Assembly: GCF_900188245.1 (NCBI RefSeq)
Contig: NZ_FZOK01000010.1
Span: forward strand, 62,001 to 126,000
DNA from: Belliella buryatensis
GTDB lineage: Bacteria > Bacteroidota > Bacteroidia > Cytophagales > Cyclobacteriaceae
Reading direction: 5' to 3'
DNA length: 64,000 nucleotides
Shown here in pieces: positions 1 through 64,000 of this stretch (the first letter of the stretch is position 1; the number at the start of each line of letters is the position of its first letter). The notes under the pieces are model-generated. The model had not been told where the DNA came from, searched no databases, and saw only the letters and a list, made by a program, of their open reading frames with translations. The position numbers were made by a program, and so were the translations under genes.

Positions 1-1723
1 AGCTCTTCAGGCCTTCAATCTTATGATCCAAGGAAGCCTCAACCGCACGATATGCTGCTCTATTTGGAAGTTTTTCATGGACAGAGAAGTAGTATTTGAT
101 CTTAGGCTCAGTACCCGAAGGTCGGGCAGAAATCTTACTTCCATCAGCTAGATAAAACTGCATCACATTAGACTTAGCCAAATGTAAAGTTTGCTCCATC
201 CCATTGACCATATCATAGACCTTACTTTCTTTTACGTCTACGACTTTGGTCACCTGAATCCCATTGATTTCTTTAGGTCGGTTAGCACGGTATCCTGCCA
301 TCAGGTTTTGAATTTGCTCAGCACCATCTTTACCTTTCTTGGTGACTGAGATCAAGTGTTCCTTGTAGAAATCATGCTGCATATAAATCTCAGCTAAGAC
401 ATCTTGAACAGTCTGACCTTTACACTTATAATATGCGATGATTTCTGCTACTATTGAGCAAGCAGATACGCCATCTTTATCCCTGACAAAATCACCCACT
501 AGATAGCCATAACTCTCTTCACCACCTCCTATATAAGTTTGCTTACCTTCTTGAGCAAGGATTACCTCTGCGATATTTTTGAATCCTGTCAAAACCGAAT
601 AGCAAGTCACTCCAAAAGATTTACAGATTTCATCTATCAATTCTGTGGTCACGATGGTGTTCACCATAAATTCCTTACCAGTGAGTTTGCCATGCTCTCG
701 CCATTTGCTGAGTAGGTAGTAGGTGATCAAAGATCCTGTTTGATTTCCATTCAGTAACTCAAAGTTGCCATTTTCATCAGGAACACAAGCGGCATATCGA
801 TCTCCATCAGGATCACAAGCTAGCACCAATTCCGCATTTACTTTCTTTCCCAATGCCAGCGCCATGGTCAGGGCTTCAGCTTCTTCTGGATTAGGATAGA
901 TGACTGTTGGAAAAGTACCATCAGGCTTTGCTTGTTCTTTGACAACATGAATATTCTCAAAACCAAAGACTTTCAGTGCAGCTGGCACCATCTTACCTGA
1001 GGCTCCATGGATAGGAGAGAAAACAATAGGCATGTTTCTCTGAAGCATAATAGCGTTCGGAGATAGACTGAGTTTCTTGACTTCATTGAGATAGATCAAG
1101 TCAAAATCCTCTTCAATATATTCGATCAAGCTGTCATTTTTATTCCAATTGACGTCATCTACTGAAGTGATTTTTTGTACTTCTGTGATGATATTGATAT
1201 CATGTGGCGCGACTACCTGACCACCATCTTCCCAATATGCCTTGTAGCCATTGTATTCTTTGGGGTTGTGAGAAGCTGTTACCATTACACCGCTTTTACA
1301 TCCAAAATATCTGATAGCAAAAGATAGCATGGGAGTAGGGCGCATCTCTTTAAAGTATTTCACTTTGATCCCATTAGCGGTGAAAACATTAGCCGTAGTA
1401 TCTGCAAATAGCGTATTGTTGATTCTACAATCATGGGTGATCGCTACCGAGATGCTTTCATTGGGGAAGCATTTCAAAAGGTAATTAGCTAAACCTTGAG
1501 TGGCCATGGCTACTGTGTAAACATTCATCCTATTGGAACCTACACCCATGATTCCTCTTAAGCCGCCTGTACCAAACTCTAGGTCACGGTAGAAAGAATC
1601 AATCAATTCTGACTTGTCAGTTGAATCGAGAAGTGATTGAATTTCTGCTTTACTTTTTTCATCGATGTTACTCTTCAGCCAAGCTTCTGCCTTAGCTATA
1701 ATCATTGGATCTACATTGGTCAT
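1..1723 (-). CDS. Phosphoglucomutase/phosphomannomutase family phosphosugar mutase (3' end cut by window edge)
   Basis: Cytoplasmic enzyme that interconverts hexose-1- and hexose-6-phosphates. I translated this frame by hand: it opens with ATG at 1723 (MTNVDPMIIAKAEAWL) and stays open for 574 codons to the left edge, so only the last few residues are missing. The phosphoserine loop TASHNP is at about 149-154 (active Ser 151). The metal loop DPDGDR is near 315, the sugar loop GGGEESYG follows, and the phosphate-binding RPSGTEPK is near 545. This order and a size near 580 residues fit the large bacterial alpha-D-phosphohexomutase group (PgcA/PGM2-like). Substrate preference for glucose or mannose cannot be told from the motifs. 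It is transcribed leftward like hppD, with a strong terminator hairpin between them, so it is probably a separate unit. Confidence 0.93.
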   Translation of the reverse strand, partial: MTNVDPMIIAKAEAWLKSNIDEKSKAEIQSLLDSTDKSELIDSFYRDLEFGTGGLRGIMGVGSNRMNVYTVAMATQGLANYLLKCFPNESISVAITHDCRINNTLFADTTANVFTANGIKVKYFKEMRPTPMLSFAIRYFGCKSGVMVTASHNPKEYNGYKAYWEDGGQVVAPHDINIITEVQKITSVDDVNWNKNDSLIEYIEEDFDLIYLNEVKKLSLSPNAIMLQRNMPIVFSPIHGASGKMVPAALKVFGFENIHVVKEQAKPDGTFPTVIYPNPEEAEALTMALALGKKVNAELVLACDPDGDRYAACVPDENGNFELLNGNQTGSLITYYLLSKWREHGKLTGKEFMVNTIVTTELIDEICKSFGVTCYSVLTGFKNIAEVILAQEGKQTYIGGGEESYGYLVGDFVRDKDGVSACSIVAEIIAYYKCKGQTVQDVLAEIYMQHDFYKEHLISVTKKGKDGAEQIQNLMAGYRANRPKEINGIQVTKVVDVKESKVYDMVNGMEQTLHLAKSNVMQFYLADGSKISARPSGTEPKIKYYFSVHEKLPNRAAYRAVEASLDHKIEGLKS

Positions 1724-1852
1724 TTTGTAAAAAGTTTGAATGAATATTCAAGTTATAAATTCTCTTTTCAAAGTGAAAGGTTTCCTCAAAAATTGATGAT
1801 GGCATTTGCACAAAGAATCATTATTTCTATTCCAATGTCTGTAGAAATAAAA

Positions 1853-1883
1853 AAAACTCACCATACTAGGTATGATGAGTTTT
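1853..1883 (-). terminator. Rho-independent terminator, probably of hppD
   Basis: The 8-bp arms AAAACTCA (1853-1860) and TGAGTTTT (1876-1883) enclose a further 5-bp pairing CATAC/GTATG with one mismatch. Reading leftward, the stem is followed by a T-rich run (A-rich at 1846-1856 on the + strand). It lies 22 bases after the hppD stop and could act in both directions. Confidence 0.8.
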
Positions 1884-1904
1884 GATTCTAGTTTCAAAAT
1901 ATTT

Positions 1905-2999
1905 TTAAAGGTTCCCCCTTAATTCTTGTTCTCTTTCGATGGCTTCAAAAAGCGCTTTGAAATTCCCTTTTCCAAATGATTTGGCACCTTTTCTTTGGAT
2001 GATTTCATAAAATAGTGTAGGTCTATCTTGCACTGGCTTGGTGAAGATCTGCAACAGATAGCCTTCATCATCTCTATCTACTAGGATGTTGAGATCTTTG
2101 AGTGGTTGAAGGTCTTCATCGATCTTTCCAACCCTATCTAGCAAATCATCATAGTAGGTAGAAGGAACTTCCAGGAATTCTACACCCCTTTTTCTCAATT
2201 CCGAAACAGTGTGAACAATGTCATCTGTAGCGATTGCCATGTGCTGTACACCTGCTCCGTTATAGAAATCTAAATATTCTTCAATTTGAGATTTTTTCTT
2301 GCCTTCTGCAGGTTCGTTGATTGGGAATTTGATAAATCCATTACCATTGGAAACTACCTTAGACATCAAGGCAGAATACTCAGTAGAAATATCTTTGTCG
2401 TCGAAAGTAATCAAAAGATTGAAGCCCATGACTTTTTCATAGAAATCTACCCATTTGTTCATTTCTCCCCAACCTACATTTCCTACACAGTGATCTATAT
2501 ATCTCAATCCAATAGGGGTTGGTTTGTATTGTGAAGTCCTAGGTTTGTATCCTGGGAGGAATATACCCTTGTAATTTTTCCTTTCCACAAAAGTATGGAT
2601 AGTTTCTCCATAAGTTCTGATCGAAGCTAGGACAACTTCGCCATTGTCATCTTTTATTGTTTTTGGTTCTTCATAAGAAATGGCCCCTCTAGCGGTGGTT
2701 TCCTCCCAAGATTTCTTGGCATCATCTACCCAAAGTGCCAAAACTTTTACACCGTCTCCATGTTTTTTAATATGGTCTGCTATTGGATGGTTTTCTTGTA
2801 ATGGGGTAGTCAGAACCAATCTAATTTTATCTTGCTTCAATACATAGGATGCCCTATCCTTAATGCCTGTTTCTGGTCCTGCATAAGAGATAAGTTCGTA
2901 CCCGAACGCATATTGGTAATAAAGTGCTGATTGTTTGGCATTGCCTACGTACAGTTCTACGTAATCTGTCCCTAATAAAGGGAGAAAATCATGTTCCAT
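1905..2999 (-). CDS. hppD: 4-Hydroxyphenylpyruvate dioxygenase
   Basis: Non-haem iron dioxygenase that converts 4-hydroxyphenylpyruvate to homogentisate in tyrosine catabolism (cytoplasm). The 364-residue length is normal for the family. Two vicinal-oxygen-chelate halves are visible: an N-terminal one starting TDYVELYVGNAKQ (about 11-23) and a catalytic C-terminal one. The Fe(II) ligands are His170 (in DHCVGNV), His253 (in VQHMAIATDDI) and Glu332 (in FYEIIQR). The C-terminal gating helix region KSFGKGNFKALFEAIE is also present. No homogentisate dioxygenase or fumarylacetoacetase gene is adjacent in this window, so the rest of the pathway must lie elsewhere. A TATCTTTG box lies 32 bases upstream of the ATG. 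Confidence 0.96.
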   Translation of the reverse strand: MEHDFLPLLGTDYVELYVGNAKQSALYYQYAFGYELISYAGPETGIKDRASYVLKQDKIRLVLTTPLQENHPIADHIKKHGDGVKVLALWVDDAKKSWEETTARGAISYEEPKTIKDDNGEVVLASIRTYGETIHTFVERKNYKGIFLPGYKPRTSQYKPTPIGLRYIDHCVGNVGWGEMNKWVDFYEKVMGFNLLITFDDKDISTEYSALMSKVVSNGNGFIKFPINEPAEGKKKSQIEEYLDFYNGAGVQHMAIATDDIVHTVSELRKRGVEFLEVPSTYYDDLLDRVGKIDEDLQPLKDLNILVDRDDEGYLLQIFTKPVQDRPTLFYEIIQRKGAKSFGKGNFKALFEAIEREQELRGNL

Positions 3000-3031
3000 T
3001 TTGCTGTGAATTTGGGTTTATACTACTCTCA

Positions 3032-3039
3032 CAAAGATA
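3032..3039 (-). promoter_or_regulatory. Candidate -7 box of the hppD promoter
   Basis: On the minus strand this reads TATCTTTG, an exact match to the Bacteroidota -7 consensus TAnnTTTG. A TTTG (minus strand 3059-3056) lies 16 bp upstream, slightly closer than the usual 17-23 bp for the -33 element. The consensus is established knowledge; use of this copy is inferred. Confidence 0.45.
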
Positions 3040-3135
3040 AAAAAATATACTTAGCCAAAGGACGGAAGCAGATAAATGTATAAAAAAGATCAATTTTCAA
3101 TTGGAAAATAATTAATATCTTGTCTCTTTCTTGCC

Positions 3136-4182
3136 ATGACTTCGAACTCTTTGCAAATGAAATTATCTCTATACTTATTCATTGTTTTTCTACTGCTAAG
3201 TCCTGCTATCTTTGCGCAAAATGCTTTAGATTCGGTGGTTTTTCAAAATAATAACTACTTGGTCGGTGAAATAAAATCATTGGAGAAGGGTGTTTTGACA
3301 ATGAAGACTCCCTTCAGCAAGGAGAATTTTAAAATCAAATGGCTACAGGTAACAGAGTTGTATTCTGAAAAGTCTTTTTTACTGACTACCAAGGCAGGAT
3401 TCAAAGATTATGGAAAAGTCAAAACGCTTGAAAAAGGTCAAATAAAACTCCTTGTAGCAAAGGATGTCGAATATCAATACGCCATTGAAGATATCGTGGC
3501 TATAAAACCACTGGAAAGCAGTTTTTTATCACGCTTCAATGCTGCACTTGATATGGGATTCTCTTTGACAAGAAGTAGAAATCAGAGACAATTTACACTG
3601 AGGAGTAGATTTGGATACACCTCTAAAAAATGGTCTTTTGATGCATCTTATAATAAACTATATGCTTCACAAGAAGGTGCTGAGACGATCAGACGGGGAG
3701 ATGGGTACTTAACATCTCTATACTCTTTAAACAAGGATTGGTTGGGAATTGCGAGAATTGATTATTTATACAATACCGAACAATTAATTGATATCCGATT
3801 AAACAATAAAATTGGAATAGGAAATTACCTGTTGAACTCCAATCGAATGCAATGGACTGCATTAGGAGGAATCTCTTATAACCTTGAAAATTTTGATAGT
3901 GAAATTTCTAGGAAAAGAAGCGTTGAGACTTGGATTGGAACTGAGTTAAATATTTTTGACATCAAAAAAGTCAGTTTAAACTCCACCATTTTTGCTTACC
4001 CAAGCCTGACTGAAAGAAATAGAATAAGAGTAGATTATCGATTCGATATCAAATATGATCTGCCTCTAGATTTTTATTTGAAAACAGGTACAACCATCAA
4101 TTATGATAGACAACCTGTGGGGGGCGCTAGTAGTTTAGATTATGTGTTTCAAACAACCTTTGGCTGGTCTTTTTCAAAGTAG
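3136..4182 (+). CDS. DUF481-like outer-membrane beta-barrel protein
   Basis: An ATG at 3157 would start directly with a classical signal peptide (MKLSLYLFIVFLLLSPAIFAQ). The ATG at 3136 adds seven residues (MTSNSLQ), and the shorter form may be the real start. After the signal come about 100 residues that repeatedly pair a 'switch/level' type beta pattern (VGEIKSLEKGVLTMKTPF, then DYGKVKTLEKGQIKLL). A C-terminal barrel with alternating aromatic strands follows and ends in FGWSFSK, a typical outer-membrane C-terminus. The organisation resembles DUF481/YdiY proteins, whose role is unclear. No operon partner on the same strand; it converges with the acyltransferase gene. Confidence 0.75.
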   Translation: MTSNSLQMKLSLYLFIVFLLLSPAIFAQNALDSVVFQNNNYLVGEIKSLEKGVLTMKTPFSKENFKIKWLQVTELYSEKSFLLTTKAGFKDYGKVKTLEKGQIKLLVAKDVEYQYAIEDIVAIKPLESSFLSRFNAALDMGFSLTRSRNQRQFTLRSRFGYTSKKWSFDASYNKLYASQEGAETIRRGDGYLTSLYSLNKDWLGIARIDYLYNTEQLIDIRLNNKIGIGNYLLNSNRMQWTALGGISYNLENFDSEISRKRSVETWIGTELNIFDIKKVSLNSTIFAYPSLTERNRIRVDYRFDIKYDLPLDFYLKTGTTINYDRQPVGGASSLDYVFQTTFGWSFSK

Positions 4183-4262
4183 CTTAAACTATTTTTGAGA
4201 CTTAAGCAGACAACATCCTCCAAATTTGAAAAGACATAAGACTTTTCAGAAAGATAGAAATG

Positions 4263-5264
4263 TCATTTTTGACCATTTCTATTGCCTAGTAAGAAAATGA
4301 CTGCTAAAAATAGAAAGGAAATCGCCCAATCTTGATGGCCAACAGCTGACAGCCCGAGATATAAGATTAAATACCAGATTGGTACGCCCACTAGGCCAAT
4401 AACAAATTTAAATGTCGCTTTGAATGCTGGATCTTGGATCTTGGGTTCCATTATAAGCCATACCCAGTATAATGGAAAATGAAACAATTTCATCACTTTA
4501 TTCCTCAAATAAGGACTCTTATTTTTCCTCTCAAATGTAGATCTGTCAGATAGAAATTGCTCCACTTTCACTTTGGAAGTCAAGTCAATATCATGTGCTA
4601 TCAAATCAGCTAAATCAGCATCATAATTAGCTTCTGGAATCGTCACGACCAGTTGATCCAAAGCAGTATAAGTTGCTTTTATCAAAGCATCAAAATTGGA
4701 AAAATAAATTTTTGGATTTAAGGTTTCACCAAATGTGATTCTAACTCGGCTACCAGAATGCATGTGGTTGCCGAAATTGATCGCCACTGGAAGAATTACC
4801 AAGTCAAGTTCAGGATTCTTCTCTAGGGCTTGATAAGCAATTCTAGCAAAACCTTTTTTCAATGGCCTTAAATTCCTTAATGTACAATGACTCCCTTCTC
4901 CAAAAATTAGCATGGCTCCCTTATTCAGAAGTACATCAACACTTTTATCAAATGTTTCCTGATTCTTCTCCATATTTTTGACTCCATCACGAACACGATA
5001 GATAGGAATCATCCGAATATAATTCAATAGCTTAGCTATAAAAGATTGCCTAAAAACTGATGCTCGAGTAAGAAAATGTGGCTTTAAGTTCGTATTGGTA
5101 GCAATAAGGATAGGATCTATCAAGGCATTTTGATGATTGCAGACTATAAGCACAGCCTTGTCTTTTGGAATAAATTGCTTCCCCTCTACGATGATTTTTC
5201 CATAATAGAGATTGAGCGCTAGCTTGACGATCAGCCTTAAGCAATAATTAAAGAAATTCTTCAT
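4263..5264 (-). CDS. PlsC-type 1-acyl-glycerol-3-phosphate acyltransferase family protein
   Basis: Membrane-associated acyltransferase, probably of phospholipid or lipid-A-like acyl transfer. The start at 5264 (MKNFFNYCLRL) gives 333 residues and a 4-bp ATGA overlap with the upstream symporter gene. An ATG 24 codons earlier would overlap it much more and is less likely. Acyltransferase block I appears as NHQNALIDP, with His and Asp six residues apart, as in the NHPNSFxDA subgroup common in Bacteroidota. Block III appears as FGEGSH, followed by LRPLKKGFARIA. The C-terminus carries two hydrophobic segments (VIGLVGVPIWYLILYLGL and the last 20 residues). The overlap suggests translational coupling with the symporter, but no functional link is obvious. 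Confidence 0.85.
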   Translation of the reverse strand: MKNFFNYCLRLIVKLALNLYYGKIIVEGKQFIPKDKAVLIVCNHQNALIDPILIATNTNLKPHFLTRASVFRQSFIAKLLNYIRMIPIYRVRDGVKNMEKNQETFDKSVDVLLNKGAMLIFGEGSHCTLRNLRPLKKGFARIAYQALEKNPELDLVILPVAINFGNHMHSGSRVRITFGETLNPKIYFSNFDALIKATYTALDQLVVTIPEANYDADLADLIAHDIDLTSKVKVEQFLSDRSTFERKNKSPYLRNKVMKLFHFPLYWVWLIMEPKIQDPAFKATFKFVIGLVGVPIWYLILYLGLSAVGHQDWAISFLFLAVIFLLGNRNGQK

Positions 5265-6166
5265 TTGATACTGGGAATATTTTTCCAATAGAGGGCGATA
5301 GACATGCCTGAGATGATGTGCCAAATTCCCCACCAAGCAGCAATAATAGCCATACCACCCAAACCATCAAAATAGGTAAAAATCAAAACCAATCCTAAAC
5401 CAGAGTTTTGAATCCCTGTCTCTATGGTCAATGTTTTGGTATCAGGTAGATCTAAACCAAAAATTTTGGACAAACTGTATCCAGAGGCTAAACCCAATAA
5501 ATTATGTCCTAAAACCCAAAGAAAAATCAATCCAATGAATTGAACGAATAGTTTGTAATTACCAATAAATGCGATGGCTACGAAAGCTGCAAAAATTAAA
5601 ATACTTAAGGGCTTAAGAATTTTTGTAGCTTTTTGACTCCAAGAGGGGAAACGGCTGTTGATCAAAATCCCAACAATCAACGGAATTCCTAAAATTAAGG
5701 CAACTGTCTGAAAAACATCAAAATAACTCAAACTGATTTCTCTCAAAATTTTTGCTGATGGAGCATAAAATCCTGCCCATAAAGCAAAATTGAATGGCGT
5801 AAGAAAGATTGAAAACAAAGTAGAAAACCCTGTCAAACTAACGGATAAAGCTGCATTACCCTTTGCAAGATGACTGAGAAAATTAGAGACATTTCCACCA
5901 GGACATGCTGCTACAAGGAACATTCCCAATGCAACTGATGGAGGAGGATTGACGAACAAAACAAAAACCCAAGTCAGAAAAGGAAGAAAAATAAATTGGC
6001 TCAGAATACCAGCAAGAAATGACCTTGGATTGGTCAGTATAGCTTTGAAATCAGCTACTTTCAAATCCAAGGCTACACCAAACATGATAATAGCCAAGGA
6101 GATATTAAGAATGAACAAAGATCCTTGGTCAAAATTCAAGGTGCTTTGATCCAATACTTCAAGCAT
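5261..6166 (-). CDS. Bile acid:sodium symporter family (BASS/SBF) transporter
   Basis: Inner-membrane secondary transporter with about nine to ten hydrophobic segments in 301 residues. Two family regions are clear: ACPGGNVSNFLSHLAKGNAALS in the first half, and IETGIQNSGLGLVLIFTYF in the second, matching the paired crossover motifs that bind Na+ and substrate in ASBT-type proteins. BASS members carry bile acids, pyruvate, pantothenate or other organic anions, and the substrate here cannot be assigned. It is the first gene of a two-gene unit with the acyltransferase (ATGA overlap at 5261-5264). Confidence 0.88.
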   Translation of the reverse strand: MLEVLDQSTLNFDQGSLFILNISLAIIMFGVALDLKVADFKAILTNPRSFLAGILSQFIFLPFLTWVFVLFVNPPPSVALGMFLVAACPGGNVSNFLSHLAKGNAALSVSLTGFSTLFSIFLTPFNFALWAGFYAPSAKILREISLSYFDVFQTVALILGIPLIVGILINSRFPSWSQKATKILKPLSILIFAAFVAIAFIGNYKLFVQFIGLIFLWVLGHNLLGLASGYSLSKIFGLDLPDTKTLTIETGIQNSGLGLVLIFTYFDGLGGMAIIAAWWGIWHIISGMSIALYWKNIPSIK

Positions 6167-6228
6167 AATTAGAATTGGGTTGGAGCAACAAGATATAATT
6201 AATGTAGAATATGACCAAGGTGCATCAT

Positions 6229-6837
6229 TTAAAACCTGAAGGTTATCCCCGTTGCTATATTGATTCTACTGATATTACCAGATCCTCTGAATTGATTTTG
6301 AAAATCTATACTGTTGAACCAAGAAGAAGTAGGAGAGAGGTGATACCTTGCGGTGGCTCCTAACTCAATTCCGAAATCAAACTCACTTACTCGAGTTCCA
6401 TTTGCAAACTCATCTGTATAATCCAAAACGTTGAAAAACCGAACTCCCTTAGCTTTAAAATCAATGATCAAATCATCATGGATTTCATAGGAATACATCG
6501 GGCCGAGTAAAATAGCACCATAATTAGATTTCAATACTTTTCTATCAGCTTTATTGGTAAAAAAACCACCTTGAAGTTTAGCTGCTATCCCCCAGTTACG
6601 ATCAAAAGTATAGCCCGCATCTACAAAGCTAAAGTTGAAACCAACTGAACCTGGTCCTACTTCTGGATCATTCGACCCAGGTATGATTCCGGGATTGGCA
6701 TTTACAAACCTTATATTTCCACCTGTATGAATCGAAGGACCTAGGCTAATTCCAAAGTATCCTTTTTTGATACCTTCTTGAGCAAATCCATTCGCATAAA
6801 CTGCAATCATCAGTATTAAAAGCGCGATTTTCTTCAT
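6229..6837 (-). CDS. Outer-membrane beta-barrel protein, tandem paralogue A
   Basis: A 202-residue protein with a cleavable signal peptide (MKKIALLILMIAVYANGFAQ) and alternating beta strands ending in GITFRF, a terminal Phe as in outer-membrane barrels. It shares a clear pattern with the next gene upstream: KKGY-GISLGPSI near residue 25, then a DAGY motif, then LLGPMYSYEI near 110. Small eight-stranded porin-like or adhesin-like barrels of this kind are abundant in Bacteroidota, and function is unknown. No binding or catalytic motif is visible. Confidence 0.75.
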   Translation of the reverse strand: MKKIALLILMIAVYANGFAQEGIKKGYFGISLGPSIHTGGNIRFVNANPGIIPGSNDPEVGPGSVGFNFSFVDAGYTFDRNWGIAAKLQGGFFTNKADRKVLKSNYGAILLGPMYSYEIHDDLIIDFKAKGVRFFNVLDYTDEFANGTRVSEFDFGIELGATARYHLSPTSSWFNSIDFQNQFRGSGNISRINIATGITFRF

Positions 6838-6913
6838 GTTATTTTTGTAGGTTTTATGGGTGATTTAGAATTGGCCTCAATGATAATTAAAACTTATATA
6901 ATACCATGCAAAA

Positions 6914-6939
6914 AAAGGAAGATTTTGACATCTTCCTTT
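6914..6939 (-). terminator. Rho-independent terminator between the two barrel paralogues
   Basis: Perfect 10-bp stem AAAGGAAGAT (6914-6923) / ATCTTCCTTT (6930-6939) with a 6-nt loop. In the leftward direction it is followed by six Ts. It follows the stop of paralogue B and implies that paralogue A has its own promoter in 6838-6913. Confidence 0.85.
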
Positions 6940-6998
6940 CTAATAAAAATGAATTTGTACACTCTAATTTGAGGACTCAAAGGACAAATAAAGTGTCT

Positions 6999-7655
6999 TT
7001 AAAATCTAAAAGCGATTCCCGTTGAAAGATTGATTCTATCAAAGTTATGTCTGGTTCCAGAATAGAAATACTGATATTCTAGGTTATTTACCCATGACCA
7101 CTTTTGGGCAAAATGATATCTTAGTGTCAACCCTGTGTCCATAGCAAAGTTAAAATATTCAAATTCTCTTTTTGAGCTAGAAACATTAGTCCCATTCCAA
7201 TATTCATTTTCGTAGAAGGCCCCATGATACATTCTTCCAAATCTAGTTCGAAGATCAATTGTAAACTCTTCATTAATCTTGTATGAATACATAGGTCCAG
7301 CCATTATCCCACCATAGCTAATCATCATATTTTCATTATTATTAGCTTTAATAATAGCACCTCCCTGCCATCTTAAATTTATACCAAAGCCCCTCCAAAT
7401 TTCATAACCAGCATCTATTAAGTTGAGATTAAGTCCAATTGTACCAGCTGTGATCGGCAAAGCTTCTCTATAGGTTATTGGACCACCTTCGGGATTAATA
7501 CTAGCTAAATTTTCACCTCTTGTATAATCACTTCCAACATAAATTGACGGACCAAGACTTATACCAACATACCCCTTTTTAAATTTGATTACCTCTTGGC
7601 TAAATCCTTCAAAGCAAGCAGTAAGCATTAAAACAAGCAATAAAATTTTCTTCAT
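6999..7655 (-). CDS. Outer-membrane beta-barrel protein, tandem paralogue B
   Basis: A 218-residue protein with signal peptide (MKKILLLVLMLTACFEGFSQ) and the same layout as the gene at 6229-6837. Shared features are KKGYVGISLGPSIYVGSD at the mature N-terminus, LIDAGYEI in the middle, MAGPMYSYKI near 115, and a C-terminus ending STGIAFRF. The two genes look like an old tandem duplication: the pattern is kept but many residues differ. Terminators on both sides suggest separate expression. Function unknown. Confidence 0.75.
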   Translation of the reverse strand: MKKILLLVLMLTACFEGFSQEVIKFKKGYVGISLGPSIYVGSDYTRGENLASINPEGGPITYREALPITAGTIGLNLNLIDAGYEIWRGFGINLRWQGGAIIKANNNENMMISYGGIMAGPMYSYKINEEFTIDLRTRFGRMYHGAFYENEYWNGTNVSSSKREFEYFNFAMDTGLTLRYHFAQKWSWVNNLEYQYFYSGTRHNFDRINLSTGIAFRF

Positions 7656-7735
7656 AGAATTGAGTTTAAGATTATGACTGAAAATTTAATACTAATTTTT
7701 TAATAAAAAATACCTTGGAATTATTTGCATAAAAA

Positions 7736-7769
7736 AAAAAGAGGAAAATTTTAAAATTTTCCTCTTTTT
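7736..7769. terminator. Long perfect palindrome, bidirectional terminator
   Basis: A 34-base perfect palindrome centred at 7752/7753 (arms AAAAAGAGGAAAATTTT). The ends give a T-rich tail in both directions, with ten As at 7731-7740 on the + strand. It lies between the TlpA-like gene and barrel paralogue B and probably ends the TlpA-like transcript. Confidence 0.75.
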
Positions 7770-7929
7770 CCAAAATCTAGGTTTTAAAGTTGTATGTCCT
7801 TTCAGTTATCCTCAGAATCTTAAATACCTAATACTATAATTTGATTAAATGCTTCTTTGCCAGTAGCCTTAATCGATGGTTGATTGTTCGATTATTTTCA
7901 ATATCTATAAGCATCTAATATCAAATTAA

Positions 7930-7957
7930 TAACTTGTCCGCTGCGGCGGATCGGTTA
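7930..7957. repeat. GC-rich imperfect palindrome in the 7656-8011 intergenic gap
   Basis: TAAC ... GTTA outer arms enclose TCCGC (7937-7941) and GCGGA (7946-7950). The surroundings are very AT-rich. The left part (AATATCAA..., then TAACTTGTCCGC) resembles 63499-63530, and the TAAC...TCCGC / GTTA layout is echoed at 50194-50227. It may be a short dispersed element. Apart from this and the terminator at 7736, I see nothing else in the 356-base gap. Confidence 0.4.
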
Positions 7958-8011
7958 TAAGCTAATCTAGGCTTTTCTTTTGTTTATAGCCAAGCTCAGT
8001 GTATTCATTTA

Positions 8012-9421
8012 CTATAAATACTTGTCTACAGTCTCTCTGATTTTTCCTGAAGGCCTATCAGCAGATGGATCTATCACTTTCCCTTCTTTGTCAAGTAGCA
8101 AAAATCTAGGAATAGCATTGACCATGAAGTGTTGGGCAATTTCTGATTTCCAAGCATTTTCAGTAAACCACTGCAAACCGTCCATATTTTTAGCTTTGAC
8201 CATTTTTTCCCATGGTTCCTTACTGTCATCAATAGAAACCGTCAAGAAAGAAATAGGCTTATCTTTATATTCCTCTTTCATCTTATCCCAATGCGGATGC
8301 TCGGCAATACATGGTCCACACCAAGTAGCCCAGATATCCACGTAGACCAAGTTACCTCTCAAATCACTCAATTTGACAGGATCTCCTTCTATATTGACAA
8401 AATTAAAATCTGGGACATCCTGACCAGGCATGATTGGTTCCCATTTTTGTTTAATTTCTTCTAGCTTGGCTTCAAGTTTTGGACTTTGATTTTCAGTCAT
8501 AAACTTTTCAAGCGAAGACTTCACATGCACAGGTCCCCGATACTCTAAGTTAGACTTGATAAAGTCAAAAAGGAATTGATCTTTAACTTCAGGGTTTTCT
8601 ATCAATTTATCCATCGCCATAAATCTGGCTTTTTCATAACCATCAGAACTCCCTCTAAGCGTGGTGTCCTGCTTCATGATTTCGCTAATCTCATCACTCA
8701 ATCTTCTATCAATAAGGCCCTTATATGGACCAGATTTTAACAAATCAGCTCTTCCGAGATCCATTGATGCAATCTTTGCTTTTACCTCCTCTTTTGGAAA
8801 ATCTATTGAATCTTGAGAAATTTTATTCACATAAGCATGATACATTGGGTATTGCGTATCAAAAAGTAAGGGCTGATATTCAAAGTAAGCCTCTTCAAGT
8901 TTAATAAAGTCTGGATCTAATTTTTCTTGAGATTTAACTGACTCAAATTTCGATTTAAGTGTTGCAAAAAACTCGTCTTTTTTTGCAAAATAAGCATCCT
9001 TTTCCATTCCCATCAATTCCATCATATTACCAATACCACTTTCTTGATAATACTGATTCTTGTCAAATAGGTAAGTATTTTCTGCAGCATGGTCACCGAC
9101 TAATTTGAAGCTATCATTGAATGATTCTTTATCAACTTCAACAAAAATGCTATCACCTGGGCTTAGAAATAAATTGAATCCCTCGCGACCCATCCTTACA
9201 TAATAATTCTCTGATTCCTCTGCATCAAATGACACTTGGAAACTTCCGTCGTCAGCGATGGTAGTAGCAGCAATCTCCTGCTGAAGGTAAATATTAAGTT
9301 CTTTTGAATCCGCATTCGCTACTTTTCCTGCGATAATGATCTTCGGATCAAATTTTTCTTGCTGTCCACAGCTCAAAATCAAAAAAGCCAGTACAGCCAT
9401 TAAAATGGATGAATGTTTCAT
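8012..9421 (-). CDS. TlpA-like thioredoxin-fold lipoprotein (DUF4369-like N-domain)
   Basis: Periplasm-facing thiol-disulfide reductase anchored as a lipoprotein; the lipobox LILSC places the acylated Cys at 18. Residues about 28-110 form the small beta domain seen before TlpA domains in Bacteroidota (DUF4369 type: KIIIAGKVANADSKELNIYL, then DDGSFQVSF). A helical middle follows, and from about 335 a redoxin/TlpA domain with PDFNFVNIEGDPVKLSDLRG and the active site WATWCGPC (Cys368, Cys371). The cis-Pro loop is at NAIPRFLLLDKEGKV. Such proteins reduce cytochrome c maturation partners or other exported thiols; the client is unknown. No operon partner. Confidence 0.9.
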   Translation of the reverse strand: MKHSSILMAVLAFLILSCGQQEKFDPKIIIAGKVANADSKELNIYLQQEIAATTIADDGSFQVSFDAEESENYYVRMGREGFNLFLSPGDSIFVEVDKESFNDSFKLVGDHAAENTYLFDKNQYYQESGIGNMMELMGMEKDAYFAKKDEFFATLKSKFESVKSQEKLDPDFIKLEEAYFEYQPLLFDTQYPMYHAYVNKISQDSIDFPKEEVKAKIASMDLGRADLLKSGPYKGLIDRRLSDEISEIMKQDTTLRGSSDGYEKARFMAMDKLIENPEVKDQFLFDFIKSNLEYRGPVHVKSSLEKFMTENQSPKLEAKLEEIKQKWEPIMPGQDVPDFNFVNIEGDPVKLSDLRGNLVYVDIWATWCGPCIAEHPHWDKMKEEYKDKPISFLTVSIDDSKEPWEKMVKAKNMDGLQWFTENAWKSEIAQHFMVNAIPRFLLLDKEGKVIDPSADRPSGKIRETVDKYL

Positions 9422-9514
9422 AGTTAGGATTTTAGAAATGGTTAATAAGCGTAAAAATTAGTCAGTAAATATCAAAAATCATAATTAATATTTGATTTTA
9501 ACAAATCATAAAAA

Positions 9515-9537
9515 AAGTCCGGTTACTAACCGAACTT
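9515..9537 (-). terminator. Rho-independent terminator of smc
   Basis: Arms AAGTCCGGTT (9515-9524) and AACCGAACTT (9528-9537) pair with one mismatch around a 3-nt loop. Leftward, the stem is followed by six Ts. It sits 40 bases after the smc stop. Confidence 0.8.
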
Positions 9538-9576
9538 GATAAATAGGAACTCAATCCTAAACTTAGCACAAATCTA

Positions 9577-12500
9577 TTAAGCCAACTCCCTCAAATCCAC
9601 TGGAACTACCCTTGAAACACCTGCTTCAATCATGGTGATCCCATAGATGATATCTGTACTTGCCATGGTACGTTTGTTATGCGTCACGATGATAAACTGT
9701 GACTCCTTGGAAAAAGTCTGAATGATATTATTGAACTTATCTATATTGGCATCATCTAGGGGCGCATCGACTTCATCAAAGATACAGAACGGTGCAGGCT
9801 TCAATAAGTAAATCGAAAAGAGTAGGGAAGTAGCTGTCAAGGTCTTCTCTCCTCCCGAAAGCTGATTGATGGTCAGTGGTCTTTTACCTTTTGGCTTGGC
9901 CATAATCTCTATGGCGCTTTCCAACGGATTATCTGGATCTACCAATTTGAGATCACAATCATCTTCTTCAGTAAATAGTGATCTAAAGACTTTCACAAAG
10001 TTCTCTTTAATTTTTCCAAATGCATCCAAGAAGGTTTCTTTGGCCACTTCATCAATCTCTTTGATGGTTTCTACAAGCGAATTTTTGGCTTTGATCAAAT
10101 CCTCTTTTTGTGTCGTGATGAAGGTATGACGCTCTTTGATCTCATCATAAGCTTCCATGGCCATTGGATTGATCGGTCCGATTTTCTCCAACCTATCTTT
10201 GCAACGCTGAACGATTTGCCTGATCTCAGTATCTTCCATGGCTTCATAGGTCTCGTCTATTACTGGATTTTCTTCCATTAGGGTATCCAGGTCAATCTCA
10301 AACTCCACGCTGAGCCTTTCTTTCATGGAGTTGAGCTTCAATTTCAATTCATTAAGCGCATTATTTAGCTCTTGAATAGCCGCATCTATATTCTCTTTAC
10401 TTTTTTGAATTTCCCTGATTTGCTTATCTGTGGTATCAATTTCTGCCCGAGAAGCATAGTAATCCTTCTCAGCTTCATTGACGCCTTTTTCTATGGCTTC
10501 TTTTTCTGTATATAACTCTATCAATTCATCATCCTTGACTTCATTATTGTCAAGAAGTGCTTTGATTTCTTGGTCTATTGAACCTTGTTCAAGCTGTGAC
10601 TTTTCTATCCTTTCTTTGCTACTTTCAAAAGCACTTCTTTTGAATTCTATCTCTTGGTCTAGACTACTAACTCTATTTAGCTGTTGGTGATATAATATGT
10701 TTTCTTGATTGAAAGCACTCGATTTTTGACTCAAACTCTCAGATTCGATTTGCAGCTGAGCATTCAGGTCCTCTAATTCATTTTCAAGATATTCGAATTT
10801 AGCTTTTTCATCTTCCAAGCGAGGTAAAATATCCGCCAAGCTATTTTCTAATTCCTCAACTCTTTCCAAAATATCCTCCCGCTTGTTGGCATTTGAAGAA
10901 AGCATCTCACTGAGCTGCTCTTTTTTGGTGCGAACGGAAACATATTCTTGATTGATTTCAGAAATTTCAGCTTGAAGAACCTCAATGACCTTCTTATAAC
11001 TGACTTCCTTAAGCTTCAATAGGTCGCTAAGCTTCTTATCTAAATTAGACCTAGTGAGACTGACTTTTTTATTGAGTTCTTTGATCTCTTTTTCTAGCTT
11101 TTCAAGATTCTTGGCCCTTCCTATTCTTTTCCCTTCAAATAAGCCAACTGAACCACCTGAGATACTAAACTTTCGTTTAGTAAACTTTCCACTTTCAGAA
11201 ATAAAGATAGCCGAACTATCCGCAGGAAAATCTTGATACTCTCCTTTGACCAAATACACATCATCCAAAATAAAAGCGATTAATTTGGCATATTTTTCAT
11301 CGTATTCTATGATTTCTGTAGCCGCAATCGCATTTGCAAAAAGCTTCGTCTGAGAAGATTGAAATTTATCAAAGTGTTCTAACACGAAGAAATTAGCCTT
11401 ACCACGTGCGGCATCACTGAGTAAGTTCACTGCGGTGATGGCTTGTTCCTGTGTATCCACTACATAGTAATTCATGTAGCCTTCCAAGTAGTTTTCTATC
11501 GCCACTCGATACTTTTCGTCCGTAGTCAAAATATCAGAAAGGAGAGGAGTGTCCTTGCCCCAATTAGAATTTTTCTTTAGGAATTTAATTGCCTCCGGAA
11601 AACCTTCTAGATTTTCAACCAATGACTTGGTTAGGTTGAATTCATTCTGTTTGGCATCTAGTTTACGGGAATTTTGAGTGACTTCCTCTCGGATCATTTC
11701 TATGACCCTATTGTGTTCTTCTATTTTTTGATTCTGCTCTTCCTCTTTTGTTTTCAGCTTAGTCAATTCACTCTGTTTCTCTTCTAGCTGTTCTCTCAGA
11801 ACCAACAGTTTAGCTTCAAAGTCCGCCAAATTTGATTCTTGCGAATAATCATCCGAAGCTGTTTTCTCTAGTTCTTGCTTGAGTGTAGAGAGCTGGATTT
11901 GCTTGATTTCTTGATCTTTTGAGAGTTGATAGACCAGATCCTTACGAGTGGAAAATTCTCGGTTAAGATCCTTTTGTCTTTCTTGTATTTCTCCATGCGA
12001 AGTCTTTTGATTTTCGTAGGCTTCACGAAGTTGCTCTACTGTTAGTTCTTTCTCTGCAAGCAATTTATTGGCAGATTCCATCTCCTGTTCAAGAGACCTA
12101 ATGCTGAAACCCGCTCTATCATTAGACTTTCGGTCAGTATCGATTTGCTCTCTCAATTTTTGAGCACGATCTTCTAAGAATCTCAGCCTTTCATTCTTAA
12201 TTTTCTTATCAGACTCAAATTGCCTTATTTTATTAACATGCTCGTTGAGTGTTTTCTGACGGCTAGCGAGAAGTTTTTCTTTTTGAATCAAATCAGCTTT
12301 TACTTGCTCTAAAAGGGATTCCTTTTCAGTAATTCGGGTACTGAGCATGATTTTATTGTCAGACTCAGTTTCAAGCTTTTTATTTAGCTCTATCAAAGAC
12401 TCACTATGCTTAGCTACGGACTTTTTGGCGAGGTTAATACTTGCTTCTTTATATTCTTGTTTGATCTCAAAGTATTTGGCCGTCTGCTTTGCTTGCTTTT

Positions 12501-13116
12501 CCAAACTTTTTAGATTCTTCTCAATCTCAAAAAGTACATCTTCTACTCGATCCAAATCAGCATCTGTATCCTCAAGTTTACGCAATGTCTCTTTTTTTCT
12601 AGCCTTGAACTTTGATATCCCTGCTGCTTCCTCAAACAGATCCCTTCTTGAGTTGTTTTTATCATTAAGTAGCTCTTCAATCATTTTCAATTCAATGATC
12701 GCATAGCTATTGGAATTGATCCCGGTGTCCATGAAGAGGTTGGTGATATCCTTTAGACGACAAACTACACCATTGAGCAAGTACTCGCTCTCACCGCTTC
12801 GATAGTACCTTCTGGTAATGGTGACATGGGTATATTCCGTTGGAAGTAGATTTTTCGTGTTTTCAAAAGTTAAAGAAACTTCTGCTAAATTGGTTGGTTT
12901 ACGGTTTTTGGTTCCATTGAAAATCACGTTCTCCATCTTATCAGAGCGAAGCATTCGGGATTTTTGCTCTCCCAATACCCACCTGATGGCATCTACCACA
13001 TTGGATTTACCACAGCCATTTGGACCAACTACTCCAGTGATCCCTTTGTCAAAATGAATCACCATTCTGTCACCAAAACTCTTGAAACCTTTTATCTCCA
13101 GCTTACTCAGCAGCAT
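9577..13116 (-). CDS. smc: Chromosome segregation SMC ATPase
   Basis: Core subunit of the bacterial condensin that organises and segregates the chromosome. At 1179 residues it is full length. The N-terminal head carries Walker A GPNGCGKSN (31-39) and the FKSF motif. Two long coiled-coil arms rich in Lys/Glu/Gln flank a hinge around 510-680 (FPEAIKFLKKN through FSISGGSVGLFEGKRIGRA). The C-terminal head has the signature LSGGEKTLTA (from 1086) and Walker B FCIFDEVDAPLDD (Asp1114, Glu1115). ScpA and ScpB partners are not in the window. A TAAATTTG box with a spaced TTG precedes it, and a terminator follows. Confidence 0.98.
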   Translation of the reverse strand: MLLSKLEIKGFKSFGDRMVIHFDKGITGVVGPNGCGKSNVVDAIRWVLGEQKSRMLRSDKMENVIFNGTKNRKPTNLAEVSLTFENTKNLLPTEYTHVTITRRYYRSGESEYLLNGVVCRLKDITNLFMDTGINSNSYAIIELKMIEELLNDKNNSRRDLFEEAAGISKFKARKKETLRKLEDTDADLDRVEDVLFEIEKNLKSLEKQAKQTAKYFEIKQEYKEASINLAKKSVAKHSESLIELNKKLETESDNKIMLSTRITEKESLLEQVKADLIQKEKLLASRQKTLNEHVNKIRQFESDKKIKNERLRFLEDRAQKLREQIDTDRKSNDRAGFSIRSLEQEMESANKLLAEKELTVEQLREAYENQKTSHGEIQERQKDLNREFSTRKDLVYQLSKDQEIKQIQLSTLKQELEKTASDDYSQESNLADFEAKLLVLREQLEEKQSELTKLKTKEEEQNQKIEEHNRVIEMIREEVTQNSRKLDAKQNEFNLTKSLVENLEGFPEAIKFLKKNSNWGKDTPLLSDILTTDEKYRVAIENYLEGYMNYYVVDTQEQAITAVNLLSDAARGKANFFVLEHFDKFQSSQTKLFANAIAATEIIEYDEKYAKLIAFILDDVYLVKGEYQDFPADSSAIFISESGKFTKRKFSISGGSVGLFEGKRIGRAKNLEKLEKEIKELNKKVSLTRSNLDKKLSDLLKLKEVSYKKVIEVLQAEISEINQEYVSVRTKKEQLSEMLSSNANKREDILERVEELENSLADILPRLEDEKAKFEYLENELEDLNAQLQIESESLSQKSSAFNQENILYHQQLNRVSSLDQEIEFKRSAFESSKERIEKSQLEQGSIDQEIKALLDNNEVKDDELIELYTEKEAIEKGVNEAEKDYYASRAEIDTTDKQIREIQKSKENIDAAIQELNNALNELKLKLNSMKERLSVEFEIDLDTLMEENPVIDETYEAMEDTEIRQIVQRCKDRLEKIGPINPMAMEAYDEIKERHTFITTQKEDLIKAKNSLVETIKEIDEVAKETFLDAFGKIKENFVKVFRSLFTEEDDCDLKLVDPDNPLESAIEIMAKPKGKRPLTINQLSGGEKTLTATSLLFSIYLLKPAPFCIFDEVDAPLDDANIDKFNNIIQTFSKESQFIIVTHNKRTMASTDIIYGITMIEAGVSRVVPVDLRELA

Positions 13117-13145
13117 GCTTCCTTTTTTAAAATTTGAACAAGAAA

Positions 13146-13174
13146 CAAATTTATAACTATATTAGAATCATCAA
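13146..13174 (-). promoter_or_regulatory. smc: Candidate smc promoter
   Basis: Reading leftward, TTG (13174-13172) is followed after 18 bp by TAAATTTG (13153-13146). Both elements and the spacing fit the Bacteroidota TTG-N17-23-TAnnTTTG consensus. The -7 box ends 29 bases before the smc ATG. Confidence 0.6.
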
Positions 13175-13185
13175 AAAGAAAAATC

Positions 13186-13710
13186 GTGGACGCAGGAAAT
13201 ATCATATATATCGTAGCTGTAATTATTTACTTCATCTATACGGCAGTAAAAAAGGGCAACAAAAATGCACAACCAAATAGTAATGAGCCAGATATTCCAG
13301 CAGATCAAAGAGAAAAAGTGCCTTCTTTTGAAGAATTACTAAGAGAAATTAGATCTGGTCAGCGAGAAAGAGAGGAAGATTTCAAAAATACTGGTCAAGG
13401 AGAAGTTGAAAAGCCTATTAAAAGAAAAGTTACTCAACCTGCTTCGGTGGAAGTTAGAGAAGAGAATAAACATAGTCACGCCTTTGACAAGTATTCGGGA
13501 GCAGTATCTGATAGCAATTCACAAAAATTAAAAACCCTTGATGAGCAAGTAAGTTTGACTGCCAATATTGAGGGGCTTATTCCTAGAGAAGAGAGAGCAA
13601 CAACAAGAAAACAGCAATCAAATAACAGATATCGTAAACTTCTTCAAAGTAAGGGCAATGTAAAAGATGCCATCATTTTGAGTGAAATTTTGAATAGAAA
13701 ACATTTTTAA
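13186..13710 (+). CDS. Uncharacterised single-pass membrane protein, GTG start
   Basis: A 174-residue protein divergent from smc. Residues 5-19 form one hydrophobic helix (IIYIVAVIIYFIYTAV) followed by positive charge, so the rest is predicted cytoplasmic. It contains the motif VPSFEELLREI (about 45-55), a low-complexity charged stretch, and an ordered C-terminal helix (KDAIILSEILNRKHF). The only sensible start is the GTG at 13186, because no ATG occurs in the open part of the frame before or inside the helix. Similar short membrane proteins next to smc are common in this group, but I know of no assigned function. Confidence 0.7.
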   Translation: MDAGNIIYIVAVIIYFIYTAVKKGNKNAQPNSNEPDIPADQREKVPSFEELLREIRSGQREREEDFKNTGQGEVEKPIKRKVTQPASVEVREENKHSHAFDKYSGAVSDSNSQKLKTLDEQVSLTANIEGLIPREERATTRKQQSNNRYRKLLQSKGNVKDAIILSEILNRKHF

Positions 13711-13804
13711 TTTTTTGTTTAACCTTTTATACAAAACATTCCACATTTAAATAAAGTTAAAGATTCATTAATCCGATCTTTAATACTTTAGCGTAAATGG
13801 GAAT

Positions 13805-14305
13805 ATGAAAAAATTAGAGACAATCAAATCAGGAACTCTATCAAATCAAAGAAGAGATTTCCTAAAAAAATCAGGAGCTTTTGCAGTCATGTCCATGTTT
13901 GGAGTTGGCTTTTTTACTTCTTGCGCCAGTGATGATGATACAACACCAACAGGAAATAATACACCTCCGACAGGAAATAGTTCTGGAATAACTGTAAATT
14001 CTAACACTGTTGTTATAGATTTAGCTGAGGTGACAGCTCTTAATAACACTGGAGGGTGGATACTTATTACCTCCGCTAGAATGCTAGTTGTCAATACTGG
14101 AGGCAATTTTAGCTCACTAACTTCTATATGTACCCATTCTGGTTGCGATAGAAATTGGTCACTTACAAATAATGAATTTGTTTGTTCATGTCATGGATCA
14201 CGTTTTACAACTACAGGTGCAGTAGTGAATGGTCCTGCTAGCAGCCCTCTCCAAGCTTTTTCCAATAGCAGGTCAGGAGATATATTGACTATCAATAGAA
14301 GCTAA
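13805..14305 (+). CDS. Rieske [2Fe-2S] lipoprotein with twin-arginine signal
   Basis: Exported iron-sulfur protein of 166 residues. The N-terminus has a twin-arginine motif (NQRRDFLKK, 15-22), a hydrophobic core, and a lipobox-like FFTSC with Cys40, so it is likely folded and loaded with its cluster before export and then lipid-anchored. The Rieske motifs are complete: CTHSGC (Cys109 and His111 as ligands) and CSCHGSRF (Cys127 and His130 as ligands), with Cys114/Cys129 available for the structural disulfide. A Thr/Asn/Pro linker joins anchor and fold. It is the first gene of a tight cassette, with its stop overlapping the next ATG (TAATG). Its electron partner is unknown; no cytochrome b gene is nearby. 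Confidence 0.93.
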   Translation: MKKLETIKSGTLSNQRRDFLKKSGAFAVMSMFGVGFFTSCASDDDTTPTGNNTPPTGNSSGITVNSNTVVIDLAEVTALNNTGGWILITSARMLVVNTGGNFSSLTSICTHSGCDRNWSLTNNEFVCSCHGSRFTTTGAVVNGPASSPLQAFSNSRSGDILTINRS

Positions 14306-14853
14306 TGAAAGGTTTGATTCAAATATTCATAATTTCTTTGATTTTGACATTTTCAAAGGATGCTTTTGCTCAGGTGTATAAGACAGAAGGTGGCAATGTG
14401 GAGTTCCTGTCGAAAGCTCCTTTGAATGAATTTACAGGTGTATCTGATAAGTTGAATGGTTTGATTGATCTAGAAAAGAACACTTTTGATTTTTTTATTG
14501 ATCTCAATACTTTAAAAACAGGTATCGGTCTGAGAGACCGTCACATGCGGGAAAATTACCTCGAGACTAAGAAATATCCATTTGCCGAATTTGTGGGTGA
14601 GATCAAGGAATCTGTAAAACTTGAAAAAGGACAAAGCAAAACTGTAACGGCTAAAGGAAAATTCAAAATTCATGGGGTGGAAAGATCAATTGAAGTTCCA
14701 GGAAAACTTACTGCAATTTCAGATAATGAATTGAAACTTGAGGCCAAATTCACAGTGAAATTATCAGATTACAAAATAGAAGTTCCTAAGGTGGTATTTT
14801 ACGAACTAGCTGAAGAACAAGAAGTAACAATCAATACAACTCTAAAAAAATAA
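14305..14853 (+). CDS. YceI-family periplasmic lipocalin-like protein
   Basis: A 182-residue secreted protein with signal peptide (MKGLIQIFIISLILTFSKDAFAQ). YceI-fold hallmarks are present: VEFLSKAPLNEFTGVSDKLNG, the central GIGLRDRHMRENYLETKKYPFAEF block, and AKGKFKIHGVERSIEVPG. YceI proteins bind isoprenoid or other long hydrophobic ligands in a barrel cavity. It overlaps the Rieske gene by one base and is followed by the DUF5777 gene after two bases, so the three are almost certainly co-transcribed. Confidence 0.92.
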   Translation: MKGLIQIFIISLILTFSKDAFAQVYKTEGGNVEFLSKAPLNEFTGVSDKLNGLIDLEKNTFDFFIDLNTLKTGIGLRDRHMRENYLETKKYPFAEFVGEIKESVKLEKGQSKTVTAKGKFKIHGVERSIEVPGKLTAISDNELKLEAKFTVKLSDYKIEVPKVVFYELAEEQEVTINTTLKK

Positions 14854-14855
14854 AC

Positions 14856-15716
14856 ATGAAGACCAAATTGATACTTTTCATCTTTTTTCTGTGTAGTCCT
14901 GCAATGGCACAATTAGAGAGAAAACTGGCCACAGAAAACCAAGAAGTAGATTTGATTTTCCATGCTCCAAGACATATCAATTTGCTCACGGTAGAGCCTC
15001 TGGATAAAAATACACTTCATTTTGCCATCATGCATACCTTTGGAACATTAGATGGAGGTATCAGGAATCTTTATGGCTTAGACAATGGAGCTAATATTCA
15101 ATTTAGTTTTGAATATGCTTTGAATGAAAACTTCTCTCTTGGTGCTGCAAGGTCTAGTAGAGACAAGTTTTATAATCTCTATGGAAGATATCATTTATTG
15201 AAACAAACCAACGATGATAAAATGCCATTTTCGCTATCATTGATGGCTGGAGCAGGTATCAATAGTTCAGAATATAGTTTTTTACCTGAAGGAAGTCCTA
15301 GTTTTCAGGAAAGAACTAGCTATGCAGCCCAATTGATGATAGCAAGAAAATTCTCTGATAAGTTGAGTCTACAGCTCTCACCTATGATGGCCTATTTTGT
15401 AGATCCAAGAGAAGTGTATTTTATTGAGGGTGACCAAAATCTATACTTAGCTCTAGGGCTTAGTACAAAATACAAAATCACAGGAAAATCTTCCCTTACT
15501 TTGCAATATATACCTAACCTAAATAGTGAGTTGAGAAGCAACTTAGGTATTGGTATAGATGTAGAGGCGGGCGGGCATGTTTTCCAAATGTATTTTGTAA
15601 CCTCACAAGCTTTGAACGAGCAATACCTCTTAGCTGGAGGCAATGGCGTTCCTGGTGAAGAGTTTAGAGTAGGTTTTAATGTCAACCGTGTTTTTGCCAC
15701 TGGAAGGAGAAGATAG
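14856..15716 (+). CDS. DUF5777-like beta-barrel protein
   Basis: A 286-residue protein with signal peptide (MKTKLILFIFFLCSPAMAQ). Family-typical features are FHAPRHINLLTVEPLDKNTL, then the HTFGTLDGGIRNLYGLDNGAN block and the barrel strand LSLQLSPMMAYFVDPR. Members of this family are predicted outer-membrane barrels of unknown role and often sit beside YceI and electron-transfer genes, as here. Third and last gene of the Rieske/YceI cassette. Confidence 0.82.
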   Translation: MKTKLILFIFFLCSPAMAQLERKLATENQEVDLIFHAPRHINLLTVEPLDKNTLHFAIMHTFGTLDGGIRNLYGLDNGANIQFSFEYALNENFSLGAARSSRDKFYNLYGRYHLLKQTNDDKMPFSLSLMAGAGINSSEYSFLPEGSPSFQERTSYAAQLMIARKFSDKLSLQLSPMMAYFVDPREVYFIEGDQNLYLALGLSTKYKITGKSSLTLQYIPNLNSELRSNLGIGIDVEAGGHVFQMYFVTSQALNEQYLLAGGNGVPGEEFRVGFNVNRVFATGRRR

Positions 15717-15803
15717 ATCTCCAAAATAGATTTCAGTCAATTAGTGTCATTAATTTGAGCGTCTCTATATACTGTCCTATCTTGTGGTTCAATTCACACA
15801 GAT

Positions 15804-16718
15804 ATGGCAAAAGCATCTAACATTGAGCAGCAAAAAATTCTCAGGGTTTTTAAATTAATTACCTTATTGAGATCAAATATTGGTAGGCCAGTACACAAAC
15901 TTGCTGAAACTCTCGGCACAGATACCAGAACCATCTATCGGTACTTTAAATTATTGGAAGCCCTAGGGTTTCAAGTAGTCAAAGAGCACTCCAAATTCAA
16001 AATCATTGATAGGGTAGAAGCACCTCTTGAATATAATTATGGAACATTTTCTGAAGAAGAAATCGAGTTTGTAGGTAGTTTGCTGAAAAAGCAGCCTAAA
16101 AAAAACTTGATGAAGGACAGTATCCTTCAAAAGATTACTTTGCGCTCGGATTTCCGTCAAGGGGTAAATCAACTTTTCAATGCCAATTTGGGTCTTTTTG
16201 TGGATCAATTGTCAAATGCTATCAAATCAAAAACTCAAGTGATTCTGAAAGATTACTATGCGCCGAGTAGCGAAACTGTTTCTGATCGCTTAATAGAGCC
16301 TGTCAATTTCAACAAGAACTTTGATTCAATTCACGCTTATGAAGTAGAAAGTGGGATCATGAAGGTGTTCAAAATAGAAAGGATAGCAGCTATAATGCTC
16401 ACTTCCAACTCTTTTGAATTCGAGTCAATGCATCAACCTTTAGAACAAGGATTATTTGGTTTTTCAGGGAAGAACAACTTTCACATTCAGCTTCAAATGA
16501 CAAGAAAAGCCTATCAATTGATGATCGAGGAGTATCCAGATGCCAAGCCATATACATCCACCAAGAACCATAAAAAGTACTTTTTCGAAGGTCAAATTCC
16601 TCAACTTCCAGGCATTGCAAGATTCATTCTGGGCTTACCGGGTGAAATCAAAGTCTTGGAAGGAGAGGAGCTGAAGGAATATTTGGAACAACAAATGAAG
16701 AAGGCGAATTTTTGGTAA
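15804..16718 (+). CDS. HTH/WYL-domain transcriptional regulator
   Basis: A 304-residue DNA-binding protein. An N-terminal winged helix of DeoR/YafY type covers about 8-65 (ILRVFKLITLLRSNIG, then LAETLGTDTRTIYRYFKLLEALGF). A WYL-type ligand domain follows from about 140 (LSNAIKSKTQVILKDYYAPSS, then RLIEPVNFN). The WYL tripeptide itself is not obvious and its position looks divergent. Such regulators often sense nucleotides or small metabolites. It stands alone, 107 bases before a lipoprotein gene on the same strand; its target is unknown. Confidence 0.82.
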   Translation: MAKASNIEQQKILRVFKLITLLRSNIGRPVHKLAETLGTDTRTIYRYFKLLEALGFQVVKEHSKFKIIDRVEAPLEYNYGTFSEEEIEFVGSLLKKQPKKNLMKDSILQKITLRSDFRQGVNQLFNANLGLFVDQLSNAIKSKTQVILKDYYAPSSETVSDRLIEPVNFNKNFDSIHAYEVESGIMKVFKIERIAAIMLTSNSFEFESMHQPLEQGLFGFSGKNNFHIQLQMTRKAYQLMIEEYPDAKPYTSTKNHKKYFFEGQIPQLPGIARFILGLPGEIKVLEGEELKEYLEQQMKKANFW

Positions 16719-16824
16719 GGTGGAAGATTCAAGGTATTATAAGCTAGACTTATTCCCTTTCTTCTATTTCAGTTTTAAGAACTTTTAAGTTTTTGGTCTT
16801 GGCATTTCACCGTACTTTTCAAGT

Positions 16825-17970
16825 ATGAAACATCCATTAATTATTGTATTACTAGCTCTGATTTTGCTGGCAAGCTGTAACTCTGAGCAAAAAGGCTTGC
16901 AAAATGATACCGACCTAAGCGTAGCCATCGTGGATTTTATTCAAGTAGCATATATGGGGAATCTCTTTCCTTATGATTTTGATGCAGGCAGTGGGTTATA
17001 TTTAGGTAGGTGGAACAATAATGAAGAGTATGTATTTTTCGATGATAATGGAAAGATTCATAATCAGTTCATACTACAAAATGATGGACCCAATACAATT
17101 AAGTATGCACATGGAGTAGGGTATATGCAAGGAGAGTTCACAATCTTGGAAGATCAAAGTGGAATCACCCAAATTGGAAATAATGGAGAAGTCTTAAGAA
17201 GAATTGAAATTCCTAAGGATTTCTTTTTTGTATATGGATTGAATTTTTCAGCAAAGGAATTTGAGGAATCATATATTTATCCAAGACCAGAAAGAGATGT
17301 TCAGACAATAAGAGATATGTCCTTACTTTTTGGAAGTGCATATAGCAGCCCCATTTTAGAGGTATATAATCCCAAAACAAATCAAGTTCGAAATACGATG
17401 CCATTCCCGAAGAATTCAATTTATGAAGATGGTAATTTTTATAATCACTCTTTTCCAAACGTGATTAGAAATGGCAAAGAATGGATGCTCTTTCTTCTTG
17501 CCGAAATGAAGTACTTTGTCTACAAAGAGCAAGATGGAGAAGTAGAGTTTGTCAAGGCCGTAGATCTCCAATTGGAAAATGCTATTCCAATGCCTGGAGT
17601 GCCCATGAAGGACTATGCAGAATGGTATTCGCAAAAAGGACATATTATCTTTGGGAAAATAGAACAGTTATACAGAAGAGAAAATGATATCATTGTCATC
17701 TATACCAAAGGAGTAGATGAAGAAATTTCAAAAAACTATAGCCCTGATAATCATACCGAATGGATGGATTTCATCTATAACATCCCTAGGTATGCAGCTG
17801 TCTTTAATCAGGATCATCAACTCATAAAAAATGACATACCTCTTCCCAAAGGGTTAATATGGTCCTCAGTTGTCAATAATGATGGTGATATCCTAGCCCT
17901 AAAAAATCAAGATTACTTTGGAGTAGAAGAAGACTTTGTGACTTTTTATAAACTCAATATACTGAAATAG
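16825..17970 (+). CDS. DUF4221-like lipoprotein
   Basis: A 381-residue lipoprotein (lipobox LLASC, Cys18). The mature part resembles a beta-propeller built from short repeats of the kind YVFFDDNGKIHNQF and ITQIGNNGEVLRRIEI, and it fits the DUF4221 group common in Cytophagales. No catalytic residue is recognisable. A clean terminator follows directly after the stop codon. Assignment rests on the overall pattern and on lipoprotein context. Confidence 0.65.
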   Translation: MKHPLIIVLLALILLASCNSEQKGLQNDTDLSVAIVDFIQVAYMGNLFPYDFDAGSGLYLGRWNNNEEYVFFDDNGKIHNQFILQNDGPNTIKYAHGVGYMQGEFTILEDQSGITQIGNNGEVLRRIEIPKDFFFVYGLNFSAKEFEESYIYPRPERDVQTIRDMSLLFGSAYSSPILEVYNPKTNQVRNTMPFPKNSIYEDGNFYNHSFPNVIRNGKEWMLFLLAEMKYFVYKEQDGEVEFVKAVDLQLENAIPMPGVPMKDYAEWYSQKGHIIFGKIEQLYRRENDIIVIYTKGVDEEISKNYSPDNHTEWMDFIYNIPRYAAVFNQDHQLIKNDIPLPKGLIWSSVVNNDGDILALKNQDYFGVEEDFVTFYKLNILK

Positions 17971-17971
17971 T

Positions 17972-17993
17972 AAATGGGGCCAAAGCCCCATTT
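17972..17993. terminator. Terminator between converging genes
   Basis: Perfect 9-bp stem AAATGGGGC / GCCCCATTT with loop CAAA, starting two bases after the stop of the DUF4221-like gene. It lies between two converging genes and may serve both. Confidence 0.8.
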
Positions 17994-18038
17994 ACAAGAT
18001 TGAAATTCTATTGACCTTTCAATTCCCTCCATAGTGTT

Positions 18039-19550
18039 TTACTGATGCTCTTCCCTTAGCAAATCATTGACAGTCTTGACAGGATTGAAGGTGATCAAGG
18101 GAACTTCTACAAATATGGTGTTCCAACCTGCCATAGCACCATTCCAAAGACCAGGTAATTCAAGCGCTTTGAGCATTCTACCGCTTTTTGACTTCTCAGT
18201 GATAAACCCTGTACGCATATCTCTGAAAGAAAGTAAATCAAAAGCCTTGCCTTTGTAATCTTTAGTCCCACAGACCAAGTCCACAGGATTAAAATGAGTT
18301 GACTGCTGTACAAGCAACCTTACTTTGGGATTGTTCATATCTATCTGTGCAGTTTCTGCGATTTGAAGCGAAAGCGTTCCATCGTCTTCCTTGACCCAAA
18401 ACGGACCACCACCTGGTTCTCCGGTATTCTTGACCATGCCACATACTCTGATTGGTTTGTTAAGACTTTGAAATAAAACTTGCCCCTTTTCCTTCGCAGA
18501 CATTTTTTTATAAGCTTTTGGTAATTCAGAACCCAGGGCCTTTTCCAACGCTTTTTCGCCCTTTTTGATAGTAGCTTCATCAAAGTCGTTTTCCAAAGCT
18601 TCTAATGCTTTGAAAATCTGTTCTTGAACCTCTAAAAGCAAACCACCCAAGGCCACTTTATACTCCTTAGTTTCTCCCTTGATTTTATCTGGAACTACAT
18701 TATCAATATTTTTGATAAAAATCAGATCTCCATCAATTTCATTCAAGTTTTCTAATAGTGCTCCATGGCCTGCTGGCCTGAATAAAATACTGCCATCATG
18801 TTCTACAAATGGCGTATTATCCATATTCACTGCAATAGTATCAGTAGCAGGTTTTTGCTTAGAAAAGCTGATTTCAAAAAGTACGTTATGCTTTCTTTCC
18901 AAAGGGCCTTGTATCCTTCCTACTTCTTCCTTAAACCTAGTCTCATGCTCAGGTGAGACCGTGAAGTGCAACCTCACTGACTTATTTTTACCCAATCCAT
19001 ACATCAATCCTTCTACAAAATGCTCATAAGTTGGCGTTCTGTTATGATCATCATATTTGTGGAATTTCAGGAGACCTTTAGGCAATGAACCATAGCCCAA
19101 GCCTTCATCAGATAACAAGGCGCTTACAATTCCTTTATAATCTTTTGCACTGATAGCTTTTTTTATGCTCGTCCCTTTGCTTTCCAAAACAGCATTCAAA
19201 TCATCATAAAAAGCAAATTTGGAGAGGTTGATGATAAACCGCTCTGTAAATGGACTCTTAGTGAGGTCACCATCCCCATCTAAAAAGCTGAATAAATCTT
19301 TGAACATCCTAGAAGCTGCACCACTTGCAGGTACAAACTTGACTACCTTAAGATCCTTTGCTTTTTCTGGATATATTTTCTGAAAAGCTGCTATCTCTTC
19401 AGCACTCAATACTTTGATACCTTTTCCAATAGTGGCTGGTGAAACAATAGGTAAAAAAGGAAAGCCTGATTCAAAGTGCATCAATTGCTCCTTTACTCTT
19501 TCCATTGACATGCCTTGGGCCAAAATCTGTTTTTCTATCTCTTGGTTCAT
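18039..19550 (-). CDS. DUF4301 family protein
   Basis: A 503-residue soluble protein without signal peptide. The stretch FVPASGAASRMFKDLF (about 92-107) resembles the phosphate-binding loop of nucleotidyltransferases, and TDTIAVNMDNTPFVEHDGSILFRPAGHGALLENLN follows the pattern of UDP-sugar pyrophosphorylase-like active sites. This agrees with the DUF4301 family, thought to have a nucleotidyltransferase-like fold but with no proven reaction. It stands alone, converging with the DUF4221-like gene. Confidence 0.85.
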   Translation of the reverse strand: MNQEIEKQILAQGMSMERVKEQLMHFESGFPFLPIVSPATIGKGIKVLSAEEIAAFQKIYPEKAKDLKVVKFVPASGAASRMFKDLFSFLDGDGDLTKSPFTERFIINLSKFAFYDDLNAVLESKGTSIKKAISAKDYKGIVSALLSDEGLGYGSLPKGLLKFHKYDDHNRTPTYEHFVEGLMYGLGKNKSVRLHFTVSPEHETRFKEEVGRIQGPLERKHNVLFEISFSKQKPATDTIAVNMDNTPFVEHDGSILFRPAGHGALLENLNEIDGDLIFIKNIDNVVPDKIKGETKEYKVALGGLLLEVQEQIFKALEALENDFDEATIKKGEKALEKALGSELPKAYKKMSAKEKGQVLFQSLNKPIRVCGMVKNTGEPGGGPFWVKEDDGTLSLQIAETAQIDMNNPKVRLLVQQSTHFNPVDLVCGTKDYKGKAFDLLSFRDMRTGFITEKSKSGRMLKALELPGLWNGAMAGWNTIFVEVPLITFNPVKTVNDLLREEHQ

Positions 19551-19719
19551 GGTTGAGGTTTTAAAATTTGGTGATTCAATATAAAAATTGATTTCGGTAT
19601 TATGAAAGATAAAATAATAAAGAATTTAGAAGGTGGTCTTAAGTTCAGTAAATGCTATCGCCATGATCCAAACTGGGGTTAATCTATCCCTTTAGCTTTA
19701 TTGAATGTTTTGTAAATGG

Positions 19720-20409
19720 TTAATTATCTAAATATTTTGATAATAAAGTTACTACAGCATTGAAATAACTATGCAACAAGACACCATACCAAAAACCAAA
19801 CCTTAACCTAACAATTCCAATGAAAACCCCGCCTATTAACTGCGGAAAAAAAACTACAAAATACAAATACCATGGAAGAATGGACGGATCAAAATTGGTT
19901 GTATGCACTACACCAAATAAGAAGCAAGAAGTCCAAAAAATAGCGACTCTTTTTCTAATCCAAAATTTCATCAATCGGTTATAGTATCGTTTAATGATCA
20001 GCAGATTCATAGAAACTACCCATATCGTCAAAAAAGCAAATCCTACGTACATATGAAAAGCAAATGTGCTAAGTACAATTATCAAAAAGGGAAAATGTAT
20101 CCTCCAATTGGAAAGCTTCAAAGGAAGTCTAAATATAAGCTCCTCTAATAATGGCAGGAGAAGAACAATCAAAAAGAAATACCCATAATCTAACTTGAAT
20201 TCATCACGATACGCTTCTTCTATGACCGGAAATAATTCCGAAAGTGGGTAAATGATGATTAGATTTAGAATTAAGTTAATAAAGAAATAGCCAAATAAAA
20301 TCAAAAAGATTTTTTGAAAAATAGATCCCTTGAAATATCGAATTCTTTTTGTTGCTAATAATGATCTCAAAAAGTCAATTTCTTCTTTAAATAATTTTAT
20401 CATTCTCAA
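19720..20409 (-). CDS. CPBP (CAAX/bacteriocin-processing) family intramembrane metalloprotease
   Basis: Polytopic inner-membrane protein of 229 residues with about six hydrophobic segments. The family motifs are complete: EELIFR with Glu89, Glu90 and Arg94; FxxxH ending at His169 (FGVVH); and HSYFN with His213. These are the metal-binding and catalytic positions of the Rce1-like fold. In bacteria the family includes immunity and peptide-processing proteases; substrate unknown. It overlaps the end of pxpC by 23 bases and is the last gene of the leftward operon. Confidence 0.85.
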   Translation of the reverse strand: MRMIKLFKEEIDFLRSLLATKRIRYFKGSIFQKIFLILFGYFFINLILNLIIIYPLSELFPVIEEAYRDEFKLDYGYFFLIVLLLPLLEELIFRLPLKLSNWRIHFPFLIIVLSTFAFHMYVGFAFLTIWVVSMNLLIIKRYYNRLMKFWIRKRVAIFWTSCFLFGVVHTTNFDPSILPWYLYFVVFFPQLIGGVFIGIVRLRFGFWYGVLLHSYFNAVVTLLSKYLDN

Positions 20410-21268
20410 TTATACTAAAAATTAAATTTTCCCCAAATTTTTTCTGAGCGATCACATTGATGCTATGATCAGTCAATTGAAGAATTCTTGGGTAGCCTCC
20501 TGTCACTTGAGCATCTCGCATCAAAACGATGAGTTTTCCAGAAGGCGTAAGTTGGACAGTTCCAGGATATACTGGAGCGGTCAAAATACTCGGTAGTTTA
20601 TTGGTAAGTAACTCTGTGAGATGAATTCCCATTCTGTTAGAAATATTGCTAATTGAAAATTTCTGTTGGGTTAATTTTTCTTGTAGTTCAATCGTTAAAA
20701 GCTCCCAATCTGGCCCTTTATAAGCGGGAATAACTTCTTTTTGATACCAATCAGCTGATAATTTTGGATGTGAATAATGTGACCTGCTAAAGTGTTCTTC
20801 GGAAAGATAACAAATGCTTGAATCTTTCTGAACCCTTGAAAATTCGCTGATACCATGGTACCAGCTTTTACTATCCAAAAATTCAGGAGATTGAATCCCC
20901 CCTTCAATGCCCATGTAGAGCCATTGACCTTTTCTAAATCGACCAATTTTAACTTGATCGTCAGCTTTAATTTGAATCAATTTCCCGATTGGTTGAAGTT
21001 GATCATTGACAAAAATATCCGCTTCAGCGCCAGAAAATACTATTCTAGTTGGCAGCTCAAAAATCATCATGGGTCCCAAGACTGCCATTTCCAAAACTGC
21101 TGCATCTTCTTGATTGTTCAAAAGCATATTGGCTTGATTGTATGAAAGCTGATCCATCGCACCCGCATAGGGGACACCAAAATCAGCATAGCCGAATCTA
21201 CCTTGATCTTGTACAGATGTCATCAATCCAGGTTTTAAAAAATGAATATAGGCAGTAGTCTTAAGCAT
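20387..21268 (-). CDS. pxpC: 5-Oxoprolinase subunit C (biotin-dependent carboxyltransferase-like)
   Basis: With PxpA and PxpB it forms the prokaryotic ATP-dependent 5-oxoprolinase that opens pyroglutamate to glutamate. I prefer the ATG at 21268 (MLKTTAYIHFLKPGLM), giving 293 residues and an 8-bp overlap with pxpB; an ATG 11 codons upstream is possible. Family pattern: LKPGLMTSVQDQGRFGYADFGVPYAGAMDQ at the N-terminus, ILTAPVYPGTVQLTPSGKLIVLMRDAQVTGGYPRI in the second half. Neighbours pxpB and pxpA confirm the assignment. Confidence 0.93.
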   Translation of the reverse strand: MLKTTAYIHFLKPGLMTSVQDQGRFGYADFGVPYAGAMDQLSYNQANMLLNNQEDAAVLEMAVLGPMMIFELPTRIVFSGAEADIFVNDQLQPIGKLIQIKADDQVKIGRFRKGQWLYMGIEGGIQSPEFLDSKSWYHGISEFSRVQKDSSICYLSEEHFSRSHYSHPKLSADWYQKEVIPAYKGPDWELLTIELQEKLTQQKFSISNISNRMGIHLTELLTNKLPSILTAPVYPGTVQLTPSGKLIVLMRDAQVTGGYPRILQLTDHSINVIAQKKFGENLIFSIIENDKII

Positions 21269-21971
21269 GTGACCAATTATAGTTTCCAAGTTGTACTTCA
21301 TTCTCGATTCTTAAGTATTCAGTTTTACTAATGTCAAAAAACTGAATAAAATCTCCTTGTTGGGGTACAACTGGACAAGTTTGATTTATATCGAATATTC
21401 GTAATGGTGTTTTTCCAATGACATACCATCCTCCAGGACTATCAGTAGGGTAGATGCCAGTTTGTTGTCCACCAATCGCAACAGAACCAGCTTTTATTAA
21501 AGGATCTGGACTGCTTTTTCGAGGTTGATAAAGTTCTTCAGTTAAGCCACCTAAGTACATGAATCCTGGAAGGAAACCATAGAAATGTAATCTGTAAAAA
21601 CTAGTCGTATGGAGTTGAATTACTTTCTCAATGGAAAGATTTTTTATGTTAGCAAAAAGCTCTAAGTCCTTAGCAAATTCAATTTCATAACATACAGGAA
21701 TAGACCATGTTTTAACTTGATTTACAACATTTTCCTTTTTTAATTTTTTTAATCGGCTTAAAATTGACTCAAATTCAATATTATCAATAGGCTTAGAAAA
21801 TAAAACTGATAGTACATGATAGCCTAACCTGATTTCATAAACACTTGCTTGGTAATTCGCTTGCAAATAAGCTTTCCAAAGGAGTTGCTCTTCCAAAATC
21901 GAATCATTTATCTGATTAGGCCATTGAATTTCTACTAGATCAGGCTGAATAAATATGATTTTTTTTTCCAT
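21261..21971 (-). CDS. pxpB: 5-Oxoprolinase subunit B (KipI-like)
   Basis: A 236-residue subunit of the PxpABC 5-oxoprolinase. KipI/PxpB hallmarks: the central HTTSFYRLHFYGFLPGFMYLGGL block, then the PRKSSPDPLIKAGSVAIGGQQTGIYPTDSPGGWYVIG block. It starts 8 bases after pxpA and overlaps pxpC. Bacillus KipI is also a kinase inhibitor, but with pxpA and pxpC adjacent the metabolic role is far more likely. Confidence 0.93.
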   Translation of the reverse strand: MEKKIIFIQPDLVEIQWPNQINDSILEEQLLWKAYLQANYQASVYEIRLGYHVLSVLFSKPIDNIEFESILSRLKKLKKENVVNQVKTWSIPVCYEIEFAKDLELFANIKNLSIEKVIQLHTTSFYRLHFYGFLPGFMYLGGLTEELYQPRKSSPDPLIKAGSVAIGGQQTGIYPTDSPGGWYVIGKTPLRIFDINQTCPVVPQQGDFIQFFDISKTEYLRIENEVQLGNYNWSHA

Positions 21972-21979
21972 AAACTAAA

Positions 21980-22705
21980 TCAAAAAGTTTTTCTTATAGC
22001 TTGTAAAATTTCTAAAGCAGCTGGATTATCTCCATGAATACATAAGGTCTCAGCGTCCACTGGTACCAACTTACCATTTATCGTTTTTATGCTTTTAAGC
22101 TCAACCATATTTTTAATATGTGCAATTACATGTTGAGGATCTGTGAGCAATGCCTGTGGATGGGATCTAGATACCAAAGTAAGGTCATCTTGATAAGTCC
22201 GATCCGCAAAAACCTCTCGGAAAATTAAAATACCCTTTTCGTTAGCCTTTCTCTCTATCACCGACTTGGGAGGAACAAATAGAATAGTATTAGGAAAATG
22301 ACTAAGCATCAATTCAATGAACCAGTCAGATTCAACTTCATCTACCGCTAGACGATTGTACAATGCACCATGTGGTTTGATGTGGTGCATAGGGATATTT
22401 AATTCATTCGCTCCATTTGCAAAAAGTTCTAATTGAGCAAGAATCGTATTCTGAAATGCTAACTTAGAAAGTGAAACATGCTTTCTACCAAAATTTTCAA
22501 GATCAGGATAGGAAGGATGGGCTCCAGCTTTAACACCACTGGATTGACTTAGCAAAAGTGTTCTTCTGATTGATGCCTCATTTCCTGCATGGCCACCACA
22601 GGCAATGTTACAACTTCCAAGAAAAGGCATTAATTCCCCATCATTGGAGATTCCTTCTCCAAGGTCACAATTCAGATCATAGGGTAGCTTGATTGTGCTC
22701 ATCAA
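21980..22705 (-). CDS. pxpA: 5-Oxoprolinase subunit A (LamB/YcsF family)
   Basis: A 241-residue cytoplasmic subunit. It starts with DLNCDLGEG (10-18), followed by NIACGGHAGNEASIRRTL and the HHIKPHGALYN motif near 107, all characteristic of the YcsF/PxpA fold. The first ATG (22705) is followed at once by a second one; either could be used. It lies 26 bases after the sugar kinase gene on the same strand with no terminator between, so the 5-oxoprolinase genes appear to be read with the sugar genes. Confidence 0.94.
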   Translation of the reverse strand: MMSTIKLPYDLNCDLGEGISNDGELMPFLGSCNIACGGHAGNEASIRRTLLLSQSSGVKAGAHPSYPDLENFGRKHVSLSKLAFQNTILAQLELFANGANELNIPMHHIKPHGALYNRLAVDEVESDWFIELMLSHFPNTILFVPPKSVIERKANEKGILIFREVFADRTYQDDLTLVSRSHPQALLTDPQHVIAHIKNMVELKSIKTINGKLVPVDAETLCIHGDNPAALEILQAIRKTF

Positions 22706-22731
22706 ACCAAAATTAACCTATTTCCTTGAAT

Positions 22732-23652
22732 TCAAGCTTTAAGATTGATTTTTTCAGGCATAGGACCATCTATGGATAATTTGATGGCCGCCATTTTACC
22801 AGCTGATTTTACACAATTTTCCCAATCCATACAGTCCAACCAAGCAGATAAAAATCCAGACCAATACGCATCACCTGCACCTGTAGCATCTCCTTTCACG
22901 GTAATTTCCTCTGCTGGCACTGTGAAGTTTTCTCCTGTGTTCAAGACTAAATGACTACCGTCTTTTCCTTTAGTAAAACAAACCAACTTGGCTCCCCAAT
23001 CTAAAATCGTTTCGATTGCTTCAATTTCTGAAATCTCTTTTTGAAAAATCCGGTTGCAATCATCTTGACTGACTTTAACAAATGGCTCTAACTCACAATA
23101 ATATTGCATTACACTTCGCGATTCTTCATAATCAGGCCAAATGCTTGGAGCATAATTCAAATCAATACTTAACTGAACACCATGATTGTATGCTCTTTTG
23201 GCACCATCCAAAATTGATGCTTGTGCTGGCTGCTTGCTTAAACCAAAACAGGTAGTATGGTAAATTTTAGCTGAATTTAAAACTTGATCATCAATATCTG
23301 CAGGGTATATAAAGTGGTCAGCTTCTCTGTATGCTATAAAATCAGGTGTTCCATGACTTCTTGAAAGCAATACAAGGCTTGTGGGGTAGGCTGTTCTTTT
23401 CTTTACACCTGACACATCTAGCCCCAACAATTCTAATTCATGAATTAAATATTTACCCATCCCATCAGCACCTACACTGGCTACCAAATGTACATTTTTG
23501 CCTATACGACAGAGGTTAGCTCCGAGATTGGCTGGACTACCTCCTTGAAATCTTCTAAATGAATGTGTTCTGAAAAGCTCGTCTCTCAGTTCATGACCTA
23601 TCAAGTCTACCAGCAATTCTCCAACCACGACAATGTCTATATTCTCATTCAT
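22732..23652 (-). CDS. PfkB-family sugar kinase, probable fructokinase
   Basis: A 306-residue ribokinase-fold kinase. It has the N-terminal VVVGELLVDLIG, the sugar-binding RFQGGSPANLGANLCRIG (34-51), and near 250 the anion hole/catalytic motif GDATGAGDAYWSGF. These match fructokinase-type PfkB proteins that phosphorylate free fructose at C6. It starts 4 bases after the GH100-like hydrolase gene, which fits phosphorylation of the fructose released by that enzyme. Substrate is inferred from family and context. Confidence 0.85.
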   Translation of the reverse strand: MNENIDIVVVGELLVDLIGHELRDELFRTHSFRRFQGGSPANLGANLCRIGKNVHLVASVGADGMGKYLIHELELLGLDVSGVKKRTAYPTSLVLLSRSHGTPDFIAYREADHFIYPADIDDQVLNSAKIYHTTCFGLSKQPAQASILDGAKRAYNHGVQLSIDLNYAPSIWPDYEESRSVMQYYCELEPFVKVSQDDCNRIFQKEISEIEAIETILDWGAKLVCFTKGKDGSHLVLNTGENFTVPAEEITVKGDATGAGDAYWSGFLSAWLDCMDWENCVKSAGKMAAIKLSIDGPMPEKINLKA

Positions 23653-23656
23653 AATA

Positions 23657-24826
23657 TTAATCTAGGAGGTAAAAACCTTTGTATATACTATAACTTAATA
23701 ATAACTGCCCTGCTGCACTCCAAGTGCAAGCCTTTACGCCACAAGGCAATAGTGACTCCCCATGAAAGCATTCATTAAATTCCCAACCTTCATTTGAATT
23801 TAGCTTAATGATATTTTCAAGGATCTGATTAGCTTCATGCTTCCCCTTGATTAAAAGACTGGCCATTCCCCAAAATCCATTAACCATAGGCCAAATACCA
23901 CCATTGTGAAATTCATAGGGTAGATTTCTAAATTCAAATCGGAAATTCTGTTTAAGTAAATGAAAATCGGGATTTTCAGGAAAGATGGTTGGATAGAAAG
24001 CAGGAACAGGGTTCAGTTGCTTTGATTCAACCCAATCCAAACAAGCATGAGCATTTGGATGAATTCTAAAAATAATGGCCAAAGCATTTCCTAGGGCATC
24101 AAAGTAATTTTGATATCCAGCAGGATTAAATGAAGCTGGCAAATAAGGAATTGTACCTTTTTCGAGTTCTTTTTTCTTTGCCAAAGTATGAATTCCCGAT
24201 AAGTTTGATCTTGCTGATAAGTCAAAATTGGCAAGAATAGATGCATGTACAGCCTCAGCTTTCTTTGCCCAAGTTTCATTTTCAAAGACCTCTGATGAAA
24301 GCTTTAATCCAGCATACCTAATCACCTGATCATAAAGAATATATCCACTTAAAACATACTCATCTGCCCAATCACCTGCTAATGGCACGTAGATCAAATG
24401 CTTGTTGTTGTATTCCCATGCTTGATATAATTCATGGATTTTAATTACCTCACTTTTGTACCTATCTATAAGAGATCTGTCACCTGTATATTTGCTATAA
24501 AGACAAATTCCTATGATCCACCAAGAACCCGTATCGGCTCGACCAGCTAGGCCTCCATAACTCACATCACCAGAATTGATATCTACATTGGAAGGTACAT
24601 GCCCTTGAGGACTTATATGAGATCCAAGGGTTTCCAGAGTGGATTTGAATGTCGCAATTAATGCTAAATCTCGGCTTGCCAAAGCTGCCAAACCTGTGAT
24701 TACACCATCTCTGGCCCAAATTCGCTGATAATTATCTTTTCCAACTGCTGATGCTAAAAAGCCTTTTGAGTGGGAGGAAAGGCGAAGAATTTCTAGAGCC
24801 TTACCATTGACTATCTGAATATCCAT
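23657..24826 (-). CDS. GH100-like (alkaline/neutral invertase-like) glycoside hydrolase
   Basis: A 389-residue cytoplasmic protein of (alpha/alpha)6-barrel type. Motifs recall neutral invertases: YQRIWARDGVITGLAAL (33-49) as in the ARD/VRDFVP region, GRADTGSWWII (95-105) as in VDSGLWWI, and LPYEFHNGGIWPMV (302-315) as in the PY-YHNGGSWP block. GDWADEY (151-157) may carry an acidic catalytic residue. Automated pipelines may call it amylo-alpha-1,6-glucosidase or debranching enzyme because the folds are related. The adjoining symporter, fructokinase-like gene and LacI regulator favour hydrolysis of sucrose or a related fructoside. It overlaps the symporter gene by 16 bases. No signal peptide. 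Confidence 0.7.
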   Translation of the reverse strand: MDIQIVNGKALEILRLSSHSKGFLASAVGKDNYQRIWARDGVITGLAALASRDLALIATFKSTLETLGSHISPQGHVPSNVDINSGDVSYGGLAGRADTGSWWIIGICLYSKYTGDRSLIDRYKSEVIKIHELYQAWEYNNKHLIYVPLAGDWADEYVLSGYILYDQVIRYAGLKLSSEVFENETWAKKAEAVHASILANFDLSARSNLSGIHTLAKKKELEKGTIPYLPASFNPAGYQNYFDALGNALAIIFRIHPNAHACLDWVESKQLNPVPAFYPTIFPENPDFHLLKQNFRFEFRNLPYEFHNGGIWPMVNGFWGMASLLIKGKHEANQILENIIKLNSNEGWEFNECFHGESLLPCGVKACTWSAAGQLLLSYSIYKGFYLLD

Positions 24827-26400
24827 ACTATTACAAATGTGATGATCAGTAAAAACACAGATAATATTCTATAATTTTTATACCATGGCAAGCTACTTAT
24901 AGCTGCCGTCTCATCTGTATAAATGCTATTTTTCCAAGTATAATCCGCAATTTTTTCTTCGGAAGGCATAGGACCTCTTAAACTTACGAGTACATAAATT
25001 GCGGAGCATATCAAAAATAATAAAGGCGCAGTATGCAAAAAATGCCATTGGCTAATTCCAGCTTCTGGTAAACTGACTTTAACTACGATCAAAACAGCTG
25101 CTATCACAAAACCAGCTATTAGAGAATAAAATGCACCATTTGCATTTCCTTTTTTCCAAAACATTCCCCAAATAAACACGACCACGACAGGTGGAGCAAT
25201 CAACCCAACAACCATTTGTAAATATTTGAAAAGGGAATCAAATTTTTCTATCTGTGGTGTCCAAGCTGCCGCCAAGAGCACCAATATCACTGTAGCGAAT
25301 TGTCCAACTCTTACTAATTGCTTACTGCTAAGCCCTGGCTTAAGATTTTTTACAAAATCCATGGTTATCAAAGTCGATGCGGAATTCAAAGTTGCTGATA
25401 TACTTGATGACATAGCAGCTAATAAACCTGCCATCAATAATCCTATCAAACCCGCAGGAAGCAATTCAAAGACCAGTGTGGGAAAAACTGTATCTGGATT
25501 TTCTAAGTCAGGAAATATTACCCTAGCCATAGTACCAGGCAATACCATAAAGAAAAGCACGGGGAGTTTGAGCAATCCTGCAAACAAAGCTCCCCAACGA
25601 CCATGATTTAAATCTTTGGCCGTCAAAACGCGCTGAACCATAAACTGATTATTTGCCCAGAAATAAAATCCTAACAAGGGAACTCCGAAAATCAAACCAG
25701 TCCATGGAACAGATGGATCATCTATTGGTCTGATCAAACTTATCATTTCTGGAGGAGTGACGTCCATGACATTTCCCCATCCACCTACAGCTTGATAGGT
25801 CATATAGGTAAGGATCAAAGAGCCAATCAAAAGCAATATTGCCTGTATTACTTCCGTATGTACTACAGAAGATAAACCTCCCGGAATGGTATAAGCCGCA
25901 GCAGCGAAAGCCAGAATCAAAATGATCACCGTCATACTGATTTCGGGAAAAACCAACTTGAGAATCAAGCTTCCAGCATATAGCCCTGCTGCTGTTTCTA
26001 TTAAAACATTGCCAATCAAAGTAATAAAGGAGAAGTAGTATCGACTCCTTCTATCATATCTTCTCTCTAAAAATTCCGGCATAGTAAATACACCTGATCT
26101 TAAATAAAAGGGTAAAAAGAATATACTAAAAAACACCAAAATGACAGCTGCCATCCATTCGTAATTATAGACTGATATTCCTGTACTATAAGCATCACCA
26201 GCTAATCCAATCAAGGTTGTACTAGAAATATTTGCTGCAAACAAGGAAATACCAACAATCGGCCAAGTCATACTACGGCCTGCCAAAAAATATTCCTCGG
26301 AATTTTGTCGTTTGGAATGATAAAGGCCATAAAAGATCATTCCTATCAAATAAACGACCATGATGACAAGGTCTATATTACTTATCAAATCAACATTCAT
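24811..26400 (-). CDS. Sodium:solute symporter (SSS family), probable sugar transporter
   Basis: Inner-membrane Na+-driven symporter, 529 residues with about 13-14 hydrophobic segments. Family features: EEYFLAGRSMTWPIVGISLFAANISSTTLIGLAG at the N-terminus, AAAYTIPGGLSSVVHTEVIQ in the middle, and MAGLLAAMSSSISATLNSASTLITMDF in the later Na+-binding helix. It is the first gene of the leftward operon, divergent from the LacI gene. With a cytoplasmic GH100-like hydrolase and a fructokinase downstream, import of an intact disaccharide such as sucrose is the best guess. Confidence 0.9.
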   Translation of the reverse strand: MNVDLISNIDLVIMVVYLIGMIFYGLYHSKRQNSEEYFLAGRSMTWPIVGISLFAANISSTTLIGLAGDAYSTGISVYNYEWMAAVILVFFSIFFLPFYLRSGVFTMPEFLERRYDRRSRYYFSFITLIGNVLIETAAGLYAGSLILKLVFPEISMTVIILILAFAAAAYTIPGGLSSVVHTEVIQAILLLIGSLILTYMTYQAVGGWGNVMDVTPPEMISLIRPIDDPSVPWTGLIFGVPLLGFYFWANNQFMVQRVLTAKDLNHGRWGALFAGLLKLPVLFFMVLPGTMARVIFPDLENPDTVFPTLVFELLPAGLIGLLMAGLLAAMSSSISATLNSASTLITMDFVKNLKPGLSSKQLVRVGQFATVILVLLAAAWTPQIEKFDSLFKYLQMVVGLIAPPVVVVFIWGMFWKKGNANGAFYSLIAGFVIAAVLIVVKVSLPEAGISQWHFLHTAPLLFLICSAIYVLVSLRGPMPSEEKIADYTWKNSIYTDETAAISSLPWYKNYRILSVFLLIITFVIVWIFR

Positions 26401-26524
26401 AGGTTAAAGTTGGTGGGTTTATTGGTCAATATGCTAAAGGTTTTTCGACAATTTCTTTTAAACAGAATTATTTCAATGTGAAAAGAAAGAGAAAAATATT
26501 TTCTACTGCAAGAAGCAAATTATC

Positions 26525-26536
26525 GCAACCGTTTGC
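26525..26536. promoter_or_regulatory. LacI-family operator
   Basis: GCAACCGTTTGC is a near-perfect palindrome around a central CpG and matches the well-known LacI/GalR operator form. It lies in the 239-base region between the divergent symporter gene (ATG at 26400) and the LacI-type gene (ATG at 26640), so it can control both. The family logic is established; binding by this particular protein is inferred. Confidence 0.75.
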
Positions 26537-26602
26537 ACAATCCATTGCGAATTCGTTATTTAGAATCGATATCAATAATATTTAAGCTATTGGATGGAAG
26601 TG

Positions 26603-26610
26603 TAGATTTG
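26603..26610 (+). promoter_or_regulatory. Candidate -7 box of the LacI-type gene
   Basis: TAGATTTG matches the TAnnTTTG consensus exactly, 29 bases before the ATG at 26640. No TTG is found at the usual 17-23 bp spacing, which lowers confidence. The LacI operator lies upstream, ending 66 bases before this box. Confidence 0.4.
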
Positions 26611-26639
26611 TATAATATTAATTTTTATAGACAGCTAAA

Positions 26640-27668
26640 ATGACCGATAAAAAGAAGCTAACCTTAAAGGATATAGGGAAAGCCCTCAATCTTTCTGTAT
26701 CTACAGTTTCTAGAGCTTTAAAAGCTCATCCAGATATTGCACAAGAAACCATCGATCTTGTCAAAAAATATGCTGAAGATCATCACTACGTTCCTAATTT
26801 ATTAGCAATAAATTTTAGGAAAAATAGAACATTCAACATTGGGTTGATAGTACCGGAGTTGGTACATCATTTTTTCTCTACAGTTATCAGCGGCGCAATT
26901 TCCGAAGCCAACAAACAAGGCTACAATATCTTGGTATCTCAATCAAATGATATCTTAAGAGATGAAGAAAAAGCGAGTCGTGCCATGCTAAATAGCAGTG
27001 TAGATGGGCTATTGATTTCAATATCAAACGAAACTACTACTGGTGAGCACTTAAAGGAGTTCTTAGAAGAGGGAAAAGCGGTAGTACAGTTTGATAAAGT
27101 ATCTGAGCTTCTTCAAACTCCTATGGTTGTTGTTGATGATTTCAATGGGGCATATAATGCTGTGAATCATTTAGTAGAGCAAGGATATCAAAGAATAGCT
27201 CATATTCGAGGAAGGGTTGATGTAAAAAATGCCTGTGACAGATATGAAGGTTACAAAAAGGCTTTAGAGGATGCTGGATTACCGATGATGGACCATTTGG
27301 TTAAACCTTGTATTTCTATCACAGAAGAGGAAGGATATCAATTTGCCAAAGAGATGATGGAGGGGCCTAATCCTCCGGATGCTATTTTTTGTATCACTGA
27401 TGTCGTTGCTTTTGGAGCAATGAAGTACCTCAAAGAAAAGGCGATTTCAATCCCTGAAGAAGTGGGACTAGTTGGTTTTAGCAATTGGATGGTTTCAAGA
27501 GTCATGAGTCCACAATTAACCACTGTCAATCAGCATGGTTTTCAAATGGGTGTAGAGGCTGCAAAGCTTTTGTTAGAAATGATCAAAAATCAAGATATAT
27601 TACATCAGGAAACCAAAATACTTAAGACAGAATTGATAGTAAGAGCTTCCTCCAAGAGGAGAGAATGA
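26640..27668 (+). CDS. LacI-family transcriptional regulator
   Basis: A 342-residue repressor. The N-terminal helix-turn-helix with hinge (LTLKDIGKALNLSVSTVSRAL, 6-26, then YVPNLLAINFRKNRTFNIG) is followed by a periplasmic-binding-protein-like sensor domain (GLIVPELVHHFFSTVISGAISEA; CITDVVAFGAMKYLKEK; VGLVGFSNWMVSRVMSPQLTTV). It is divergent from the symporter/hydrolase/kinase genes, with a canonical operator between. The effector is probably a sugar or sugar phosphate of the pathway. Confidence 0.94.
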   Translation: MTDKKKLTLKDIGKALNLSVSTVSRALKAHPDIAQETIDLVKKYAEDHHYVPNLLAINFRKNRTFNIGLIVPELVHHFFSTVISGAISEANKQGYNILVSQSNDILRDEEKASRAMLNSSVDGLLISISNETTTGEHLKEFLEEGKAVVQFDKVSELLQTPMVVVDDFNGAYNAVNHLVEQGYQRIAHIRGRVDVKNACDRYEGYKKALEDAGLPMMDHLVKPCISITEEEGYQFAKEMMEGPNPPDAIFCITDVVAFGAMKYLKEKAISIPEEVGLVGFSNWMVSRVMSPQLTTVNQHGFQMGVEAAKLLLEMIKNQDILHQETKILKTELIVRASSKRRE

Positions 27669-27712
27669 ATCATTTTCCACTCTCAGGATTGATTACCAAT
27701 ATTTTATGACTT

Positions 27713-27747
27713 TTTGCTTTTACCTTATTATGGAAATGTTAACTTTG
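27713..27747 (+). promoter_or_regulatory. Candidate promoter of the small membrane-protein gene at 27767
   Basis: TTTG (27713-27716) and TAACTTTG (27740-27747) are separated by 23 bp, within the Bacteroidota range. The -7 box ends 19 bases before the ATG at 27767, leaving a short leader. This promoter supports the small gene being real. Confidence 0.55.
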
Positions 27748-27766
27748 TTATGCCCTAGTAACAATT

Positions 27767-27979
27767 ATGGAAACACTATTTTCACTCCTTATGCTGACAG
27801 CAATTTATGGTTTGACCATATTGTCTGTTGTCCCAGATAGGTTTATCCGTAAGCTTAGTCATTCTATGTACCACAAGCGTGAACCTGATCATAAAAAATT
27901 CTCCCTTGGAGGCTCTATTTTTTTAAGTTTCTTGATCGGGTATATTTTCGCATCAGTCATGGTGTATTTTATTATCTAG
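27767..27979 (+). CDS. Small two-helix membrane protein
   Basis: A 70-residue protein with two hydrophobic helices (about 4-22 and 48-69) joined by a basic loop (RFIRKLSHSMYHKREPDHKK), so both ends are predicted on the periplasmic side. No family recognised. Supported by a well-formed upstream promoter, a clean ATG and no competing frame. The 205-base stretch that follows, before the branching-enzyme gene, contains no further gene. Confidence 0.55.
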   Translation: METLFSLLMLTAIYGLTILSVVPDRFIRKLSHSMYHKREPDHKKFSLGGSIFLSFLIGYIFASVMVYFII

Positions 27980-28185
27980 ATTTTGGTGAAGAATTTGAAA
28001 TATTGGAATCTAAATCTTTATTATCATTCCAATTAAACAATGTTTATTTATTACTTTTTAAAATATTGTAAGGAAGAAAAAAGCTTACGCTATCAAATTC
28101 CTCAATCGCAGCAACATTTATTTGCAAGAAATTCAAATATTCCTAACTTACATTTTCATTAAAACAATTTTTTGTGAACGACAAT

Positions 28186-30186
28186 ATGAATCTTCCCATT
28201 GTAAAAGATGAACCATGGCTTGAGGACTATGCTATGGATATTTATCATCGATTTGAAAGGTACAGACAGGCCTTGCAGGAAATCGAAAATGAAGCTGGAA
28301 GTATTCTTGAATTTGCCAGAGCACATGAATACTATGGCATTCACTTCGAAAAATTGAGGAATGGCTGGATCTACAGAGAATGGGCTCCAAGTGCAACTGC
28401 ACTCTATTTAATGGGAGATTTTAATCAATGGGATCGCTCAAGCCATCCTATGAAAAGAAATCATAGAGGAGATTGGGAGATATTTTTGCCATTTTCCGAT
28501 TATCAAGAGCGATTTATTCATGGAAGTAAGGTGAAAGTTCACATAGTAGCTGAAAATGGCTCAAAGGATAGAATTCCCGCCTACATTCGGCGAGTAGTCC
28601 AAGATGAACAAACACATGATTTTTCTGGACAATTGTGGTTTTTTCAAGACTTCCCTTGGACAGATAAAAGTTTTGCTACCAACGAACATAAGGCGCAGCC
28701 CATCATTTATGAATGTCATGTGGGTATGGCTTTGGAAAAGGAAGGAGTTGGAACTTATCTAGAATTTGCAGATCAAATTCTGCCACATATCAAAGCATCT
28801 GGCTATAATACCATTCAGATGATGGCCATTATGGAGCATCCGTATTATGGATCTTTTGGATATCATGTTTCCAATTTTTTTGCTGCTAGCAGTAGATTTG
28901 GGACTCCCGAAGAATTGAAATACTTAATCAATAAAGCTCATGATATGGGGTTGGCAGTCATCATGGATATTGTGCATTCACATGCTGTCAAAAACATCAA
29001 TGAAGGGCTCAACGAATTTGACGGATCATCACATCAATACTTTCATCCAGACCCAAGAGGCTATCATGAAGGCTGGGATTCCAAACTATTTGATTACGGA
29101 AAATGGGAAGTGAAGCAATTTTTGCTTTCTAATATTCGCTTTTGGTTGGAAGAATATCATTTTGATGGCTTTAGATTTGATGGAGTCACCTCCATACTTT
29201 ACTTACATCATGGTCATACAGCCTTCGATCATGTCAATAAGTATTTCAATGATGGAGTGGATTGGGACGCAGTAATTTATTTACAATTAGCCAATACGCT
29301 GATACATGCTTTTGGAGGAAATAAAATCAGCATTGCAGAAGAAGTAAGTGGTATGCCTGGTATGTGCAGAACTCCAGAAGATGGGGGTTTAGGTTTCGAT
29401 TTTAGATTGGCCATGGGAATTCCAGACTATTGGATCAAAACGCTCAAGCATAAGCCTGATGAACACTGGGACATGTTTGAATTATGGCACGAACTGACAA
29501 ATAGGCCACAAAAAGAAAAGACAATAGCTTATGCGGAGTCTCATGACCAAGCATTGGTGGGGGATAAGTCTTTGGCTTTTTGGCTGATGGATAAGGAGAT
29601 GTACTTCAGCATGGGGATAGGCCAAGAAAACCTTGTTGTAGATCGAGGCATTGCTCTTCATAAAATGATCCGATTGATTACAATTGCACTGGGTGGTGAA
29701 GGTTATTTGAATTTCATTGGCAATGAATTTGGACATCCTGAGTGGGTAGATTTCCCAAGAGAAGGCAATGACTGGAGTTACAAATATGCTAGGAGACAAT
29801 GGTCATTGATGGATAATCCTGAGTTAAAGTATCAGTTTTTGGCAAACTGGGACAAGGAAATGTTGAAAATAATCAACCAATATCAAGTCTGTAGTAGCCC
29901 ACATGCTTTTCAACGTTATTTGGATGCAGATAATAAAATCCTAGTATTCGAAAGAGCAGACCTCATCTTCATATTTAATTTCAACCCCAGCAAATCATAT
30001 TTTGGCTATAAAGTACCTGTTGCACAATCAGGTTCTTTTGAAATCATTTTGAATTCTGATGATAATAAATTTGGGGGTTTTGAAAGAATTGACAAACAGT
30101 TGAATTATACTGCTACCAAAGAAAATTGTTTATTAATGTACTTACCAAGTAGGGCAGGAGTTGTTTTAAAAAAAGTAAAATCTTAA
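28186..30186 (+). CDS. glgB: 1,4-alpha-glucan branching enzyme, GH13_8-like
   Basis: Forms alpha-1,6 branches in glycogen. I choose the ATG at 28186 (MNLPIVKDEPW, 666 residues); a GTG four codons earlier is possible. It has a short helical N-terminus, a CBM48 domain (GWIYREWAPSATALYLMGDFNQWDR), then the GH13 barrel. Catalytic residues, numbered from the GTG, are Asp336 (GFRFDGVTS), Glu389 (IAEEVSG) and Asp458 (ESHDQ). The sequence YFHPDPRGYHEGWDSKLFDY and the missing long N1 domain resemble the eukaryotic-type branching enzymes (GBE1/SBE, GH13_8) rather than typical E. coli GlgB. No glgA, glgC or glgP lies nearby. Confidence 0.9.
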   Translation: MNLPIVKDEPWLEDYAMDIYHRFERYRQALQEIENEAGSILEFARAHEYYGIHFEKLRNGWIYREWAPSATALYLMGDFNQWDRSSHPMKRNHRGDWEIFLPFSDYQERFIHGSKVKVHIVAENGSKDRIPAYIRRVVQDEQTHDFSGQLWFFQDFPWTDKSFATNEHKAQPIIYECHVGMALEKEGVGTYLEFADQILPHIKASGYNTIQMMAIMEHPYYGSFGYHVSNFFAASSRFGTPEELKYLINKAHDMGLAVIMDIVHSHAVKNINEGLNEFDGSSHQYFHPDPRGYHEGWDSKLFDYGKWEVKQFLLSNIRFWLEEYHFDGFRFDGVTSILYLHHGHTAFDHVNKYFNDGVDWDAVIYLQLANTLIHAFGGNKISIAEEVSGMPGMCRTPEDGGLGFDFRLAMGIPDYWIKTLKHKPDEHWDMFELWHELTNRPQKEKTIAYAESHDQALVGDKSLAFWLMDKEMYFSMGIGQENLVVDRGIALHKMIRLITIALGGEGYLNFIGNEFGHPEWVDFPREGNDWSYKYARRQWSLMDNPELKYQFLANWDKEMLKIINQYQVCSSPHAFQRYLDADNKILVFERADLIFIFNFNPSKSYFGYKVPVAQSGSFEIILNSDDNKFGGFERIDKQLNYTATKENCLLMYLPSRAGVVLKKVKS

Positions 30187-30279
30187 AAGAAAATTCAAAT
30201 TTCTCTCTCTATTATTTATTTACAAAAACATTATCCCATAGTTTTGTCGTTATATCCTAGGATTTAAATTTAAAGTCAT

Positions 30280-30810
30280 ATGAAAACCACACTCCCTTTA
30301 TTATTAATCATTTTTACGCTGTTTTCTTGTATTCAAAATCCTGGTGAACAACCTCAAGGACTAAATCATCGATATTCAATTGAAATCACTGGTGCTCCCT
30401 ACACCCAAAGTTTTTCTGGAGAGATTCCAAATTTAGAGTTGATAACCATACTAGTTATTAACAATCAACAAACAAATCAAAGTAGAGCAGAAATAAGAAT
30501 TGATACTGATGATTACACAATAGATTTTAATTTAGCATTCAATCAAACAGAAATTCTTCCTTTAGGTAGAATAACGGGGAATATGTTTTCAACAAGCAAT
30601 ATAAAAGTCTTATTAAAAAATAACGATAATGTCACTTTAGATTCATTCGAGGGAAGTTTCACAGTTTCTAATGTTCAAATTACGCAACTAGATTTCGATA
30701 GGGGTTTACTAACCGGCAACTTTAATTTTACTGGTCGGATGGCTGTAATGAATCAAAATCAAGAAGACGAAATCCTACTTGCGGGTCAATTAATTTTAAG
30801 CGAACTTTAA
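30280..30810 (+). CDS. Uncharacterised lipoprotein
   Basis: A 176-residue protein with signal peptide and lipobox LFSC (Cys17). The mature part is rich in beta-type alternation (YSIEITGAPYTQSFSGEI; ISTDDYTIDF-like stretches; GLLTGNFNFTGRMAV), suggesting a small beta-sandwich. No family recognised. A weak TAGTTTTG box sits at 30239-30246, 33 bases before the ATG, and a terminator follows the gene. Confidence 0.7.
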   Translation: MKTTLPLLLIIFTLFSCIQNPGEQPQGLNHRYSIEITGAPYTQSFSGEIPNLELITILVINNQQTNQSRAEIRIDTDDYTIDFNLAFNQTEILPLGRITGNMFSTSNIKVLLKNNDNVTLDSFEGSFTVSNVQITQLDFDRGLLTGNFNFTGRMAVMNQNQEDEILLAGQLILSEL

Positions 30811-30867
30811 TCAACTTATAAATACTCCGAAATTCCTGAAACTATCAAATTTAAGATTTGAAAATAA

Positions 30868-30893
30868 AGCACCAGTAATTTACTATTGGTGCT
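30868..30893. terminator. Terminator after the lipoprotein gene
   Basis: Arms AGCACCAGTA (30868-30877) and TATTGGTGCT (30884-30893) pair with one G-T wobble around a 6-nt loop, followed by a T-rich tail. It lies between converging genes. Confidence 0.8.
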
Positions 30894-30901
30894 CTCATTT
30901 T

Positions 30902-31336
30902 TTAAACCCTTCTTATATCTGCCTGCCAATTTTTAATTCTTTGCTTGATAACTTTGGCACTGAGATCATTCTTGATGGTTTCCTCAATCAGTGAAAGTAG
31001 CTCCTCATCTGATGCAAAGCGAAGTGCAATAATTTGTGATAGGCGTAATTTTGGTTCAAGCTCACGAAAGGATTTACCTGTCAACTCAAAATACCTTTGT
31101 CTCGTTTCCATGCGGATGATTCTATCTTGATTTTTCAACGCATACAACCTTGCCAGTAAAGGAAGGATTAAAATGATCAAAGCGCCTATTAGAAAAAAAA
31201 TAGCATTAGAAAATAAATCAGTATCAAAAGCTTGAATTACTTTCACTATAGACCATATGAAATAGACCAAAGTCAAAGGTGTGATCACAAAATGATGTAA
31301 AGGATAGTAACGAGCGTGATTTTTATAGTTTTGCAT
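30902..31336 (-). CDS. DUF6526-like membrane protein
   Basis: A 144-residue inner-membrane protein starting MQNYKNHARYYPLHHFV. This start lies just after the stop of the upstream GNAT gene; an ATG 11 codons earlier would overlap that gene. Two hydrophobic helices (about 13-35 and 43-62) are followed by a charged cytoplasmic tail (IIRMETRQRYFELTGKSF; LRFASDEELLSLIEETIKNDLSA). This is the pattern of DUF6526, of unknown role. Probably co-transcribed with the acetyltransferase gene. Confidence 0.75.
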   Translation of the reverse strand: MQNYKNHARYYPLHHFVITPLTLVYFIWSIVKVIQAFDTDLFSNAIFFLIGALIILILPLLARLYALKNQDRIIRMETRQRYFELTGKSFRELEPKLRLSQIIALRFASDEELLSLIEETIKNDLSAKVIKQRIKNWQADIRRV

Positions 31337-31340
31337 ATAC

Positions 31341-31841
31341 TTAGATTTTCTTTTCCATGACAATATCATCCATCACAAATCCATTTTCAAGGGCTATTAC
31401 TTCACGTTTGATTTCGTAAAATCCTAGAGCTAAATAGGCATGTATAGCTTTATTATTAAACCTATTGACATTCAGGTAAATGGCATCAAATTGATTGACC
31501 TTTGCAATTTTTTCAACCTCTGAAATCAATTTTTTACCTACGCCATGACCTTGCGCATCAGGAAGAAGGTAAATCTTATGAATCTTAACCTTACTAGAAT
31601 CAGCACAATTGAGCTCATAAGAGCAGTATCCTATGTATTTGGAATGTTCTTCGGCTAAAAGAAATACATGCTTTTTGTCTTTAACCTGAGACTTTAATGA
31701 ATCTAAGGTGTACATCCACTCCATCATGTAATCAATCTGACTTGGAGTCAAAATATTCCTAAAGGTATGTGGCCATGTAATTTGAGCTATTTTCTGAACT
31801 TCTATTAATTGGCTTTCTGTAGCTTGGTAAATCTTCAACAT
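31341..31841 (-). CDS. GNAT-family N-acetyltransferase
   Basis: A 166-residue acetyl-CoA-dependent acetyltransferase (start chosen at MLKIYQATESQLIEVQ, where the fold begins; an ATG 23 codons upstream adds a low-quality extension). Motif A with the CoA pyrophosphate loop is DAQGHGVGKKLI, preceded by the strand VKIHKIYLLP, and the C-terminal NNKAIHAYLALGFYEI motif is intact. Substrate unknown. First gene of a probable two-gene unit, divergent from arfB. Confidence 0.88.
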   Translation of the reverse strand: MLKIYQATESQLIEVQKIAQITWPHTFRNILTPSQIDYMMEWMYTLDSLKSQVKDKKHVFLLAEEHSKYIGYCSYELNCADSSKVKIHKIYLLPDAQGHGVGKKLISEVEKIAKVNQFDAIYLNVNRFNNKAIHAYLALGFYEIKREVIALENGFVMDDIVMEKKI

Positions 31842-31950
31842 GTATTGTGAAAACAAATGATGTTTAAAGCTAAATCCATTTTCTGGATTTTGGAAACAAA
31901 ATCCTTTCACGAAATATATTTACCTTTAAGATTCATCCTATTTGTTCGCA

Positions 31951-32370
31951 ATGACCATTCAGCAAAAAATAAAAAATCAAGCTTTGAATTCTGAGTTTGA
32001 ATTTCAAGCTTCAAGAAGTAGTGGACCTGGAGGTCAAAATGTAAATAAGGTCAATTCCAAAGTTCAACTATTTTTTAACATTCAAGCTTCACAAATACTT
32101 TCTGAGGAAGAGAAAGAATTATTGCTTGAAAAGTGGCAAAATAAAATTGATTCTACGGGTAAAATCATGTTTCAGAGCCAAGAAAAGCGTTCTCAAAATC
32201 AAAACAAGGAAATCACCATACAGAAGTTTTATGATGCCTTATCCAAAGCTTTTGAGAAAAAGAAAATACGGAAAGCTACAAAACCTTCAAAATCAGCCAT
32301 AGAAACAAGGATAAAAGCTAAAAAAAGTACCTCTCAAAAAAAGCAAAATCGAGGGAAAGTGGATTGGTAG
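31951..32370 (+). CDS. arfB: Alternative ribosome-rescue factor ArfB
   Basis: Peptidyl-tRNA hydrolase that frees ribosomes stalled without a stop codon. Starting at the ATG at 31951 the protein has 139 residues, normal for ArfB/YaeJ. It carries the GGQ catalytic motif in SRSSGPGGQNVNKVNSK (21-37, GGQ at 27-29) and a strongly basic C-terminal tail (from about residue 105 to the end, many Lys/Arg) that enters the empty mRNA channel. A TTG three codons upstream is less likely as start. Confidence 0.94.
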   Translation: MTIQQKIKNQALNSEFEFQASRSSGPGGQNVNKVNSKVQLFFNIQASQILSEEEKELLLEKWQNKIDSTGKIMFQSQEKRSQNQNKEITIQKFYDALSKAFEKKKIRKATKPSKSAIETRIKAKKSTSQKKQNRGKVDW

Positions 32371-32399
32371 ATATTGATTAATTAATTATTTGATCCTTT

Positions 32400-33077
32400 A
32401 TGAAAGTTTTGATTATCGAAGACGAAATTGAAATTGCAGAAGCTATCCACAATTACTTTCTGGGTTCTCCTGTGGTATGTGAAATAGTGACCAATGTAAA
32501 AGATGCTTCTGAAAAAATAGACCTTTATGATTATGACTGTATTCTGCTGGATATTGGTCTTCCCGATGGGTCTGGTTTTGACATTTTGGAAGAGATAAAA
32601 ATCCGTAAAAAATCTGACAGCGTGATTATTATTTCGGCGAAAAACTCCTTAGATGATAAGCTCAAAGGTTTAGAAATTGGAGCAGATGACTTTCTTACCA
32701 AGCCATTTCACATGGCTGAATTGGCCATGAGAATCACTGCTGTTACCAGAAGAAAAATGTTTGATGGGAATAATATCGTAGAATTTGGAGGCATCACCCT
32801 AGATTTAATCAATAATACTGTCAAATATAAAAATGAAAACTTGGACTTAACACCTCGTGAATTCAGACTCCTGAGATTATTCCTTTCGTCTCATCAGCGT
32901 GTTTTATCCAAAACAGCCATTGCAGATCATCTCTTAGGAGAGCAGGTTGATTTTGTAGATAGTGACAAACTTGTATATGCCCATATTAAAAACTTGAAGA
33001 AAAAATTGCAACAAGCAGGATGTCCAGAATATATTAAAACAGTATACGGTATTGGATATAAATTCAGTATCGATTGA
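32400..33077 (+). CDS. OmpR-family response regulator
   Basis: A 225-residue regulator. Receiver domain with acidic pocket E7/D8, phosphoacceptor Asp51 (LLDIGLPDGSG) and Lys101 (FLTKPF). Winged-helix DNA-binding domain follows from about 130 (LDLTPREFRLLRLFLSS; DSDKLVYAHIKNLKKKL; VYGIGYKFSI). It is followed after 21 bases by its kinase gene and then by a TonB receptor cluster. The tandem 11-bp repeat at 34466-34486 is a plausible binding site. Confidence 0.95.
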   Translation: MKVLIIEDEIEIAEAIHNYFLGSPVVCEIVTNVKDASEKIDLYDYDCILLDIGLPDGSGFDILEEIKIRKKSDSVIIISAKNSLDDKLKGLEIGADDFLTKPFHMAELAMRITAVTRRKMFDGNNIVEFGGITLDLINNTVKYKNENLDLTPREFRLLRLFLSSHQRVLSKTAIADHLLGEQVDFVDSDKLVYAHIKNLKKKLQQAGCPEYIKTVYGIGYKFSID

Positions 33078-33098
33078 TGTACAATTCAAGAAAGTATC

Positions 33099-34406
33099 AT
33101 GAAACTTTTAGATAAATCATTTAAACCATTTGTGATAATGACTACCATTTTGGTTTTGGTCAGCATTCCTTTGTTTTATTTTGTAGTCGTTTATATATAT
33201 ACTGTAGATGCTGATCAATCACTTATAAACAACAAATTACGTGTAGAGGATCAGCTCAATCATCTTCATATGCATCCAAGAACAGCAGTTATAAGAATCA
33301 GGCTTCTGAACGAATTGGATATTGGATATCAAATAATATCCATGGATACTTTTCCTGCTGAAAGGGGTGATCGGTTTTATACAGCAGAAAGATTTGACCA
33401 ATATTCAAACAGCATCAGGCCATACCGATATTTGGAAACAGTTATTGATATTTTTGACAAAGAATATCTATTGAAAGCCGAAGTCGATATGGAAGAGTAC
33501 TTTGATGTAATCCCTTACACTACGGCAGTTGCAGGGCTTTTTTTCTTTTTGATACTAATTGGATATTATTGGATCAATAGAAGCATAGCACGAAAAGTCT
33601 GGCGACCCTTTTACAAGAGCATAGATGAATTATCGAATTTAAATATTCAAAATGGCCAAACGCTTAGCCCTATTGAATCAGATATTGAAGAATTCAAGAA
33701 ACTTTCTGATAATTTACTCTTTTACACCAATAGGAGTCACTCTGCCTACATGCAGCAAAAAGAATTTACTGAAAATGCCTCACATGAATTACAAACTCCT
33801 TTGGCTATTATTCAGTCAAAAGCAGAATTACTTATACAATCTAATTTGACAAAAGAGCAATTTGAAATCGTTGACCAAATCAATTTGGCTGTCAATAGAA
33901 TGAATAGGTTAAACAAAAATTTACTTCTTTTGACCAAGCTAGAGAACAAGCAGTATCTAACCAATGAAAATGTAAATTTATCTGATGTAGTCAAAGAAAC
34001 TCTAGAGCTTTATCAATCTAATTTTGAAAGTAAAAATTTGAGTAGCTATGCTGAAATTAAAAATTCGATCATTATAAAGGGGAATATTGCTTTAATAGAG
34101 ACATTGATAAATAGTTTATTGACGAATGCTACCACTCATAATTTTGAAAATGGAAAGATCAAAGTTTACCTCAATAGTAAATCTTTGATCATTCAAAATA
34201 CGGGGAATTCAACAGCTCTTGATAAAAATAAGATTTTTAAAAGATTCAATAAAGACAATAAAAACTTAGCTGGGAGTGGCTTGGGACTTGCTATATGCAA
34301 AGAGATTGTACAATTGCATGATTTTAAAATAAGTTATAGAATGATCAATGATTTACATTCTTTTAAAATAACCAATTTTACGCCTGTTACTGAAACAGTA
34401 ATTTAG
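33099..34406 (+). CDS. Sensor histidine kinase
   Basis: A 435-residue inner-membrane kinase. Transmembrane helices at about 11-34 and 141-158 enclose a roughly 105-residue periplasmic sensor. The phosphorylated His229 is in ENASHELQTPLA. The ATP domain has N-box NSLLTNATTHN and G2 box GSGLGLAI. The G1 box reads QNTGNS, lacking the usual Asp of DxGxG, a variation known in some Bacteroidota kinases but worth noting. Its partner is the preceding response regulator. The sensor part has no recognisable domain. Confidence 0.92.
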   Translation: MKLLDKSFKPFVIMTTILVLVSIPLFYFVVVYIYTVDADQSLINNKLRVEDQLNHLHMHPRTAVIRIRLLNELDIGYQIISMDTFPAERGDRFYTAERFDQYSNSIRPYRYLETVIDIFDKEYLLKAEVDMEEYFDVIPYTTAVAGLFFFLILIGYYWINRSIARKVWRPFYKSIDELSNLNIQNGQTLSPIESDIEEFKKLSDNLLFYTNRSHSAYMQQKEFTENASHELQTPLAIIQSKAELLIQSNLTKEQFEIVDQINLAVNRMNRLNKNLLLLTKLENKQYLTNENVNLSDVVKETLELYQSNFESKNLSSYAEIKNSIIIKGNIALIETLINSLLTNATTHNFENGKIKVYLNSKSLIIQNTGNSTALDKNKIFKRFNKDNKNLAGSGLGLAICKEIVQLHDFKISYRMINDLHSFKITNFTPVTETVI

Positions 34407-34465
34407 GATAGCTTTTAAAGCTTTTTGCCAAATTTTAATACTGTTTGAGTCATATTATTAACATC

Positions 34466-34486
34466 TTCTAATTTTCTTCTAATTTG
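34466..34486. repeat. Tandem 11-bp-period direct repeat upstream of the TonB receptor gene
   Basis: TTCTAATTT occurs at 34466-34474 and again at 34477-34485, exactly 11 bp apart, ending 46 bases before the receptor ATG. OmpR/PhoB-type regulators bind direct repeats with 10-11 bp periodicity, and the adjacent TCS encodes such a regulator. The repeat is seen directly; its function is inferred. Confidence 0.5.
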
Positions 34487-34531
34487 TTTTTCAAATTTAG
34501 AGCTGAATTCGCTTCACACTGAATCCGCTCT

Positions 34532-37276
34532 ATGGGAAAACTTCTACGCATTATACTTATTTTCACCTTAAGCAGTTCGACCTTTGCTATAGCACAACAG
34601 TATACCATCAAGGGACATATTACAGATGCTAAAACTAAGGAAACGCTACCATTTGTGACAGTAATGGCTGGCCAGAATGTCTATGCTTTGGCTGATGAAA
34701 ATGGGAGATATGAGCTGAAAATAAGCTCTACTTCGGCTCGAAATATAACCTTGACTGTAAGACTCGTGGGTAAAAGAACGGAAAGAATAGAGCTATCATT
34801 GAACCCAAGTCAGAATATCATTACAAGAGATATAATCCTTCAAGACAACGACAATTACATGTCGGAAGTGGTCGTCACTGCCGAACGAGATGATGAAAAT
34901 GTGTCTGTATCCGCATTCAAGCTTGATAAAGATGTCATTGATCAGTCACAAGCTAATAGTCTTGCTGAATTACTCCAATTGATACCTGGACAAGAGATTC
35001 GAAACCCTGATTTGCAAAGTGCCCAAGCCATCAATTTCAGATCTGCCAATACAGGTCAATCTTCTCTCAACAATTCCTTCGGAATATCTATAGTTATGAA
35101 TGATAATCAGCTGAATAACAATAGCAATATGCAAGGAAGAAACCCTATTCAAACAGGCGGGTTCAACTCGCTTGGAGGTAGCAATAGTTTCAGATCCAGT
35201 TCATTTGAAGGTGGCGAAAATCCTGGTGGTGGTTTTGACCTCAGGCAAATCTCAGTGGGGAATATTGAAAAAGTAGAAGTCATCCAAGGCGTGGCATCAG
35301 CAAAATATGGGGATATGTCCAATGGTGCTATTATCATAGAAACATCTGCTGGTCAAGCCCCCCTTAACTTTTCCTTGAGGCAAGCCAGAGCTGATCAGAA
35401 TTTTCAATTATCCAAAGGATTTCAGCTATCAGAAAGACATTCCATATTTGCCAATATTGATTATTTGAATAGTCGTCCTGATTTGAGAGATGCTGTCAAA
35501 TCTTTCAACAGAGTAGGGGGAGGATTGATGTGGAGCGCATTCATAGGATCTGGTAAATTGATCAAAAACACACTGGATTTAAAATATAACACTACTTTAG
35601 ATGATTTTAGGATAGACCCAGACTTTGCCACCGAACGAAGGGTATTATATGAAAGAAGAGGTCAAACCGTTTCAAATAGAACTTACTTCAATTTAGAAAC
35701 CCCGATTTTTGACAATTTCAAAACAGTTTTTTCTTACAATGGAGGTTATGATTATTCCTTTGTTGAGCAGTTTGTCAATCCTGGTGTATTGCCAGTAACA
35801 GGATTCTTGGGCGAAGGTGTAAATGAAGGTACATTCCATCCATCTTCTTATAGAACTACTAGAGCTATTGAAGGGAAACCTGTAAATATTTCAGCCAGAC
35901 TTGACTTTTCAAAAGCCCTGGTCTACAAAAATACAGATCATAATATTTCATATGGGTTCACATACAACTTTAATGGTAATTATGGTGAAGGAAGGGTGTT
36001 TGATCCACTTAGACCACTCAGAACATCTGGGGTAGTTTCTCAATTTGGGAATGAAAGACCCTTAAGCTACAGAGAAATAAATCCCTTTTTAGAGCAGTTT
36101 GGGTTTTATATTGAAGATGGCATCAAAGGAGAGTTTTTAAATAAAGGATACAATCTCAACCTTGGCCTCAGAGTTGATAACCAATTCAATAATTGGAGTT
36201 TTTCACCAAGGATCAATTCAAGATACAATGTCAATGAAAACTTAACTTTAACTGGAGCATTCGGAATTAGCTACAAAGCCCCTGGATTAATTCACCTCTT
36301 TCCTGGCCCACAATTCCAAGATATTCCTTTGATCAATTTCTTCAATGGACGTGAAATAGAGTCACTCTACCTGGTGTATACCTATCAAAGGCCAAATGAT
36401 GCTTCTCAAGTCAGACCCATGCAGGCCTACCAAAGAGAAATTGGGGCTTATTTCAAAAAAGGTTTATTCAATGTAAGTGTGACAGCATTTTTGAACGAGA
36501 ACAAAAATGGATTCTCTGTAAATACAAATAGAGTTGGCCTAGATGTGCCCCAATATGAACTGGTAGAAGTCAGAGAAAATCAAAGACCCATCTATCAACC
36601 AACAGGCGAAGTAAGGATAGTTCCAGTCACAGAAAGACAGGTAGTAAATGGAAATTATGATAGAAGTTATGGCTTTGAAGTAGTAGCCGCTACCAAAAAA
36701 ATAGAACCTATCAACACATCTTTCAGCTTGAATTTATCTTACTATGATAGTTATTATTTCAATGATAACCTGCAATATCTGGAACGAACCAACTTTCAAC
36801 CAGGAGATCCTTTTTGGTTTGGAGTTTATTCTGGTACACAATCCCAAGGAGGAAATGCAAATGGTCTATTTACAATCAATCATCACATTTCAAAACTTGG
36901 CTTGGTCATGGCACTAAGAGGACAAGTTTTTATATATAATTATCAAAGAAGCTTTCCTTCCACTGATCGTGCAGTTGGGTATTTAAATGGCAATATGGAA
37001 TTTGTAGAAATACCAGAATCAGAAAGAGATAGTCCTTTCTATGATATCTTAAGTATAACAGAACAACAAGGTAATTATTTTAGAAGACCTGATTTCACCT
37101 ACTTCAATGCGCACTTCAACTTAAGCAAAAACCTTGGGAAAGGAATTCGTTTCTCCTTCTTCGCTAACAATTTCCTAAATATTCGACCGGAATTATTAGA
37201 TCCAACCACTGGAACTTTCCTCAGCTTCCTCAACCAAGACCCCTACTTCGGTCTAGAATTAAGATTCACATATTAA
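34532..37276 (+). CDS. TonB-dependent outer-membrane receptor
   Basis: A 914-residue receptor with signal peptide, an N-terminal carboxypeptidase-regulatory-like domain (QYTIKGHITDAKTKETLPFVTVMAG, about 24-48), a plug domain (SVSAFKLDKDVIDQSQANSLAELLQLIPG, then KVEVIQGVASAKYGDMSNGAIIIETSAG), and a 22-strand-type barrel ending LELRFTY. An Asn/Gly-rich insert sits in the plug near 200-230. No SusD partner follows, so it is not a typical glycan PUL receptor. It is the first gene after the TCS and heads a run with DUF4876, DUF6850 and cytochrome peroxidase genes. Substrate unknown; a metal complex or small organic ligand is a possibility. Confidence 0.92.
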   Translation: MGKLLRIILIFTLSSSTFAIAQQYTIKGHITDAKTKETLPFVTVMAGQNVYALADENGRYELKISSTSARNITLTVRLVGKRTERIELSLNPSQNIITRDIILQDNDNYMSEVVVTAERDDENVSVSAFKLDKDVIDQSQANSLAELLQLIPGQEIRNPDLQSAQAINFRSANTGQSSLNNSFGISIVMNDNQLNNNSNMQGRNPIQTGGFNSLGGSNSFRSSSFEGGENPGGGFDLRQISVGNIEKVEVIQGVASAKYGDMSNGAIIIETSAGQAPLNFSLRQARADQNFQLSKGFQLSERHSIFANIDYLNSRPDLRDAVKSFNRVGGGLMWSAFIGSGKLIKNTLDLKYNTTLDDFRIDPDFATERRVLYERRGQTVSNRTYFNLETPIFDNFKTVFSYNGGYDYSFVEQFVNPGVLPVTGFLGEGVNEGTFHPSSYRTTRAIEGKPVNISARLDFSKALVYKNTDHNISYGFTYNFNGNYGEGRVFDPLRPLRTSGVVSQFGNERPLSYREINPFLEQFGFYIEDGIKGEFLNKGYNLNLGLRVDNQFNNWSFSPRINSRYNVNENLTLTGAFGISYKAPGLIHLFPGPQFQDIPLINFFNGREIESLYLVYTYQRPNDASQVRPMQAYQREIGAYFKKGLFNVSVTAFLNENKNGFSVNTNRVGLDVPQYELVEVRENQRPIYQPTGEVRIVPVTERQVVNGNYDRSYGFEVVAATKKIEPINTSFSLNLSYYDSYYFNDNLQYLERTNFQPGDPFWFGVYSGTQSQGGNANGLFTINHHISKLGLVMALRGQVFIYNYQRSFPSTDRAVGYLNGNMEFVEIPESERDSPFYDILSITEQQGNYFRRPDFTYFNAHFNLSKNLGKGIRFSFFANNFLNIRPELLDPTTGTFLSFLNQDPYFGLELRFTY

Positions 37277-37291
37277 CTAAAATACACACCT

Positions 37292-38608
37292 ATGAAAAAA
37301 TTATTTTCAAAAATTATGCTGGCTGGAATTGTAGCCTTTTCACTAGCATGCTCTGAAAGAGATGATAGTCCAAGAGTAGAACCAACTGATGTAACTATAC
37401 AAGTCAACCATAGTGAAGATTTCGATCAAGAACCTGCTCAAGGAAGTAAGGTTACTTTAAGAAATACAACTTCTCAACAAACTTTTGAAGGTGAAACCAC
37501 AGCTGATGGCTCAATCATCTTTGAAGCTGTTCCAAGTGGAATATATGATATCAGCGCAACGATCACCATGGATGCTGAAGCATTCTTTAATTTTGCCGGA
37601 TACCTTCCTGATGGGGAAGAGGTAGTTTTTAACGCCAACCAAACTGCTGTACCCATCAACACCACGGCTTCATCCTTTACGGTAGAACTTCTAGCTGGTA
37701 GACTTGGTAACCTTGTGATCAAACAAGTATATGCTGCAGGATCTGATAGAGTAGACGGAGCACTCTTCAGAGATCAATTCATAGAAATTCATAACAACTC
37801 CACAGAAACTCAATACATGGATGGTCTATACATCATGGGAGTATTGGGAAGATTGGCAAATTCAGTTCAAGACTTCACTCAACCTGATGGACAATGGGAC
37901 TGGACCAAATCTGTAGGAATGAATGCAGAAGGCGACCCAAATACTGATTATGTATACTCCAAGTGGTTGTACCAATTCCCAGGTTCTGGACAGCAATATC
38001 CCGTAGAACCAGGCGCTAGCATCATTTTAGCAGCTACTGCTGTCAATCACAAAGCTCCTTTTGAAGGAAACGACGGCAATACAATTACTGTCAACAATCC
38101 AGACTTAACAGTAAACCTTAGTAATGCCGATTTTGAAGTATACCTCGGAGATGACGTCCCTACACCATTAGCTTCAGATATTGATAATCAATCTGTTCCA
38201 AATATGTTAAACATCCAATGGCAAGGCACTGATTTGATTTTAGATAATAGAGGGAGAGAGTCAGTGGTAATATTTGCTTCTGATGTTGATGTCAGAACTT
38301 TTCCGAGATATGCCACGCCTAATTCACAAAATATCACAAACAATACCGTTTTAAGATATCAAATCCCTAAATCACTGATCATTGATGGTGTAGAAGGACA
38401 AGAGTCTCCGACTAATCAAGTTCCTAAGATGCTTCCGGTTGATATTGATGCTGGATTCTTCTATGTACCAGGTGGCTCATTTTCTTCTGAAGCAGGATTT
38501 AGATTGACAGCCAATACTTTCGGTGATAGAAGAGTGATGAAAGATTCTAATAACTCTGAGAATGACATTATAGGGAAAAAAGCTGATCCAAAAGGATTTG
38601 CAGATTAA
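37292..38608 (+). CDS. DUF4876-like lipoprotein
   Basis: A 438-residue lipoprotein (lipobox SLAC, Cys20). An N-terminal transthyretin/prealbumin-like repeat (GSKVTLRNTTSQQTFEG, then IIFEAVPSGIYDISATI, about 50-90) is followed by a domain with LGNLVIKQVYAAG, DQFIEIHNNSTETQYMDGLYI and FPRYATPN, the layout of DUF4876. Found 15 bases after the TonB receptor gene. Surface-exposed lipoproteins next to TonB receptors often capture the ligand; that role is inferred here. Confidence 0.8.
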   Translation: MKKLFSKIMLAGIVAFSLACSERDDSPRVEPTDVTIQVNHSEDFDQEPAQGSKVTLRNTTSQQTFEGETTADGSIIFEAVPSGIYDISATITMDAEAFFNFAGYLPDGEEVVFNANQTAVPINTTASSFTVELLAGRLGNLVIKQVYAAGSDRVDGALFRDQFIEIHNNSTETQYMDGLYIMGVLGRLANSVQDFTQPDGQWDWTKSVGMNAEGDPNTDYVYSKWLYQFPGSGQQYPVEPGASIILAATAVNHKAPFEGNDGNTITVNNPDLTVNLSNADFEVYLGDDVPTPLASDIDNQSVPNMLNIQWQGTDLILDNRGRESVVIFASDVDVRTFPRYATPNSQNITNNTVLRYQIPKSLIIDGVEGQESPTNQVPKMLPVDIDAGFFYVPGGSFSSEAGFRLTANTFGDRRVMKDSNNSENDIIGKKADPKGFAD

Positions 38609-38624
38609 GACTATCTATTCAAAA

Positions 38625-38647
38625 AAGGGGGGATATTTCTCCCCCTT
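38625..38647 (+). terminator. Hairpin between the DUF4876 and DUF6850 genes
   Basis: AAGGGGG (38625-38631) pairs with CCCCCTT (38641-38647) around a 9-nt loop. No long T-tract follows, so it may be a partial terminator or mRNA-stability element that lowers expression of the genes behind it. Confidence 0.5.
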
Positions 38648-38680
38648 CTCTATTCTAAAACAGAGTATCGTTCTCTATCT

Positions 38681-40204
38681 ATGAAAAAACTATTCTACAT
38701 ATTAATCCTTTTAAACTTTAACTTTTCGGTCTTCGCTCAACAGGCTGACTGGAATGAAAAACTGCTCTTGAAAAGCACTCAAGTGTATTTGGATCAATTC
38801 GCGATCCAACCACTACGATCGACCTTGATAGGGCAGGAATTTGGGTTTAGTGGTGCTTATTGGGATTATACAGATGGAGAATTTCATACCATCCAAATGC
38901 CAGAAAAGGAAAGAAACTATGGGTTCTTTAGCTATGGCAATAGGGAAGTAAAAGGTTGGTTAATAGAAGGATACTTCCGGTATCAAAATCAAAAGCAAGA
39001 CAGTGTAGGGTGGAAGCAAACGAGAAATGTTAACGAAACTCCTTATTACTATGGCAATATTAGGCGAGGAAATTGGAGAAATGAAATTTTCAATTCCTAC
39101 ATCAATGCCAGCAAGTTTTTCTTTGGAGATAAACTAGGAATTGGAATTGGTGTAGACTACTCACTGCAAACCCACAGCAGAGGAAATGATCCAAGGCCTT
39201 TGATTAATTACTATTTAATCAAACCAAAGGTACAAATCTCCTATCGGTTTATTGAGAATCATCAAATAGCAGCAGGTGTACAAATCTTGAGTGCAAAGGA
39301 AAGAGGATCTGTATCTAATTTCAATCAAAGCAATGATAGCTTTGGACGTTCAGAATATAATATTTATACCATGATGGGAGGTGCTTCTTTCAATTTACTA
39401 AGAAGACCCAATTACGAATTATTTGATGAAGGTTATGGCATTTCAGCTGCTTATTACTACACTGGTGAAAACCTCAAAATAAGTAATGAATTCAATTACT
39501 CTCTTTCCCAAAAACAATTCAATAGAAGAGGGGTAGAAGGATCTCAAAGAATTTTTGAAGAAATCGGCTTTTATGATATCGACATAATCGAAAATAAAAT
39601 CTTTGTAGAATACCAGAATCAAAGCAGCGTAATTCAAGCAGTAGGAAAGCTACAAGTCAGCCAAGGAACTGATTTCAATAACCTATTGGTTGGGAACAAC
39701 TTCCAGCAAGATGATTATAGTTATGGCTTGGATATTTTCTATACCTTCAAAAATCTAAATAATTTCAATTTATACTCCACGATTAATCATAATACGCATG
39801 CTATGCGGGATTTTAATGCAAGTCATGCTTATGAAATCATCAATTTTAACTATGGTATTGGTGCTCAATTCCCATTAAAGGTTTCCAAAAAATTGACCTT
39901 TTACCCTGAACTTTCGATCAATTGGAATCAGAATCTAGACCAAATTGTAAACATCATTCCCAATCAAATCAATGTCGTCAGTAGAAGCATCATGATTCCA
40001 AATATTGACTATTTCAGTTCTGAATTTAGACAAATCCAGGCAACACTATCAGCTAGATACAGCTTGGGAAAATTTGATCTTAACCCAGTCATATTTGGTA
40101 ACTTCAACAATTTTCAACCATTAACTACACTCAATTCGGACTATTTTGAAATAAGGAATACACAAAGACAGACCATAGGATTCAGCATCAATTTTATCCA
40201 TTGA
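38681..40204 (+). CDS. DUF6850-like outer-membrane beta-barrel protein
   Basis: A 507-residue protein with signal peptide (MKKLFYILILLNFNFSVFAQ). The whole mature part is alternating beta strands with many Tyr/Phe/Asn turns (for example FIENHQIAAGVQIL, GYGISAAYYYTGENLKI), ending in FSINFIH. This is the layout of the DUF6850 barrels that accompany DUF4876 lipoproteins in Bacteroidota. Function not established; possibly an accessory pore. Confidence 0.75.
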   Translation: MKKLFYILILLNFNFSVFAQQADWNEKLLLKSTQVYLDQFAIQPLRSTLIGQEFGFSGAYWDYTDGEFHTIQMPEKERNYGFFSYGNREVKGWLIEGYFRYQNQKQDSVGWKQTRNVNETPYYYGNIRRGNWRNEIFNSYINASKFFFGDKLGIGIGVDYSLQTHSRGNDPRPLINYYLIKPKVQISYRFIENHQIAAGVQILSAKERGSVSNFNQSNDSFGRSEYNIYTMMGGASFNLLRRPNYELFDEGYGISAAYYYTGENLKISNEFNYSLSQKQFNRRGVEGSQRIFEEIGFYDIDIIENKIFVEYQNQSSVIQAVGKLQVSQGTDFNNLLVGNNFQQDDYSYGLDIFYTFKNLNNFNLYSTINHNTHAMRDFNASHAYEIINFNYGIGAQFPLKVSKKLTFYPELSINWNQNLDQIVNIIPNQINVVSRSIMIPNIDYFSSEFRQIQATLSARYSLGKFDLNPVIFGNFNNFQPLTTLNSDYFEIRNTQRQTIGFSINFIH

Positions 40205-40235
40205 TTGTCAAACCCAAATAATTTAGAGTTATCAA

Positions 40236-41360
40236 ATGACTAAGCGTAAAATCATCATATTATCTACCATTACTTTGCTGACCTGTATAGGATGGGTTCA
40301 AGTCTCTCAGAAGTATACAGCGGACCAACTCAGACAAATTTATTCTCAGCCATCTGAACATTGGCCTGAGCCACATGTAGACGAGGATGTTGAATTTAGA
40401 GAAATTGGCTTGATGCCTGACAATCCGTATAGAAATGTAGATTCCCTCAAACCAGTGATCGAATTAGGTAAAGTACTTTTCTTTGACCCTAGATTATCTT
40501 CATCAAATCAAATCAGCTGTGCTACTTGTCATGATCCAGAATTAGGCTGGTCAAATGGAAGATCTCAATCTGTAGGTCATAACCATCAAGTAGGAAAAAG
40601 AAACTCTCCAGGGCTCAACAATATTTGGCAAACAGAACCTCTTTTCTGGGATGGTAGAGCTGCCACTCTGGAAGAACAAGCCTTGATGCCTGTGGAAGAT
40701 CCGATAGAAATGCACCAGAAAATTCATTTTTTACCAACGAAGCTTTCCAAAATTGAAGGATACAAGAAATACTTCATAGAAGCCTTTGGAGATGATTCTG
40801 TTACAACAGAAAGACTTTCCTCTGCTCTTGCTTATTTCCAACGATCCTTAACAAGTCGTACAAGTGACTTTGACCAATTTATGAAAGGGAGAAAAGATGC
40901 ACTTTCTGACGAAGCTATCCAAGGAATGCATTTATTCAGGACAAAAGCCCGATGCATCAATTGCCATAACGGACCATTTTTTACCGACAATAAATTTCAT
41001 AATCTAGGCTTACACTTCTATGGAGGAAGGTTTGAAGATTTAGGTAGATTTGATTTTACAGGTGATCCAAAAGATATTGGCAAGTTTAAAACTCCTTCAC
41101 TGAGAGATGTCATGTATACAGGACCATGGATGCACAATGGCTTCTTCAATGATATCATGGGAATCATGCAGATGTATGATAATGGGATGGCAAGACCCAA
41201 ACCACGACCTGGAATGGAAGATGATCCAAACTTTCCTGAAACATCACATTTACTCAAGAAACTAGACTTGTCACTGGAAGAAAAAGAACACTTAATTGCC
41301 TTTCTTCATGCACTCTCTGCACCAAATTTTAGAATGGCAAGACCTGAAATCCCTAAATAA
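40236..41360 (+). CDS. Di-haem cytochrome c peroxidase (CCP/MauG family)
   Basis: A 374-residue periplasmic or membrane-anchored protein with an N-terminal hydrophobic helix (about 5-22). Two c-type haem sites: CATCH (Cys95-His99) and CINCH (Cys240-His244). Typical flanking blocks are LGKVLFFDPRLSSSNQISC, RNSPGLNNIWQTEPLFWDGRA and KFKTPSLRDVMYTGPWMHNG. The family reduces H2O2 or oxidises exported substrates. It is the last gene of the cluster with the TonB receptor, followed by a terminator. Its place in the cluster suggests oxidative processing of the imported ligand, but peroxide defence is also possible. Confidence 0.93.
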   Translation: MTKRKIIILSTITLLTCIGWVQVSQKYTADQLRQIYSQPSEHWPEPHVDEDVEFREIGLMPDNPYRNVDSLKPVIELGKVLFFDPRLSSSNQISCATCHDPELGWSNGRSQSVGHNHQVGKRNSPGLNNIWQTEPLFWDGRAATLEEQALMPVEDPIEMHQKIHFLPTKLSKIEGYKKYFIEAFGDDSVTTERLSSALAYFQRSLTSRTSDFDQFMKGRKDALSDEAIQGMHLFRTKARCINCHNGPFFTDNKFHNLGLHFYGGRFEDLGRFDFTGDPKDIGKFKTPSLRDVMYTGPWMHNGFFNDIMGIMQMYDNGMARPKPRPGMEDDPNFPETSHLLKKLDLSLEEKEHLIAFLHALSAPNFRMARPEIPK

Positions 41361-41365
41361 AAAAA

Positions 41366-41398
41366 AAGAGGCTGTCCCTACATACGAGACAGTCTCTT
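41366..41398. terminator. Terminator ending the TonB/peroxidase cluster
   Basis: Arms AAGAGGCTGTC (41366-41376) and GACAGTCTCTT (41388-41398) pair over 11 bp with one G-T wobble. It lies between converging genes and has an A-run on the left, so it can terminate both strands. Confidence 0.85.
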
Positions 41399-41420
41399 AT
41401 AATTTGAATCAATATAAAAC

Positions 41421-44183
41421 TCACCTCAATCCATCCCAATTAATCAGTGCATTCCAAACCATAGGCGCATCATGATGATTGAGGAATCTATGCAATGGAT
41501 CAAATGTGAAGGCTAAAACATTGCCTCGACCAACAGGCACATTGAATACAGTTCCATGACCAATGATCTCTTGTTCATTTCTTACCATACCAGCAACTAC
41601 ATAAGGCTTTGATTTTTCTTCCTTAGCTTCCACCTTCTCACTTTTAGGCTTATCAGTCATCCCAAGAATTGGGCCTTCATAAGGAATCTCATCTTTCAAT
41701 GGCTTGCTTCCATACTGCACAAGCATCAAATCTCTGTTGTATTTATTCGTTTGCAACAATGGACCATTACCCCTAAAAATCGAAAATTCCTCTGGATATC
41801 CATTGACAATTGGTGAACTGGATTTTCTCACTTTTGCCATCACAATAGACCCCGGATGGAATAAACTACCCGAACTGACTGGACTCAACTCAGGTGCAAG
41901 ACCCAATTCCGCCATGATAGCTGCACTATTTTCTAAGGCTATCAGCAAGCCGCCATCTTGTACAAATTTTCTCAAATGCTCTATGCCCCCAAATCCAGGT
42001 CCACCTGTCATATCACTGGTAGAAGCGGGAACCCCATGGCTCGGGAATTCGGCTGTTTGGGTATAGGGCATAGGTCCAAATTTGCTGTCTACTCCATTGA
42101 TAAACATTTTTGCATTGCCTCTCACCCGAGGAATCAAGATCACATCATACTTAGATTTCAAGTTTCCAGCCTTCAACTCGTCCTTATCGATCGAAGTATA
42201 AGGAATTCCCCTCTGCTCAAAAGTATACCTTGACCAGCCTTCATCTTGGGTATTGTACCAGGTATGATAGATGGCTACTCGTGGAAGGTTGATTGACTTC
42301 TGTTCAAATCTAGAAAAATCAGCTGAACTTGCTTCAAAATCTAATCCAAAAGTTTCTGCTAACTGTTTGATTTGGTTCAAATTTGTTTTAGTAATAATTA
42401 CAGAGCCAGCGGGAAATACTTTCTCGTTGATTGATTCTGTTTTCTTCAAAACAGTAATTCCAGCATTCTTATTTTGTTGCTTGAGCGCATATAAAGCTGG
42501 AAGGACATTGTTTTGAGCTTGATAAGTATGGATAAAAGCATTGCCGCTGCCATCCACTTTTCCATCGTATTTCACCTCTTCTGTTAAAAGTTTATAAGAA
42601 GATAGATTTTTGCCATCTAGCTCACCCAAAGCATCTACCTCAACTCCATATAAATTGGGTAAAGTCCAAGCGATGGCATCATAAGGAGGAAATTTGGCAT
42701 CTTTTGGATAGGCCTGAGGAGTCATCAATGAAACCAAAAGATTTCTATAAGGCTGCTCAGATAAAACCAAGTATTCATCCGCTGATTCATGTACCTCTAT
42801 ACCTTGAACCATCAATTGATTGGCTAAGTAAGCAACCATAGCAGGATCCCTTTGTGCTTTGGCAATCGTAAAAGCTTTAGGTCCTTCTGTTCTACCTTTT
42901 TCTACGCTGTTGAATCCTTTTTTATAAAAATTTCGAAGCAACATTTTGCCATTATTGGCGGCATAGGAAAGAGAAGCAATCACTCCTGTTTGCGTATAAT
43001 TGATATTATTTCTAAAAGACCACAATACTTGTGGCGTAGCAGGATCTGGTCTATACCATTCTTTGGAAGTTGCGAGATCACCCGCATAGCGAGAGGTAGA
43101 CAGATCTCTCAAATAAGTATCTGCACCTGCATTGCCATAAGTTTCATAGAAACGACCGTTGGAATTATGATTATTAGCTACCCAAATACCATATCCTGGC
43201 CACCAGCCATCATAAAAAGCCCATGTGAATGCTCCTGGCATCCCTTGTGCAGCCACTTCAGCCACATCATGATTGCCCATTACTTGCCATTCACTTTGGG
43301 TAATCGGGTCTACAAAGTCATTATATGGCCCAGTCCCTGTAGAAACGTAGAGTAGGGGAACAGACTCGTGTAAATCCAACATCACAGTTGGGTGAAATTC
43401 AAAAAACCCTTTGAAGATGGATTTTGTGATGGCTTGTGAAACTTGTAGTCCATCTCTGTTATTGTCATGAAAAACATATTTACCCCAATAGGGTACTGAC
43501 CTTGGAAATCCATCATCAAATAACTCTCTACCTTTAGTGTGTCTGTAATACCAATCCACTTGTTTATCCCAACCATCAGGTTCAGAAACAGGATTGATGA
43601 CTGTAATGATATTTTCTCTAATTTCTTTGATATGAACAGCCTCAGAAGTCACCAATCGATAAGCTAGTTCCATCAACATTTCTGGGGCCCCCATCTCGGT
43701 AGCGTGCATACCCGCGCTCACATAATATATAGGTTTAGCTGTTTCGATGATTTTTTCGGCCTCTTCCACACTGGTCTTCCTAGCATCAGCCAAAAGCGCT
43801 GTTTGTGTTTTGTACTGATCCAAATTCTGGATTGATTTTTCATCTCCTATGACAATCAAATAAAACTTTCGACCTTCCTCTGTTTCGCCCATTTCCTGCA
43901 TGTGAACCATGGGGGAAGTTTCAGCTAATTGCTGATAGTAGGCGTAAATCTCAGAAGTTCTATGAACATGCCCTTCTTCGCCAATGATATGTCCAAAATG
44001 CTTCAAAGGAGAAGGAATATTAGGATGAACAACAAGATCCAGTAAAGACTGAGGCAAAAACCGCTTGTCTGTTGTAAAATCCTTGATCTTCTGATTATAT
44101 ACCTGATCTATTTGCTGAGCATTAACCTGACCTAGGTATAAAAAAAAGATCAATAGCAGGATAGCATTGTAACGTTTTTTCAT
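41421..44183 (-). CDS. M14-family zinc carboxypeptidase with C-terminal GATase1-like region
   Basis: A 920-residue secreted peptidase with signal peptide (ending GQVNAQ near 23). Zinc ligands are the HxxE motif in SAGMHATEMGAPE (His160, Glu163) and His272 in DLHESVP. A long C-terminal region from about 620 includes RVAIYHTWYNTQDEGWSRYTFEQRGIPYTSI and GVPASTSDMTGGPGFGGIEHLRKFVQDGGLLIALEN, resembling the DJ-1/GATase-like domain fused to some Bacteroidota M14 enzymes. Probably degrades exported peptides. Stands alone. Confidence 0.88.
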   Translation of the reverse strand: MKKRYNAILLLIFFLYLGQVNAQQIDQVYNQKIKDFTTDKRFLPQSLLDLVVHPNIPSPLKHFGHIIGEEGHVHRTSEIYAYYQQLAETSPMVHMQEMGETEEGRKFYLIVIGDEKSIQNLDQYKTQTALLADARKTSVEEAEKIIETAKPIYYVSAGMHATEMGAPEMLMELAYRLVTSEAVHIKEIRENIITVINPVSEPDGWDKQVDWYYRHTKGRELFDDGFPRSVPYWGKYVFHDNNRDGLQVSQAITKSIFKGFFEFHPTVMLDLHESVPLLYVSTGTGPYNDFVDPITQSEWQVMGNHDVAEVAAQGMPGAFTWAFYDGWWPGYGIWVANNHNSNGRFYETYGNAGADTYLRDLSTSRYAGDLATSKEWYRPDPATPQVLWSFRNNINYTQTGVIASLSYAANNGKMLLRNFYKKGFNSVEKGRTEGPKAFTIAKAQRDPAMVAYLANQLMVQGIEVHESADEYLVLSEQPYRNLLVSLMTPQAYPKDAKFPPYDAIAWTLPNLYGVEVDALGELDGKNLSSYKLLTEEVKYDGKVDGSGNAFIHTYQAQNNVLPALYALKQQNKNAGITVLKKTESINEKVFPAGSVIITKTNLNQIKQLAETFGLDFEASSADFSRFEQKSINLPRVAIYHTWYNTQDEGWSRYTFEQRGIPYTSIDKDELKAGNLKSKYDVILIPRVRGNAKMFINGVDSKFGPMPYTQTAEFPSHGVPASTSDMTGGPGFGGIEHLRKFVQDGGLLIALENSAAIMAELGLAPELSPVSSGSLFHPGSIVMAKVRKSSSPIVNGYPEEFSIFRGNGPLLQTNKYNRDLMLVQYGSKPLKDEIPYEGPILGMTDKPKSEKVEAKEEKSKPYVVAGMVRNEQEIIGHGTVFNVPVGRGNVLAFTFDPLHRFLNHHDAPMVWNALINWDGLR

Positions 44184-44287
44184 AGTGAATTAATTAGTGA
44201 TCATTCAATCTACAAAAAATCTATCCAATCAGATATGGCATTTACATGAAATCCATTCAAAATCGATCAATGGTCAAAATATGTCAA

Positions 44288-44479
44288 TCATCGAACACCG
44301 AGCAACCTAAAGGGTAATAAAAAAATACTCCTGATCAAATCAAACGACAGATTGATCGCAAAACCTAATAATCTAAAGGGAAGCAGTAAAAGCCAAACGA
44401 TAGGATAAAGGAATAATGCCAATATGGCAATAGGCCAACAGATGATCAAGAGTATCAACCAAAGCAGAAATGTCATCAT
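44288..44479 (-). CDS. Small hydrophobic membrane protein with internal repeat
   Basis: A 63-residue protein made almost wholly of hydrophobic residues (two helices, about 3-34 and 38-57). The octapeptide LLPFRLLG occurs twice (32-39 and 54-61), 22 residues apart. No family recognised. Supported by uninterrupted frame, double ATG start and composition typical of small conserved membrane proteins; expression is unproven. Confidence 0.55.
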   Translation of the reverse strand: MMTFLLWLILLIICWPIAILALFLYPIVWLLLLPFRLLGFAINLSFDLIRSIFLLPFRLLGVR

Positions 44480-44576
44480 ATTTAATTTTTTTAGATCTAC
44501 TCACAAAATAGCTTCCAAACTTAAAATGGGTGTTCTAATGTATAATTTCATCATTTTAACATCAGTAGATGTCCTA

Positions 44577-44610
44577 TTTCGGACAATTATATTTACAGTT
44601 TCGGACAATT
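44577..44610. repeat. Exact 12-bp direct repeat upstream of mlaE
   Basis: TTTCGGACAATT at 44577-44588 and 44599-44610, 22 bp apart (two helical turns), 94 bases before the chosen mlaE start. The first copy also forms a short inverted repeat GTCC...GGAC (44571-44584). Candidate regulator site. Confidence 0.4.
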
Positions 44611-44703
44611 TCAGATAAACTGATCAATGTCATACTTTTAACTGATTGACATTTTGAATTTATGCTTGTAAATTCTGCAAATTTGAGCAAGAACCAAATA
44701 AGC

Positions 44704-45480
44704 ATGCTGAAAACCTTTCAAATAGAGCAAAATGAATTCTTGAAGGAAATCGGAAACATTGCCAGATTTACTGGTAAGTTCTTCAGAACAGTCATCAAGC
44801 CGAAACAAGAATACAAGGAGTTTCTCAACCAATGTTTCTGGATCGGCTTCAAGACATTTACATTGGTGGGCATCACTGCATTCATCATGGGTTTGGTATT
44901 GACCATTCAGTCGAGACCAACTTTGGTAGAATTTGGTGCTGAATCCATGCTTCCAGCCATGGTTTCTGTTTCTTTGATACGTGAAATCGCCCCGGTCATC
45001 ACAGCATTGATCTGTGCGGGTAAAATCGGATCTGGAATCGGAGCCGAGTTAGGATCTATGCGCGTGACAGAGCAGATTGACGCTATGGAGGTATCAGGTA
45101 CCAATCCATTTAAATACCTAGTAGTAACGCGCGTAATGGCTGCAACCCTGATGGTACCTGTATTGAGTAGCTTGGCCAATGCCATTTCGCTCTATGGTGG
45201 TTACCTAGGTGTAAATATCAGAGGTAGTGTCAGCTGGAACCTCTATTGGTTCCAGGTATTTGATGCTTTAAGTTTTGGAGATTTGATTCCAGCTATTGTC
45301 AAAACTTTCTTCTTTGGTTTTGCCATAGGTATCATAGGCTGCTACATGGGCTATTATTCCAAAAAAGGAACAGAAGGAGTAGGTCGTTCCGCTACAACTG
45401 CTGTAATTGTAGCTTCCTTATTGGTCTTCATTATTGACTTGATTGCAGTACAAGTGACGGATTTATTGGGCTTGACATGA
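44704..45480 (+). CDS. mlaE: MlaE-family permease of an MCE lipid ABC transporter
   Basis: Inner-membrane permease for lipid traffic between inner and outer membranes. Start chosen at MLKTFQIEQNEF (258 residues, usual size); an ATG 14 codons earlier would add a non-conserved extension. Features: SRPTLVEFGAESMLPAMVSVSLIREIAPVITALICAGKIGSGIGAELGSMRVTEQIDAMEVSG, the conserved MlaE core with the coupling EQIDAME motif, and five to six helices. Overlaps mlaF by 4 bases (ATGA). Confidence 0.93.
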   Translation: MLKTFQIEQNEFLKEIGNIARFTGKFFRTVIKPKQEYKEFLNQCFWIGFKTFTLVGITAFIMGLVLTIQSRPTLVEFGAESMLPAMVSVSLIREIAPVITALICAGKIGSGIGAELGSMRVTEQIDAMEVSGTNPFKYLVVTRVMAATLMVPVLSSLANAISLYGGYLGVNIRGSVSWNLYWFQVFDALSFGDLIPAIVKTFFFGFAIGIIGCYMGYYSKKGTEGVGRSATTAVIVASLLVFIIDLIAVQVTDLLGLT

Positions 45481-46226
45481 TCGATATGAAAAATTCAACT
45501 CCCATAGTAGAAGTCAAAAATCTATATAAGTCCTTTGGAAGCAACCATGTGCTCAAAGACTTCAGCATGGAAGTTTCACCTGGCGAAAATATCGTAGTCT
45601 TAGGTAAATCTGGTTCTGGCAAATCAGTCCTGATCAAATGCATCATCAATCTGATTCAAGCCGATGCTGGATTGCTTAAAATCCTTAATCAATCCATTCA
45701 GGATATGGATGAAGATGAGGTAGATCAACTGAGGTCAGAAATTGGATTCCTTTTCCAAAGCAACGCCTTGTATGACTCCATGACCGTAAGGCAAAACTTG
45801 GAATTCCCACTAAGAAGGCATTGGAGTACCGACCATCGGAAACAAGGGGCGGAAAAAGCAGTATTAGAAGCATTGACAGATGTTGGGCTTGCACATACTA
45901 TCGATATGATGCCCGCAGAACTTTCAGGTGGAATGAAAAAAAGAGTAGCACTAGCACGTTCGCTGATTCTCAAACCTAAGGTGATTCTTTATGACGAGCC
46001 CACTACAGGACTTGATCCGATTACATCAAGAGAAATCTCAGAATTGATGGTACATGTTCAAAAAAAATATAATGCAACATCGATCATCATTTCTCATGAC
46101 ATGAACTGTATTCGCATTACTTCCAATCGGGTCATCATGTTGATCGATGGGAAAAATTATGCAGAAGATACATTTGAAAATTTAAAAAAATCAACGGATC
46201 CTAAAATCCGTGAATTCTTTGACTAG
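45477..46226 (+). CDS. mlaF: MlaF-family ATPase of an MCE lipid ABC transporter
   Basis: A 249-residue ABC ATPase. Walker A GKSGSGKS (43-50), signature ELSGGMKKRVALARS, Walker B VILYDEPTTGLD, and switch His in ISHDM. Start overlaps the mlaE stop. It is followed after 2 bases by the MCE-domain gene, so mlaE-F-D form one transporter. mlaC and mlaB partners are absent, as is common outside Proteobacteria. Confidence 0.95.
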   Translation: MIDMKNSTPIVEVKNLYKSFGSNHVLKDFSMEVSPGENIVVLGKSGSGKSVLIKCIINLIQADAGLLKILNQSIQDMDEDEVDQLRSEIGFLFQSNALYDSMTVRQNLEFPLRRHWSTDHRKQGAEKAVLEALTDVGLAHTIDMMPAELSGGMKKRVALARSLILKPKVILYDEPTTGLDPITSREISELMVHVQKKYNATSIIISHDMNCIRITSNRVIMLIDGKNYAEDTFENLKKSTDPKIREFFD

Positions 46227-46228
46227 CC

Positions 46229-47191
46229 ATGAAAGAAAAAAAAGAATTGAATAGCGCAAAACTTGGACTAATGGTCATAGCTGGTGTCCTATTCCTAGTT
46301 TTTTCTCTATATATGATTGGGAAAAACCAAAATCTATTTGGCTCTTCTGTTGAAGTTGTGGCTGTGATGGACAATGTCAATGGACTCGTACCTGGCAACA
46401 ATGTCCGATTCAAAGGAATGGATATCGGCACAGTAAAATCTATCGATATGGTCAACGATTCCTCTATATTCGTTTACTTTTTGGTCAAAAGAAAAATGCA
46501 ACCAAATATCAAGCAAAATGCTTTGACTTCTATCAATACAGATGGATTAATGGGGAACAAAATTCTTCAAATAATTCCTCAAGATGGAGATGCTAGGCCA
46601 ATAATTGAAGGAGATACGCTATACCCGCAAGATGTTCTCAGTACTGATGAAATGCTGAAAAGGCTTGGCTCCACGGGGGATTATTTTGAACGCATAGCTG
46701 TCAATCTTTACGATATCACCAATAAACTCAATCAAAGCGAGGCACTATGGAAAGTACTTTCTGATCAAGAAATGACAGCTGATATCAAAAGTACTATCAA
46801 GGAACTTAATCTAGCTAGTCGCAATGCTACGGCTATGACGAAATCAGGCTTGGACTTGTTGAAAAAATTAGAAGTGGGTGAGGGGTTGGTCCATACTGCG
46901 TTTACAAATGAAACGCTAAGCGAACAATTGATAGCTTCTATGGATAATGTCATACAAACCAGTGAAAATGCCGTCACCTTGATAGCTGAAATCAGAAACT
47001 GGCTGACTGAAATTCAAGAAGCAGAAGGAACGGTAAACCTAATTCTCCAAGATAGTGCTTTAAGAGCTGAAATTCAGCAAACTATATCCAACCTTGAATC
47101 AGGAACTGACAACTTCAATCAGAATATGGAAGCCTTAAAACAGAATTTTCTATTCAGAAGGTATTTCCGTAGGCTGGAGAAAAAAGAGTAG
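46229..47191 (+). CDS. mlaD: MlaD-type MCE-domain substrate-binding protein
   Basis: A 320-residue protein anchored by one N-terminal helix (about 9-29). The MCE domain follows (VEVVAVMDNVNGLVPGNNVRFKGMDIGTVKSIDMVNDSSIFVYF, about 40-85, then LMGNKILQIIPQDG). The C-terminal half is helical and coiled-coil-like, as in MlaD/PqiB relatives that form a hexameric ring or tube. Third gene of the lipid transporter operon. Confidence 0.93.
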   Translation: MKEKKELNSAKLGLMVIAGVLFLVFSLYMIGKNQNLFGSSVEVVAVMDNVNGLVPGNNVRFKGMDIGTVKSIDMVNDSSIFVYFLVKRKMQPNIKQNALTSINTDGLMGNKILQIIPQDGDARPIIEGDTLYPQDVLSTDEMLKRLGSTGDYFERIAVNLYDITNKLNQSEALWKVLSDQEMTADIKSTIKELNLASRNATAMTKSGLDLLKKLEVGEGLVHTAFTNETLSEQLIASMDNVIQTSENAVTLIAEIRNWLTEIQEAEGTVNLILQDSALRAEIQQTISNLESGTDNFNQNMEALKQNFLFRRYFRRLEKKE

Positions 47192-47207
47192 AGTAAAATC
47201 AAATGAA

Positions 47208-47861
47208 CTAGTTTCTACCATTCCACATCTTCAAGCCTCCTTCAAATGCCATATGGTTGTTGCCTAATCTACATTTCTCAGGGACTTTGCTCAGGTGTTT
47301 GGAATTACCTCCACCTAGGACAATTTCATCTGGATTGAATGCTGTATCAAAACGTCTGACAACATAATTCACATGCTTATTCCATTTGACCAAGCCTAGT
47401 TTTTTGAATCCACGCTTGCCTACATAATCTTCAAATACACCCTTCTTGTAAGACAAATGCGCTAATTCCATGGGAACCACATGACCCTCACTGACCAAGG
47501 CCGAACCAAGTCCAGTACCCAAGCCTAAAAATAACATGGTCCCCTTGTCATAAGAGCCAAGTGCTTGCATGGCCGCGTCATTGAGGATTTTTACAGGTTT
47601 ACCAAAAGCTGACTCAAAGTCAAAACCTCTCCAGCCTCCACCTAGATTGACGGGTTCGGAAGCAATTTTTCCATTTTTTACCACACCAGGAAATCCTATG
47701 GAAATCACTTCAAAGTCCCAATCTTCTGTGTACCGCTTCACCTCAGCGACCATAAAACTAGGATTCATAAAATTTCCTGATGGGATTTTTCTTCTTTCCT
47801 CTCCATTATTTACCCTAACCTTCACATTGGATCCACCGATGTCTATGACAAGTATTTTCAA
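47208..47861 (-). CDS. ROK-family (polyphosphate-glucokinase-like) sugar kinase
   Basis: A 217-residue actin-fold kinase. ATP phosphate 1 motif VIDIGGSNVKV (4-14); GFPGVVKNGKIASEPVNLGGGWRGFDFESAFG matching ROK sugar-binding loops; a phosphate 2 region LFLGLGTGLGSALVSEG; and the C-terminal DEIVLGGGNSKHL adenosine site. It lacks the ROK zinc-binding Cys cluster, as do the shorter polyphosphate glucokinase relatives. Glucose is the likely substrate, ATP or polyphosphate the donor. Converges with the MlaD gene. Confidence 0.82.
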   Translation of the reverse strand: MKILVIDIGGSNVKVRVNNGEERRKIPSGNFMNPSFMVAEVKRYTEDWDFEVISIGFPGVVKNGKIASEPVNLGGGWRGFDFESAFGKPVKILNDAAMQALGSYDKGTMLFLGLGTGLGSALVSEGHVVPMELAHLSYKKGVFEDYVGKRGFKKLGLVKWNKHVNYVVRRFDTAFNPDEIVLGGGNSKHLSKVPEKCRLGNNHMAFEGGLKMWNGRN

Positions 47862-48204
47862 AATTGATGCGTTTATAGTTCTTCTAGCTAAAACTAAATC
47901 AATTTTTCTTTATATCCAATCTTGTCATTGGACTTAAATATTCGCTATATCTAAGAAAAAAATCTTGATCTATAGCTCCAAATGGTAACACTTCAACTTG
48001 GCTCTTTTAAAGCTTACCTAATAAAAAAGCTGTCTCCTCAAACAATATTGACTTCAGCAACTCAGAGTTATAGCATAGGCAGTTCCCTGATGAGTTGATG
48101 TCGAAATTGAGTATGCCAGACATACTGAAATTTTAAAAATGAATCTTTCGCAATTCAGCTATGTTTGGAACTTGAAATGGAAATCCCAAAATCCAATTGT
48201 AAAA

Positions 48205-49650
48205 ATGAATATACCAGATCTATCATATACCTATAGCAATCTTCCTCTGCAATTTTTTTCCTTACAAAACCCCATTCCAGTTAAATCACCTGAAATGCTC
48301 CTTTTCAATCATGAATTAGTAGAGCAATTGGGTATTGATGATCTTCAAATTAACGATTGGTTAAAAATATGCTCAGGTAATCAAATAATCCCTAATTCTA
48401 AACCTTTGGCTCAAGCTTATGCAGGGCATCAATTTGGTAATTTCACCATGCTAGGAGATGGAAGGGCTATTTTATTAGGAGAAAAAAGAGGTAAAGATGG
48501 CTTGCTTTACGACATACAGCTCAAAGGTTCTGGCAGAACACCCTTTTCCCGTGGTGGTGATGGAAGAGCGACTGTAAAAGCCATGCTCAGAGAATACCTG
48601 ATTTCAGAGGCCATGCATGGACTGGGAATCCCAACTTCGCGTTCATTAGCTGTCGTAAAAACAGGGGAGCAAGTTTACAGAGAGAAAAATTATGATGGTG
48701 CTATCCTTACGAGAGTGGCTAAAAGTCATCTTCGCGTGGGTACTTTTGAATACGCTTATCAATTTACAACTTTGGAAGATCAAAAGGCACTTACGAAATA
48801 CGCTATCTACAGACATTTTCCCGAATTAAAAGATGCTGATAATCCAGCCCTAGAATTGTTAAAAGCTGTTCAGCAGCTACAAATCAGATTGATTGTAGCA
48901 TGGATGCGAGTCGGTTTCATTCATGGTGTCATGAATACGGATAACATGACCATCAGTGGTCAAACAATCGATTATGGCCCATGTGCATTCATGAATGCCT
49001 ATGATCCACAGACAGTTTTTAGTAGCATTGATTCTTCAGGGAGATATGCCTTCGGCAACCAACCCAAAATTGCTCAGTGGAACCTTTCTCGCTTGGCAAT
49101 AGCATTGGTCAATCAAATCGATGAAGATCAAGATAAAGCTGTTCAATTGGCTCAAGATGTCATCAACAACTTTCCTCAATCTTATCAAAGTGAATACCTT
49201 GGGATGATGCGTGACAAACTGGGATGGCTAGGAGAGGAGGAAGGTGATCAGCTTTTAATAGATGACCTTTTGCATATGATGCAAAGATTCCAAGCTGACT
49301 ACACCAATACATTTTTAGGTATTGCTTCAGGAGAGTTTCAAGATGAAAAACTATTTGAAAGCCTCGAATATCAAGACTGGTATATGAACTGGCTGAAAAG
49401 AGCAAGTCAAAATGGCCGCCCGTTAGAAGAAGCAATCACACAAATGAATCAATACAATCCACAATTTATTCCAAGAAATGATAAAGTCGAAGCAGCGCTA
49501 GATTTAGCTGCTGAAGTTAATGATTTCAGTTTATTTAAAAAATTACTGGATGTTCTTCAAGATCCATACACACCGAAAATAGGATATACCGCTTATCAAT
49601 TTCCACCACAAAATCGAGATGAAGGTTATCAAACATTCTGTGGAACTTGA
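48205..49650 (+). CDS. selO: Protein adenylyltransferase SelO
   Basis: Pseudokinase-fold enzyme that transfers AMP to Ser/Thr/Tyr of target proteins in redox stress. Start chosen at MNIPDLSYTYSNLPLQFF (481 residues); an ATG 22 codons earlier is possible. Family blocks: QAYAGHQFGNFTMLGDGRAILLGE, LKGSGRTPFSRGGDGRATVKAMLREYLISEAMHGLGI, RVAKSHLRVGTFEYA, HGVMNTDNMTISG and IDYGPCAFM. The C-terminus is QTFCGT, keeping the conserved Cys (Sec in some eukaryotes). The 277-base gap upstream holds no other gene. Confidence 0.95.
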   Translation: MNIPDLSYTYSNLPLQFFSLQNPIPVKSPEMLLFNHELVEQLGIDDLQINDWLKICSGNQIIPNSKPLAQAYAGHQFGNFTMLGDGRAILLGEKRGKDGLLYDIQLKGSGRTPFSRGGDGRATVKAMLREYLISEAMHGLGIPTSRSLAVVKTGEQVYREKNYDGAILTRVAKSHLRVGTFEYAYQFTTLEDQKALTKYAIYRHFPELKDADNPALELLKAVQQLQIRLIVAWMRVGFIHGVMNTDNMTISGQTIDYGPCAFMNAYDPQTVFSSIDSSGRYAFGNQPKIAQWNLSRLAIALVNQIDEDQDKAVQLAQDVINNFPQSYQSEYLGMMRDKLGWLGEEEGDQLLIDDLLHMMQRFQADYTNTFLGIASGEFQDEKLFESLEYQDWYMNWLKRASQNGRPLEEAITQMNQYNPQFIPRNDKVEAALDLAAEVNDFSLFKKLLDVLQDPYTPKIGYTAYQFPPQNRDEGYQTFCGT

Positions 49651-49707
49651 TAAAAAATGCTATTTTGCAAGCAGATAGAAACCACCCCAAAATATTAAAC
49701 CACAGAC

Positions 49708-50112
49708 ATGATCATCAGAGAAATCAGCCTAGAGGAAGCCTTGCCTATTAGGCACCTAGCCATGTGGCCTGACAAAGACCTTGACTTTGTGAGGGTTCCA
49801 GGAGACGAAGAAGCCACACATCTAGGCCTTTTTGCCAATAGGGAACTGATTTCTGTAGTGTCCGTCTTCAAAAAAGAAGATGGAGCTCAATTTCGAAAAT
49901 TTGCAACCCTTCCAAAACACCAAGGCAAAGGCTATGGGAGCAAATTGCTAGTCTATATGATCGGATTTATGCAAAAGCGAGATGTCCCTAAAATTTGGTG
50001 CAATGCAAGGGTGTCGAAAGTTGACTTTTATTCAAACTTTGGCTTGGTTACAACCACAAAAACTTTTCAAAAAGCAGGAATGGATTATGTGGTGATGGAA
50101 AAAATGCTCTGA
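49708..50112 (+). CDS. GNAT-family N-acetyltransferase
   Basis: A 134-residue GNAT protein: N-terminal strand/helix MIIREISLEEALPIRHLAMWP, motif A ATLPKHQGKGYGSKLLVYM with the CoA-binding Q-G-G pattern, and the ending VDFYSNFGLVTTTKTFQKAGMDYVVMEK. Substrate unknown. Read in the same direction as selO with a 57-base gap. Confidence 0.87.
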   Translation: MIIREISLEEALPIRHLAMWPDKDLDFVRVPGDEEATHLGLFANRELISVVSVFKKEDGAQFRKFATLPKHQGKGYGSKLLVYMIGFMQKRDVPKIWCNARVSKVDFYSNFGLVTTTKTFQKAGMDYVVMEKML

Positions 50113-50142
50113 GAGTTCTTTTTAATTAGTAAAGCTAATTCA

Positions 50143-50168
50143 AGCTAAGACACAAAAAAGTCTTAGCT
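50143..50168. terminator. Hairpin after the GNAT gene
   Basis: Perfect 9-bp stem AGCTAAGAC / GTCTTAGCT with an A-rich 8-nt loop. No T-tract follows on either strand, so termination strength is doubtful. Confidence 0.5.
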
Positions 50169-50193
50169 AAAAGAGCAAATATCTATAAGATCA

Positions 50194-50227
50194 GTAACAT
50201 CCGCTAAACCCGTGTCACCGGCGTTAC
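50194..50227. repeat. GC-rich element with GTAAC...GTTAC ends
   Basis: A 34-base GC-rich island in AT-rich DNA, bounded by GTAAC and GTTAC inverted ends. The left side GTAACATCCGC resembles TAACTTGTCCGC at 7930. See the dispersed-repeat finding. Confidence 0.35.
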
Positions 50228-50299
50228 ATCTCAAATTGTAATTCCCACTAAGACGAAAAGAAATTTTTGAATATTAGCTTACTCTTAATAAACTACAAA

Positions 50300-51553
50300 T
50301 CATCTATTAAATGGCAATTCATTGACAAACCTAAATCCACGATTCATCAACAGGTAATCAGCTTTAATTTTTCGTTTTGCACTTACTTGGTATTGATTAT
50401 TACCAATAGTAGTCGTCAGTGAATAGGTGCCGTCTTCTAACTCCGTAACGAATAGCTGATATGGATCTTCTTGTTCTGAAGAGGATACAAAATTGATTTC
50501 ACCCTCATTCCATATTTGCTCAATGGTGTAGTAATTTTTTGTTTTTGCACGATTGATTGTCATGATCGTTTGCCCCTGGATGATGACTTTTTCCCAATGT
50601 GCAGTTGCTGATAGGTTTTCTTTGCCTTCAATTTCAAAATGCGTTACTTCATATACGCCTTCCCATTCGTTGAGATAAGTCCTGAATGACTGGCTAGCAA
50701 CATGACCATAAGCAAGGCTCAATGGAATCAGCGCTACAAGGATAGTTTTTGCACCATAATAGGCTATTTTATCCCACTTACTTACCAATGGATAGGATAT
50801 AGAGCGAATCTGAGTTGGTTGATGTAAGATAAAAAATGAAATCAGTGACTTGAAATATGGCAAAGCTATCAATATAGAAAACATCAATAAATGACCTGAA
50901 AATAACTTTACCGGAACATCAAAAGAAAGATTCACAATAAAAATATTGGTACAAACAGCTATGGAAAGTAAAGCCCCTAATAATACAGTTCTCCTAAATA
51001 GCAGCAACATACCCGCAAGGATTTCAGACACTCCCATAAAACCCTTATATAATGATGAATACCCAAAAAACCTCCATGCAAGCCCCATAGGTGAAGATTC
51101 GCCATATGTAGTTTCTAAAGCCATCAAACTAGGACTTGGAAACTGACCATGCAAAAACTTAATCACTCCATAAGACACCAATGTAATACCAATAAAATAC
51201 CGCGCATAAACCAATGCAGCAGGATAGACCTTGTGAATAAAATCATATTTTCTAAAAACAAGCCTAATTACCAACACAATAATCACAGCTACCAAAGAAT
51301 AGCTCAATAAGGCAACATAATCTAAGGTGGTATCCCCACTGCCATTCATTTCCTGATAACTTACAGGCTTGTAACCTAAAAGGTACTCGGCAGTCCAAAT
51401 ATTAAGTTTGGCTTTGAAATTATTGATCTGCTTTCCCAGTAATTGATAACCATAAGGCATGTAGTTGATTGGAAATGGAAAACAATAAATAAAAATGTAC
51501 ATCGCTAAAAAGAGCTTAGGAAATGTTTTGAAATTGTATAAAATTCTGTTCAT
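50300..51553 (-). CDS. DoxX-like polytopic membrane protein
   Basis: A 417-residue inner-membrane protein. Hydrophobic helices span about 12-30, 78-100, 114-132, 172-200, 210-230 and 270-290. The stretch YARYFIGITLVSYGVIKFLHGQFP, then GFMGVSEILAGMLLLFRRTVLLGALLS, follows the four-helix DoxX pattern. A C-terminal soluble part of about 125 residues (LNEWEGVYEVTHFEIEGKEN onwards) is mostly beta. Function unknown; DoxX relatives take part in respiratory or redox membrane complexes. Confidence 0.75.
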   Translation of the reverse strand: MNRILYNFKTFPKLFLAMYIFIYCFPFPINYMPYGYQLLGKQINNFKAKLNIWTAEYLLGYKPVSYQEMNGSGDTTLDYVALLSYSLVAVIIVLVIRLVFRKYDFIHKVYPAALVYARYFIGITLVSYGVIKFLHGQFPSPSLMALETTYGESSPMGLAWRFFGYSSLYKGFMGVSEILAGMLLLFRRTVLLGALLSIAVCTNIFIVNLSFDVPVKLFSGHLLMFSILIALPYFKSLISFFILHQPTQIRSISYPLVSKWDKIAYYGAKTILVALIPLSLAYGHVASQSFRTYLNEWEGVYEVTHFEIEGKENLSATAHWEKVIIQGQTIMTINRAKTKNYYTIEQIWNEGEINFVSSSEQEDPYQLFVTELEDGTYSLTTTIGNNQYQVSAKRKIKADYLLMNRGFRFVNELPFNR

Positions 51554-52039
51554 AGCCTTAAATATTTAAAAGCAAGTAAATGAATTTCTTGGTAAGTCAT
51601 CAATTAAAAAATCTTAAATTTTGTTAGTCAATGTTCAAAACAATTTAGAATTAAATCTTATTGTAACAATATGAAAATAATGACTTTGGTGATATTTATC
51701 TCCCTTCTTATAGTTCACAGATCCATGACAATGAATCCATTAATCTTTAATTTTGGAACCAAATTCAAAGAATTGGAATAATCTTATCAGATAAAAAATA
51801 GGGGGAATTTAAACTTTGGAAAGATTACATCAAATTTATTTAAAAGCGTAGGTATCATTCTTTTCAAAATTAAATCTTCTAATACCGCTGCATTTAATTC
51901 GCTTATATTCAAAATATTATATTTCAAAATACATTGATCCCAATATTTATTCTTTTAATAGTTTGTTTGAAAGTGGGATTATTTGTCAAACTTATTTTTT
52001 CTTTTCCGTATAACAAACTAGGTATCATAAGAAAGTTTT
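51554..52039. other. Intergenic gap without recognised gene
   Basis: 486 bases of AT-rich DNA between divergent genes. I see no credible open frame, RNA gene or long repeat. Promoters for both neighbours should lie here but no convincing paired TTG/TAnnTTTG was found. Confidence 0.5.
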
Positions 52040-52849
52040 ATGTTTAAAATAATCAAATCAATCCTTCTACTAGCCTCAGTAATGTTTTTAGCTTCAAGTT
52101 GTGCAGTACATTATGTTGGAACATGGCAGAATTATGATGAGGGAAAGGAATTAACCGATGAAGGCAATTATGCTATAAAAAATGATACCATAGGGATCTC
52201 CCACGCCTTCAATACAAGCAGTGGAAAGATTCAGATCAGAATGGAAAATTATTCAAATAAGCCACTACTAATCAATCTGACCAAATCCGCAATGACTGTC
52301 AATGGAAAGGCTATGGGCTTTGTTGATGGAAAGTCGACTATTTTCGGAAATTTGAATACTTTTGGAACAGGTGAATTTGGCGCAATTAGCTATTTGAATG
52401 CAGAAATGCAAACAACACCCAATACCATTATTATTCCTCCATTCTCTTTTGCTGAAGGACAATACACAAATATCAGAGTAGAAAAGCAAATGGTAATAGG
52501 GGAGAAATTTGACGGGAATTGGACTACCTATCCTCTATTTGATGAACCCATGTACATGAAAGTACTATTTTATAATCAGGATGACAGCCCGCTGAAACTT
52601 ACCAGTTTTATCAATTACTCCTTATTGGATAAAAACAATCAGCCAGAAGTAACCAATACTTTAACACAAAACTTTTACTTATCAAGTTATGCAAGGCTGA
52701 GTAATATTAGCCGCAAAACTTTAGATCAAAAATTAATCTCTCGAGAAGACATGTCCACTTACTATGAACTTAAAGGATTAGGCTTCTTGGGAGGCTTATT
52801 ACTAGGGGCGATTATAGTAGGAGCTATTGTAGGAGAGCCAGAGGAGTAG
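52040..52849 (+). CDS. Uncharacterised lipoprotein with C-terminal glycine-zipper helix
   Basis: A 269-residue lipoprotein (lipobox FLASSC, Cys21). The middle is a beta-rich domain resembling immunoglobulin-like folds (IQIRMENYSNKPLLINLTKSAMTVNG; FAEGQYTNIRVEKQMV). The C-terminus holds a hydrophobic Gly-rich helix (LGFLGGLLLGAIIVGAIVG, about 247-265), which may insert in the membrane. No family recognised. Confidence 0.72.
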   Translation: MFKIIKSILLLASVMFLASSCAVHYVGTWQNYDEGKELTDEGNYAIKNDTIGISHAFNTSSGKIQIRMENYSNKPLLINLTKSAMTVNGKAMGFVDGKSTIFGNLNTFGTGEFGAISYLNAEMQTTPNTIIIPPFSFAEGQYTNIRVEKQMVIGEKFDGNWTTYPLFDEPMYMKVLFYNQDDSPLKLTSFINYSLLDKNNQPEVTNTLTQNFYLSSYARLSNISRKTLDQKLISREDMSTYYELKGLGFLGGLLLGAIIVGAIVGEPEE

Positions 52850-53033
52850 TGATCTTGTTTTATAATTATTTATAGCATTTCCTAAGCGATTTAGTACCTA
52901 CTTCGTTTACTCAACTATCAGAATTCTCAGTCCATGGGTAAGCCTTCTCAAGTTTGAGTTGAAACTTTATACCTAATAGAGCTAATAATATAATTTCCTT
53001 ATTTTAGCGCTATAAACTCAATAGTCAGTAATA

Positions 53034-53537
53034 ATGAGCTTCTTCAAAGAATTACCAAAAAAGCTTCCATTGAAATTATTAATATTTCTATGCATGCTAT
53101 TGAATATAAGCATTGCATCAGCCCAAGATCAGACATCAGGACCTTTCAATATCATTCAAATTGAAGGGATTAGAGTTTTTGGTAAATCCATAGATCACCA
53201 AACGAGATGCGTGCATTGGCATTCTAACTTAGATGTCATTGCTATCAAATTCAAATGCTGCGATAAGTATTATCCTTGCTTTTCCTGTCATGAAGAAGAG
53301 GCCGACCATGAGCATCAGGTTTGGCCAAAGGCTGAGTTTAATCAAAAAGCTATCCTCTGTGGCGTTTGTGGTCATGAACTTAGTGTAACAGATTACATGA
53401 ACGCCAACAATACATGTCCAAAATGTGAAGCCAGCTTCAATCCAGGCTGTAGCAATCATTACCACCTGTATTTTGATGTGGAAGAAAAGAAAAAAATAAA
53501 GACAAAAAAGATTAATAAACATGAAAAAAGTCGGTAA
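53034..53537 (+). CDS. CHY-type zinc-finger protein with N-terminal signal peptide
   Basis: A 167-residue protein. Residues 1-30 form a classical signal peptide (KK, hydrophobic core, ASA cleavage before Gln31). The rest is a CHY zinc finger: RCVHWHS (Cys59, His61, His63), KFKCCDKYYPCFSCHEEEADHEH (Cys75, Cys76, Cys82, Cys85, His86, His92), CGVC (109/112), CPKC (128/131) and FNPGCSNHYHLYF (Cys139, His142, His144). All expected ligands are present. Relatives (yeast Hot13, bacterial short forms) bind zinc and act in cytosol or mitochondrial intermembrane space; most bacterial forms have no signal. The Lys-rich tail is unusual. Confidence 0.88.
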   Translation: MSFFKELPKKLPLKLLIFLCMLLNISIASAQDQTSGPFNIIQIEGIRVFGKSIDHQTRCVHWHSNLDVIAIKFKCCDKYYPCFSCHEEEADHEHQVWPKAEFNQKAILCGVCGHELSVTDYMNANNTCPKCEASFNPGCSNHYHLYFDVEEKKKIKTKKINKHEKSR

Positions 53538-53562
53538 ACCTATGACAGATCAACCGACTTTT
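53526..53562. terminator. Terminator overlapping the end of the CHY gene
   Basis: Perfect 10-bp stem AAAAGTCGGT (53526-53535) / ACCGACTTTT (53553-53562) with a 17-nt loop. It includes the CHY stop codon and stands five bases from the csbD-like stop, so it can serve both converging genes. Confidence 0.75.
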
Positions 53563-53566
53563 CCAA

Positions 53567-53758
53567 TTAGATGGTTTCAATGAACTTATTCACTTCTTCT
53601 TTAGACTTACCAGTTTTCTTCTGGATTTTGCCAAGCAACTCATCTTCCTTACCTTCTACATAGACTAGATCATCATCAGTAAGGTCACCATACTTCTGTT
53701 TGAGTTTACCCTTTATTTGATTCCAATTTCCCTTCATTTTATCTTTTATCGCAGTCAT
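53567..53758 (-). CDS. CsbD-family stress protein
   Basis: A 63-residue cytoplasmic protein: KMKGNWNQIKGKLKQKYGDLTDDDLVYVEGKEDELLGKIQKKTGKSKEEVNKFI matches CsbD proteins, induced by general stress in many bacteria; the molecular role is unknown. It follows the charged protein gene at 53794 by 35 bases, likely in one unit. Confidence 0.9.
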   Translation of the reverse strand: MTAIKDKMKGNWNQIKGKLKQKYGDLTDDDLVYVEGKEDELLGKIQKKTGKSKEEVNKFIETI

Positions 53759-53793
53759 ATTTTTCTTGTTTATAAGATTTAATATTGCATTAA

Positions 53794-54081
53794 TTAACGT
53801 TTCTCTTTTTGATCATCTCTTTGATCACGATCAGCTTGCTCGTTACTTCTCACAAATTGACCTGATTTTTGATCCTGATCTCCTCCTCTTTGTTCTTGAT
53901 TTTTCTCTGAGATGATGTTGCTGCCTTGTTTTTCATCTTTCCTTTCTTGACGATCAGAATGATCTTTTCCAGCCTGAACTTGACCAAATTGCTCTTGCTT
54001 TCTGTCATTCTCATGCTTTTCTTTCGGTTGAGAGAAATCGCCTTTTCTTTTCTCTTGATTTTTTTCTTGGTAATCTTTCAT
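53794..54081 (-). CDS. Highly charged, disordered small protein
   Basis: A 95-residue protein from the ATG at 54081 (MKDYQEKNQEKRKGDF); an upstream ATG would add 20 residues. Composition is almost only Lys, Arg, Glu, Asp, Gln, Asn, Gly and Ser, with repeated DR/DQ/EQ pairs, so it is predicted to be intrinsically disordered. No family recognised. Position in front of the CsbD gene suggests a stress-linked (hydrophilin-like) role. Confidence 0.65.
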   Translation of the reverse strand: MKDYQEKNQEKRKGDFSQPKEKHENDRKQEQFGQVQAGKDHSDRQERKDEKQGSNIISEKNQEQRGGDQDQKSGQFVRSNEQADRDQRDDQKEKR

Positions 54082-54370
54082 GGTAGTTAGGGTTACATCA
54101 ACCTCGTTGTTGATACTCAAAAGTGAGGAATTTTTCAACAAAATAATTACATAATTAAAAGATAAACTTGCAAAATTTTAATTAAAACAGCTATTTGATA
54201 AAGTCTTAGAAATCAAATAAAAACTAATATATATCCTAATTTATGGTGCTGTGGGATTGGTTCACCTATCTATAAGTAGCGTTTACCAAGCTATATATAG
54301 CCTCTCCTCATACCTTAGGTACAACTCTACAGATACATCATTTATAAAAACAGCTCTATTATCTTTAAAA

Positions 54371-57190
54371 TCACATCCTTATCATCCTCACAGGTCCAGC
54401 AGCACCTGGTCTTCCCATTGAGTTGAGTGGATTTAGCTTGCTATTGAGTTTGTATGTAAAACTGAGCATAATAATCCTACCCAGATTATTGGTTACAGTC
54501 TGCTCTATAAAATTCACATCGGCTCGCTGCGATACTCCAATATTTTGATTAAGGAGATTATTTCCAGATAGTTTGATTTCACCCATGTTATTTTTCAAAA
54601 TAAATCGACTCAAAGAGATGTTGAGTAGGGGGATTGCCTCATTGAAATCGGTAGTCTTAGAGTTAAACTTCAGATAATTGAAATTTGCAGCAAAAGCATA
54701 TTTCTCAAGGAATGTCAAACCCAATTCAACATTATAGTTTTGATTGAAGAACAATTGGTTTTGTTGAGCATTGAAGGTATATGCTGTAGATTGTCTGCTG
54801 ATGTTGGATGAAAAACCGAAATTAACCAAATCCTTCCATGTAAAATCGTAACGCAAATTTCCACCTAGGTTATTGATTTGTATCCTGTCTTCTAGCTCGT
54901 TGATTTGATTATACCCATTGCTGTAATTAATATTAGGACCTAGATTAAATCTGCTATTCAATGAAGGTATAGGAAAGCCAAGATTCACTGTACCTCCAAA
55001 TAACATATTACTACGAACATTGACAGGAGTGATCGTCCTAACCTGCCTCTCATCAATGCTTTGAGCGTTTACAATGGCATTTTCTGTAAAATTGGCAAAT
55101 CCATTCGCAAAAAGATTAATGAACTTTCCCATATCAAAGCTATTGTAATTCAACTGCAATCTATGATTGTATGCAGGCCGTAATGTTGGATTCCCCACAT
55201 AGATATTCAATGGGTCTGCATTATTGATCACAGGCTGCAACTGCTCTATATTTGGTTCATTCACAGAGGTTTGATAATTGATCATCAGGTTTTTCGTATT
55301 GCTCATGCTGTAATTCATCCTGAGGCTTGGAAGCAAATTCTGAAAGTTATTACTTATCGTATCATCAAATAGGAGTAACTCTCCATTAAGAGCTGTCGCT
55401 TGCAGGGCTAGTCCTGCTACCAAATTGTATTTTCCCGCATTATAAGACACATTAGCTCCAGGTCGATGATAGGTATAGACAGCATTGAATTGATTACTAA
55501 GCGCTTGATTGAATACCAGATTTTCACCGACTCTATCAAACACTGCTCTATCTACTTCACTTCGATTTTGTCTAAAATTATAGACCAATTCCAAATATTT
55601 TCTTCCTCCTAAAGGAGAAGTATATGAAACATTCGAACCATAATTCAAAGCTTGGTTCTGTTGTCTATTTTCTTGCTCAATCACTTCTACACTTGGGGAT
55701 TCACCAAAAAATTCATTGGTGGCAGACAAGAATCCTTCGTAATCACTCGCATTGATTCCAAAAGTTAGATTGGCTGAGATTGTATGTCCAGGTTTGTTAA
55801 ACCTATGTCTCAATAACATTTCAGTATTGGCTTGGTAGGTATCACCATTCGTCAAATTGGTCCTATTTCCTCGGTTGAGAAGATTACCAGATAAGTCCCT
55901 ATTGACTGTTTCACTCCGTCCAAATCGATCAGATTGAGTAAATTGAGCATTGTTGGTGGACCGAAAAGAATTGAGACTATCTATGCGATGATCTAAGATC
56001 AAATTCAGTCTGTGATTATTGGAGGCATTATCTTGAATGCTCCTTTCTTCAAATGTAAAATCACCAGAAGGGAAGAAATTCAACCGATCTGTATCTTGTG
56101 AAATCTGATGATTGAGTTGGTTGAAAAAGTAGCTACTTCTCAACTGTGTTTTTTTCGAGAAATCTTGGTTGACATTAGCTCCATAGGCATGACTATCCAT
56201 GATACCATTCATGCGCTGACCTGAATTAATCGGAATACCTGCACTTCCACCTCCAGGTCCACCCACTGTGATTCTCACTTGTCCTCCTGCTCCCCCCATA
56301 CTTTGCACACCACCTTGAAAATTGAGATAATCAGTTATCGAAAAACCCTGCTCGTTGATGTTATTAGAAAGCCCTAAAAATGATAATTGTTGATTTTCTG
56401 AAAACCTGTTAAGATTACCTTGTAGTTTATAGCGCTGATCTGTTCCGTACGCCCCGGTGAAATTACCAAAAAACCCTTTTTTGAAATCATTTTTTAACTT
56501 TAGGTTTATGGTTTTTTCGCGCTGTCCATCGTCTATTCCTGTAAATTGGGATTGCTCAGACCTGCGATCTAGGATTTGGACTTTTTCTATTGCTTCAGCC
56601 AGTAGGTTCTTTGTTGCCAGTTTTGGATCAGTTCCAAAAAACTCCTTACCATCAACCAAAATCCTATTGACTGTTTCTCCTTGCGCTTTGATATTTCCTT
56701 CTTGATCCACTTCCACACCTGGCAGCCGCTTGAGCAACTCCTCTACATTAGCATTAGGTTGTGTTTTAAATGCATCCGCATGATACTCTATGGTATCCTT
56801 CTTGATGGTAATAGGAGCAATGTCTTGGATAGTAACTTCTTCTAATTCGGCTGTACTTTCCTTCATTTGAATAATGCCCATATCCAAACTAAGCGCGTTT
56901 TCAGGCCTTTCTACAAGGCGGTAGAATGTTTCCATTCCCATGAAAGTCACCTGTACCAGACAAACTTGCTCAGTAATATTTCTTATTTCAAATTCTCCTT
57001 TAGCATCACTTATTCCGAAGGCCAAAAGCGTTGAATCTGAAGGGCTCAAAAGCGTCACTGTTGCAGATCGCAAAGGCTCTGACTGACTGTCTTGCAACTT
57101 GCCCATAAAGGACCATCGGCTATTTTGCGCAGTGGCATGGATTGAGGCGCTAAGCAATAATAGAAAAATACAAGTAATCAGCTTTTTCAT
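54371..57190 (-). CDS. TonB-receptor-like outer-membrane beta-barrel protein (OMP_b-brl_3 type)
   Basis: A 939-residue outer-membrane protein with signal peptide (ending ATAQ near 22), a carboxypeptidase-regulatory-like domain (FMGKLQDSQSEPLRSATVTLLSPSDSTLLAFGISD, about 29-63), a plug-like part (EELLKRLPGVEVDQEGNIKAQGETVNRILVDGKEFFGTDPKLATKNL) and a long barrel with Asn-rich loops. The plug sequence is that of the large group of plug-carrying barrels lacking a clear TonB box, known to pair with GLPGLI genes. The next gene upstream (57424) is such a GLPGLI gene, followed by a divergent TCS. Confidence 0.9.
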   Translation of the reverse strand: MKKLITCIFLLLLSASIHATAQNSRWSFMGKLQDSQSEPLRSATVTLLSPSDSTLLAFGISDAKGEFEIRNITEQVCLVQVTFMGMETFYRLVERPENALSLDMGIIQMKESTAELEEVTIQDIAPITIKKDTIEYHADAFKTQPNANVEELLKRLPGVEVDQEGNIKAQGETVNRILVDGKEFFGTDPKLATKNLLAEAIEKVQILDRRSEQSQFTGIDDGQREKTINLKLKNDFKKGFFGNFTGAYGTDQRYKLQGNLNRFSENQQLSFLGLSNNINEQGFSITDYLNFQGGVQSMGGAGGQVRITVGGPGGGSAGIPINSGQRMNGIMDSHAYGANVNQDFSKKTQLRSSYFFNQLNHQISQDTDRLNFFPSGDFTFEERSIQDNASNNHRLNLILDHRIDSLNSFRSTNNAQFTQSDRFGRSETVNRDLSGNLLNRGNRTNLTNGDTYQANTEMLLRHRFNKPGHTISANLTFGINASDYEGFLSATNEFFGESPSVEVIEQENRQQNQALNYGSNVSYTSPLGGRKYLELVYNFRQNRSEVDRAVFDRVGENLVFNQALSNQFNAVYTYHRPGANVSYNAGKYNLVAGLALQATALNGELLLFDDTISNNFQNLLPSLRMNYSMSNTKNLMINYQTSVNEPNIEQLQPVINNADPLNIYVGNPTLRPAYNHRLQLNYNSFDMGKFINLFANGFANFTENAIVNAQSIDERQVRTITPVNVRSNMLFGGTVNLGFPIPSLNSRFNLGPNINYSNGYNQINELEDRIQINNLGGNLRYDFTWKDLVNFGFSSNISRQSTAYTFNAQQNQLFFNQNYNVELGLTFLEKYAFAANFNYLKFNSKTTDFNEAIPLLNISLSRFILKNNMGEIKLSGNNLLNQNIGVSQRADVNFIEQTVTNNLGRIIMLSFTYKLNSKLNPLNSMGRPGAAGPVRMIRM

Positions 57191-57423
57191 AATTCAATTC
57201 TAGTAGTATAATTACATTATCTATTTTCCGTTCCTTAACTTTGACTTGTCTGTAGAAAGTACGATGTACCAAGTGCCAAGCCCTTAACACCTTAAAAAGA
57301 AGCGATTGACAAGCAATTCAAGCCTATCCTCCATATCAAAAATCTGATTTATTTAATGAAGAAAACTTCCATAAAATCAAAAGCCAGAATTTTTGAATCT
57401 TCCAATTTTCCAATCTTTAATGA

Positions 57424-58170
57424 CTAAAAACTCCTTATAAATGTCCTTACACTTCCTTGACCTTGCATTTGAACCCCCATATTTTTCATTTGCTCTTCTA
57501 GCATAGCACGGTAGGCTTCATCACTGATTTCTTGTCCGCCTTTTGGAGCTTTTAGCTCATTTTTCTTCAATGCCCTCCATTCAATTTTATCAGCACTGAT
57601 AATCATGTCATCATCATTGATAGCTACTTCGAGAATCAATCCTGGCAAACCCTGGAAATTCTCAGGCCCAAGAGGGATTCTAATTTCTTCTGTATACCAA
57701 GCCTTTATTGCTCTTTGATTTTCGTCTGTATAGCTAGCACTTTTACACAGAAGACCTTGAATCTCTTTCGTCTCATTTTCAAGTTTCCAAGGAATCCTGT
57801 TAAGCTCCCTTTTGGTAAGGTATTTTTTACCCATAAACTCTCTAACCAAAGTGATCATTGACTCTTTTCTATCCTGATAAGTCTCATTAGAATTCATGGT
57901 ACGCATGACCATGCGATTACCACCGCTTGCCTGATCAAAAGGATTTTCTTCCTCAGGAACAGTTCTATAAAGGCTTTCACTTGGATTAAAAAGCAGAATA
58001 TTTTTTGTTACATTAAATTCAGGAATCATGGCTTTCAACTCCTCTCGCTCAGCAGGAAGTCTCTTGTGCATGTTGATTTTAGTTTGGTAAATAATGGCGC
58101 CCTCTTCAGCATGTTGGCTGATAAATGACCAAAGGGCACATAGGAGCATCACAAACATGTATTTTTTCAT
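57424..58170 (-). CDS. GLPGLI-family exported protein
   Basis: A 248-residue protein with an N-terminal hydrophobic signal. The family name motif GLPGLI lies at 174-179 (NFQGLPGLILEV), preceded by the typical KAWYTEEIRIPLGPENF segment. Found next to plug-barrel outer-membrane genes, as here (233 bases apart, no terminator seen). Function of the family is unknown; suspected role in envelope homeostasis. Confidence 0.9.
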   Translation of the reverse strand: MKKYMFVMLLCALWSFISQHAEEGAIIYQTKINMHKRLPAEREELKAMIPEFNVTKNILLFNPSESLYRTVPEEENPFDQASGGNRMVMRTMNSNETYQDRKESMITLVREFMGKKYLTKRELNRIPWKLENETKEIQGLLCKSASYTDENQRAIKAWYTEEIRIPLGPENFQGLPGLILEVAINDDDMIISADKIEWRALKKNELKAPKGGQEISDEAYRAMLEEQMKNMGVQMQGQGSVRTFIRSF

Positions 58171-58254
58171 ATTCTTAAGATTTTAATTTAATCAAAGCTC
58201 AATTTTGCTAATCGAATTGTTGCATCAAATGTAGGAAGTGAAAAATCCCGATTA

Positions 58255-58301
58255 GGTTAATCAAGCTGTAAACAAGGTTAATTAAGGTTAATGAGGCTAA
58301 C
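58255..58301. repeat. Helically phased GGTTAAT direct repeats in divergent promoter region
   Basis: GGTTAAT at 58255-58261, 58276-58282 and 58286-58292, then variant GGCTAAC at 58295-58301. Start-to-start distances are 21, 10 and 9 bases, so they lie on one face of the helix. They stand between the GLPGLI gene and the kinase gene, where an OmpR-type regulator would bind. Confidence 0.55.
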
Positions 58302-58320
58302 TAGCCCTAAAAAAAGCACT

Positions 58321-58328
58321 TATCTTTG
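58321..58328 (+). promoter_or_regulatory. Candidate -7 box of the kinase/regulator pair
   Basis: TATCTTTG matches TAnnTTTG. It ends only 4 bases before the ATG at 58333, so a start of transcription at its usual distance would give a leaderless or nearly leaderless mRNA. No TTG is found at normal spacing; the phased repeats may supply activation instead. Confidence 0.4.
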
Positions 58329-58332
58329 TTTT

Positions 58333-59814
58333 ATGACTAAAAAGAACAAGTCCTTCTTAATCCTGATGACATCTAGTATCCTTGTGATGCTTGTACTTCA
58401 AGGGCTATGGCTACATGCTGTATACCAAGATTATAAATCAGGGTTGAAGCAAGAGACTTCTTTACTTTTCTCCAATACTGTCACTGACTTGATAGATTCC
58501 TTAGTTTGGAAAGGAGCATCGCCTCTAAGGCTTCCACCTATTCTCCCTGTAGACAGCATCTCTGCATCTGAGGCAAGGGGAGTTGTCCTTAGAAGAATAG
58601 ATCAACAATTCCATAATCAATTGACCGATGGGAAATTGAAGATTCAAGTAACTGTAGATTCACTTAAGGATACTTTAGGCGATTCAGTTAGAAACAGGGT
58701 TATAAGTATAGTATCATCTGATTCAAATTTCGGTGTAGATTCGATCAGGCAATTTATCAGGCCGATCATCCAAAAAACTGATAGTATCTCTGGACGTGGA
58801 ATGGAGTTTATTTTTAGAAGAGAAATCTTAGATAGTGCACTCGTATCAGAAGTTTTCAATAAAAGGCTGACTGAGCAAGACTACAACTTATCAGCTGCTG
58901 TCCGAAGGTTAAACTTTGGTCAAAACATCTCCACTGATTCAACAAATCGCTTAGTACTAGATGAAGTTATTGTTCCTTTTGGTGTTAAACTTCAGGCCGA
59001 ATTGATCAATTACCAACCTTATCTTTGGTCCAAAATGTTTCCTACTTTACTTTTTGGAATATTAGCGCTCGCACTGATCAGTTTTTCCTTTCTTGTTCTT
59101 TATAAAAACATCCTCAACCAACAAAGGCTCAATCTTCTCAAAAATGACCTGATTAGCAACATCACTCATGAGCTCAAAACACCCGTAGCCACTGTAGGAA
59201 TAGTCTTGGAGGCATTGGAGAATTTTGGCGTAGATCAACAGGTAGAAAACAGAAAGGAATACATTCAGATAGCCAAAAAAGAGTTGAACAGACTCAGCCA
59301 AATGTCCGAAAGCATTTTAAGTTCTTTGGTATCAGGCATGCAAAAAGAATCCAAAATCGAAATTCGATTTGATCAAATTCTTGAAGAGCAGATACATGCT
59401 TTTAAGCCTATATTACAAGCAAAAGGCTTTATTTTTAATTTCGAAAAGCAAGCAGGAAAATACAATTTGTTTGGAATTCAAGAACAATTAACCTTGATGA
59501 TCTTCAATCTACTTGATAATGCAGTCAAATACAGCATCAAGACAAAGTTGATTCATCTCAAGCTTTACAAAAAAGAAAAACAACTCGTCTTTGAAATTCA
59601 AGACCAAGGCATAGGAATACCTGAAAAATATCAGAAAGACATCTTTGACAAGTTTGTCCGCGTGCCCCAAGCGGACTTACATGATGTCAAAGGTTATGGT
59701 TTGGGACTTTCACAAGTGGCTGCAGCAGTCCAAACTCATCAAGGAAAAATCAGCCTAAACTCTAAAGAAGGCAAAGGAACAATATTCACCATTACCCTTC
59801 CAACAAATGACTAA
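58333..59814 (+). CDS. Sensor histidine kinase
   Basis: A 493-residue membrane kinase from ATG 58333 (MTKKNKSFLILM); a longer form from 58291 is possible but would start inside the repeat region. Transmembrane helices at about 8-30 and 236-256 flank a ~205-residue periplasmic sensor of no recognised family. The phospho-His279 lies in NITHELKTPVA. N-box LLDNAVKYS, G1 DQGIGIP and G2 GYGLGLSQ are all intact. Overlaps the response regulator gene by 8 bases. Confidence 0.93.
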   Translation: MTKKNKSFLILMTSSILVMLVLQGLWLHAVYQDYKSGLKQETSLLFSNTVTDLIDSLVWKGASPLRLPPILPVDSISASEARGVVLRRIDQQFHNQLTDGKLKIQVTVDSLKDTLGDSVRNRVISIVSSDSNFGVDSIRQFIRPIIQKTDSISGRGMEFIFRREILDSALVSEVFNKRLTEQDYNLSAAVRRLNFGQNISTDSTNRLVLDEVIVPFGVKLQAELINYQPYLWSKMFPTLLFGILALALISFSFLVLYKNILNQQRLNLLKNDLISNITHELKTPVATVGIVLEALENFGVDQQVENRKEYIQIAKKELNRLSQMSESILSSLVSGMQKESKIEIRFDQILEEQIHAFKPILQAKGFIFNFEKQAGKYNLFGIQEQLTLMIFNLLDNAVKYSIKTKLIHLKLYKKEKQLVFEIQDQGIGIPEKYQKDIFDKFVRVPQADLHDVKGYGLGLSQVAAAVQTHQGKISLNSKEGKGTIFTITLPTND

Positions 59815-60484
59815 AATCCTCTATGTAGAAGATGAGCCTGCTTTAGGAAAAATTGTCAAAGAAAGCCTTCAAAGCAGAAATTATGAAATCACTATGGCCG
59901 AAGATGGCTTGGCGGGTTTGCGGGCTTTTGAAAGTATGCAGCCCGATATCTGTATCCTAGACATCATGCTACCCAAAATGGACGGCTATACTTTGGCAGA
60001 GGAAATAAGAAAAACACAACCAAAGATGCCTATTATCTTTCTCACGGCCAAAAGTCAGCTAAATGATGTCCTCAAAGGCTTCAAAGTAGGAGGGAATGAC
60101 TACCTGAAAAAGCCATTTAGTCTGGAAGAATTGATCATCAGGATAGAAAACTTACTAACCTTGACTTCTGGTCAGGTAAGCAATGCGCAAGAAATCAATT
60201 TTGGGAAATTCAAATTTCTACCCCTACGCTACGAACTCAAATGTCCAGATAATACCTTCAAAAGACTTTCTCATAAAGAGGCAGGAATTCTGAGTCTATT
60301 ATTGAAACATGCCAATAGCACCTTAGAGAGAAAGGAAATTCTGCTCAAACTTTGGGACGATGACAGCTACTTCAATTCTAGAAACCTTGACGTATACATC
60401 ACCAAACTCAGAGACTACCTCAAAGCTGACCCAAACGTCGAAATCATCACCATCAAAGGAATAGGATACTACTTTTCTTATTAA
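59807..60484 (+). CDS. OmpR-family response regulator
   Basis: A 225-residue regulator with receiver acidic pair E8/D9, phosphoacceptor Asp52 (ILDIMLPKMDG) and Lys102 (DYLKKPF), then a winged-helix domain (FKRLSHKEAGILSLLLKH; SRNLDVYITKLRDYLKADPNVEIITIKGIGYYF). Translationally coupled to its kinase. Expected target: the phased GGTTAAT repeats and the divergent GLPGLI/barrel genes. Confidence 0.95.
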   Translation: MTKILYVEDEPALGKIVKESLQSRNYEITMAEDGLAGLRAFESMQPDICILDIMLPKMDGYTLAEEIRKTQPKMPIIFLTAKSQLNDVLKGFKVGGNDYLKKPFSLEELIIRIENLLTLTSGQVSNAQEINFGKFKFLPLRYELKCPDNTFKRLSHKEAGILSLLLKHANSTLERKEILLKLWDDDSYFNSRNLDVYITKLRDYLKADPNVEIITIKGIGYYFSY

Positions 60485-60522
60485 GAGAGGTTGATTCATC
60501 TCCTTTGATGCTTATATTTTTT

Positions 60523-61164
60523 TTAAATCTCAATCAACTCATATTTATCATAAATCTCCTTTATTTCTTCCTTAGCGAAAAAATATTTGTCATTGAAAAC
60601 ATGAAATCCATAGCTATTATCTTCAACAAATGCTTTTAACATTTTTCCTTCTATTTGAATAAGTAAACCACAATCTACCAGATTAGAAAATTCTGGATTT
60701 ACATCTTTAGCATTTATCGATAAGGGATGACTAATAAATGTTTCATAACAACCATCTACTTTAGCAAACATATCACCCAAATAATCTTGTTTTCCAGTAA
60801 AAAGTATTTTTGACTTTTGCTTTAACCGATTAAAAATTTGTTTTGTTTTCGAATACTCTTCAAATAAGGAAAAATGCAACATTGCTCTTGTAATGAATAA
60901 ACATTCAATATTCTTTTTTTGACAGATTAGCTTTGTATATTCTTCAGGAACAAACACTTCATCATGCTTGGTCAATCTCACAATTTTAGCTTCTGAATAT
61001 ATATGGGGAGAATCAACATCTTCTAAAATACATTCTAATTTAATATAGAAGCTTCCAAAGTCAAATGCATAATCAATATAATATCCAAACCAAATTTTAT
61101 GAGGAGTATTTTCTTTAATATACTGAGCAAACTTTACTTCTCTATCTGAGAACTTATGTACCAT
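60523..61164 (-). CDS. Unrecognised 213-residue protein
   Basis: Soluble, acidic/aromatic protein with no signal or membrane helix. The N-terminal half is beta-rich (KIWFGYYIDYAFDFGSFYIKLECILEDVDSPHIYSEAKIVRL), the rest mixed. No family recognised. The uninterrupted frame and its length support a real gene. No operon partner; converges with the response regulator gene. Confidence 0.65.
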   Translation of the reverse strand: MVHKFSDREVKFAQYIKENTPHKIWFGYYIDYAFDFGSFYIKLECILEDVDSPHIYSEAKIVRLTKHDEVFVPEEYTKLICQKKNIECLFITRAMLHFSLFEEYSKTKQIFNRLKQKSKILFTGKQDYLGDMFAKVDGCYETFISHPLSINAKDVNPEFSNLVDCGLLIQIEGKMLKAFVEDNSYGFHVFNDKYFFAKEEIKEIYDKYELIEI

Positions 61165-61498
61165 TTAAAGTTAATTCAAAAGTCATCTTAGCATTTCTTC
61201 GAAAAATAAAGATAGAGGATTTTTCGAATTGAACTGGAAAGAACTCTGTTTATATCGTCCTTTTCCCTTTTTTCTTCAAGCTTTAATTCAATTTTTCAAT
61301 CTTTTCACTTGTCTTATCCTTAGTTTTTTTATCCAAGTTACAATCTTGTAGGCTTGTGTTACACCTAGATAGGTATTCTTGATCCCTTAAACTTTATTTT
61401 TGGCTAAAATAATCTTGATAAATCACTACTCAAAATATGGATTGATCAAGAGCTAATTTGTCTATACAACCTATAAATCTTATTAATTTTAAAAAGAC
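61165..61498. other. Intergenic gap without recognised gene
   Basis: 334 bases, AT-rich with pyrimidine runs near 61260-61330. A TAnnTTTG-type box (TATTTTTG) occurs at 61395-61402 but lies about 97 bases before the next ATG and has no -33 partner. Nothing else is seen. Confidence 0.5.
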
Positions 61499-63316
61499 AT
61501 GACATCCAAATTTATCAAAATCCTAGTTTTTACATTTATAGGGTTTTCAATCAGCGCGGCAGTTTTTCCTAGTTCGAAGATTATCATCGAACCAATTGGC
61601 GAAGACATGACTCCAATAATCCGTGAGATCATTGAAAATACCAATGAAAAAGACCTAATCATTGAATTTAAAAAAGGAGAATATAAGTTTTTACCAGACT
61701 ATGCTTCAGGAAAATATTTAAGCATTACAAATCACGGGAATGGTTACAAAAAGATCATTTTTAATTTTGATAAGTTTCGATCAGTAAAAATTGATGGAAA
61801 TGGCTCTGAATTCATTTTTCATGGTCAAGCTATGCCTTTCTTTTTCGAAGGTTGTGAAAGTGTCAATATCAGTGGAATAACCATCGATTGGGATATTCCA
61901 TTTACTTTTTTGGGAGAGGTAATGGCAATTAATGAAGAAGAAGGTTGGCGTGACATTAAACCTAGAACAGAAGGTTTCTCTTGGACAATTAAGAAGGGTA
62001 GGCTTGAATTCCCAAATATTGATGGCTTTTCCTATGATTATCCAGGAAGCACTTTAGCATTTGATCCAATAGAAAAAAGACCTATGCATGGTGCATGGGA
62101 TATCAACAGTAATCCAAGATGGGTAGAAGAATTGCCGAATGGGAATTTGAGATTTCATGAACATTTAAATCATTATCCGCCTGTTGGGTCGCTACTTAGT
62201 TCAAAAGGAGATCGTGAAAATGACCGCTATGCTCCAGCTTTTGAGTTCAAAACATCTTCCAATATCATCTTAGAAAATATTACTATTCACCATGCCTTAG
62301 GAATGGGGTTTTTATTTGAACGCTCTGAAAATATTCAAATTCTAAATAGCGGAGTACATCTAAAAGAAGGTACCAACAGAGTCATCTCATCTACAGCCGA
62401 TGCAACCCATTTTGCCAATTGCAAAGGGGCCATTTTAATCGAAAATTGCAGGTTTGAAAACATGCTGGACGATGGCACCAATGTACGTGGAACATACGTG
62501 GTAATCGACAAGATCATAGATAATAAAACGGTACTAACCAAGTTGATGCACTTCGAGCAAATGGGTTTTGAATTTGCAGCCCCATCTGACGAGGTTTGGT
62601 TTATCAAGCAGCCATCTCCCGAGCGAAGTGAAACAGCTATCGTCAGCCAAGTAAGAACCATCAACGAGCAATACACTGAACTTAACTTCAATACTAATAT
62701 TCCAGAAGGATTGCAGCCTGGAGATATTCTCGAAAATAAGACCTGGAACCCAGAATTCACCATGCGAGGCTGTACAATAAGAAATCACCGAGCTAGAAAT
62801 ATCGTACTCAAAACCCCTTTGAAAACAGTAATAGAAAACAATTACTTCTCTTCTATGATGTCTTCGGTGTTTTTTAGGGGAGAGACATTCTTTTGGTTTG
62901 AATCTGGCGGAGTAACGGATGTGTTGATCCAAAACAATACTTTTGAATACTGTGCCTATAGTGGTGCCGAGCACGCGGTTCTAAATATCTCACCTAGATT
63001 AGGGAAATCATTCGATCAAACTCATTTATATGATCGCAATATTAGGTTTGAGAATAACACCATCCATACATTTGGAAACAGAATCGTCATGGCTGATAGG
63101 GTAGAGGGATTAATAATTAAAGGGAATAAAATTGTAAAAATCGATCAAGGTCCTAATCTCTATCTTGATGCTCCAATGATCGAATTAACAAACTCTCAAA
63201 ACATTAGAATAGAAGGTAATAGTTATGAAGGCGAGTCTATCAAAGCTCTAAAGTCAGATGAAAAAAGCTCAAAAACCTTAAAGAATGAAAATAATAAAGG
63301 ATTTAATGAAAAGTAA
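61499..63316 (+). CDS. GH110-like right-handed beta-helix glycosidase
   Basis: A 605-residue secreted protein with signal peptide (about 1-21). Parallel beta-helix repeats dominate (for example GCESVNISGITIDW, SSNIILENITIHHA, SENIQILNSGVHL, VTDVLIQNNTFEYC, NIRFENNTIHTFG). The segment SSTADATHFANCKGAILIENCRFENMLDDGTNVRGTY matches the active-site region of family GH110 alpha-1,3-galactosidases, and the size fits. It would release terminal alpha-1,3-galactose from glycans. The tail after about 580 is Lys/Glu-rich. Next to an AraC/HTCS-type regulator, as in polysaccharide-use loci. Confidence 0.78.
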   Translation: MTSKFIKILVFTFIGFSISAAVFPSSKIIIEPIGEDMTPIIREIIENTNEKDLIIEFKKGEYKFLPDYASGKYLSITNHGNGYKKIIFNFDKFRSVKIDGNGSEFIFHGQAMPFFFEGCESVNISGITIDWDIPFTFLGEVMAINEEEGWRDIKPRTEGFSWTIKKGRLEFPNIDGFSYDYPGSTLAFDPIEKRPMHGAWDINSNPRWVEELPNGNLRFHEHLNHYPPVGSLLSSKGDRENDRYAPAFEFKTSSNIILENITIHHALGMGFLFERSENIQILNSGVHLKEGTNRVISSTADATHFANCKGAILIENCRFENMLDDGTNVRGTYVVIDKIIDNKTVLTKLMHFEQMGFEFAAPSDEVWFIKQPSPERSETAIVSQVRTINEQYTELNFNTNIPEGLQPGDILENKTWNPEFTMRGCTIRNHRARNIVLKTPLKTVIENNYFSSMMSSVFFRGETFFWFESGGVTDVLIQNNTFEYCAYSGAEHAVLNISPRLGKSFDQTHLYDRNIRFENNTIHTFGNRIVMADRVEGLIIKGNKIVKIDQGPNLYLDAPMIELTNSQNIRIEGNSYEGESIKALKSDEKSSKTLKNENNKGFNEK

Positions 63317-63396
63317 ATTTTGATACCGACACTAGTTATTTGAAAAGATTATTTCACTTTTATTTTAACAGATTGTAAAAAAAGTAATAACCAAAT

Positions 63397-63418
63397 AAGG
63401 GGCTCTGAGAAGCCCCTT
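63397..63418 (+). terminator. Terminator after the GH110-like gene
   Basis: Perfect 8-bp stem AAGGGGCT (63397-63404) / AGCCCCTT (63411-63418) with a 6-nt loop, followed by TTTGG. It ends the GH110-like transcript, 81 bases after its stop codon. Confidence 0.85.
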
Positions 63419-63498
63419 TTTGGTTTAATATTTAATTATTAAATCTGATGATAAGATTTTTTGATAGTAACTTCTCTTCATTGCTTTTACTCGTTTGC

Positions 63499-63540
63499 TA
63501 TTGACCAATATCAATAAGTAACTTGTCTGCATTGGCGTAT
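63499..63540. repeat. Partial copy of the 7930 dispersed element
   Basis: CCAATATCAATAAGTAACTT and the following GTCTGC (TAACTTGTCTGC at 63519-63530) match the left part of 7913-7941 with few changes, but the GC-rich core is degraded here (ATTGGCG). In the 356-base gap 63317-63672 I see only this and the terminator. Confidence 0.35.
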
Positions 63541-63672
63541 CCAATATTTATTTAAATAAGGGGTAAACTAATTCCGTTTTTTCATGCAGTTGTGGGTAAA
63601 GTTCCATATATACATCAAATTCAAATCCTTTGGAAAAACATATTAGTTTTGACTAAGTTAAGATCACATTTT

Positions 63673-64000
63673 TCAATGATCAGTCTCCTTGGTTTTAGAC
63701 TTTAGATTTGCCAAGTATTCGGTTGCGGTGATGTTCATGATCTTTTTAAAGTTGTTGTTGAAGCTACCATAGTTGGTCATTCCGATGGCGTTCATGACTT
63801 CTTGTACTCTGTCACATCCTTGATCAAACATGCTGACTGCGTACTTGATTTTGACCCTAACAATGATTTCCTTGCCTGTTTCACCGACCAAAGTTTTGAG
63901 TTTTCGGTGAAGATGCATTCTACTTAAGCCTACTTCATTAGCTAGATCATTCACTGTAAAACTAGCATCTTCAAGGTTTTCTTCAATTACTTTGTTTACA
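63673..64000 (-). CDS. AraC-type regulator, probable C-terminal end of a hybrid two-component protein (5' end cut by window edge)
   Basis: About 109 residues reach the right edge with the frame open (VNKVIEENLEDASFTVNDLA). The two helix-turn-helix units of the AraC fold are present: DLANEVGLSRMHLHRKLKTLVGETGKE, and DRVQEVMNAIGMTNYGSFNNNFKKI. The wording SRMHLHRKLK-L-G is typical for hybrid two-component (HTCS) regulators of Bacteroidota glycan loci, but the sensor and kinase parts lie beyond the window, so an ordinary AraC response regulator is not excluded. Confidence 0.82.
   Translation of the reverse strand, partial: VNKVIEENLEDASFTVNDLANEVGLSRMHLHRKLKTLVGETGKEIIVRVKIKYAVSMFDQGCDRVQEVMNAIGMTNYGSFNNNFKKIMNITATEYLANLKSKTKETDH

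Follow-up and report, generated by a model that had tools for sequence, protein, structure and literature searches.

Six genes and their layout

The window analysed here is a stretch of 64,000 nucleotides of Belliella buryatensis DNA, and within it six open reading frames follow one another on the forward strand with no gene of another kind in between (Table 1). Pfam matches for each of the six proteins lie above the curated cut-offs, and the last protein contains two CxxCH motifs (residues 95-99 and 240-244). With Pfam, no match to SusD was found in any of the six genes and none to an inner-membrane permease in the cassette that begins with the receptor gene; the receptor's NCBIfam matches were to generic siderophore, haem and B12 models only, all far under cut-off, and no NCBIfam model matched the lipoprotein. 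A first-pass annotation of this DNA had named these six co-directional genes, the two haem motifs and the lack of SusD, all of which our open reading frame check and domain searches confirm.

Table 1. Genes and other features of the locus, in window coordinates
Feature	Position	Strand	Evidence or remark
OmpR-type response regulator	32400..33077	+	Response_reg 84.5 bits, Trans_reg_C 71.1 bits
PorY-family sensor histidine kinase	33099..34406	+	HisKA and HATPase_c (Pfam); NF052314 392.9 bits, cut-off 350
Direct repeat TTCTAATTTTCTTCTAA, 11-bp period, receptor promoter	34466..34482	+	Putative OmpR-type site, or else a degenerate Fur box
TonB-dependent receptor, CarboxypepD_reg-like N-terminal domain	34532..37276	+	CarbopepD_reg_2, Plug and TonB barrel above Pfam cut-off
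DUF4876 lipoprotein	37292..38608	+	PF16215 86.8 bits, cut-off 27.9
Stem-loop between DUF4876 and DUF6850	38625..38647	+	Fold of the 75-nt gap
DUF6850 outer-membrane beta-barrel	38681..40204	+	PF21012 178.3 bits, cut-off 27
MauG-type di-haem c-type enzyme	40236..41360	+	CCP_MauG 172.5 bits, cut-off 25.6
Stem-loop, probable terminator	41366..41398	.	Between CCP gene and convergent M14 peptidase gene

The same annotation had treated the six genes as one system, a view that the spacing does not favour. The upstream neighbour is an RF1-domain gene, separated by 29 nt (32371-32399) from the start of the response regulator; 125 nt (34407-34531) lie between kinase and receptor, and the stem-loop that follows the CCP gene folds at -15.9 kcal/mol (z -5.9). 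Because of this spacing and this stem-loop, the receptor, DUF4876, DUF6850 and CCP genes look like a transcription unit of their own. The six genes form two units, of which the conserved one comprises the TonB receptor, the DUF4876 lipoprotein, the DUF6850 barrel and the di-haem CCP/MauG protein. Inside it, the full 75-nt DUF4876-DUF6850 gap folds at -16.6 kcal/mol with a z of only -1.5; z is below -2 (versus mononucleotide shuffles) in 11 of the 21 loci in which this gap is at least 28 nt.

Conservation and promoters of the cassette

To place the cassette among its relatives, we compared 80 loci from named genomes. The four genes have exactly the same order and strand in 67/80, and near DUF4876 there is a CCP gene in 76/80, a DUF6850 gene in 79/80 and a receptor gene in 75/80. 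One of the four loci without a nearby CCP stops at a contig edge; the other three (L058, L066, L076) belong to genomes that encode a member of this CCP subfamily at another place, with scores of 484, 502 and 475 bits, against 238 for the next-best CCP in those genomes. Co-conservation of the four downstream genes, on which the first-pass annotation let its proposal stand or fall, is therefore evident. A larger conserved operon was considered and rejected, the widest flanking family within seven genes on each side occurring at 13/80 loci, from Flavobacterium and a near relative. The cassette is found in many Bacteroidota with a patchy distribution: DUF4876 occurs in 10/148 genomes of the family, and one genome of the genus Belliella (G108) is without it. 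Type-A DUF4876 (at least 366 bits) is present in 8 of 392 sampled genomes, Belliella buryatensis included, all eight of which carry this CCP subfamily, itself present in 24/392 genomes of the same sample. The portion of the open-licence literature that we searched held no description of a receptor, DUF4876, DUF6850 and MauG-like enzyme in combination.

The first-pass annotation counted the two-component pair as part of the system, which the relatives do not support as a general feature; what recurs widely in the promoters as a control element is a Fur box. A pair like that of the window stands beside the cassette in 3/80 loci, all Belliella (L027, L028, L030, with regulators 76-99% identical to that of the window), and kinase and regulator are directly upstream in all three Belliella loci that extend that far, besides the window. 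Beyond these, the kinase-like gene at L031 and at L038 is unrelated (19-22% identity), and a receiver of 118-121 aa lies near the cassette in L061, L063, L064 and L069. With at least 12 of its 14 positions matching, the Fur box TTAGAATNATTCTAA was found in 31/70 cassette promoters versus 15/593 others, and the matches are below 13/16 in 29/70 cassette promoters. The predicted Fur box of R. anatipestifer, ATTTAGAATTATTCTAAAT, is the same sequence, and EMSA was carried out there on promoters holding the box (PMC5609570, in excerpt). In Pedobacter genomes, one-mismatch boxes also precede sdhC, aconitase and a gene for a cytochrome; a TIGR01783 siderophore receptor has such a box before it in a single genome. 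Compared with a reversed-pattern control, the motif counts are 12 vs 0, 10 vs 6 and 5 vs 4, a clear excess in one genome of three. Among the Pedobacter matches examined, L207 lies before an MFS gene, and L208 and L212 lie within coding sequence. We also looked for split systems with a Fur box on both halves, which is clear only in G154 (receptor 14/16, CCP 14/16); other separate CCP genes score 9 or 10 (L166, L110 and L167, the same gene as L108) or 13 (L109, at a region edge). In addition, a DtxR-like motif, TTTAGNCTAAA, is enriched, being perfect in 14/70 cassette promoters versus 13/593.

In many carriers the operon is apparently activated by iron shortage. Because the Fur box occurs in so many relatives' cassette promoters, the ligand is most likely iron, and we consider an iron complex the probable cargo. 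The DUF4876 loci PG1019-1022, BT1933-39 and BT3625-33 are induced under iron depletion, according to excerpts of PMC10434189; together with the Fur boxes, these data support the earlier suggestion of scarce-ligand uptake.

The di-haem enzyme, the lipoprotein and the barrel

The enzyme is the sole CCP_MauG match in the genome. Across its full length, the PDB sequences that match best come from di-haem cytochrome c peroxidases (1iqc, E 1.9e-49), with MauG entries at 1.9e-22 or weaker, whereas its C-terminal part best matches 6e1c ('Di-heme enzyme', which we take to be MbnH), ahead of the peroxidases. Met-ligated bacterial cytochrome c peroxidases have an axial methionine at the second haem. The peroxidase alignments end before this ligand column, and the MauG alignment shows a tyrosine there: Tyr314 shares a column with MauG residue 294, the axial tyrosine of MauG, and the tyrosine is kept in 76/76 sequences that reach the column. 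The enzyme scores under the cut-offs of the MauG equivalog TIGR03791 (233.1 bits, cut-off 443.85) and of the MbnH model TIGR04039 (202.3 bits, cut-off 362.85). The name 'peroxidase' in the first-pass annotation should therefore carry a qualifier, the ligand residue being a MauG-type tyrosine. Among the relatives of the enzyme are some that chemically remodel amino acid residues of partner proteins, and we find a modifying role, as opposed to a detoxifying one, to be an evenly balanced proposition.

Examination of 26 loci of this CCP subfamily placed 19 in receptor operons, 9 of these being SusC/SusD operons, and 7 alone; the SusC/SusD and lone loci rule out a CCP exclusive to DUF4876 operons. 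Beside one of the seven lone loci (L153) there is a divergent outer-membrane barrel gene (OMP_b-brl_3). The CCP tree is not congruent with DUF4876 type: the labels change 10 times along it, and no fewer than 7 of these changes are forced.

The DUF4876 lipoprotein has an invariant Trp204 in a GQ[FYW]DW loop, kept, like the lipoprotein cysteine C20, in 81/81 type-A sequences, window included; His253 is also invariant. Its AlphaFold2 model (pLDDT 90.3) matches the fold of 4q1z (BT_1938) with Z 30.3 and rmsd 2.4 over 264 aligned residues. A surface-export signal is weak, with at least two acidic residues among the six that follow the lipid-bearing cysteine in 56/81 sequences versus 13/34 other lipobox ORFs. 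The Trp204 loop is missing from five DUF4876 proteins that belong to other clades and are linked to a CCP (L169-L173), and the CCP subfamily also occurs in SusC/SusD operons or alone; therefore, Trp204 is not the enzyme's general target. That it is the target within the present cassette strikes us as rather doubtful. The predicted DUF6850 structure (AlphaFold2, pLDDT 90.8, about 18 long strands) has outer-membrane barrels as its best structural matches, namely CymA (Z 19.0) and also FadL and TonB receptors.

A proposed role, its alternatives and known systems

We propose, with confidence that is finely poised, that the cassette is a TonB uptake operon for an iron complex with a MauG-type enzyme that oxidises a periplasmic partner. 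The receptor would import the iron complex, the DUF4876 lipoprotein would capture it at the outer membrane and the DUF6850 barrel would be an outer-membrane accessory. The enzyme would act in the periplasm, where it would most likely oxidise an operon partner and not only remove peroxide; the first candidate target would be Trp204, modified before the lipoprotein reaches the membrane, in the manner of the MopE kynurenine. Fur would repress the operon in many carriers, and in Belliella the adjacent two-component system probably took over or joined control. Co-conservation, Fur-box enrichment in relatives and the MauG-type tyrosine form the observed basis of this explanation, to which the predicted folds are added. 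As a long shot, we suggest that a Fur-regulated, receptor-linked MauG-type enzyme may turn the lipoprotein's invariant Trp into an oxidised iron-binding residue, which would make the cassette the equivalent, for iron, of the copper kynurenine system of MopE, occurring widely among Bacteroidota and with an enzyme subfamily repeatedly recruited to other TonB receptor operons.

Several alternatives must be weighed against this proposal. The di-haem protein could be an ordinary periplasmic peroxidase that modifies nothing and removes hydrogen peroxide produced, or made dangerous, during iron handling. Its full-length matches and its occurrence beside varied receptors and alone, as for a general protector, fit this idea; however, the tyrosine conserved in every sequence that reaches its column and the C-terminal similarity to 6e1c argue against it, and we regard it as somewhat unlikely. 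It is also unlikely that the enzyme oxidises the imported chelator and thereby releases iron with protein partners unaltered: this would suit a CCP spread over DUF4876 and SusC/SusD receptor operons (the 19/26 above), but the ligand is itself only inferred, and we know of no enzyme of the CCP/MauG superfamily that acts on a siderophore. Copper or zinc in place of iron is decidedly improbable. MauG-like enzymes and their partner proteins have been linked to copper, as in MopE/SACCP (PMC3621798, in excerpt), and a cobW-family gene, which would suit zinc as well, lies near two CCP-less DUF4876 loci (L017, L175); against this stand the Fur-box enrichment, the further boxes that Pedobacter genomes have upstream of iron-rich enzymes and the induction of DUF4876 loci by iron starvation.

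The alternative with the strongest claim, falling just short of an even balance, concerns Belliella: the two-component system and not Fur may control the cassette there, and the signal it answers may come from the envelope or from peroxide rather than from iron. Besides the gene pair directly upstream, the direct repeat of TTCTAA half-sites is conserved in the aligned promoters of L027, L028 and L030; its exact pattern is found in 3/70 cassette promoters, all Belliella, versus 0/593 controls, and its four matches in the window's own genome fall at three places, one of them behind a second regulator-kinase pair. The best Fur-box scores in these promoters are 11 or 12 of 16 (absent or degenerate), and the L027 promoter, near-identical to that of the window, scores 11/16, which is chance level, with a repeat of the half-site TTCTAA present; iron control at the window locus is thus extrapolated from relatives. 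The conserved repeat would accord with regulation of the receptor promoter by the two-component system in Belliella; the idea in the first-pass annotation that the kinase senses the ligand is a conjecture. However, the pattern is not enriched genome-wide (4 matches, 7 for a control pattern) and could be a decayed Fur box, L028 and L030 retaining the half-site ATTCTAA.

The proposed uptake-and-oxidation role has broader implications. It offers a testable function for two domains of unknown function and a MauG-like branch without a known substrate, and would make all three part of the iron regulon in many Bacteroidota from soil, marine and host-associated settings. Investing two haems in one enzyme under an iron-starvation promoter is odd, and hence informative; if oxidative maturation prepares the lipoprotein to capture iron, a new step would be added to the ways in which bacteria acquire iron.

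Comparison with known systems shows both likenesses and differences. The kinase, the sole NF052314 match above cut-off in its genome, is of the PorY family, but the adjacent regulator is not PorX-like: PorX, the partner in the PorX/PorY system, bears a PglZ domain, which is absent from a regulator whose Pfam domains are Response_reg and Trans_reg_C only. MauG shares the two CxxCH haems and the axial tyrosine position, although the window enzyme falls short of the TIGR03791 cut-off and has other gene neighbours. The Riemerella Fur regulon has an identical Fur-box sequence and iron-responsive sdh and aconitase genes, whereas the cassette is not named among its targets in the published excerpts examined. 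The P. gingivalis PG1019-1022 and B. thetaiotaomicron BT1938-39/BT3625-33 loci likewise combine DUF4876 with a TonB receptor and are induced by iron depletion, but the excerpts of PMC10434189 name no di-haem enzyme for them, and BT3625-33 has PepSY and ABC genes in its place. In MbnP/MbnH, a MauG-like enzyme adjoins its partner protein, often near a TonB receptor (PMC3621798, in excerpt), while the window CCP is under the MbnH cut-off and the families found for the other five proteins include no MbnP-model match. Finally, the MopE/SACCP and CorA/CorB systems of methanotrophs concern copper, to which their genes respond, rather than iron and are described as pairs, without DUF4876, whose modification is only proposed here; nevertheless, according to the same excerpts, both join a MauG-like di-haem enzyme with a partner, and in MopE, a surface-associated copper protein, a Trp becomes kynurenine, with the paired MauG-like SACCP as no more than a possible catalyst (PMC3621798).

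A conserved four-gene cassette

All six genes on the + strand that the first-pass annotation had joined into one ligand-uptake system are present in the window under the family names it gave them, each exceeding its curated Pfam cut-off. The kinase belongs to the PorY family (392.9 bits against a cut-off of 350) and is the only match above that family's cut-off genome-wide; beside it lies a regulator of the common OmpR type. Across the 3.88 Mb genome, CCP_MauG matches a single gene, the di-haem CCP/MauG gene (CCP).

We scanned species genomes with a profile built from five DUF4876 proteins and kept the best 80 of 133 relatives, a sample selected for closeness to the window's DUF4876 type (type A). 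The order receptor-DUF4876-DUF6850-CCP is found on one strand at 67 of these 80 loci; the annotation had named a lack of co-conservation of these four downstream genes as refuting its system, and in relatives they are co-conserved. The larger system is not upheld as a general one in its regulatory part, however, as the response regulator-kinase pair lies near the cassette at only 3 of 80 loci, all Belliella, with 70-99% identity to the window pair. The conserved unit is four genes: receptor, DUF4876, DUF6850 and CCP. Counted singly near DUF4876, the receptor occurs at 75 loci, DUF6850 at 79 and CCP at 76; within seven genes up- or downstream, any further family reaches at most 13 of the 80 loci.

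Thirteen loci depart from the standard order: five lie at a contig end (L029, L035, L057, L075, L100), two have split genes (L033, L052), three carry CCP divergently, just upstream (L040, L090, L104), and three have no CCP nearby (L058, L066, L076). The genomes of these last three each encode the same CCP subfamily elsewhere (484, 502 and 475 bits; best other CCP, 238). DUF6850 is split or shortened in L019/L033 and L052, through either decay or sequencing error, and CCP apparently is too in Nitritalea.

Distribution and contexts of DUF4876 and the di-haem enzyme

Within the window's family, Pfam DUF4876 occurs in 10 of 148 genomes (3 of 4 within the genus). A receptor-DUF4876-CCP locus is present in six of these ten (G000, G040, G143, G146, G142 and, with split genes, G038) and absent from the other four. 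Three contigs of a single genome, G043, each carry a near-identical copy of a DUF4876 region together with its flanking genes (L016, L025, L026).

In an unselected sample of 392 genomes across the phylum, Pfam DUF4876 was found in 39 genomes, type A in 8 (366 bits or more; next match 232), and a CCP of the window subfamily in 24 (26 loci), with membership set at E up to 1e-90, a threshold of our own, and at most five candidates scored per genome. All eight type-A genomes, the window's own included, are among the 24 (Fisher p 6e-11, uncorrected for kinship). The two genes are adjacent in five of the eight and apart in G400, G154 and G491; G400 is apparently the L066 genome once more, since its CCP has an identical place and score.

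Of the 26 CCP loci, five adjoin type-A DUF4876 (in G295, G423 and G465 by coordinates only), five adjoin other DUF4876, nine lie in SusC/SusD operons (SusD called by Pfam in two, otherwise by layout and resemblance) and seven stand alone. At 16 DUF4876 loci lacking an adjacent CCP (L174-L189), the receptor is kept in all 16 and DUF6850 in 14. On a tree of 66 CCP sequences, 37 of them type A picked from those found, the type-A label changes 10 times, at least 7 of these forced by supported branches, which indicates that CCP genes moved between DUF4876 types and contexts; the three divergent copies cluster with CCPs that stand alone or belong to other DUF4876 operons. CCP might hitch-hike with its neighbours, but its recurrent pairing with receptor operons speaks rather for a functional connection.

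Eight loci (L154-L157, L159, L162, L163, L168), all from a single flavobacterial genus, are operons that combine a FecR gene (assigned by Pfam in L159), SusC, SusD, a CCP of the same subfamily and a lipoprotein of about 490 aa without Pfam match. A conserved protein, likewise without Pfam match, is the product of the fourth gene in some DUF4876 operons that lack CCP; cobW-family genes beside such operons hint at zinc.

Coordinates of genes and of the window stem-loop
Feature	Position	Setting	Basis
267-288 aa protein gene	L015:11749-12549	CCP-less DUF4876 operon	
267-288 aa protein gene	L016:11947-12810	CCP-less DUF4876 operon	
267-288 aa protein gene	L017:7036-7872	CCP-less DUF4876 operon	
cobW-family GTPase gene	L017:13592-14785	adjoins CCP-less DUF4876 operon	Pfam
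cobW-family GTPase gene	L175:3248-4456	adjoins CCP-less DUF4876 operon	Pfam
Stem-loop	window 38625-38647	between DUF4876 and DUF6850	

Promoters in relatives and in Belliella

Screening the cassette promoters for inverted repeats revealed a 7-1-7 palindrome that recurs among them. At a threshold of at least 12 of 14 positions, TTAGAATNATTCTAA is matched by 31 of the 70 cassette promoters and by 15 of 593 promoters belonging to other ORFs at these loci; for TTTAGAATNATTCTAAA, with at least 13 of 16 positions required, the counts are 41 of 70 and 26 of 593. P-values from these counts are overstated, since the loci include many close relatives and the same promoters supplied the motif. The Fur box predicted in Riemerella, ATTTAGAATTATTCTAAAT, has the same sequence, and purified Riemerella Fur gave gel shifts on four promoters (PMC5609570). 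Of three genomes searched for the perfect 15-mer, two have a single copy, located at the cassette, and the third (that of L036) lacks it. With one mismatch, sites in three Pedobacter genomes numbered 12 to 0, 10 to 6 and 5 to 4 against a reversed-pattern control. Those examined precede sdhC in two genomes, a cytochrome gene in three and aconitase in one; others lie before an MFS gene (L207) or inside coding sequence (L208, L212). In one Pedobacter genome, cassette-like twin boxes precede a siderophore receptor above the TIGR01783 cut-off (L206), spaced 60 bp against 58 bp at the cassette. Iron depletion induces DUF4876 loci in P. gingivalis and B. thetaiotaomicron (PMC10434189), and a P. gingivalis DUF4876 gene is haemin-responsive (PMC10470040).

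In Belliella, the cassette promoters match the Fur box poorly (11 to 12 of 16). They contain a TTCTAA repeat with an 11-bp period, the spacing expected for OmpR-type sites. The exact pattern occurs at three places in the window's genome, and its count of hits is not above control; at one place, three units with the 11-bp period lie between a second regulator-kinase pair and a 501-aa gene (L225:6987-10669). These promoter patterns lend moderate support to the idea that the adjacent two-component system would control the cassette in Belliella.

A stem-loop recurs in the DUF4876-DUF6850 gap, its stem sequences differing, in the window, in three other Belliella loci (L027, L028, L030) and in L029, L034, L082 and L092. 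Among the 21 loci whose gap measures at least 28 nt, 11 give a fold z below -2 against mononucleotide shuffles. The element may cause the two operon halves to be expressed differently.

Protein features and proposed function

The predicted DUF4876 lipoprotein model (pLDDT 90.3) matches BT_1938 (4q1z) with Z 30.3 over residues 105-437, and its N-terminus resembles transthyretin-like domains. All 81 type-A proteins have Trp204. When a broader set of 46 rows was aligned, each of the 17 type-A rows included carried it, as did L190 and L174, both with type-A scores; it is absent from five CCP-linked DUF4876 proteins of other clades and from 22 of 23 proteins without an adjacent CCP. One earlier alignment placed a Trp of L020 in this column. 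DUF6850 is confidently predicted to be an outer-membrane barrel of about 18 strands.

Solved peroxidases are the best matches to the window CCP over its whole length, and 6e1c leads for its C-terminal part; the protein's scores stay under the MauG and MbnH model cut-offs. Its Tyr314 aligns with MauG residue 294, the axial ligand of that enzyme. Among 77 CCP sequences, every one that reaches the column in question keeps Tyr314, Trp138, Trp105 and the two CxxCH motifs.

We consider it likely that the cassette is an iron-complex uptake operon. Oxidative modification is about an even bet for the role of CCP, and Trp204 is a possible but less probable target. The receptor with DUF4876 has already been published as an iron-regulated locus (PMC10434189); the open-licence literature searched yielded no description of the cassette that includes a MauG-type enzyme and is under Fur-box control. 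We place the cassette under TonB-dependent iron uptake, as a variant of it. The nearest precedent for the proposed oxidative modification is MopE/SACCP, in which a surface protein binds copper at a site where a Trp has become kynurenine, possibly through the action of a MauG-like partner (PMC3621798).
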